Source of the DNA: a bacterium
GTDB lineage: Bacteria > Lindowbacteria > 2-12-FULL-62-27
NCBI GenBank assembly: GCA_016202645.1
Contig: JACQOF010000085.1
Coordinates: forward strand, 1 to 30,642
Reading direction: 5' to 3'
Length of the DNA: 30,642 nt
In this document: piece by piece, positions 1 to 30,642 of the stretch
Position numbering within the stretch: position 1 is the first letter of the stretch
Layout: each line of letters starts with the position of its first letter
Translations under genes and position numbers: made by a program
Notes under the pieces: generated by a model
The model's database searches: none
What the model saw: the letters and a program-made list of their open reading frames with translations, nothing else
What the model was told of the DNA's origin: nothing

Positions 1-759
1 GACCAGAGGCTTGCGTTTGACAGACCTGCGCCAGGCTGGAAGTTCGTGCAACACGAGGGTGTCCTTGAGGATTACAAAATATTCGTAGACCGTTGTCCGC
101 GGGACTTGAGCGTCATTGGCGACGTTCGTGAAATTGACGACCGTGCCGTTGCAGAGGGCGGCGACCTTGAGAAACCGGCTGAAGGCGGGAATGTTGCGGG
201 TGACGCCCTCCGCCATGATTTCCTGCTGAAGATAGGTCCCGACGTAGGACTCGAGGTCGGCCCGGGGGTCGTCGGAAAAATAGATCGAAGGGATCATCCC
301 CCGACCGACGGCGCGGGCGAGGTCGAACCGCGGCCCCAGCTCAACAGCCGACAGCGGATGAAGAAGTTTGATCCGGGCGCGGCCGCCCAGGAGGTTCACT
401 CCACCGCGCCGGAGTTTCCGGGCGCTGGAGCCGGTCAGAAGAAACCGGAACCCCCTGCTTTCAATCAGCCGGTGTACTTCGTTCAGCAGAACCGGCAATC
501 GCTGGATCTCGTCAATAACCGCCAGACGTCCCGGCCCGGTCAATTCCTCAGCGATCCTCCCGGGATTCTGGCTCAACGACAAAAAAACCGAGGTATCCAG
601 AAGGTCGTAGACGGGCACGCCCTTCAGCGTGTTTCGGATCAACCATGTCTTGCCGGTCTGGCGCGGCCCGAACAGGAATGCCGATTTGGATTTCAGAACC
701 TCCCGAAGGTCCATGAGCCGGTCCACAGGGCCATCGGTTATTGTCGATTTCATCGTCAT
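1..759 (-). CDS. ATP-binding protein, AAA_14/DUF4143 family (partial, C-terminus beyond window)
   Basis: The frame is open from 759 down to the left edge, so the C-terminus is missing; 253 codons are present. Seen: Walker A GPRQTGKT at about residues 31-38, a Walker B-like strand LAVIDEIQRLP, a sensor-like LLTGSSARKL, then the start of a C-terminal region with YVGTYLQQEI and a helix-turn-helix-like stretch around NFTNVANDAQVPRTTVYEY. This order (P-loop AAA_14, then DUF4143) is typical of a large family of bacterial and archaeal ATPases of unclear role, often mobile or toxin-antitoxin-like. Two in-frame ATGs exist at 759 and 753; a promoter-like TTGACA-N17-GATGAT upstream places transcription start near the second one. 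It lies 56 nt downstream of the SulP gene on the same strand but seems to have its own promoter. Family call is firm; biological role unknown. Confidence 0.85.
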   Translation of the reverse strand, partial: MTMKSTITDGPVDRLMDLREVLKSKSAFLFGPRQTGKTWLIRNTLKGVPVYDLLDTSVFLSLSQNPGRIAEELTGPGRLAVIDEIQRLPVLLNEVHRLIESRGFRFLLTGSSARKLRRGGVNLLGGRARIKLLHPLSAVELGPRFDLARAVGRGMIPSIYFSDDPRADLESYVGTYLQQEIMAEGVTRNIPAFSRFLKVAALCNGTVVNFTNVANDAQVPRTTVYEYFVILKDTLVLHELPAWRRSVKRKPLV

Positions 760-761
760 TT

Positions 762-791
762 ATCATCCCATTTGACGATATATTTGTCAAA
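762..791 (-). promoter_or_regulatory. Candidate promoter and palindrome for the AAA ATPase
   Basis: On the minus strand TTGACA (790-785) is followed after 17 nt by GATGAT (767-762, 4 of 6 consensus matches). TTTGAC (771-776) and GTCAAA (786-791) form an inverted repeat that overlaps the -35 element, so it could be an operator. The predicted start is about 755, next to the in-frame ATG at 753, giving an almost leaderless message. Sequence-only call. Confidence 0.35.
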
Positions 792-815
792 CGGATGAGC
801 GGTGGGATACGTGTG

Positions 816-3008
816 CTAGGTTTCTCCCAGCGCTCGGATTTCACCGTCCGCCTGACGAAGCCGGTAGGCCAGCGCGCGGGCGAGGCCCGCAAAAACCTGC
901 TGGCCCAGGCGCAGGTGCTCTTCGGATATTTTGTCGAACCGTTTCCGGGAGAGGATGACGAGATCCGTTTTCGACTCCGCAACGGCGTCGGCTGACCGGA
1001 TGCCGCCGTCGAGAAAGGCCATGTCGCCGAAAAAGTCTCCCTGGCCGAACGTGGCGAGGTGATGGTCCTTGCCGGATATGTTCAATACAATCCGCACCAG
1101 GCCGCGCCGGATTAGAAACAGCTCGTCGCCGTTCTCACCCTGCCGGAAAATCCGCTCGCCGGCCTCGTAGGTTCTCCGGTCCACGCATGCCTCGAGCGCC
1201 TGGATGGTCTCTTCCCTGCGGCCTTTTAGAAAATCGATTTCCCGCAGGTCCAGAAGCTGTTCCTCCGCGCGATCCAAGCCCTCCTTTTCCAGAATCTGAT
1301 CTTCCACCCATTCGAGCGCGTCGGAGATCTGGTCGAACGCGAGAATATGCCCGCCGGGTTTGAGAACGCCCATTTCGGAAAAATACGACTGAAGATTCTG
1401 GCCGCCAGGCCGGTCGCCGGGGATCCGGCTGAAAATCAAAACGGAGCCGGACTCGACCAGGCGCGCTTCGATTTGCTCAAGCATGTGCGCGCCCGTGAAA
1501 TCGACCGACTGCACCCGCTGAAAATCCAGGACTATATATTTCCGCGTCTTCAAATCCTCCTCCAGAAGCGTGAACATCCGGTCGGTCGTGCCGAAGAAAA
1601 GGTTTCCCTGCAGTTCGCAGACCAGGGTCTGGTCCCCCTTTTTCTCCAAAACCGCCATGTCCTCCCGAAGACGCTTCTGCTTGGAAAAAATCTGGTTCCC
1701 GTAAGTTTTCCGCCGGATGACCGACCCCTTGATCTGGTCCCGGATGAAGAGAAAAATCGTGAGCGCGATCCCGACGCCCGATGCGGTCACGAGGCTGACC
1801 TTGACGGCGACGACGATCACCACGGCGATCACGCAAAAATCGAGGACGGTCGATTTCTGCTTGAGCAGGCGGAACATGTGCTTGTCGAACATCCGCCACG
1901 CCACCACGATGAGGACGCCCGCGAGGGTCGCGATCGGCGTCCAGGCGATGAGGCGGCTGAGGAGGAGAAACGCGGCGAGTACGAAGACGCCGTTCAACAC
2001 CGAGGACAGCCGGGTCCGGCCGCCGCTGGCGAGATTCACAAGCGTCGCGCCGGACGTCCCCGCGCCCGGCATCCCGCCCGTCAGGGCGCTCGATATGTTC
2101 GCGACCCCCTGCGCGATCAACTCGCGGTTCGACTTGTGCCGGCTCCGGGTCATCGCGTCCACGATCACGCAGGTTTTCAGGGTGTCGATCGACATGAGGA
2201 CGGAAAGGGTGAGGGTGGGCAGAAGAATGAGATGGAAATCGCCCGCTTCCAGAGAGGCCATCGAGCGGGCGCGGGCAGCGAGACCCTCCAGAAAAGATCC
2301 GCCGCCGCTTTGAAGCGCGCCGATCACCATGGGGTTGCCGTCCAGCGTCATCATCTCCGGACGGAACGCCCCGAGACCGAAATAGGCGATGATCCCGCCG
2401 AACACCCCGAGGATGGCGGGCGGGACTTTTTGGGTGATTTTCGGCGCCAGAAACATGATGATGATCGTCGCAAGCCCCACGACGAGGCCCGGAACCTTCC
2501 AGAGATCCGGCGACGCGAGGCCTTCGGCCAGGCTGAGGGACTTGGAAAATCCGAAAAGGCCCGGGAGCTGTTTGAGAAAAATCAGGACGGCCACGCCCGA
2601 GAGATACCCGGTGACCACCGAGAACGGAATATACTTGATCAACGTGCCGCCGCGGATGAATCCGTAGACCATCTGAAGACCGCCGGACAGCAGGGCGGTC
2701 AGAGCCATCAACAGGACGATCCGGTCCGGCGCAAGCCCCCTCCCGACCAGGTCCAACGCCATCGCGCCCATCACTGCCACCGCCGGCGCGCACGGCGCCG
2801 TGATCAGCCGGTCGGTCCCTCCGAGAATCGGCGCGATGATGCCGAGCACCGTCGCCCCGATGATCCCAGCCATCGCGCCCTGCCCGGCGCCTTCCGGACC
2901 CAGCGCCGAGTAGATGGCGACGCCGAACGCGATCGACGACGGCAAAACCACCAGCATCGACGCCAGCCCGCCCCAGACTTCCTCAATGGTGTTCTGCTTC
3001 GAAGGCAT
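816..3008 (-). CDS. SulP family anion transporter with STAS and cyclic-nucleotide-binding domains
   Basis: 730 aa. Residues from about 10 to 420 are strongly hydrophobic with the SulP signature (early ASMLVVLPSSIAFGVAIYSA, then APCAPAVAVMGAMALD and a GGMPGAGTSGATLVN loop). They are followed by a STAS domain (about 455-570; strand YIVLDFQRVQSVDFTGAHML) and a C-terminal cyclic-nucleotide-binding fold (about 605-725; GERIFRQGENGDELFLIRRG and GQGDFFGDMAFLDGG). SulP proteins move sulfate, bicarbonate or other anions across the inner membrane; the substrate cannot be told from sequence. The CNB cassette suggests gating by cAMP/cGMP or a similar ligand. Start is an ATG at 3008 preceded by a G-rich AAGGGGGG Shine-Dalgarno. 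A long antisense open frame across it is a shadow. The gene is divergent from fbp. Confidence 0.93.
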   Translation of the reverse strand: MPSKQNTIEEVWGGLASMLVVLPSSIAFGVAIYSALGPEGAGQGAMAGIIGATVLGIIAPILGGTDRLITAPCAPAVAVMGAMALDLVGRGLAPDRIVLLMALTALLSGGLQMVYGFIRGGTLIKYIPFSVVTGYLSGVAVLIFLKQLPGLFGFSKSLSLAEGLASPDLWKVPGLVVGLATIIIMFLAPKITQKVPPAILGVFGGIIAYFGLGAFRPEMMTLDGNPMVIGALQSGGGSFLEGLAARARSMASLEAGDFHLILLPTLTLSVLMSIDTLKTCVIVDAMTRSRHKSNRELIAQGVANISSALTGGMPGAGTSGATLVNLASGGRTRLSSVLNGVFVLAAFLLLSRLIAWTPIATLAGVLIVVAWRMFDKHMFRLLKQKSTVLDFCVIAVVIVVAVKVSLVTASGVGIALTIFLFIRDQIKGSVIRRKTYGNQIFSKQKRLREDMAVLEKKGDQTLVCELQGNLFFGTTDRMFTLLEEDLKTRKYIVLDFQRVQSVDFTGAHMLEQIEARLVESGSVLIFSRIPGDRPGGQNLQSYFSEMGVLKPGGHILAFDQISDALEWVEDQILEKEGLDRAEEQLLDLREIDFLKGRREETIQALEACVDRRTYEAGERIFRQGENGDELFLIRRGLVRIVLNISGKDHHLATFGQGDFFGDMAFLDGGIRSADAVAESKTDLVILSRKRFDKISEEHLRLGQQVFAGLARALAYRLRQADGEIRALGET

Positions 3009-3080
3009 AGACCCCCCTTCTATTACAAACTGCCGGATATGACAACTGAAATACTGAGGTCAATAAGGCGGAGGTGAGGA

Positions 3081-3111
3081 GGCGCCTCTCTATATTTATA
3101 TTAGAGGGGCC
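3081..3111. promoter_or_regulatory. Imperfect inverted repeat in the SulP/fbp divergent intergenic region
   Basis: GGCGCCTCT (3081-3089) and AGAGGGGCC (3103-3111) form a 9-bp stem with one mismatch around a 13-nt all-AT-rich loop containing TATATT. It sits about 20 nt before the fbp start and 73 nt upstream of the SulP start, in the only divergent gap of this region. It could be an operator or a 5' UTR hairpin of fbp; no U-tract follows, so a terminator is less likely. Confidence 0.3.
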
Positions 3112-3131
3112 GGCATGGTAAGAAGGGAAGC

Positions 3132-5042
3132 ATGGACACCGACGATCTGGTGATGGTGAGGGCGCTGGCCGGCAAGTATCCGACGCCTGAGGCGGCGCGG
3201 GCCGCGATCTCGCGCCTCAAGGCCGCGCTGACACTCCCGAAGGGCACTGTCCACGTGATCAGCGACATTCACGGGGAATTCGAAAAACTCAAGCACGTCA
3301 TCAACAACGGGTCCGGAAGCCTCCGGCCGCTGGTGGAGAAAGTTTTCAAGGACAGGCTCAGTCCCGGGGAAAGGCTCGACCTCCTGCATCTCATTGCCTA
3401 TCCCCGCGAAACCTGCGCGCATCTTCTCGCAAAAGAGTCCGCTGGCGGGCGGGTTTTCTTCAAGCGGATGATCGGTCTTCTGTTCGACCTCCTCCGGGAA
3501 ATCTCCCGGGGCTACAGCCTCGACGCCGTGGAATCCGCCTTTCCCGAATCGTCCAAGACTCTCTTCCGCGAACTCCTCTTTGAACCTCAGCTCGCGCGGG
3601 ACGGGTCCTATCTCGACAGCCTGCTGGAACCCTTCATCGAGCAGGGCGAGGAAACGGAACTTCTGCGGCAGGCCGCGCATGTCATCCGAAATCTTCTCAT
3701 TTCCGAAATCATCGTCGCGGGCGACATGGGCGACCGCGGCCCGCGGATCGACAAGGTCATCGACTTTCTCGTGCGCCAGCCGAACGTCTCCATCACCTGG
3801 GGCAACCACGACGCGTCCTGGATGGCGGCGTGCCTCGGTCACGCGGCCTCCATCGCCACCGTCCTAAGGATATCCCTGCGGTACCGCAGGCTGTCACAGC
3901 TTGAGGAAGGCTACGGCATTCCAATGGCGCCGCTCGAAAAATTGGCGCGGACGGTTTACGCGGACGACGCGGCGGACCGGTTCGCCTGCAAGGGCGAGGG
4001 ACTCCGCGATCCGCTTCTAATGGCGCGGATGCAGAAGGCGATCGCCGTGATCCAATTCAAACTTGAATCCCAGATCGCGCGGCGGAACCCCGAGTTCGGT
4101 CTGGAGGACCGCGACTTGCTTCGACGGATCGATCCGAAAACCGGCGCCGTCGACATCGCCGGCCGGACCCACCCCCTCCTCGACTCGCGGTTTCCGACCG
4201 TCGACTGGGCGGATCCCGACCGGCTCGCGCCCGAGGAGGAATCCTGCGTCGAACGGCTCCGCCGGTCCTTTCTGCACAGTCAGGTCCTCTGGCGGCAGAT
4301 GCGGTTTGTGGGTCAGAGGGGCTGCCTGCATCTGGTGCGCGACCGCCATCTCATCTTTCACGGATGCGTGCCGGCCGGTCCCGACGGATCGTTTCTGGGT
4401 CTCACGCTCGACGGAACGGAATACCGGGGCCGGGCGCTCTTTGAAGCGATGACCGCCGTCGTCCGGCGGGCCTTTCGGAAAAAAGATCCGGCCGACCTCG
4501 ACCGGCTCTGGTATCTCTGGGCGGGTCCGGTCTCGCCGCTGTTCGGCAAGGACAAAATGTCCACCTTCGAGGGATATTTCGTCGCGGACAAGCAGACCCA
4601 CAAGGAGACGAAAAATCCGTATTTCCAGCTCATCCACGAAAAGGATTTCTGCCGCCGGGTCCTCGAGGAATTCGGCGTCGATTCCCGGGAGGGCCTGATC
4701 GTCAACGGCCACGTGCCCGTGAAAGTCGAAAAAGGCGAATCGCCCCTCAAGAAAAGCGGGATGGCCATCACCATCGACGGCGCGTTTTCCGAAGCCTACG
4801 GCGACCGCGGCTATACGCTGATCCTCGACGCCGGCGGAACGCGCCTCGCGGCGCATCATCACTTCGAGTCCGTCGAAGACGCCGTCACCCGAGGCGCCGA
4901 CATCATTCCCGAAGTCGAAACCATCCGGGCGTTCGGCCGACCACGCGCCGTCGGCGACACCGAGGCGGGCGCTGACATCCGCCGGGAGATTTCCGTCCTG
5001 GAGCGCCTGATCCGGGCCTTTGAGGAGCGGCTGATCTCCTGA
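3132..5042 (+). CDS. fbp: Fructose-1,6-bisphosphatase, class III
   Basis: 636 aa, the usual length of the class III enzyme known from Firmicutes and scattered other bacteria. It hydrolyses fructose 1,6-bisphosphate to fructose 6-phosphate in gluconeogenesis. The metallophosphatase core is visible: SDIHGE at residues 44-49, GDMGDRGPRID at about 197, WGNHDASWM at about 222, and a late NGHVPVK, the metal-binding D/H/N set. The stretch NNGSGSLRPLVEKVF after the first motif is characteristic of the class. ATG at 3132 is preceded by AAGGGAAG. It is followed on the same strand by the deoxyhypusine-synthase-like gene and, further on, by a hexokinase fusion, so opposing sugar-phosphate reactions are encoded close together. 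It shares no similarity with class I or II FBPases, so the call is specific. Confidence 0.95.
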   Translation: MDTDDLVMVRALAGKYPTPEAARAAISRLKAALTLPKGTVHVISDIHGEFEKLKHVINNGSGSLRPLVEKVFKDRLSPGERLDLLHLIAYPRETCAHLLAKESAGGRVFFKRMIGLLFDLLREISRGYSLDAVESAFPESSKTLFRELLFEPQLARDGSYLDSLLEPFIEQGEETELLRQAAHVIRNLLISEIIVAGDMGDRGPRIDKVIDFLVRQPNVSITWGNHDASWMAACLGHAASIATVLRISLRYRRLSQLEEGYGIPMAPLEKLARTVYADDAADRFACKGEGLRDPLLMARMQKAIAVIQFKLESQIARRNPEFGLEDRDLLRRIDPKTGAVDIAGRTHPLLDSRFPTVDWADPDRLAPEEESCVERLRRSFLHSQVLWRQMRFVGQRGCLHLVRDRHLIFHGCVPAGPDGSFLGLTLDGTEYRGRALFEAMTAVVRRAFRKKDPADLDRLWYLWAGPVSPLFGKDKMSTFEGYFVADKQTHKETKNPYFQLIHEKDFCRRVLEEFGVDSREGLIVNGHVPVKVEKGESPLKKSGMAITIDGAFSEAYGDRGYTLILDAGGTRLAAHHHFESVEDAVTRGADIIPEVETIRAFGRPRAVGDTEAGADIRREISVLERLIRAFEERLIS

Positions 5043-5100
5043 AAAATTTTTCGAATTTGGGTTGAAATTTCGGCGCTCCACAATTAAGGTTCGGGCACAG

Positions 5101-6174
5101 ATGAGGTATCAGCCGCGGCTTACGAAGAAAGTCAAAGCCATAGAAGTGAACGGCTCGAAACCCGTATCGAATCTGCTCGCCGAAATGGCCGAGACCGGAT
5201 TCCAGGGAAAAAACTTGGCCCGCGTCGCGGAAATCTGGGAAAAAATGGTCCGCAATCCCGATGTCACCATCCTCATGGGATACGCCGGGTCCCTCAGCAC
5301 CACCGGACAGTGGAAACTCGTCAACTGGCTCATCGAACGAAGGTTCATCGACGTCCTCATTCCCACCGGCGCGAACGTCTCCGAGGACATCGTCGACGCC
5401 ATGGGCGCCGGGTTCTGGCAGGGGGATCACCGGGTCGATGACGTGACGGTGTTTAAAAAGGACCTCAACCGCTACTACGACGTCTACGGCCGGGAAGACG
5501 ACTACATGCGGATGACCGAGATGATCGCCGAGTTCATCCTGACCCTCAAGGAAAATCATCCCTACACGTCCCGCGAGTTTTTTCAGCTTTTCGGCAACTG
5601 GCTCAATGAAAAAAATATCCCCAGCATCGTCGCCACCGCCGCCCGGTGCGGCGTGCCCATCTACTGCCCCGCCATCGCCGACTCGCCCTACGGGGACGCG
5701 GCCCTGATCGCCAAGGCCAAGGGATTTCATTTTGTGCTTGACGCGATGGAGGACTACCGCGAGTTCATGCTGCTCGCCGACCGCGTCAAGGACACCGGCG
5801 TCGTTTACGTCGGCGGGGGCGTGCCGAAAGATTTCATCCAGCTCTTTTCCGTAACGTCCAACCTCCAGTTCGAGGAACGCCGGCTCCCGAACCGGCCGGG
5901 CGGCGTCAAGCGCGTGGCCGAGAGCTATTACCCGCACAAGTACGCCATCCAGATCACCACCGACTCGCCCCAGTGGGGAGGACTCTCCGGATGCACCTTC
6001 GACGAGGCCATGAGTTGGGGCAAGGAAGACCCGAACGGCGACCACGTGCAGGTTTACTGCGACGCCACCATCGCGCTTCCCATCGTGACGCAGGCGATGT
6101 CCGAACGGATCAAGGAAAAACGCAAGTCGAGAAACCTCGTCCGCGTCCTGAAACAACTCGCCGCCGTTTCCTGA
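5101..6174 (+). CDS. Deoxyhypusine synthase-like protein
   Basis: 357 aa from the ATG at 5101; a TTG at 5062 would add 13 residues and is less likely. The protein follows the deoxyhypusine synthase fold: TILMGYAGSLSTTGQWKLVNWL near the NAD site, VLIPTGANVSEDIVDAMGAG, DDYMRM, then GGVPKDFIQLF, ITTDSPQWGGLSGCTFDEA and SWGKED. The lysine of SWGK (K308) corresponds to the lysine that forms the imine intermediate in eukaryotic enzymes. Bacteria lack the usual eIF5A substrate, and bacterial homologues are linked to homospermidine or other polyamine aminobutyl transfers, so the substrate here is open. It lies 58 nt after fbp on the same strand, probably one transcript. Confidence 0.88.
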   Translation: MRYQPRLTKKVKAIEVNGSKPVSNLLAEMAETGFQGKNLARVAEIWEKMVRNPDVTILMGYAGSLSTTGQWKLVNWLIERRFIDVLIPTGANVSEDIVDAMGAGFWQGDHRVDDVTVFKKDLNRYYDVYGREDDYMRMTEMIAEFILTLKENHPYTSREFFQLFGNWLNEKNIPSIVATAARCGVPIYCPAIADSPYGDAALIAKAKGFHFVLDAMEDYREFMLLADRVKDTGVVYVGGGVPKDFIQLFSVTSNLQFEERRLPNRPGGVKRVAESYYPHKYAIQITTDSPQWGGLSGCTFDEAMSWGKEDPNGDHVQVYCDATIALPIVTQAMSERIKEKRKSRNLVRVLKQLAAVS

Positions 6175-6182
6175 GGATCCAA

Positions 6183-6258
6183 TCCCCGTGTTCGGCCGCT
6201 GCGCCGTCCATGGCTTCGCGAATTCCCGCACACGGGGACTGAGCCATCCATGGCTCAG
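6183..6258. terminator. Two hairpins between convergent genes
   Basis: TCCCCGTGT (6183-6191) pairs with ACACGGGGA (6230-6238). Immediately after it CTGAGCCAT and ATGGCTCAG (6239-6258) form a 9-bp stem with a 2-nt spacer, overlapping the stop codon of the minus-strand P-loop gene. They lie between two convergent genes and may end both transcripts, but no clear U-tract follows on either strand, so a factor-dependent or mRNA-stabilising role is equally possible. Confidence 0.4.
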
Positions 6259-6578
6259 CAGCACCCCCACAATTTTTGTTCGACCGCTGTGCGAAGTTCC
6301 GCGAGCGTCCCCCGGTTCTCGATTTTGATCGTAACGGGCCGGCCTTTCCACTGATCGGACTTGCCCGGACGCCGGACCAGCCAGAGAGCCGCTCCCTTTT
6401 CAAGGAGAGCCGCCAGGTCCTTATGGGCCGGGAGGCCGTCCACCAGAAAAAATCCGTCCCGGGTGTTCCGAGAGAGGGCCCCGCGGACGGGTATTTTCTC
6501 GAATCGATGCTTCTCGACGAGATACTTCGCGCACTCGCTTTTCCCGGCGCCTTTTTGTCCCACCAGAAGGATCAGCAT
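6255..6578 (-). CDS. Small P-loop nucleotide-binding protein (kinase-like)
   Basis: 107 aa from the ATG at 6578. A Walker A motif GQKGAGKS starts at residue 7, in the position usual for small nucleoside or dephospho-CoA kinase-like folds, followed by CAKYLVEKHRF. A later stretch WLVRRPGKSDQWKGRPVTIK resembles the LID and final strand of short deoxynucleotide or AAA_18-type kinases. The protein is only about half the length of a normal nucleoside monophosphate kinase, so a catalytic role is uncertain. It is on the opposite strand between the deoxyhypusine-synthase-like gene and the hexokinase fusion, with 109 nt before the fusion start. Existence as a gene is supported by the clean P-loop; the substrate is unknown. 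Confidence 0.7.
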   Translation of the reverse strand: MLILLVGQKGAGKSECAKYLVEKHRFEKIPVRGALSRNTRDGFFLVDGLPAHKDLAALLEKGAALWLVRRPGKSDQWKGRPVTIKIENRGTLAELRTAVEQKLWGCC

Positions 6579-6687
6579 GAGGGAATAAAACCAATCGGGG
6601 CCGGGGTCGTCAATCCGTCCTTTGATTTTTACCGAATACAAATGCCGTTCTGTCCCAGCCGCCCGGAATATGATATGGAAACCGAGG

Positions 6688-8910
6688 ATGGCAGATCCGA
6701 ACGGGCGGTGGAGCGTGATGAAATCTTCGGCTGTGAATCCGGAGCGCGGCCTCGCGCTCATCGGGGAATTGGCCGGCAGGGTTCTTCTCGACGAAACCAC
6801 GGGGCACATCCGGCTGGCGCGGAAGGAACCTCTGGTTTCCCTGGCCGCGACCGTCGTCGCGGTCCGGCACGGCGAGACCCATTGGAACGCGGTTGAGAAT
6901 TCCTGGCAGGGATGCGTGAACATCCGGAAAAATCGGCTCACCGCCCACGGCGTCGAACAGGCCGAACGCGCGGCCAGGCAGCTCTTCCGCCAGATCAAGT
7001 CCGATCTGCGCTCGAAGCGGGACATCCGGAAGCGGTTTGAGGGCCTCGTGATTTTCTCGAGCGAATTGGACCGCGCGCGGGACACGGCCGGAATTTTTGC
7101 GCGGTACACGGCGGCGGAATTGAAAAAAATAGGCGTGGCAATCAGGCCCAGGGTCAGAACCGATCCGCGCCTGAACGAAATCTCCTTTGGATTTTGGGAC
7201 AACAAGACCCTGGACCAGATCGAACGCGAAAGCCCCGAGCAGGCGGAATTAGCAAGGCACTACATGCGCCTGAATGCGCTGGCACGGGCGGACAAGGGCC
7301 GGCGCGCGGGCGAGAGTTTTCTGGACGTGGTCCTGCGGGGACTCGGATTCTTAAAATCCCTCCAATCCCATGGCGAGGACAACATCATCCTGATTTTCAG
7401 TTCGGCCGTTTTGATCAACGCCCTGCGTGTGGGACTTGGCGATCAATCCCTGGAAAACCGGGACGGCGTGCTCGACTGGAGATCCTATTCGCCGCCGCAC
7501 GGCCGACAGACCCTCCTCACAGAGGGCCGCGCGGGGTCGTGGTTTGGCGACCTCGACAGCGCCGTCGACCGGCTCTACAACGAGATGAACCTGCCGCTCC
7601 GTGAGGATCTCCTGACGAAATTCATCGACGATTTCATCAGACAGATGCAAACCGCGGCGACCCGCCCGGGAGCGCCGGGCCGGTCCCTCGCCATGGAGAA
7701 GGGATTTTTCTCGAGACCCGTTCACCTCGCGCCCGGAAGATACATGGGCGTCGACGTGGGAGGCACCTATCTGAGAATCGCGCTGGCCGAAGTCACGGCC
7801 GACCGCCGCGTCGACGAGTCGTCGATCGTCGTTGAGGAATTTGTCATACCGGATATCCTGAAGACCGGAGACCGGTATCGACCCGCGAAGGGCGACGACC
7901 TGTTTCGGTTTATTTCCGGAGGGATCGAACAAATTTTGTCAGCCGGGACCGCCGCCGACTGCAAAATCGGATTGACCGTCGCCTTCCCGATGGCGCTGAC
8001 CGGTCCGGCGGCCGGACATTTCACGGATGCCATCCGGGCGATCAAGGGCTGGAGCATCCCGGACCTGGCCGGGCGGGACCCCGCGCGGCTCTTGAAAGAC
8101 GCGCTGACCCTGAGAGGGCTGACTCAATTGGAAGTCGCCGCGCTGGCGGACGACACCACCGGGACACTCCTCACCGGCGAGGTCCTCGGAGCGTCCTCCT
8201 ACGGGTCGGCCGTCGTCGGCACCGGCATGGACGTGGCGGTCTGGGAGGGCGACACGGTGTGGGACGTCGGCGCGGGAAGATTTGATCTGGCGGCCTGCCC
8301 GGAAATCCGGACGGGATTCGACCGCATCGTCGACCGGAACTCGGGAAATCCGGGGGCGCGGCTGTTGGAGAAAATGGTCTCGGCAAAATACCTGCCTGAA
8401 ATCCTCCGCGCGGTCCTGAACGAATTTATCCATCACGAATTTCTCTTCGATGGATTCAAATCCTCCGTCCTGGAAAGTCCCTACCACGAACTCGACAATC
8501 CCCAGGGATTCCGGGCGCAGGACCTGTCCGCGATGATTCTCGACCGGGACCAGCATCAGAGCATTCAGAGGATTCTCGAACGAGTGGGCGTCCGGGAAAG
8601 CACGCTTGAGGAACGGATCGTCCTGAGAAGGATCGCCAGGCTGATCCTGGAACGCTCGGCCCAGCTCGCCGCCCTCGCTGTCGCGGCGTCCGTCCGATAC
8701 GCGAATCCCCGCCCCGACAGGGACTACGTCATCACTCTGGACGGAAACGTGGTCGGCCGCGGCGCGGGCTATCAAAAGTCGATGTCCGAAACCCTCCGCG
8801 CCGCCCTGGATCCGCCCCTGGCGGAGCACGTCCACCTCGTCTACCGCAAATCCGCCAGCGCCATCGGCGGGTGCTTGCTTGCCTCGACCGCAGGATTCAT
8901 CGTAGGATGA
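6688..8910 (+). CDS. Histidine phosphatase (phosphoglycerate mutase-like) / eukaryotic-type hexokinase fusion
   Basis: About 740 aa. The N-terminal half is a histidine-phosphatase domain: VAVRHGETHWN with the phospho-acceptor His, FSSELDRARDTAG, and NEISFGFWDNKTLDQIE. The strand that normally carries the second catalytic His (VLVISHG or VLVICHQ) reads IILIFSSAVLINAL, so that His is replaced by Ser. The C-terminal half, from YMGVDVGGTYLRIAL, is a eukaryote-type hexokinase: AFPMAL, KGWSIPDL, ADDTTGTLL with the catalytic Asp, GSAVVGTGMDVAVWEG, and a final LDGNVVGRGAGYQKS plus SASAIGGCLLAS. It probably phosphorylates a hexose with ATP; the mutase-like part may be regulatory or bind a sugar phosphate. 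Starts at 6688 (ATG) or 6718 (ATG, GGAG 4 nt upstream) cannot be separated; TTG 6622 is less likely. Confidence 0.88.
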   Translation: MADPNGRWSVMKSSAVNPERGLALIGELAGRVLLDETTGHIRLARKEPLVSLAATVVAVRHGETHWNAVENSWQGCVNIRKNRLTAHGVEQAERAARQLFRQIKSDLRSKRDIRKRFEGLVIFSSELDRARDTAGIFARYTAAELKKIGVAIRPRVRTDPRLNEISFGFWDNKTLDQIERESPEQAELARHYMRLNALARADKGRRAGESFLDVVLRGLGFLKSLQSHGEDNIILIFSSAVLINALRVGLGDQSLENRDGVLDWRSYSPPHGRQTLLTEGRAGSWFGDLDSAVDRLYNEMNLPLREDLLTKFIDDFIRQMQTAATRPGAPGRSLAMEKGFFSRPVHLAPGRYMGVDVGGTYLRIALAEVTADRRVDESSIVVEEFVIPDILKTGDRYRPAKGDDLFRFISGGIEQILSAGTAADCKIGLTVAFPMALTGPAAGHFTDAIRAIKGWSIPDLAGRDPARLLKDALTLRGLTQLEVAALADDTTGTLLTGEVLGASSYGSAVVGTGMDVAVWEGDTVWDVGAGRFDLAACPEIRTGFDRIVDRNSGNPGARLLEKMVSAKYLPEILRAVLNEFIHHEFLFDGFKSSVLESPYHELDNPQGFRAQDLSAMILDRDQHQSIQRILERVGVRESTLEERIVLRRIARLILERSAQLAALAVAASVRYANPRPDRDYVITLDGNVVGRGAGYQKSMSETLRAALDPPLAEHVHLVYRKSASAIGGCLLASTAGFIVG

Positions 8911-8914
8911 CTCC

Positions 8915-9379
8915 ATGAAGAAGACAAATCCGGACAAGGGCTATTCGAAATATTCCGTCTACCAGATCATGACGCCCGCGCCCGTCACGATCACCGAGGA
9001 CACCACCGCCGAGGACGCGCTCAACACCATGAAGCGGGGAAATTTTCATCATCTCCCGGTCATGGAGAAGCGGCCCCGCGGAGACGGCGAGCGGATCATC
9101 GGCATGATCGCCCGCGGGGACCTTCAGCGCGCGATCAGCGCATTTGTCGGGACGAAAATTGAAACCCCGAGAGACCGCCAGACCCTGAAACTGAAAGTGA
9201 AATCTTTCATGTCCCGGGAAGTCCTGACGGTCCCGCCCGACACGGCGATCCGGGAATGCGCGGACCTTCTGCTCATGAAAGGCTTCAACTCCGCCCCCGT
9301 CGTGGACCCGGAAACGGGAACCCTCATCGGCATCGTCACCACCACGGACCTTCTGCAGTTCCTCTACGACAACTTTTGA
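8915..9379 (+). CDS. CBS-domain pair protein
   Basis: 154 aa made almost entirely of two CBS motifs. The first covers about residues 13-70 (IMTPAPVTITEDTTAEDAL to IIGMIARGDLQRAI), the second about 87-150 (SFMSREVLTVPPDTAIREC to LIGIVTTTDLLQFL). CBS pairs bind adenine nucleotides and work as energy sensors, alone or attached to enzymes and channels. The ATG lies only 4 nt after the hexokinase-fusion stop, so the two are probably translated from one message, and an adenylate sensor beside a hexokinase is a reasonable regulatory pairing (inference). The stop codon at 9377-9379 is the last coding base before the CRISPR tracrRNA promoter region. Confidence 0.93.
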   Translation: MKKTNPDKGYSKYSVYQIMTPAPVTITEDTTAEDALNTMKRGNFHHLPVMEKRPRGDGERIIGMIARGDLQRAISAFVGTKIETPRDRQTLKLKVKSFMSREVLTVPPDTAIRECADLLLMKGFNSAPVVDPETGTLIGIVTTTDLLQFLYDNF

Positions 9380-9405
9380 CGGCCCGGCTTTCAAATAAAA
9401 AACAG

Positions 9406-9434
9406 GTGACACCGCCGCCCGCATGATTTATGAT
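9406..9434 (+). promoter_or_regulatory. tracrRNA promoter
   Basis: GTGACA (9406-9411, one mismatch to TTGACA), exactly 17 nt, then TATGAT (9429-9434, one mismatch to TATAAT). The predicted transcription start, about 7 nt after the -10 element, is at about 9441, that is at the first base or two of the anti-repeat. This makes it the natural promoter of a tracrRNA and possibly of the cas operon. Confidence 0.7.
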
Positions 9435-9439
9435 GCGGC

Positions 9440-9557
9440 TTCAAGGGTGAAAGAAGCCCGTCCTCCTTGGGCCTCTGCGCGCAAGCGTACGCCACCGGTG
9501 CACCGGCGGTGAGGATCAAACGGGCGAGGGCGTGTGCCCTCCGGCTTGCCGGAGGGC
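9440..9557 (+). ncRNA. tracrRNA (3' end approximate)
   Basis: Bases 9440-9453 (TTCAAGGGTGAAAG) are identical to the plus-strand right end of the CRISPR repeat. They are therefore perfectly complementary to the 5' 14 nt of the repeat when the array is transcribed from the minus strand. Downstream lie stems expected of a type II tracrRNA: a nexus-like GCCC (9456-9459)/GGGC (9469-9472), CACCG/CGGTG (9493-9511) including a CCGGTGCACCGG palindrome, GAGGGC/GCCCTC (9526-9541), and a 10-bp GC stem (9536-9545/9548-9557). The segment just upstream, GATTTATGATGCGGC, weakly resembles the other end of the repeat, so a longer processed precursor with a bulge is possible. No U-tract marks the end; the RNA may read into cas9. 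Confidence 0.82.
9536..9557 (+). promoter_or_regulatory. Hairpin sequestering the cas9 Shine-Dalgarno
   Basis: GCCCTCCGGC (9536-9545) and GCCGGAGGGC (9548-9557) form a perfect 10-bp stem. The right arm contains GGAGGG (9551-9556), the only Shine-Dalgarno candidate for the cas9 ATG at 9567. The left arm can instead pair with GAGGGC at 9526-9531 (stem 9526-9541), which would free the ribosome site, so the two structures exclude each other. Confidence 0.5.
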
Positions 9558-9566
9558 CGGACTTAT

Positions 9567-12563
9567 ATGAACTTCAACGAATGGTTTAATGGAAATCGTC
9601 TGGGATTGGATTTTGGAATCAAAGGCGTCGGTATCGCCGTCGTCCAGGGGCGGCGTGTCCTCTTTGCCCAGAGTCTTTTGAACCTTGCACATCCCAGCCT
9701 TGAAGACAGGCGCGGTCATCGCCGAAGCCGCCGGACCCACCGCAGCCGGCAAAGGCGTCTGAAAGAATTCAGGAAACACTGTATAGAGCACGGACTTCTG
9801 GATCCTGTTTTTCTCGCCCACACCAGCGACGCCCCCCATCCTTTGATCGCCGGCCGTCATACGCCTGATCCGAGATGGGCCGATTTGCAGGCGGTCCGGG
9901 AACGTCTGCGTAACGGGCATGGATCGCCCGAAGATTTCGTCCGTTTCTGCTACGATCTTTGCCGGCGGCGCGGATACACCTATGATTCCGTCGAGGACAT
10001 GGTGTTAAAGGCGGTTCGACTTTATAGGGGCAAGCAACCTACTCCAGCAAAGGTGGAGGAAAAACTCCTTGAAGAATTTTCAGACGCTTGCATGCCGCAG
10101 GACATCGTCAAGCATATCCTCGAAATTTTAGATGACAATGATTATGGATCCCTAATCGCGGTCGGCTCCAGTCTGCGCGGCGCGCTGGATCAAGCTGTCC
10201 ACCGCGATGCTGGAAGTAGAAAGTCAAGAACCAAACGTCCACGGGTTGCTGTCGAGAAAGAACTGCAAGATGTTTGCGATAAGAATCCGGTGTTTGCCGG
10301 ACATCAGGCCGCCATACTCAAAATTATAAATTGGCAACCGCGTCCCATGCGAATCGACAATCGCGCTTCAACCATGTGGAAATGCTCATGGTGCGAAGAA
10401 CGCTGGCGTCCGAGACTAAAAAATCTGGCTGAGGATAAAGACCCTGAAATTCGGGATGGCCTTCTCATGGAGGCGATTCTCAATCTCCGGCACAAGGCGG
10501 CCAGAGACGCCGCCGAATCCGCCAGACCATGGTGGGCCAAAAATATTCAGGATGCCGTCAAAAAGAAGGGGAATATTCCAACGGAGGAAATCCGCCAACA
10601 GGTGTTGAAAGGCTTAAAAGAAATTGCCCCCACTGCCGGCCGAAAAGATGTCCTGTCCAACATCAGAGACATTTTCAAGGAATATAAATTGGCCGACAAA
10701 GAAGTCGAAAAATTCGCCGACCTGCTCCGGCCGCGCGCCAAAGAGGAAGGACGTTCGAAGCGATGCCGCGAATGCATAAAACTGGGCGCGAAAGCGAAAA
10801 GTCTGGAGGATTATCTTCGGATCAGAGAAATGGTCATGAACCGGAAAAAATCAAAGCAGAAGGCCGTCGGAATGGAGGCATGGGTGGAGCGATGCGTGAA
10901 CGCCATTCGCCGGACGCTGTTTTACAAGGATCCCAAAGGCAAACTGCGGTTTCGATATGGTTCTTTGCAAACAATTTCATTGGAAGTCCCCCGATACGAT
11001 CCGGAAGAGGATAAATCGTCCAGGCAAAGGGAGGAAGACAACCGTCAGCGGCGAGCATGGCCGTTTCTCAAACAACGATGGTGGCAGCAGGGCGGGCGGG
11101 ACGGAAAGAAGGCCGCCTGCATTTATTGCGGCGAGGCATCATTCAATCCAAGGGAGGAAACGCTCTCCGACGGCTCAATCAAATATTCGCTTCCCGCCGG
11201 CTTTCAACGAGAACATATTTTCCCGCGCGGCGGGTCGTACAACGGCCAGGACTTGCAGATCAACCTGGTCGTGGCCTGCGAAAAATGCAATGACGCGAAG
11301 GGAGAGAAAACGCCTTTTGTGTGGAAAGACACCATCCCGAATGGCTGGGACAAATTTAAGGAAAGGGTAAAATCCTCCAATCTTACGGCGCCGACCAAGG
11401 AGCTTCTTTTGAGCGAGTTGGCGACATTCCCCGATCCTCTCGATCTTCTGGCGAAGACCGGCGCGGTCAGAAAAGTATTGGCTGACAGGCTCAAGACGTT
11501 GTTCGCCGATGCCGGCATTGACTTGACCGATCAGAAGATAGTCTTCGTCGACGGATGGACAACCCAACTGGCCAGACGCTCTTGGAATTCCGTTGTCGAC
11601 GCGAAGGGAAACAAAATCGAAAATTTTCCGAGGAAGGACCGAAGCGATCCGGCCAATCATGCGCAGGACGCCGTATTGGCTGCCGCCGTCCCTCCGCATT
11701 ATCTCCGAAGACGGGGTGAGTGGCTGGTCAGGGAACGAACCGATATTTTATCGACGGGTCGGCCTGCGCCGGATTGGGCGCCCCATTGGCCCGAGTACTG
11801 CGCCAAAACAAAGCGCCGGCCGTTAAGCATGGATCTGACGCGTCGCCGATATTCATGGCATGCGCAACAGTGGGATGATTCGATTTTTCGGCGGGATAAA
11901 GATGAGAAATTCCTCATCCGGAAAAAACTGGATAAGGTCAACCCGGATCGTTTACCGCCGAGTTTGGGATGGGCCAAAGAACAGATTCTTCGCGTCCGTG
12001 GCGAGATTGGAAAGATAAAAAAGCGCACCGACATAAGGGGCAGGGAGAAAGAGGAAGAGATCGAGAAAATTTACACGTCCGTCCTCGATACTGCCGGTAG
12101 AACGGTGCGTGGGCTGACTGTCTATGCCGATGATGTCGGAGCAACCAACTCCACTGAAGCGCCGCCCGGTTCAAAGCGATGGCGGAAAACACTGACGAGT
12201 CGGCCATGGGTCGGCTTGCGGCAGAATTCAGAGGATCAATCCATTCAAATTGTTCTTCCTTCCGCCCCGGATGCCGGGCCGCCCGCGGACATGTGGATTT
12301 TGAGGCTGGGCACCATCGTATGGTTGAAGCAGGACATTCAGAGCATGATCGACAAAAAAAGGCATATCTGGAAACGGGGATGGTATCGACTGACCAAAAT
12401 CGCCGGCGATGGGGCGGCCATCACTGTTGAACCCTGCGATCAGCCTCTGCCCTTTGTAATAAAAGGCAAAAAAAAGGAAGATCGAGACTTGAGCCTTCGC
12501 GGCGAAAATTTAAAGCTTCTTCGATATCCAGTAGAGGTATCATCCCAGCCTTCCACCGCGTAA
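9567..12563 (+). CDS. cas9: Cas9 endonuclease, compact, zinc-ribbon HNH (type II-C2-like)
   Basis: 998 aa from the ATG at 9567 (GGAGGG 11 nt upstream; GTG 9534 lies inside the leader hairpin and is rejected). RuvC-I: LGLDFGIKGVG with D15. An arginine-rich bridge helix at 48-71 contains RRSRR. RuvC-II: TISLEVPRYD with E473. HNH at about 516-590: CIYC (C518, C521), REHIFPRG with catalytic-type H550, N566, and CEKCNDAKG (C571, C574), a zinc-ribbon HNH like IscB. RuvC-III: NHAQDAVLAAAV with H698 and D701. The presumed REC region has two more CxxC pairs (C273/C276, C400/C403). About 290 residues follow RuvC-III and should hold the WED and PAM-interacting parts. All catalytic residues are intact. 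Base composition looks more AT-rich than the flanking chromosomal genes. Neighbours tracrRNA, cas1, cas2, cas4 and an array confirm the call. Confidence 0.96.
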   Translation: MNFNEWFNGNRLGLDFGIKGVGIAVVQGRRVLFAQSLLNLAHPSLEDRRGHRRSRRTHRSRQRRLKEFRKHCIEHGLLDPVFLAHTSDAPHPLIAGRHTPDPRWADLQAVRERLRNGHGSPEDFVRFCYDLCRRRGYTYDSVEDMVLKAVRLYRGKQPTPAKVEEKLLEEFSDACMPQDIVKHILEILDDNDYGSLIAVGSSLRGALDQAVHRDAGSRKSRTKRPRVAVEKELQDVCDKNPVFAGHQAAILKIINWQPRPMRIDNRASTMWKCSWCEERWRPRLKNLAEDKDPEIRDGLLMEAILNLRHKAARDAAESARPWWAKNIQDAVKKKGNIPTEEIRQQVLKGLKEIAPTAGRKDVLSNIRDIFKEYKLADKEVEKFADLLRPRAKEEGRSKRCRECIKLGAKAKSLEDYLRIREMVMNRKKSKQKAVGMEAWVERCVNAIRRTLFYKDPKGKLRFRYGSLQTISLEVPRYDPEEDKSSRQREEDNRQRRAWPFLKQRWWQQGGRDGKKAACIYCGEASFNPREETLSDGSIKYSLPAGFQREHIFPRGGSYNGQDLQINLVVACEKCNDAKGEKTPFVWKDTIPNGWDKFKERVKSSNLTAPTKELLLSELATFPDPLDLLAKTGAVRKVLADRLKTLFADAGIDLTDQKIVFVDGWTTQLARRSWNSVVDAKGNKIENFPRKDRSDPANHAQDAVLAAAVPPHYLRRRGEWLVRERTDILSTGRPAPDWAPHWPEYCAKTKRRPLSMDLTRRRYSWHAQQWDDSIFRRDKDEKFLIRKKLDKVNPDRLPPSLGWAKEQILRVRGEIGKIKKRTDIRGREKEEEIEKIYTSVLDTAGRTVRGLTVYADDVGATNSTEAPPGSKRWRKTLTSRPWVGLRQNSEDQSIQIVLPSAPDAGPPADMWILRLGTIVWLKQDIQSMIDKKRHIWKRGWYRLTKIAGDGAAITVEPCDQPLPFVIKGKKKEDRDLSLRGENLKLLRYPVEVSSQPSTA

Positions 12564-12661
12564 ACTTGCTTTTGTAAAATCCGGCGGGTAAAGTTTATGC
12601 GAGGGTGCGATGAGAACAGGGATGGATATATGATGATGCAATCGAATTGGGAGGTAGCCGC

Positions 12662-12946
12662 ATGAAAAAGGAAATGACCGTCGAAGTTCCATTCGGGGAC
12701 GAAGGATATTCTGTTTTGACTCACTTGAGAAATCTTTTCGTACATCCTCAGTGCGAAGGTATGCCCCATAACGACCTTTCACTTTCTGAAACCACAGGAA
12801 TTCGAATTCCACGGTTGAGGAAGATTCTGGGGGAGATGGAAAGAATTGGATTTGTCACAATCGAACGGTCAGGGAACTATCGATGGTTTATATGGATTGA
12901 GGGGGAGGGCCTCCAAGCGTGTAAGAAAATGATGAAAGCTGGATAG
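12662..12946 (+). CDS. Small winged-helix DNA-binding-type protein in the cas operon
   Basis: 94 aa, ATG at 12662 with a strong GGGAGG 7 nt upstream. The core reads as a winged helix: NDLSLSETTGIRIPRLRKIL (helix-turn-helix with recognition helix), EMERIGFVTIERSGNYRWFIWIEGEG (helix then beta wing), and a final basic helix ACKKMMKAG. This resembles MarR/ArsR-type or replication-associated wHTH folds, but I do not recognise a named family. It follows cas9 after 98 nt and is followed after 10 nt by the TIR/NDT-like gene. It could regulate the locus or tether the neighbouring effector to DNA; both are inference. Its composition is more AT-rich than cas1-cas2-cas4. Confidence 0.8.
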   Translation: MKKEMTVEVPFGDEGYSVLTHLRNLFVHPQCEGMPHNDLSLSETTGIRIPRLRKILGEMERIGFVTIERSGNYRWFIWIEGEGLQACKKMMKAG

Positions 12947-12956
12947 GCGCAACAAA

Positions 12957-13409
12957 TTGGCAAAGACTGTTTTTATCGCGCACGACTATTATGAACGGGG
13001 AGGCAGAAAAAGGAAGTACCGACGTCTCATATCCATAGCCCTCAAACATACCGGCTTTCGTCCCACCTATGCCGATCACGCCATCCAAAACATTTCGATA
13101 TTGAAGGAGATTATTCGGAAAATTAGAAACGCGTCATTCTGTATTTTGGACGTCACGGGGCGCAAAAAAAGTACGTCGCTGAATCTGAATGTTCTTCTGG
13201 AACTCGGGATGGCCTACGGCGCCGGCAGGAAGGCCTTTCTGATCTACGAAAAGCGGACTGTCCCTCCATCAGTCATCAAGGAGCTATCTGATTTGGGTAA
13301 TGAAGTGCGATTCCCCTACCACGGCCTTAACGCGCTTCCGATCCTGATCAGAAAAACCATTATCGACGTTGTAAGGAGAAGCCATCCCCGGAGGATGGCG
13401 AGCCTCTGA
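12957..13409 (+). CDS. TIR-like / nucleoside deoxyribosyltransferase-like nucleotide-binding protein in the cas operon
   Basis: 150 aa, TTG start at 12957; a stop at 12933-12935 rules out anything much further upstream. Seen: an opening strand KTVFIAHDY, a basic helix RKRKYRRLISIAL, a central strand FCILDVTG (D65), and NLNVLLELGMAYGAGRKAFLIY (N78, E82). The pattern of a D-x-T-G strand followed by N-V-x-x-E-L-G and a K-x-x-F/V-L-I strand is that of the nucleoside 2-deoxyribosyltransferase/TIR-like superfamily, where the Glu is catalytic for glycosidic bond cleavage. Such domains serve as NAD+ or nucleotide hydrolases in anti-phage effectors, but also as housekeeping enzymes. Its stop overlaps the next start by one base (TGATG), so translation is coupled. 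Function in this locus is unknown; a nucleotide-degrading effector is one hypothesis. Confidence 0.8.
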   Translation: MAKTVFIAHDYYERGGRKRKYRRLISIALKHTGFRPTYADHAIQNISILKEIIRKIRNASFCILDVTGRKKSTSLNLNVLLELGMAYGAGRKAFLIYEKRTVPPSVIKELSDLGNEVRFPYHGLNALPILIRKTIIDVVRRSHPRRMASL

Positions 13410-13738
13410 TGCGTATTTCAACCGTTAGGACGGAGGCGCCGGTTGCGGAAAACGTGACGGTCACCGACGATACGATCAGCGTGAATTTAAGCGACGGTCG
13501 GACGATATCCGCGCCGTTGGGATGGTTTCCGAGACTCATCCATGGAACGCAAAAAGAACGGAACAATTGGCGGCTGATCGGCAGGGGCCACGGCCTCCAT
13601 TGGGAAGACCTAGATGAGGATATCAGCGTCGAGAATCTGATTCTGGGGCAGGCCTCGGGTGAAAGCCAAACATCGTTTGAAAATTGGTTGTCGACCAGAA
13701 AGTCCGGTCATACGATTTCCACCAGACACCGCCGGTGA
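13409..13738 (+). CDS. DUF2442 domain protein in the cas operon
   Basis: 109 aa, ATG at 13409 overlapping the preceding stop by one base. The sequence fits DUF2442 closely: DDTISVNLSDGRTISAPLGW, FPRLIHGTQKERNNWRLIG, and GLHWEDLDEDISVENLI. A 30-residue polar tail rich in Ser and Arg follows. DUF2442 proteins often pair with DUF4160 proteins in small modules that look like toxin-antitoxin pairs; no DUF4160 partner is visible here. The gene ends 55 nt before the cas1 ATG and is translationally coupled to the TIR/NDT-like gene, so it may bind or control that protein (inference). Confidence 0.85.
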   Translation: MRISTVRTEAPVAENVTVTDDTISVNLSDGRTISAPLGWFPRLIHGTQKERNNWRLIGRGHGLHWEDLDEDISVENLILGQASGESQTSFENWLSTRKSGHTISTRHRR

Positions 13739-13793
13739 TTCCAGGCCTCGGACACAGATCCATTTCTCCTTTCCCGTTTCAGTCCTGAAATCG

Positions 13794-14969
13794 ATGCCAT
13801 CCGATAATCCTTATCTCGACGTGCCGCCCATCCAGTATAACCTCCTCACAGGCGAGGAGGAAATTCCAACCGTCCGCGTCGAATCGCTTCCGGCCGACGA
13901 CCTTTCGTACAACCTCGAAGACGGCATCACGGTGGTACAGAGCCCGTCGGGACTGACGGCATCCATTTCAGGGAACGGTTGTCATGTCGGAAAACGGAGC
14001 GAGCGGCTGGTCATTCGAAAGAAGGACGGCCGGGCGGTGTGGCAAATTCCGATGGCGCGCCTGCACGAGGTCATTCTCGACGCGCGGGGCCTGTCGATTA
14101 CGACCGATCTTCTGACGGCGCTGGCTGAACGCGGCATCCGGACGAGCATCATCGCGTTTAATGGAAAGCCGGTGGCGGAGATCGCATCGCCGCTGTTGAC
14201 GGCTGTGGTGGAGACGCGCAAGGCGCAGTTCGAGGCGCTGAAGAACGGCCGGGGCCTGCGGCTCGCCAAGGCCGTTGTCGCCGGAAAAATCAGGAACCAA
14301 CAGCGGCTTCTGAAATATTTCGGAAAATATATTTCCACGTCCCAGCCCGACCTCTTCTCCTCTCTCCAGGAGGACATCTCCGCGATGGATGACGCGCAGA
14401 AGGGAATCGAACAGGTCGCTGAAACCACGCTTGACGAGACCCGCGCACGGCTGATGGGCATCGAAGGCCGGGCCGGACAGCGGTATTGGTCGGCCGTCGG
14501 CAGAATCATCGGCGGCCGCGCTCCCTTCCCGGGGCGGACGCATCGCGGCGCATCGGATCCCGTCAACGTCATGCTGAATTTCGGATACGGCGTGCTCTAT
14601 TCGCAAGTTTGGGGCGCGGTGCATTTCGCGGGGCTGGAGCCGTTCGCCGGATTTCTTCACACCGACCGGGCCGGCAAGCCCAGCCTGGTCTTTGACATGG
14701 TAGAGGAATTTCGCGCGCCGGTGGTCGACCGGACGGTCATTTCAATGGCGCAACTCGGCCAGGTGCGCGCGCTCAAAACGCCGGGAATGCTGGACGGCGT
14801 TCTGAAAACGGAATTCCTGTCGAAGCTTTTGGAGCGCATCGACGGAACGGAATCCTTCGACGGCGGGAAATACAGAATTCGTTCGATTATTCAAAAGCAA
14901 TGCCGGCTGGCGGCATCCTTCATTCGGGGCTCGGTCGAGGAATATCGGCCGTTCCGGTTCAAGTGGTAG
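13794..14969 (+). CDS. cas1: Cas1 integrase with N-terminal extension
   Basis: 391 aa from the ATG at 13794; the same frame is open upstream (GTG 13659) but that part overlaps the DUF2442 gene. The usual Cas1 beginning corresponds to about residue 52 onward (SGLTASISGNGCHVGKRSER, LVIRKKDG, IPMARLHEVIL, LLTALAERGIRTSII), so about 50 residues are extra at the N-terminus. Catalytic residues are present: E224 in GIEGRAGQRYW, H289 in GFLHTDR, and D301/E304 in LVFDMVEEFRAP. The 65-residue Glu-to-His spacing matches known Cas1 enzymes. It integrates new spacers with Cas2 and, here, probably Cas4. It is followed after 3 nt by cas2. Its GC-rich composition is closer to the chromosome than cas9. No good Shine-Dalgarno is visible at 13794. 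Confidence 0.95.
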   Translation: MPSDNPYLDVPPIQYNLLTGEEEIPTVRVESLPADDLSYNLEDGITVVQSPSGLTASISGNGCHVGKRSERLVIRKKDGRAVWQIPMARLHEVILDARGLSITTDLLTALAERGIRTSIIAFNGKPVAEIASPLLTAVVETRKAQFEALKNGRGLRLAKAVVAGKIRNQQRLLKYFGKYISTSQPDLFSSLQEDISAMDDAQKGIEQVAETTLDETRARLMGIEGRAGQRYWSAVGRIIGGRAPFPGRTHRGASDPVNVMLNFGYGVLYSQVWGAVHFAGLEPFAGFLHTDRAGKPSLVFDMVEEFRAPVVDRTVISMAQLGQVRALKTPGMLDGVLKTEFLSKLLERIDGTESFDGGKYRIRSIIQKQCRLAASFIRGSVEEYRPFRFKW

Positions 14970-14972
14970 GCC

Positions 14973-15308
14973 ATGCCTGAAACGCGATGTCTTGTCGTCT
15001 ACGACATAGAGGAAGACCGGGCGCGGACGAAGATCAGCGAGGCGTGCCTGGATTTCGGGCTGGAGAGAATTCAGATGAGCGCGTTTTGGGGACTCCTGTC
15101 GCGCACGCGTCAGCGCGAACTCTACCACCGGATCAAGCGGCTTCTGGGGGACGGATACGGGCGTTTCTTCATTCAGCCCATCTGCGCGCACGACGAGGAC
15201 ACGCGGTTCATTCACGAGCAGGGCGACCCCGACGACCGGGCGCTCCTGCGGTCGCTCATCGAGGAACAAAAGACGCGGGACCGGTCGCGCGTCCTGAAAT
15301 TCGAATGA
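14973..15308 (+). CDS. cas2: Cas2
   Basis: 111 aa. The first strand is CLVVYDIEEDRARTKISEAC with the conserved Asp after YD, then LDFGLERIQMSAFWGLLS, which is the Cas2 ferredoxin-fold pattern, and a strand GRFFIQPIC. It is the structural partner of Cas1 in spacer integration. ATG at 14973 follows the cas1 stop by 3 nt, and its stop overlaps the cas4 ATG by four bases (ATGA), so the three adaptation genes are translationally linked. Slightly longer than many Cas2 proteins because of a charged C-terminal tail. Confidence 0.95.
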   Translation: MPETRCLVVYDIEEDRARTKISEACLDFGLERIQMSAFWGLLSRTRQRELYHRIKRLLGDGYGRFFIQPICAHDEDTRFIHEQGDPDDRALLRSLIEEQKTRDRSRVLKFE

Positions 15309-15895
15309 TGCCGGTCGCTTCGGACATCGTCACGGTCAGCGACTTGAAACAGTTCGCCTTTTGCCCGCGCATCCCTTATTTTTCTAGAGTCATGCCGATT
15401 CGGCCGCCGGCCACGGAGCTGATGGAACGCGGTCAGCGGTTGGAGGAGGAGTTTCGACGGCTGGAGGTACGGCGGAGTTTGAGCCGATACGGGTGGGACC
15501 GGGCAAAAAGACATTTTGGCGTATATGCGATGAGCGAATCGATCGGCATCGCCGGGCGGATCGATCTGGCGCTCGAACGCGAGGATGCCGTTGCCATCAT
15601 TGACGTGAAGGCAAGCGGGGGGTTCGTTGGAGACAATCACCGGATGCAGGCGGCGGCGTATCAGATTCTGGCGGCCGAGCATTTCAAGAAACCGTGTCTG
15701 TGCGCGTTCATGTATTTTCTAGATCGCGGATGTGTGGAACGCCTGGAGTTGGACGCCGCATGGACCGAACGACTCCGGCGGGCGATAGAAGGCATTCGAG
15801 CCATGTCGGCAAGTCATGATTTCCCGCCCGCGACGGCGTATCGCAACGCCTGCGAGCAATGCGAATATCGCAATTTCTGCGGCGATGTATTCTGA
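15305..15895 (+). CDS. cas4: Cas4 nuclease, iron-sulfur type
   Basis: 196 aa, ATG at 15305 overlapping cas2. Features of a PD-(D/E)XK Cas4: FAFCPRIPYF near the N-terminus with the first cluster Cys, GIAGRIDLALE (core Asp), VAIIDVKAS (the D-x-K motif), a QAAAYQILAA helix, and a C-terminal NACEQCEYRNFCGD with three Cys that complete a four-Cys iron-sulfur site. Cas4 trims prespacers and selects for PAM during adaptation. It is absent from ordinary II-A and II-C loci but occurs in II-B and in the cas4-bearing II-C variant, so its presence is diagnostic here. It is the last cas gene before the array. Confidence 0.95.
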   Translation: MMPVASDIVTVSDLKQFAFCPRIPYFSRVMPIRPPATELMERGQRLEEEFRRLEVRRSLSRYGWDRAKRHFGVYAMSESIGIAGRIDLALEREDAVAIIDVKASGGFVGDNHRMQAAAYQILAAEHFKKPCLCAFMYFLDRGCVERLELDAAWTERLRRAIEGIRAMSASHDFPPATAYRNACEQCEYRNFCGDVF

Positions 15896-15994
15896 TTTCG
15901 CAAACCACCCGACAAATCTCGCAAGCTTGACGCTTGCGAAATTTGCCTCACTCATTCCGAACCCAACTCACACAGCTTCATAACCGCGGAGCGG
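15896..15994. other. cas4-array spacer region with hairpin
   Basis: 99 nt between cas4 and the first repeat. TCGCAAGC and GCTTGCGA form an 8-bp stem with a 5-nt loop at about 15918-15938, extended after one mismatch by AAAT/ATTT. It could terminate both the cas transcript and the opposing crRNA transcript. Just before repeat 1, GAGCGG plus the first repeat bases makes GAGCGGGA, which is complementary to TCCCGCTC inside the repeat. In conventional terms this is the array-flanking end without the degenerate repeat, hence the likely integration (leader) side. Confidence 0.5.
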
Positions 15995-15995
15995 G

Positions 15996-16023
15996 ATTGT
16001 AGTCCCGCTCAAAAAAAATTCAA
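15996..16023 (-). promoter_or_regulatory. Repeat 1-embedded promoter
   Basis: On the minus strand TTGAAT (16023-16018), 16 nt, then TACAAT (16001-15996). Repeat 1 is next to the cas4 side, so this copy would fire out of the array toward cas4 and yield no guide. The same arrangement of -10-like TACAAT at the repeat end is known from Neisseria and Campylobacter II-C arrays. Confidence 0.6.
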
Positions 16024-16066
16024 GGGTGAAAGTTCTCGTGGACCGTCGATATGATCGAGTCGCTGG

Positions 16067-16094
16067 ATTGTAGTCCCGCTCAAAAAAAATTCAA
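16067..16094 (-). promoter_or_regulatory. Repeat 2-embedded promoter driving spacer 1 crRNA
   Basis: TTGAAT (16094-16089), 16 nt, TACAAT (16072-16067) on the minus strand. Transcription would start about 6 nt into spacer 1 and run through repeat 1, giving a short crRNA with a guide of about 28 nt and a complete tracr-pairing tag. Confidence 0.65.
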
Positions 16095-16138
16095 GGGTGA
16101 AAGCGCTACTGGCAAGTTTCGAGTCCTCCCCGCTACTG

Positions 16139-16165
16139 ATTGTAGTCCCGCTCCAAAAAATTCAG
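16139..16165 (-). promoter_or_regulatory. Degenerate-repeat promoter driving spacer 2 crRNA
   Basis: The degenerate third repeat keeps TACAAT (16144-16139) and offers CTGAAT (16165-16160) 15 nt upstream, while the CTTTCACCC part of the repeat is gone. It could therefore still start the crRNA of spacer 2 although it can no longer pair with the tracrRNA. Confidence 0.55.
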
Positions 16166-16178
16166 CGGACGCCGGAAT

Positions 16179-16207
16179 TTGACACGCGCCCTTTCTTGCG
16201 TTAGAAT
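16179..16207 (+). promoter_or_regulatory. Near-consensus promoter of the metal efflux operon
   Basis: TTGACA (16179-16184, perfect -35), exactly 17 nt, TAGAAT (16202-16207, one mismatch). The predicted start at about 16214 is 3 nt before the GTG of the Cys-rich gene, so the message may be nearly leaderless. The promoter starts 14 nt after the end of the degenerate CRISPR repeat and is divergent from the array promoters. Confidence 0.7.
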
Positions 16208-16216
16208 ACAGCCGCT

Positions 16217-16519
16217 GTGAAAAGAGCGGTTGTGATGCTGGTAGCGCTTTTCTGCATGATCTTGGCCCCGCAGGCGGTTCCGGCCTGCGACATGCCCTGC
16301 TGTCCGGGTTCGGACTGCTCGCCGCAGATGACGTGCGCGCCGGACGCTTCGGCGGCGGCGGTTCTTCCGGCGGCGTCGATTGAAACGGCTGTCAGCGCCG
16401 CAGCGGAAATTACGGACGTCTCGGCGCCTTCAACGGTTGCCGTCAGGCCAGTCTCGAAACTCGATTTTCCTGAACCTCTCGCCAGACTTTTCCTCACCCT
16501 CCGATCTCTTCTGATCTGA
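16217..16519 (+). CDS. Small secreted Cys-rich protein, first gene of metal efflux operon
   Basis: 100 aa from GTG 16217; an in-frame ATG at 16235 with AAAGAG upstream is an alternative, but it loses the Lys-Arg of the signal peptide. Residues 1-22 form a signal peptide (MKRAVVMLVALFCMILAPQA). It is followed by a cluster of Cys and Met, CDMPCCPGSDCSPQMTC, likely to bind soft metal ions, then an Ala/Val-rich linker and a short hydrophobic C-terminus LARLFLTLRSLLI. I do not recognise a named family; similar small Cys-rich leaders occur ahead of cus-type efflux genes. It lies 109 nt before the TolC-like gene and probably shares its transcript. A periplasmic metal-binding or sensing role is inferred. 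Confidence 0.65.
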   Translation: MKRAVVMLVALFCMILAPQAVPACDMPCCPGSDCSPQMTCAPDASAAAVLPAASIETAVSAAAEITDVSAPSTVAVRPVSKLDFPEPLARLFLTLRSLLI

Positions 16520-16533
16520 CCCCCCCTCTCTAA

Positions 16534-16551
16534 CCGGACAAATCTGTCCGG
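16534..16551. repeat. Inverted repeat between Cys-rich gene and cusC-like gene
   Basis: CCGGACA (16534-16540) and TGTCCGG (16545-16551) make a perfect 7-bp stem with an AATC loop. Only a weak T-run follows, so this may be an attenuator, an operator for a metal regulator or a leaky terminator. A second short stem, TCCCC/GGGGA, lies at about 16590-16602. Confidence 0.4.
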
Positions 16552-16628
16552 ATTTCCAGACACGCGGATATCTACATCACCTCTTCCCCATTGGGGAGAA
16601 GATGTTCAATTTCTCAGGAGGGCTTCAG

Positions 16629-17894
16629 ATGAAATTCGGAATGTTTGTCCTGATTTATATGTCCATCCCCGCCGCGGCCATTGCCGCTGAACCGGGCCCC
16701 GCGCGGCTGAAGGAGCTTCTGGCGGAGGCTTACGCGAATAACCCGAATGCGGCGGCGGCGCGGCAGACGTGGGAGGCTGAACGCGCGAAAATTCCCGCGC
16801 AAAAAACGCCGGCCGATCCGATGGTCGGGGCCGATCTCTGGCGGATCGGGCGGGGCAAGTCTCCCAAATCCAAAAACGCCGGACAGGACATGTACATGGT
16901 CCGGCAGGAACTTCCCATCCCGGCGAAACTTTCCGCGCGCGGCAAGGTGCAATACCACAAGGCGCTCATGGCCAGGTATGAATACGACCGCGTTGTCCTC
17001 GACCTTCAGACGGATGTCACCGCGGCCTATTACGATCTCTGGGAACTTCAGGAAAGCCTCCGCATCGCCCGCGCGCACTCGCGCATCTGGGAACGCGTCG
17101 CCGGCGTGTCCGAACGGCAGTACGCGTCCGGCAAGGTCATGCAGAGGGATGTTCTGCGCGCGCATGTCGAGGCTGACCGGATCGCAGTGGAAGCCGCCAA
17201 CCTCGAGGAACGACTGCCCGCGGAACGCGCGCGGGTGAACGCGCTTCTGAATCGCCCGGTTGATTCGGCGCTCGGCAGGCCCCAGGCGCCGGAAGTGGAT
17301 GGTATGACGGCGACCATCGACGCGCTCGATTCGGCCGCGGCGGCCGCAAATGTGGACCTCAAGTCGGCCGACCATCACATCAAGCACGCAACCTACGAAC
17401 TGAAACTCGCGAGACTGGGATTCATCCCCGATTTCACTCTCGGATGGACACGCATGGTCGAGAATGGGATGCCCAAGGTCTACAACGCGTCGGCTCTGCT
17501 CAACCTGCCTCTCTATTTCTGGAAACAACGCGCCGAGGTCCGCGCGGCGCGCGCCGATCTTCGACACGCCGAACTCATGATGACTTGGACGGAAAAACAG
17601 GTCGGCGCGGATCTTCGCGCCGCCGCGGCCGAAGTCCGAAACGCCGCCCGGACCGCGCAGGTCTATCGCGGTTCGATCCTCCCGCGCGCGCGGAAAAATC
17701 TCGAGGTCGTCGAGAGCGGATATCGGGCCGGGCGCGCCGGGTTTCTGGACCTGCTCGATGCTCAGCAGCAACTGCTCACCGAGGAATTGACCCTCATCCG
17801 CGTTCAGGCGGCGTACGGCAAAGCCCGCGCCGTCCTCGAACGGGTTGTGGGATCCGGACTGCATACTGAAATGGAGGGAGTCCACCATGAATAA
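16629..17894 (+). CDS. cusC: TolC-family outer membrane efflux protein, CusC-like
   Basis: 421 aa from the ATG at 16629, chosen because GGAGGG stands 7 nt upstream; an ATG at 16602 precedes that site. Residues 1-20 are a signal peptide ending AAAIAA. The mature part begins with the TolC-type helix LKELLAEAYANNPNAAAARQ and repeats alpha-helical coiled-coil segments; the second repeat ends with ESGYRAGRAGFLDLLDAQQQLL, a hallmark of the family. It forms the outer membrane channel of the tripartite pump completed by the next two genes. Its stop overlaps the next ATG by eight bases, so translation is coupled. No lipobox Cys is present, unlike E. coli CusC. Confidence 0.9.
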   Translation: MKFGMFVLIYMSIPAAAIAAEPGPARLKELLAEAYANNPNAAAARQTWEAERAKIPAQKTPADPMVGADLWRIGRGKSPKSKNAGQDMYMVRQELPIPAKLSARGKVQYHKALMARYEYDRVVLDLQTDVTAAYYDLWELQESLRIARAHSRIWERVAGVSERQYASGKVMQRDVLRAHVEADRIAVEAANLEERLPAERARVNALLNRPVDSALGRPQAPEVDGMTATIDALDSAAAAANVDLKSADHHIKHATYELKLARLGFIPDFTLGWTRMVENGMPKVYNASALLNLPLYFWKQRAEVRAARADLRHAELMMTWTEKQVGADLRAAAAEVRNAARTAQVYRGSILPRARKNLEVVESGYRAGRAGFLDLLDAQQQLLTEELTLIRVQAAYGKARAVLERVVGSGLHTEMEGVHHE

Positions 17895-19002
17895 ACTTCT
17901 CATCATCGGCCTGACCGCCCTGCTCGCCGCCGGAGTATCGGGATATCTGTTTTTCGGTGCGCGGGACCAGGCCCCGGTCATCGACGAGTCCCAACCGCAT
18001 GATTATTTCACCTGCTCGATGCACCCGCAGGTCCACAAGCATGAACCGGGCCGGTGCCCGATTTGCAATATGTCGCTGGTAAAAATTTCTCCGGACGTTC
18101 AGTCGGAGGCGGCATCGACGGTTGAAGGCCGGGGAGCGGTCACGCTCTCGTCGCAGAAAATTCAGCTCATCGGGGTCAGGTTCGGAACCGCCGAGATCGC
18201 GCCGCTCAACAGGACCATCCGCGCCTACGGCCGCGCCGCCTACGACCCGGACCTCTACCACACGCAGGAGGAATATCTTTCGGCGCTGGATCTCATGGAG
18301 ATGTCCGAGGACGCCGGCCTGCCGGCGTCCCGCGAACGGAACGTCCGGCTGCTCAAGGCCGCCGAAACGCGCCTGCGGCTTCTGGGGCTGAACGACGCGC
18401 AAATCCGGATTCTGCGGACCCGGCGGCGCGTCGATCTCGGACTTCTGCTGGGATCGGCAGAGGGCGGCAAGGTCTGGGTCTATGCCGACGTTTACGAATC
18501 GGATTTGTCGTTCGTCCGGGTCGGCATTCCCGTCGATGTGGAGGCGCCGGCGTATCCCGGCCGCGCGTTTAAAGGGGTGATTGCCGCGATCGACCCGGTC
18601 ATCAACCCGAAAACCCGCACGGCGCGGATCCGGTCGGAAGTCGACGATCCGGACCAACTGCTGAAGCCTGATCTGTACGTCAACGTGTTCATCCGCTCGG
18701 ACCTTGGAGAAGGCCTCAGCGTGCCGGACGGCGCCGTTCTCGATTCCGGACGGCGTCAGCACGTGTTCGTCCACAAGGGCGGCGGGCGCTTCGAGCCGCG
18801 CCTCGTGAAAATCGGCCGTAAGGCGGAGGGACGGATCGAGATTCTGGAAGGCCTGGCGGCGGGCGAGGAAGTCGTCACCAGCGGAAACTTTTTGATTGAC
18901 TCCGAATCCCAGCTCCGCGCCGGCATCTCCGGCATGACATATTACGGCGGACAGGAAATAACGCCAGGGAAGGCGGGGACGGAGGGGGTGCATCGGCATT
19001 GA
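17887..19002 (+). CDS. cusB: Membrane fusion protein with heavy-metal-binding domain, CusB-like
   Basis: 371 aa, ATG at 17887 with GGAGGGAG 7-8 nt upstream. An N-terminal membrane anchor (residues 4-23) precedes a heavy-metal-binding domain with C43, M45, H46, C57, C60 and M62 (TCSMHP then GRCPICNMSLV). The barrel and hairpin parts follow: SSQKIQLIGVRFGTAEIAPL, VWVYADVYESDLSFVRVG, YPGRAFKGVIAAIDPVINPKTR and the C-terminal RIEILEGLAAGEEVVTSG. It links the RND pump to the outer membrane channel and may hand metal to the pump. The short helical hairpin is typical of the HME-RND branch. Its TGA overlaps the TTG start of cusA. Confidence 0.93.
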   Translation: MNKLLIIGLTALLAAGVSGYLFFGARDQAPVIDESQPHDYFTCSMHPQVHKHEPGRCPICNMSLVKISPDVQSEAASTVEGRGAVTLSSQKIQLIGVRFGTAEIAPLNRTIRAYGRAAYDPDLYHTQEEYLSALDLMEMSEDAGLPASRERNVRLLKAAETRLRLLGLNDAQIRILRTRRRVDLGLLLGSAEGGKVWVYADVYESDLSFVRVGIPVDVEAPAYPGRAFKGVIAAIDPVINPKTRTARIRSEVDDPDQLLKPDLYVNVFIRSDLGEGLSVPDGAVLDSGRRQHVFVHKGGGRFEPRLVKIGRKAEGRIEILEGLAAGEEVVTSGNFLIDSESQLRAGISGMTYYGGQEITPGKAGTEGVHRH

Positions 19003-22000
19003 TCGAACGGCTGATCGCATGGTGCGCGCGCAACCGGTTCATTGTTTTCACGCTGACCGTTTTTTTCACGATCGTGGGAATCTGGTGCCTCATGCATCTG
19101 CCCCTGGACGCCATTCCCGACCTTTCGGACGTCCAGGTCATTGTCTTCACGGAATGGGACGGACGGTCGCCCGATCTGGTCGAGGACCAGATTACCTATC
19201 CGATCGTCACATCCCTCCTGTCGGCTCCACGCGTCCAATTCGTCCGCGGCCAGTCATTTTTCGGGCTGTCGTTCGTTTACGTCATTTTCGAGGAGGGGAC
19301 GGACATCTACTGGGCGCGGACGCGCGTCCTCGAATACCTGAACGAGTCTCTCGCGAACCTGCCGGAAGGAGTCCGGCCGACTCTCGGCCCGGACGCGACT
19401 GGCGTCGGATGGGTCTTCGAGTACGCCCTGGTCGACGAGTCCGGCCGGCATGACCTCTCCCAGCTGAGAGCGATTCAGGATTGGACGGTCCGATATGCCC
19501 TGGAAAGCGTCGAGGGCGTGGCGGAAGTCGCCACGGCGGGCGGATTCGTCAAGCAATATCAGATTGAAGTCGATCCGGACGCGCTTCTCGCCTACGCCAT
19601 CCCGCTCCAGGACGTGATCGAAGCGGTCCGCCGGTCGAACAACGATGTGGGAGGCCGAAGTTTGGAACTCTCCGAACGCGAATACATGGTCCGCGGCCGG
19701 GGATATATCCGGTCGGTGTCCGACATCGAGCGGATCGCGGTCTCCGTCAACGACGGAACGCCCGTGCTCCTCCGGCAGGTGGCGCGCGTGCGCATCGGGC
19801 CGGACATGCGCCGCGGCGTTGTGGACTTGGACGGCCGGGGCGAAGTGATCGGCGGGCTTGTGGTCGCGCGATACGGCGAGAACGCTCTCAAGGTAATCGA
19901 TCGTGTCAAAGCCAAGATGAAACTTCTGGAAACAGCCCTGCCGGAAGGCGTTCGGTTTGAGATCGTCTATGACCGGTCGAACCTGATCCTGGCGGCGATC
20001 CATACGCTGAAACGAAAACTGACGGAAGAGATGATCGTGGTCGCGCTGGTCATCATGATTTTTCTCTGGCATGTCCGCAGTTCCATCATTCCCGTTGTGA
20101 CATTGCCGATTGCCGTCATCCTGGGATTCATCCCGATGTATTTCACGGGCGTCACGTCCAACATCATGTCCCTCGGCGGCATCGCCATCGCGGTCGGCGC
20201 GATGGTCGACGCGGCCATCGTGCTGGTGGAAAACGCGCACAAGCGGATGGAGGAGTGGGAGGCGGAAGGGCGGCCCCGACCGGTGCTGGACGTGTTGATC
20301 GAAGCGGCGCAGGATGTGGGGCCGTCGATCTTTTTCTCGCTTCTCGTGATCGCAATCTCCTTCGTTCCCATCTTCGCGCTGGAAGGACAGGAAGGGCGGC
20401 TCTTCAAACCGCTGGCGTTCACCAAAAACTTTTCGATGGCCTTCGCCGCGCTCCTGGCCGTCACGCTCGCGCCCGCGCTCATGGCGATGCTCCTGCCCGG
20501 AGGAGGAAAAATCCGGGCCGAGCAGGACCATCCGATCAGCCGGAGGCTTCAGCAACTGTACACCCCCTGTCTCCGATTTGTGCTGAACCGCCGCAGGACG
20601 GTGATCGCCGTCGCGGTGGCCCTCATCGCCGTTACGGTCCCCGTCTACTTTTTGCTGGGCTCGGAATTCATGCCGCCGCTCTGGGAAGGATCGTTTCTCT
20701 ACATGCCGACGGCCCTGCCAGGGATGTCGATCACGCAGGCGGGGCAGGTGATCCATTCGATGGGGAAAATCATCAAGGAGTTTCCGGAAGTCGAGCATGT
20801 GTTCAGCAAAATCGGACGGTTCGAGACGGCGACAGATCCGGCGCCGATCATGATGGTCGAATCGATCATCACGCTGAAACCGATGGAGAACTGGAGGCCC
20901 GGCCTGACGGTGGAGGGTCTCAAGGAGGAGATGGACGCGAAACTGCGGTTTCCCGGCATGCCCAATATCTGGTGGATGCCGATCCAGACACGGATCGAGA
21001 TGCTGGCCACGGGAGTGCGCTCGCCCATCGGCGTAAAAGTCATGGGGCCCAACCTGGAGACCATCGCCGAAAGCGCGCGGCAAATCGAGCAGGCCCTGAA
21101 GGACATTCCGGGCACGCGGTCGGTCTTCGCCGAGCGCGCCACCTCCGGCAGTTACCTCGATTTCGAAATCGACCGGGACGAGATCGCCCGGTATGGACTT
21201 ACGGTGGGAGACGTCGAGGACATCATCGAGTCGGCGATCGGCGGCATGAACATCTCCACGACGGTCGAGGGCCGGGAACGGTTTCCGATCAACGTCAGGT
21301 ACCCGCGGGATTTCAGGGATGACGTGGAGAAACTGCGGCGGGTGAAAGTCGCGACGAAGACGGGCGCGCAGGTGCCGATCGGCCAGCTGGCTCGGATCGG
21401 ATTTTCGACCGGACCGGCGGACATCCGCAACGAGGACGGCTCCCTGGCGTCGTTTGTGTTTGTCGACGTCAAGGGCCGTGACCTGGGCGGGTACGTGAAG
21501 GAGGCGCAGCGAATTGTGCGAGAGCAAGTGACCCTGCCCGCGGGCGTGCATCTGGAGTGGGCGGGCCAGTTTCGATATCTGGAACGGGCCAAACAGCGGC
21601 TTCTCTGGGTGGTGCCGCTGACGCTGTTTGTGATCGTGATGCTGCTGTACATCAACACAAAATCGATGATGAAAACTTTCATCGTGATGCTGGCCGTCCC
21701 GTTCTCGCTGATCGGCGCGGTGTGGCTCTTGTGGATTCTCGACTACAACCTCTCGGTCGCGGTCTGGGTGGGACTGCTGGCCCTGGCCGGTGTCGACGCC
21801 GAGACGGGCGTGATCATGCTTCTCTATTTGGACCTGGCCTATAACGACCGGGTCCGCGCGGGCCGGATGAAAACGCGGGAGGACCTGGAGGAGGCGATCC
21901 ACGACGGCGCGGTGAAGCGAATCCGGCCGAAGCTGATGACCGTCCTGACGACCCTGATCGGCCTCATGCCGATCATGTGGGCTGGCCTCGGCGAAGCCGG

Positions 22001-22139
22001 GGCCGACATGATGAAACGCATCGCCGCCCCGATGGTCGGCGGCATCGTCACGTCGTTTCTGATGGAGCTTCTGGTTTACCCCGTGATATACGCAGTCTGG
22101 AAGGAGCGCGGCTTGACACCAAGCGCGCGGACACCTTGA
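18999..22139 (+). CDS. cusA: Heavy-metal efflux RND transporter, CusA-like
   Basis: 1046 aa, full length for the HME-RND family. TTG start at 18999, overlapping the cusB stop, with GGAGGGGG about 11 nt upstream. First transmembrane helix FIVFTLTVFFTIVGIW is followed by PLDAIPDLSDVQVIVFTEW, the classic CusA/CzcA opening. TM4 carries GAMVDAAIVLVENAHKRME with the proton-relay Asp. The pore domain contains WWMPIQTRIEMLATG, with a Met where Cu/Ag pumps of the Cus type have one of their metal-binding Mets (from memory of the family). Both large periplasmic loops and the late TM10 GLLALAGVDAETGVIML are present. It extrudes monovalent copper or silver, less likely divalent ions, using the proton gradient. 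Confidence 0.95.
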   Translation: MIERLIAWCARNRFIVFTLTVFFTIVGIWCLMHLPLDAIPDLSDVQVIVFTEWDGRSPDLVEDQITYPIVTSLLSAPRVQFVRGQSFFGLSFVYVIFEEGTDIYWARTRVLEYLNESLANLPEGVRPTLGPDATGVGWVFEYALVDESGRHDLSQLRAIQDWTVRYALESVEGVAEVATAGGFVKQYQIEVDPDALLAYAIPLQDVIEAVRRSNNDVGGRSLELSEREYMVRGRGYIRSVSDIERIAVSVNDGTPVLLRQVARVRIGPDMRRGVVDLDGRGEVIGGLVVARYGENALKVIDRVKAKMKLLETALPEGVRFEIVYDRSNLILAAIHTLKRKLTEEMIVVALVIMIFLWHVRSSIIPVVTLPIAVILGFIPMYFTGVTSNIMSLGGIAIAVGAMVDAAIVLVENAHKRMEEWEAEGRPRPVLDVLIEAAQDVGPSIFFSLLVIAISFVPIFALEGQEGRLFKPLAFTKNFSMAFAALLAVTLAPALMAMLLPGGGKIRAEQDHPISRRLQQLYTPCLRFVLNRRRTVIAVAVALIAVTVPVYFLLGSEFMPPLWEGSFLYMPTALPGMSITQAGQVIHSMGKIIKEFPEVEHVFSKIGRFETATDPAPIMMVESIITLKPMENWRPGLTVEGLKEEMDAKLRFPGMPNIWWMPIQTRIEMLATGVRSPIGVKVMGPNLETIAESARQIEQALKDIPGTRSVFAERATSGSYLDFEIDRDEIARYGLTVGDVEDIIESAIGGMNISTTVEGRERFPINVRYPRDFRDDVEKLRRVKVATKTGAQVPIGQLARIGFSTGPADIRNEDGSLASFVFVDVKGRDLGGYVKEAQRIVREQVTLPAGVHLEWAGQFRYLERAKQRLLWVVPLTLFVIVMLLYINTKSMMKTFIVMLAVPFSLIGAVWLLWILDYNLSVAVWVGLLALAGVDAETGVIMLLYLDLAYNDRVRAGRMKTREDLEEAIHDGAVKRIRPKLMTVLTTLIGLMPIMWAGLGEAGADMMKRIAAPMVGGIVTSFLMELLVYPVIYAVWKERGLTPSARTP

Positions 22140-22152
22140 AGGAGGAAACACC

Positions 22153-22641
22153 ATGAACATGAAGAAACCCACCATCCTTTTGTCGGCTGGTTTTGCCGTT
22201 GTCCTGGTTGCGGCCGTCGCCATGCGGGCCGGCGCGGGGGACCACGCCGGGCATGAGCACGGCGGGAAGGCCGAATCCAAACATTCTCACGGCGATCACG
22301 CCGCCGAAAAATCGGCGGCCGATAAAACCGTGACCGTGACGGGAGAGGTCCTCGATCTTTCCTGCTACCTCGGGCATGGCGCCAAGGGCAAAGAACACCA
22401 GGAATGCGCGGGCGAATGTCTGAACAACCTGCACGTCCCGGCGGGTCTGCTGACCGCGGACGGTTCGGTCTTTCTTCTCGTGCCGGATCACAAGAACGAA
22501 AAGGCATTCAAGAACGTGGGCGCGCTCGCGGCCGAGCAGGTGAACGTCACGGGGAAGAAAGTGGTTCAGGGCGGGATTCAGGGCATTCTCGTGAAAAGCG
22601 TAGCCCGGGCGGAAAAAAAGGAACCGGCGAAAAAGAAGTAA
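22153..22641 (+). CDS. His-rich secreted protein of the metal efflux operon
   Basis: 162 aa, ATG at 22153 with AAGGAGGA 6-7 nt upstream, 13 nt after cusA. A signal peptide (MNMKKPTILLSAGFAVVLVA) is followed by a His-rich linker (DHAGHEHGGKAESKHSHGDHA). A conserved-looking domain follows, with VTGEVLDLSCYLGHGAKGK, HQECAGECLNNL, HVPAGLLTADGSVFLLVPDH and a VNVTGKKV strand, in an OB-like arrangement. The three Cys and the His-rich stretch suggest copper or other soft-metal binding in the periplasm. I do not know a named family; similar proteins accompany copper efflux genes. It ends with a Lys-rich tail just before the DUF2231 gene. Confidence 0.82.
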   Translation: MNMKKPTILLSAGFAVVLVAAVAMRAGAGDHAGHEHGGKAESKHSHGDHAAEKSAADKTVTVTGEVLDLSCYLGHGAKGKEHQECAGECLNNLHVPAGLLTADGSVFLLVPDHKNEKAFKNVGALAAEQVNVTGKKVVQGGIQGILVKSVARAEKKEPAKKK

Positions 22642-22642
22642 C

Positions 22643-23065
22643 GTGCAACTGCCCGAGCTGTATCTGATCCACCCGGCGGCTGTCCACTTTCCCATCGCGC
22701 TCCTTCTGACGGGCTGGCTGGCCTGCGCGGTGAGCCGCCGGGCGGAGTGGCTTCCCAACGCGGCTTCGTGGCTTCTGTGGCTTGGAACCGCGGCGGCCTG
22801 GGCGGCGTTGGGCCTTGGGCTTCTGGCCGAGGAAACGGCGCCGCACGTGCCGCCGGCCTGGCGGACGATCAATCTTCACGAGACCCTTGCCTGGTGGACC
22901 GCGGGAGTTTTCACCGTCCTTTCCCTGTGGCGCTGGCGGCTGGGCCGAAGACGCGAAGGAATTTTTCTTGTTCTGTGGCTTGCCGCCGGCGGACTGCTGA
23001 TCGCGACGGCCTATGAAGGCGGTGAACTTGTATTCACACACGGCATGGGCGTCGAAGCGGAGTAG
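22643..23065 (+). CDS. DUF2231-type membrane protein
   Basis: 140 aa, GTG at 22643, one base after the previous stop. It has the DUF2231 features: PAAVHFPIALLLTGWLACAV at the start, four hydrophobic helices, a central HETLAWWTAGVFTVLSLW, and the C-terminal AYEGGELVFTHGMGVE. Proteins of this type are frequent beside copper, cytochrome or redox genes and the conserved His in HFP and HE could hold haem or metal, but no activity is established. It is the last gene of the efflux operon. Confidence 0.85.
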   Translation: MQLPELYLIHPAAVHFPIALLLTGWLACAVSRRAEWLPNAASWLLWLGTAAAWAALGLGLLAEETAPHVPPAWRTINLHETLAWWTAGVFTVLSLWRWRLGRRREGIFLVLWLAAGGLLIATAYEGGELVFTHGMGVEAE

Positions 23066-23128
23066 ACCACCCTGAGCCTTTTTTTCGACCGTCGATCTGT
23101 CTCCTGTCTGCCCGATCTCCGGGACTGG

Positions 23129-24316
23129 TTGGACGGCATAAACTTTCACGACATCAGCCTTCGGGTAAATCCACAGCGGGATCTCATCAGTCCGGTCTAC
23201 AACTACGAACGCGCGCCGGCTGAAATCCTTGCTGATGTGGACTCGGCCGGCCTATCCGCCAAAGAGAAAATGATCCTCAAGTTTTTGGCCTATGGCGGGC
23301 CGATGACCCATGAGCAGGCCGGGGATGCCGGACTGCGGGACACGGGGTTGATCAAATGGCTGGAAAAAATCGGGCTGATCGTGTGTATCCGCAGGCACGG
23401 CGAAAGAAGTTATTTCCTGAATCATCTTTCCCTGGTCTCCCACAATCTTAATTGGATGTCGCAAACCAGAGTCGAAGAGGCTGAAAAGAACATTCTTTAC
23501 TTTTTCATCGATCTCCCCGTGGGATTCCAAATGGGCCATCGCAGGCGCAGGGCCACGTCACAACTGCATCAGACCAGTTATATTCTACTTCAGTATCTGA
23601 AGCTGTTCTCGCGCACTGGCGCTCTGAAAGGCCCGCTGGCCGTCGACTGGGGATGCGGATCCGGGATCCAGGCGATCAGTCTCATAAAGCTCTGTCCGGA
23701 AATTGAACAGGTCATCGGCGTTGATGTCGACCCCCACTGCCTCTGGCTATTTAACATCAACGCGGCCCTCAACCAATGCGGCCCCAAATGCCGGCCCGTG
23801 GTCAACGATCCGGCCGGAAAAAATGTGCTGAACGCCATGGCCGGCCGTCAAATCCATCTGGCCGTCTCAAATCCTCCGTTCAATGCCATTCCGCCGGTCT
23901 GTGAACCCCTGAACTCCGACTACGGAAACGGCGGGCCTCTCGGAATCCGGCATCTGAAACATTTCATTGAGCAATCGGTTCCCCATCTGGCCGCCGGCGG
24001 AACGATTTCGTGTTACTGCACGCTGGCCAGATTGAACACCGGCGATTATGCCCTCGTCCGCGACTGCCTGACGGATGAGTTTTGCCGAACATATGGAATT
24101 ACATTTTCGGCAAAAATCATGGACATTCCCGACCTGCATTTGTCCGCGGATCTCTACGCCAAACGGCTGGCCGATTTGGTCGCGAAAACCGGCGACGGCC
24201 CGTCAAACCCCGGAAACCCGTTGACGAGCGAAATCGCCGCCTATTTCAAATCGTCGGGCATCGAACGCTTCGTCCCCGTCATCCTGACCGTCACGCGCAA
24301 TGCGCGGAGACTATGA
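23129..24316 (+). CDS. SAM-dependent methyltransferase (NPPF type)
   Basis: 395 aa from the TTG at 23129. The frame is open back to 23066 and only CTG codons lie further upstream, so the real start may be earlier. Residues 40-100 form a wHTH-like region (AKEKMILKFLAYGGPMTHEQ, GLIKWLEKIGLI, RSYFLNHL). The Rossmann methyltransferase follows with motif I VDWGCGSG (173-180), acidic motif II VIGVDVDPH, and SNPPF (247-251), the motif of N-methyltransferases acting on Gln or adenine. It resembles the small-methyltransferase branch (PrmC, RsmC, YtxK-like), but the substrate cannot be named. Its stop overlaps the beginning of the ABC-F frame, so the pair may be coupled. Confidence 0.8.
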   Translation: MDGINFHDISLRVNPQRDLISPVYNYERAPAEILADVDSAGLSAKEKMILKFLAYGGPMTHEQAGDAGLRDTGLIKWLEKIGLIVCIRRHGERSYFLNHLSLVSHNLNWMSQTRVEEAEKNILYFFIDLPVGFQMGHRRRRATSQLHQTSYILLQYLKLFSRTGALKGPLAVDWGCGSGIQAISLIKLCPEIEQVIGVDVDPHCLWLFNINAALNQCGPKCRPVVNDPAGKNVLNAMAGRQIHLAVSNPPFNAIPPVCEPLNSDYGNGGPLGIRHLKHFIEQSVPHLAAGGTISCYCTLARLNTGDYALVRDCLTDEFCRTYGITFSAKIMDIPDLHLSADLYAKRLADLVAKTGDGPSNPGNPLTSEIAAYFKSSGIERFVPVILTVTRNARRL

Positions 24317-26120
24317 TACTTTCCATTCCGTGAGTGCTCGGCTTGAACTGAACAATATCCGCAAAGCCTATGGCACCCGCGTCATTCTGGACGGGGCCAG
24401 CGTCTCGCTGTCTGACGATCAGAAAGTCGGCGTGATCGGCCGGAACGGCGCGGGGAAATCCACGCTCTGCAGGATCATCACCGGCCATGAGGAGGCGGAC
24501 GCCGGCACGGTCAACAAGAGCGCCGGGTTTCGTCTGGCCTATCTGGAACAGCTCGACCCCTACCGGCTGGATGAAACCGTCATCGATTTTCTTCGGAGAT
24601 ATACCGGCAAGGAAGACTGGCAATGCGGGAAGGTGGCCGGATCGTTTCAATTGAAAAATGATTTGCTGAAAACCGAAATCGGAAGTCTGCCCGGCGGGTA
24701 CCGCACGCGCGTGAAGCTTGCGTCCATGCTTCTGACCGACCCAAATTTTCTCATCATGGACGAGCCGACGAACTATCTTGATCTCAAAACGCTGATGTTG
24801 TTCGAGGAATTTCTTCAGGATTTTCGCGGCGGGTTCATGGTCGTTTCGCATGACCGGGAATTTTTGATGAGAACCTGCACGCACACCCTGGACATCGAAA
24901 GAGGCGATTGCACGCTCTATCCCGGGACGGTCGAGGAATACCTGATTTTCAAGGAAGAACAGAAAGAGCAGGCGATCAGCCACAACAAAAATGTCGAGGC
25001 CAAACAGCGCCAGCTCAAATTGTTCATCACGCGATTTGGCGCCAAGGCCTCCAAGGCGACTCAGGCGAAGTCGAAGATGAAACAATTGGCGCGGCTGAAG
25101 ACCATCGAGGTCGGCCATGCGCTCGGGAACGTGTCGATCCGGATGCCGAACGTCGAAAAACAGAACAAGGACGCGATTGTCTGCAAAGACCTCGCCATCG
25201 GGTATCCCGGGAAACGGGTCGCCGACAAAATTAATATGGAAATTCTGCACGGAAAACACGTCGCCGTTCTGGGCGACAACGGCCAGGGAAAAACGACGTT
25301 TCTCCGGACCATCGCCGGCGATCTTGAACCCAGGGGCGGAACGTTCAAGTGGGGGCATGGACTGGAGATCGGCTACTACGCCCAGCACGTATTTACGGCG
25401 CTGGATTCAAATTCGGATGTCTACACCCATCTGGCGGACCACGCGGCCCCGGGCGTTTCGCGGCAGGACATCCTGAACCTCGCCGGAAGTTTTTTGTTCA
25501 AGGGCGACGACGTCAAAAAGAGGATATCGGTCTTGAGCGGCGGCGAACGCGCCCGGGTCTGTCTTGCGAGCCTGCTCCTGGCCAAGCGTCACGTGCTGAT
25601 CTTCGACGAGCCGACCAACCATCTCGATTTCGAAACCGTAGAAGCCCTGGGCCATGCGCTCAAAACATTTGCCGGCACGGTGTTCTTCGTCAGCCACGAC
25701 CGGACATTTGTAAATCTGGTGGCCACCGAAATCATCGAAGTCCACAACGGCGCCGTCCGGCGGCACGCGGGAAATTATGAGGACTACGTGTATCATCTTG
25801 AAAAAAGAATTCAGGAAGAATTGAAAACGGGAATCGTCACCGACGGCCCATCCTCAACGAATCACAGGAAGAATGAATCCCAGCCTGGCCGGCCGGCGGA
25901 TCATTCCAGACGCGACCAGCGAAAGATTCTTTCCCAGATCAAAAAGGTCGAAGAACGGCTGGAACTTCAAAAGAAAAAGCTCGCCGAAATCGAACGCGAA
26001 TTCACGGCCGACGGCGCCGGCTGGTCGCGCGAACGGAACGCGCGGTATGCGGAACTTGAACAATCGATCCTGGCCGACGAGAATCTCTGGATTGAGCTGA
26101 ACGCCAAACTGGAAATTTAG
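24300..26120 (+). CDS. ABC-F family ATPase with C-terminal coiled coil
   Basis: 606 aa from the ATG at 24300; GTG 24330 giving VSARLELNNIRKAYG is an equally good or better start. Two ABC modules without membrane segments: first Walker A GRNGAGKST, signature LPGGYRTR and Walker B FLIMDEPTNYLD; second Walker A GDNGQGKTT, signature LSGGERAR and Walker B VLIFDEPTNHLD. The charged linker between them (KEEQKEQAISHNKNVEAKQR onward) is the P-site tRNA interaction motif region. The last 90 residues are a basic coiled coil like that of Uup-type members. ABC-F proteins act on the ribosome. The first signature is LPGGY rather than LSGGQ, a common variation. Confidence 0.93.
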   Translation: MRGDYDTFHSVSARLELNNIRKAYGTRVILDGASVSLSDDQKVGVIGRNGAGKSTLCRIITGHEEADAGTVNKSAGFRLAYLEQLDPYRLDETVIDFLRRYTGKEDWQCGKVAGSFQLKNDLLKTEIGSLPGGYRTRVKLASMLLTDPNFLIMDEPTNYLDLKTLMLFEEFLQDFRGGFMVVSHDREFLMRTCTHTLDIERGDCTLYPGTVEEYLIFKEEQKEQAISHNKNVEAKQRQLKLFITRFGAKASKATQAKSKMKQLARLKTIEVGHALGNVSIRMPNVEKQNKDAIVCKDLAIGYPGKRVADKINMEILHGKHVAVLGDNGQGKTTFLRTIAGDLEPRGGTFKWGHGLEIGYYAQHVFTALDSNSDVYTHLADHAAPGVSRQDILNLAGSFLFKGDDVKKRISVLSGGERARVCLASLLLAKRHVLIFDEPTNHLDFETVEALGHALKTFAGTVFFVSHDRTFVNLVATEIIEVHNGAVRRHAGNYEDYVYHLEKRIQEELKTGIVTDGPSSTNHRKNESQPGRPADHSRRDQRKILSQIKKVEERLELQKKKLAEIEREFTADGAGWSRERNARYAELEQSILADENLWIELNAKLEI

Positions 26121-26144
26121 AGGGTATCTGACAAAGGGCGAGGG

Positions 26145-26879
26145 TTATTGTCCTGATATGGATTTGTCCATCCTCGAAAGTACATCCAGACCCGAGAGAG
26201 TTTGTATCAGGTTCTTGCTGATCAGATCGGAAACGGATGGATAATCGGTCTTTAGCGGGTCGGGACTTAAGACGGCGGTATCGTAACCGTATGTTGTGTC
26301 CGCCAGCGCGGAAAGATTGCCTTTCGCCATGGACTTGAGGGTCGCGGCATCGAAAACATTGTATTCGATCCATGAAGAGGCGGACAATGTTCCCATGTCT
26401 GTTCCTGTCCGCATTCCGGCCGTCTCGTCAACATAGATCAAATGAGTATAGGGAGATTCCTCCTTGCGGGGCCTCCGCCCGGGTAGTCCGTTGGATCTGA
26501 AATATTTTCGTTTGAGTTCTGTATCCCCTGAAATCTCCATCTGAACAGTCATGTTTGAACTGTCATAATGTTTTCGCAAATCATTCAACAAAGCACCTCC
26601 GCGCTCGTTGAAATCTCCAACTGTCTTTCTCAGTTGACCCGAATGTTTTGATGTCTGGGCGGCCATGCTGGCGCCGAGCGCCAGTATGCCCAACGCGCCG
26701 AACTGATCGGCCACAGCCATGGTGGCATTGGACATCGGTTTGGCCGTATAATGGACCAGCAATTTGGGTGAAACATTCACCATCAACAGCACGGCCACCT
26801 GCGTGTCCGAACCATGGGAGATGAATGCCGTGCCTGTGATCAGACAACAAATGAGTGCCGCGCGTCTGAAGCATGTCAT
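26145..26879 (-). CDS. Secreted protein of unknown function
   Basis: 244 aa, ATG at 26879. Signal peptide MTCFRRAALICCLITGTAFISHG, then a hydrophobic segment (QVAVLLMVNVSPKLLVHYTA), a small-residue stretch FGALGILALGASMAAQ and a soluble region with repeated Thr/Ser (GMRTGTDMGTLSASSWIEYN). I do not recognise a family. It lies 81 nt after the 374-aa secreted protein on the same strand and is convergent with the ABC-F gene, 24 nt away. A role in the cell envelope with its neighbours is the only inference possible. Confidence 0.72.
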   Translation of the reverse strand: MTCFRRAALICCLITGTAFISHGSDTQVAVLLMVNVSPKLLVHYTAKPMSNATMAVADQFGALGILALGASMAAQTSKHSGQLRKTVGDFNERGGALLNDLRKHYDSSNMTVQMEISGDTELKRKYFRSNGLPGRRPRKEESPYTHLIYVDETAGMRTGTDMGTLSASSWIEYNVFDAATLKSMAKGNLSALADTTYGYDTAVLSPDPLKTDYPSVSDLISKNLIQTLSGLDVLSRMDKSISGQ

Positions 26880-26960
26880 TATATCACCGGGCGTCCCAAA
26901 CCGAAGCCTGTCCCCATGTTCATTGTCGTGTATTATTGACGTGTTCCTCCGCCTGCGCGT

Positions 26961-28085
26961 TTAGGGTTCTTCGGCGGTTTCGGTCTGGGCGGCCGCCGGT
27001 TCGGGGGAGGTGGTTCCCTCGCCAGTCTGCGGCTCCTGCGTTTTTAGAGGAGGCGTTTCACCCGTATCATTTTCCGGCGGGATGATGGTCGGAGCGGAGG
27101 TATCGCCCTGGGGCGTTTCCGCCTCCAGCGCGAGATCGGGAGATGACGGAACTTCGTTACTCTCATCGGGCGCTGTTCCTTGGGGAGGGTTCTCGACCTC
27201 TTCCGGCGTCTGTTTTTTCTTGCCGAAAAGCGATCCGCCGTTTGATTTTCTTTTCTTTTCCGTTTTCTTGTCCTTGCCAGAGGATTTCCCGGTCCGCATC
27301 GTCATCGCCTTCCGGGTCGTTGCCATTTCGAATTCCGGGAACTGTTTGGCCATCATTTCCAGCATATAGAGCGCCCAGTACCGGTTACTGATGTCCAATT
27401 GCCCTACCCCCATGAACGTGCCGGTATTCTGAAGGACGGACGAATTCATCCAGAGCATTTCACCGCTGGTGCCCTCGAAAATAGAGACATCGCAGACGGC
27501 CGTCGCCTGGATAATGGGTGTCGTTATGCCCGTTGCCACGGCGATGATGAATCCCTGCGTCTTCTTGGTGCTGACCGCCTTTTCGCTCAACCGGGTGACA
27601 TTGTAACTCACATAACCGATCGCATCCGCGGCCGCCATTGCGGCCAAGGTGGCTGCCTGCTCCCCCAATGCCTGCTGATGGGTGATGGCCTTCCCGGCCC
27701 GCCCAATAAGCTTGGCCGACTCCTTATGGCTTTTTTGAATATTTGCGATAACCTCATAATAAAGGTCTCTCCGCTCAGCCTCCAGTTGTTTGGGGTCCCA
27801 AAAGACGATCTTGAATCCCCGATCCCTGAAAATTTCCTCGACTTCCTGCAAAACCTTCGTGCGAACAATCGCCTGCTCGGTATCAACGGCTTCAAAAACG
27901 GTCGACTTATGCTGGGTTGCGATTTGCACGTTCGGTTCGAGGAGCAAAATGCTCTTGACCATCTTTACCCGCGTATCATATTCGGGATGGTATAGGATTC
28001 GAGCGGCCGCCGGCATCGCGGCCACGGTGAGGATCAGACCAACCAAGCCTGCCTGCAGCATCCGGGGTTTCATGGGCATTGTCAT
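26961..28085 (-). CDS. Secreted protein with low-complexity acidic tail
   Basis: 374 aa, ATG at 28085, overlapping the M48 protease stop by four bases (ATGA). A signal peptide (PRMLQAGLVGLILTVAAMPAAA) precedes a compact domain of about 240 residues: KSILLLEPNVQIATQ, EVEEIFRDRGFKIVFWDPKQ, VCDVSIFEGTSGEMLWMNSS. It is reminiscent of lipoprotein families that build TolB-N/LpoB-like folds, but I would not name one. From about residue 265 the chain becomes a basic Lys-rich stretch, then a tail dominated by Pro, Thr and Glu that should be disordered. Coupled translation with the protease suggests a shared envelope function. Confidence 0.78.
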   Translation of the reverse strand: MTMPMKPRMLQAGLVGLILTVAAMPAAARILYHPEYDTRVKMVKSILLLEPNVQIATQHKSTVFEAVDTEQAIVRTKVLQEVEEIFRDRGFKIVFWDPKQLEAERRDLYYEVIANIQKSHKESAKLIGRAGKAITHQQALGEQAATLAAMAAADAIGYVSYNVTRLSEKAVSTKKTQGFIIAVATGITTPIIQATAVCDVSIFEGTSGEMLWMNSSVLQNTGTFMGVGQLDISNRYWALYMLEMMAKQFPEFEMATTRKAMTMRTGKSSGKDKKTEKKRKSNGGSLFGKKKQTPEEVENPPQGTAPDESNEVPSSPDLALEAETPQGDTSAPTIIPPENDTGETPPLKTQEPQTGEGTTSPEPAAAQTETAEEP

Positions 28086-29362
28086 TCCTCGCTTTCTGTT
28101 TCGAGTTTTTTGTTCAGGTTACGGATCTTCCAGCCGATAAACCGGATCGATCCACTGTCGGACGCGATATCCATATACGTCTGGTACATTCCGATGGCGA
28201 GTTTGTGTTCACCCTTGCTTTCGTTCAATAGACCCATTTCCTTATAGGCTTCAGCGTACTGTGAATCCGCCTTGATCACATCGCCGAAGTATGACGCCGC
28301 CCGCTGGTAGTGATCGTTTCGTGGAAGAAGTTCGGCGAGCGATAGGTTTTTCGATTTGCGTTTGATCTGTATCTTTTCAATGTCCTCATAGTCCGAGTAA
28401 ATAAAACTGTGAGCCTTTCCCCGGAGCAGGGGAATCTCCAAATCGCCCATTTCGTGTGTATCATAGAGACTCAATTCTCCCAAGGCCGAAAAGGGCATCT
28501 TGTGCGCCAGGTATTTTTTGGCGTTCAGCCGGCGTAGCGGCTCCATTCTTTTCAGGTAGCTGCCGTCGCCGGAATAAGCCGTGGCGGTGTCATCGGATGG
28601 CCGATGTTTCTCAATAAGCCTGGAGAGGTATTCCTTTCGCTTTCTGTGACGTGGGTGACTGCCGTAGAAAAACGTCGCGAACGCGGACTGGTCGCCGAAT
28701 TCCTTCAAAATCATGTCAAAAAACGTCGTCGCTTCACGGACGTCGTACTCGGCCTTCGCCATCATGGTAAACCCGACCTCGTCCGCCTCTCGCTCCTGTT
28801 CCCTGGAAAACCCGCTGATGGAGATGCTCAAAATGGCGGCCAGCCCCAATTGAGATCCGATTTGCAGGGAGGAACTGGCCCCGGCGGTGACGGCGGTGCC
28901 CAGCGTACTGACCCATTCCGCCATTTCGACTTTCCTCACGGTGCTCCGAATGCCATGCCACAAATGATGTTGATGAATGTGAGCCCATTCATGGGCCAGG
29001 ACAAACGCGAGCTGGGCCTCATTTTCAAAGCGGGTGAGCAGGCCGGAATGAATGTACATCGTGTTATTCGGCATGACGAACGCGTTCAAGGAGGGATCCC
29101 GGAGGATATGGACATGCATCGGCAGAGAATCCGCCCGAGTACCGAGGATTCTGCCAAGAATCGTTTTGACATACGAAACCGTTTCCGTATCGTCGTAAAT
29201 GAGACCCCGCGACCCGGCTTCGGTTTCAAACAAGTCCGAGTTCCGCACAAATTTTTCGAAGTCGTCCTTGAAGGCGGCATCGACAGTTTCACACCATGGC
29301 GAAAACAAGAATATCAATACCATCATGAACCGTTGTAAGTGTCCGCCATTGCCGCACGTCAT
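28082..29362 (-). CDS. M48-family metalloprotease with C-terminal TPR-like region
   Basis: 426 aa, ATG at 29362. After an N-terminal hydrophobic segment (FMMVLIFLFSPW) comes the M48 core: SLNAFVMPNNTMYIHSGLL, then HEWAH (H124, E125, H128) and FSREQEREADEVG with E190 as third zinc ligand. The last third contains AASYFGDVIKADSQYAEAYK and SKGEHKLAIGMYQTYMD, TPR-like helices as in BepA/YfgC. That architecture belongs to periplasmic proteases and chaperones that look after outer membrane protein assembly, so a similar role is likely. It heads a minus-strand group with two secreted proteins. Confidence 0.92.
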   Translation of the reverse strand: MTCGNGGHLQRFMMVLIFLFSPWCETVDAAFKDDFEKFVRNSDLFETEAGSRGLIYDDTETVSYVKTILGRILGTRADSLPMHVHILRDPSLNAFVMPNNTMYIHSGLLTRFENEAQLAFVLAHEWAHIHQHHLWHGIRSTVRKVEMAEWVSTLGTAVTAGASSSLQIGSQLGLAAILSISISGFSREQEREADEVGFTMMAKAEYDVREATTFFDMILKEFGDQSAFATFFYGSHPRHRKRKEYLSRLIEKHRPSDDTATAYSGDGSYLKRMEPLRRLNAKKYLAHKMPFSALGELSLYDTHEMGDLEIPLLRGKAHSFIYSDYEDIEKIQIKRKSKNLSLAELLPRNDHYQRAASYFGDVIKADSQYAEAYKEMGLLNESKGEHKLAIGMYQTYMDIASDSGSIRFIGWKIRNLNKKLETESEE

Positions 29363-29371
29363 CGAGCAACA

Positions 29372-29400
29372 ACTAGATGATACTTTTGATCCTTTGTCAA
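29372..29400 (-). promoter_or_regulatory. Candidate promoter of the M48 protease operon
   Basis: On the minus strand TTGACA (29400-29395, perfect), 17 nt, then TCTAGT (29377-29372, 4 of 6). The predicted start at about 29365 lies 3 nt from the ATG, another nearly leaderless arrangement. Confidence 0.4.
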
Positions 29401-29401
29401 T

Positions 29402-30642
29402 TCAAAATCCTGCTTGTCGCGGGGTGGGAATTTTGATCTTTTCCCGCGGACGGGCCCAGCCGGATTCCTCCATCGCCCGGGTCGCCTCCCGGTGGAGGAG
29501 CCATCCGAACAGAAGCCACACGGCCGCCATGGCGGGGGCCAGGGAATAGACGCGGGCCGGCAGCCACTCGGCGGCGATCCAGGCGATGAGGAGGCAGATG
29601 GGGACCAGCGCCCAGACTAAAATCGCGATGCCCTGCGCGGGGATGCCGGCCGCCGTATATTTTCCCAGTCTGGACGGCGACGGCAGGATGGCGCCGAGAG
29701 ACACCGAGACCCAGCACACTTGGAAACCCGCCGCCCAGAGCGCGATCGTCCCGAGAAAGTATCCCGGCGATATCCGCCCCTCCGGGAAATTGTACCAGGC
29801 AAAGCAGGCCATGCAGACGGTGCAAACACATCCGAGCAGAAATCCGTAGACCCACGTTTTGCTGAGGATGATGTCCCGCGGCCGCAACGGTTGGGCCGCG
29901 ATCAACTCCATGTCTCTCCGGTCCGAACCGAAAGACGAAATGGAGAGGAAAAAGATCATCGGAACGTAAAAGAACGCCAGATAGATTCCGAACACCAGCA
30001 GACCGGGGGACAGTATCGCGAGGACGCGTGTTCTGGAGAATTCCCAGCTATCCAGCGCGCCGATGACCATGAACGCCGCGCTGATGCCCACCGAGATCAG
30101 CCAAGGGACAAATACGTTGTGGACCCGCATCAGACCCATGCATTCCCTCTGCATGAGAGATCGCAGGGGTTCCCGCCACCCGAATGTCCACAGGGCCGCG
30201 ACCCGTTTCCACGAAAAATACCGATTGAGTGTCTGCATCGTCTCTTCGATCCGCTCCAGGCGATGAATCCAGATCTCCCGGACGGCCAGACGCGCCAGAT
30301 AGAAGGATCCAAGAAGGACGAATACATGAAAGGCCAGATGTTCGGCCAGCCGGCCGCTCTGGATGCTTTCAAACGCCCCGGGGAACGGCAGGGGCGGCAG
30401 CGACATGCCCAGCGTCCGGGCGTAGCCCAAGCAGAGAAGGCCGATGCCGACGCCGATCAAGAATAGTTTCAGGGGGAACTTGCGCGGCCACGGGGTTGCC
30501 ATCGTGACGGCCGTCACCAGCGTCGCCGCGGTGTAGGCCATCAACTTGATCTCAAGAAACGTCACCGACAGAAACACCGTCGCCAAGAGTGTGCGTCCCA
30601 CGCCCATAACTTCCACTCCCCCGGAAAGCACCAGTCCGGACA
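29402..30642 (-). CDS. ABC-2-like multi-pass membrane protein (partial, N-terminus beyond window)
   Basis: At least 413 codons; the frame is open to the right edge (an internal GTG at 30631 is only a possible start), so the N-terminus is probably missing. About ten hydrophobic helices are visible, for example LIGVGIGLLCLGYARTLGM, LISVGISAAFMVIGAL, LVFGIYLAFFYVPMIFFLSI and AGIPAQGIAILVWALVPICL. The cytosolic motif RRDMELIAAQPLRPRDIILSK is the pattern found between helices of ABC-2 type exporter permeases. A soluble loop WKRVAALWTFGWREPLRSLMQ lies earlier. An ABC ATPase partner would be expected upstream, outside the window. Substrate unknown. Confidence 0.75.
   Translation of the reverse strand, partial: SGLVLSGGVEVMGVGRTLLATVFLSVTFLEIKLMAYTAATLVTAVTMATPWPRKFPLKLFLIGVGIGLLCLGYARTLGMSLPPLPFPGAFESIQSGRLAEHLAFHVFVLLGSFYLARLAVREIWIHRLERIEETMQTLNRYFSWKRVAALWTFGWREPLRSLMQRECMGLMRVHNVFVPWLISVGISAAFMVIGALDSWEFSRTRVLAILSPGLLVFGIYLAFFYVPMIFFLSISSFGSDRRDMELIAAQPLRPRDIILSKTWVYGFLLGCVCTVCMACFAWYNFPEGRISPGYFLGTIALWAAGFQVCWVSVSLGAILPSPSRLGKYTAAGIPAQGIAILVWALVPICLLIAWIAAEWLPARVYSLAPAMAAVWLLFGWLLHREATRAMEESGWARPREKIKIPTPRQAGF

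Follow-up and report, generated by a model that had tools for sequence, protein, structure and literature searches.

The stretch of DNA analyzed here (30,642 nt; hereafter the window) carries a CRISPR-Cas locus in which a predicted tracrRNA, cas9, cas1, cas2 and cas4 are encoded on the plus strand, next to a two-spacer CRISPR array (15995–16173). Read in crRNA sense, the array has the order degenerate repeat, spacer A, full repeat, spacer B, full repeat, leader, end of cas4. The features of the locus are as follows:

9406–9434, plus: predicted tracrRNA promoter, GTGACA-N17-TATGAT, seventh best site in the window, kept in the related locus L019
9440–9453, plus: tracrRNA anti-repeat TTCAAGGGTGAAAG, complementary at 14 of 14 positions to nt 1–14 of the minus-sense repeat
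9440–9556, plus: predicted tracrRNA (folding and co-folding), about 117 nt, with a GC-rich terminal hairpin just upstream of cas9
9534–12563, plus: cas9, type II-D, with ATG 9567 as the probable start codon
13659–14969, plus: cas1 (PF01867, 6e-69; II-D Cas1 clade, SH-aLRT 100)
14973–15308, plus: cas2 (PF09827, 8e-14)
15308–15895, plus: cas4 (TIGR00372, 4e-27)
15989–16004 (whole 15989–16010), minus: leader-repeat junction palindrome, arms GAGCGGGA-CTACAA-TCCCGCTC, perfect 8-bp stem
15995–16032, minus: full repeat 2, at the leader end, last in transcription
15996–16023, minus: putative embedded promoter of the last repeat (pattern scan)
16033–16065, minus: spacer B, 33 nt, behind a full-strength repeat promoter
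16066–16103, minus: full repeat 1
16067–16094, minus: putative embedded promoter for spacer B, TTGAAT-N16-TACAAT, predicted start about 16060
16104–16137, minus: spacer A, 34 nt, the older spacer
16138–16173, minus: degenerate first repeat, which keeps its final 16 nt, GAGCGGGACTACAATC, unchanged (its alignment scores 7.9 sd above shuffles)
16139–16165, minus: weakened putative embedded promoter for spacer A, CTGAAT-N15-TACAAT (score 9.7, p = 0.014)
16179–16207, plus: predicted promoter of the divergent gene at 16217, TTGACA-N17-TAGAAT, best site in the window

The best family match of the window Cas9 was NCBIfam Cas9d, NF049971 (222 bits, E = 2e-65, below the 375-bit cut-off of the family). 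In a quick tree of 50 Cas9s, built without bootstrap, it grouped with those of six other loci, L011, L019, L052, L053, L054 and L084 (seven II-D rows, SH-aLRT 99). A Cas1 tree of the same kind, which took in no type I or V Cas1, placed all six II-D sequences (the window and the five relatives having cas1) in one group with SH-aLRT 100. The window falls outside the 43-row II-C group in both trees. The sequence-only reading had compared the array with those of type II-C; membership of that type was rejected because of the position of Cas9 and Cas1 and the presence of cas4. Judged from the two trees, which agree, the locus is of type II-D (Cas9d, cas1-cas2-cas4) as defined in PMC12669027; the features of this type found here are the Cas9 grouping, the Cas1 branch, the cas1-cas2-cas4 adaptation module and a predicted tracrRNA with its promoter and hairpins. 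Another locus considered for type II-D, L086, was rejected, as its Cas9 and Cas1 lie outside the clade. A tblastn search with the Cas9 gave no match among plasmids and phages and none in viral contigs, and a search by sequence against solved structures gave no match. The genome encodes an RNase III gene. It also has a second Cas9 locus of II-C type (L020, contig C122), with six repeats that end in TTACACT and carry a promoter-like TTGCTT-N16-TACACT. Between cas9 and cas1 of the window (12647–13738) lie a small ORF and genes for a CAP12-like TIR domain protein and a DUF2442 protein, all of them also present in L019 and possibly an accessory defence unit.

In type II systems, the tracrRNA pairs with the 5' part of the repeat, the part that comes after the guide. 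The anti-repeat TTCAAGGGTGAAAG pairs at all 14 positions with the beginning of the minus-sense repeat (nt 1–14, CTTTCACCCTTGAA), so the crRNA sense is the minus strand, and it was therefore correct to propose that the -35 element overlaps the tracr-pairing TTGAA: the hexamer TTGAAT shares these five bases with the 14-bp duplex. The plus strand was rejected as crRNA sense, since this would place the anti-repeat pairing at the repeat's 3' end; that strand is ordinary in its promoter match (p = 0.38). The predicted tracrRNA start, 9441 plus or minus 2, lies at the first base of the anti-repeat, and co-folding gave a 14-bp crRNA:tracrRNA duplex together with three tracr hairpins. The predicted tracrRNA is 79% identical to that of L011. 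The anti-repeat TTCAAGGGTGAAAG is also present in L019, and L011 and L052 have the equivalent GCTAGAGTGAAAG. The joint between anti-repeat and tracrRNA body (9446–9459) has a motif, TGAAAGAAGCCC, common to L011, L019, L052, L054 and L084, which is usable as a II-D signature. An Rfam scan of the window gave no match at gathering thresholds.

A pattern scan of positions 15850–16600 found TTGAAT-N16-TACAAT on the minus strand at 16094–16067 and 16023–15996, that is, in both full repeats and in crRNA sense, as had been claimed; promoter-like sites in this region numbered four, against 0.2 expected in shuffles. With position weights taken as approximate E. coli frequencies, which may not be those of the host, the repeat site scored 14.4 and ranked third and fourth among all sites on both strands (61 kb of strand). 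Relative to 37-nt pieces of real loci the match had p = 0.0008 to 0.002, that is, above about 99.8% of the background. The two full repeats are copies of one another, so this amounts to one independent event. The 200 nt that precede the array in crRNA sense contain no site scoring above 7.8, and no other promoter for the array was predicted in a scan of both strands of the window. The predicted promoter of the divergent gene faces the opposite way and leaves no space for an array promoter outside the repeats. A match to GTGAAA-N18-TATGAT at 16026 on the plus strand was dismissed as chance because its -10 element sits inside a spacer. A run of eight T occurs in the crRNA-sense repeat just past the tracr-pairing part (16010–16017) and is missing in L011 and L052.

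The -10 hexamer had been described as ending one base short of the spacer, which holds if the repeat is counted as 38 nt, but the extra C that makes up this length is probably chance, because in L019, whose array has the same repeat, the unit is 37 nt long and TACAAT forms its very end. Starts predicted near 16060 and 16132 would give guides of 28 and 29 nt, in agreement with the expected length. An independent start in every spacer was only partly upheld: spacer B stands behind a full repeat, but spacer A is preceded only by the weakened degenerate copy, which lacks the tracr-pairing half. Since the promoter of this first repeat is weakened, expression of spacer A may be poor. The last repeat has its promoter directed out of the array, into the leader, where it would make no crRNA. 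Searched against 50,697 phage records, the two spacers gave chance-level matches only (E = 3).

Degenerate first repeats are not peculiar to the window. In the clear cases among promoter-type arrays, those of the window, L062, L065, L087, L102 and L110, 5' bases are lost and all bases of the -10 element are retained; the first repeat of L095 has one change in the hexamer, and that of L063 is nearly intact. Such retention would not be needed by an array driven from its leader, and the need of the oldest spacer for a promoter explains the retained half. Another published reading of the same pattern is that mutations are favoured in the tracr-pairing half: in a survey of II-C arrays, first-repeat mutations fell mostly within the first 15 nt and were read as suppressing unwanted crRNA (PMC12080349).

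Within type II-D, conservation of the motif is uneven. The locus L019, from the same family as the window, has an identical 37-nt repeat in other surroundings, where a co-directional gene lies upstream of the array and again no outside promoter is predicted; a promoter carried along with the repeat would give this picture. In L011 and L052, TACAAT is retained, the -35 position reads TAGCCT (score 9.6, p = 0.015) and there is no extended -10. The proposed conservation of TTGAAT and TACAAT among relatives therefore stands for TACAAT in two array lineages (window and L019; L011 and L052) and for TTGAAT in the first of these, but fails for L053, L054 and L084, which have neither. On this sequence comparison the promoter prediction fits one II-D lineage well and a second one weakly, and it does not extend to the others.

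The same loci differ in how their parts are combined. The window and L019 have a common repeat, anti-repeat, tracr promoter and cas1 (92%), yet the identity between their Cas9s is 28%. For L011 and L052 the figures are 83% for cas1 and 30% for Cas9, and the Cas9s of the window and L011 are 55% identical. The tracr body switches just past GTGAAAGAAGCCC and follows Cas9, and the anti-repeat follows the array. Judging by these identities, Cas9–tracr cassettes are swapped two-by-two among the window, L019, L011 and L052.

Outside the II-D clade, 22 non-redundant type II repeats from Nitrospirota and other bacteria, mostly II-C, were compared; they had passed an 80% identity filter, which removes relatedness only in part, and their orientation was taken from the pairing with the anti-repeat and its G-U asymmetry, the promoter being left out of account. 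TANNNT stands at the 3' end in 18 of the 22 repeats and at the opposite end in two. In those 18, TTG occurs at a spacing of N16 in ten, N17 in two and N15 in one, and at no other spacing within 10 to 21; the further TTGs at N22 (one) and N23 (nine) are largely due to the conserved repeat start. When the sequence preceding the -10 was shuffled, the observed -35 score was never reached in 2000 trials. The match exceeded 95% of the background for 18/22 repeats in crRNA sense and for 0/22 reversed, with L069 and L111, whose orientation by G-U asymmetry contradicts homology, both counting against the promoter. The hexamer varies in this set (TATAAT, TACACT, TAAAAT, TATACT) with T1, A2 and T6 constant, and the succession of fixed and variable positions (T, A, variable, A, variable, T) is, as far as sequence can tell, that of a -10 element. 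L055 (105–342) has a type II repeat with the full consensus TTGACA-N16-TATAAT ending at the last base of the repeat, which is a good positive control. Repeats that hold both a putative -35 and a putative -10, the former in the half that pairs with the tracrRNA, thus appear to be common in II-C-like arrays. Because II-C repeats place TTG at the same position, the use of one sequence for both jobs, pointed out for this array in the sequence-only reading, is not special to it.

The junction of leader and last repeat carries a palindrome that starts in the leader and extends into the repeat. A perfect palindrome of 8 to 11 bp is found at this junction in the window, L019, L011 and L052 (two array lineages). 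The longest at leader ends outside the II-D clade has 7 bp, and the longest among 38 internal repeats of II-D arrays has 8 bp. At the same junction, L084 carries another hairpin, of 14 bp. The palindrome perhaps marks the site of spacer integration or the crRNA 3' end; a role as terminator was rejected, as no T-run follows it on either strand.

Taken together, we consider it likely that these repeats carry embedded sigma70 promoters, and that a mechanism known from II-C arrays thereby extends to part of type II-D. The array would be read on the minus strand, towards cas4. In each full repeat, nucleotides 1–14 would serve the crRNA of the preceding spacer by pairing with the tracrRNA, and nucleotides 10–37 would act as a sigma70-type promoter from which a new transcript begins about 6 nt into the following spacer. 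Transcription would then set the crRNA 5' end, and the 3' end alone would need trimming or RNase III. We infer the use of the repeat promoter by RNA polymerase, the start sites and the making of the 3' ends.

The promoter match could instead be a by-product of two other constraints, with TACAAT kept because Cas1-Cas2 would read the leader-side repeat end, which is ATTGTAG on the plus strand, and TTGAA kept for tracr pairing. In the window, L019, L011 and L052, TACAAT does track the Cas1/array lineage and not that of Cas9, the -35 position of L011 and L052 differs as their anti-repeat does, and the junction palindrome overlaps the TACAAT end. However, L053, L054 and L084 have adaptation genes or arrays without TACAAT, first repeats retain it although they are distant from the leader, and beyond that clade its variation, around the fixed T1, A2 and T6, is of the kind seen in -10 elements. 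The occurrence of TTG at N16 in many lineages would also be left unexplained, and we regard a mere by-product as unlikely.

We give a smaller chance to a route like that of type II-A, in which transcription entering from outside would yield one long pre-crRNA for RNase III to cut at its duplex with the tracrRNA. The RNase III gene of the genome would suit such a route, as would the co-directional genes that end upstream of the array in L011 and L019, but the gene upstream of the window's array is divergent, the adjoining 200 nt hold no predicted minus-strand promoter, and the crRNA:tracrRNA duplex is only 14 bp. Slimmer still is the prospect that the array is nearly silent or decaying, with few acquisitions and a weakened first promoter: there are two spacers only, both unmatched among the phage records, and the first repeat is degenerate, yet the reading frames of cas9, cas1, cas2 and cas4 are intact and the anti-repeat match is perfect.

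If bacterial II-D arrays do use the promoters in their repeats, the crRNA 5' end is fixed by transcription and not by cutting, and a single repeat would be a compact promoter plus guide scaffold. Repeat-by-repeat starts, a tracrRNA starting exactly at the anti-repeat and a duplex of about 14 bp would together make RNase III dispensable. That part of type II-D makes its crRNAs in this way, without pre-crRNA processing and with each repeat starting its own transcript, is a tentative extension that we hold to be possible and somewhat doubtful. If true, it could bear on the function of II-D in archaea: archaeal II-D hosts are without RNase III, and another RNase or Cas9d itself has been suggested for crRNA making (PMC12669027, the 2025 classification). 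Archaeal II-D repeats could then be inspected for an archaeal equivalent of the repeat promoter. The surprise is limited by the fact that the repeat-promoter mechanism has been known from II-C since 2013.

In C. jejuni, crRNAs start at position five of each spacer, with the -10 at the repeat end (PMC3656092); starts within each spacer are likewise cited for N. meningitidis in PMC7038990. For II-C arrays at large, a promoter in every repeat and the entry of new spacers at the last one have been described (PMC12080349). The likeness to N. meningitidis and C. jejuni arrays that had been pointed out is thus supported by mapped starts (PMC3656092 for C. jejuni) and by the wider II-C statement (PMC7038990, PMC12080349). 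For type II-D, a Cas9d array was reported as transcribed from environmental RNA-seq, with its starts unmapped (PMC9755519, PMC11706934, PMC12669027), and these papers describe no repeat promoter, within a search conducted mostly outside subscription journals.

Overall, the window resembles the II-C arrays of C. jejuni (PMC3656092), N. meningitidis and C. cellulolyticum (both PMC7038990), which carry a promoter in every repeat, in having a -10 in the last bases of the repeat, a predicted start within the spacer, a crRNA read towards the end where new spacers enter and a degenerate first repeat. Unlike those arrays, it has a Cas9 and a Cas1 of the II-D clade together with cas4, and its tracr pairing covers 14 bp, whereas nearly the whole repeat is paired in II-C arrays. 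Its predicted promoter consists of a -35 and a -10, whereas an extended -10 has been reported from C. jejuni and C. cellulolyticum. The type II-C repeats of Flavobacterium, with TTG about 35 bp upstream of each spacer, likewise encode a promoter motif, of the Bacteroidetes type (PMC10309648), whereas that of the window is the sigma70-like TTGAAT-N16-TACAAT. With the described type II-D/Cas9d systems (PMC9755519, PMC11706934, PMC12669027) the window shares Cas9d homology, a tracrRNA and the cas1-cas2-cas4 module.
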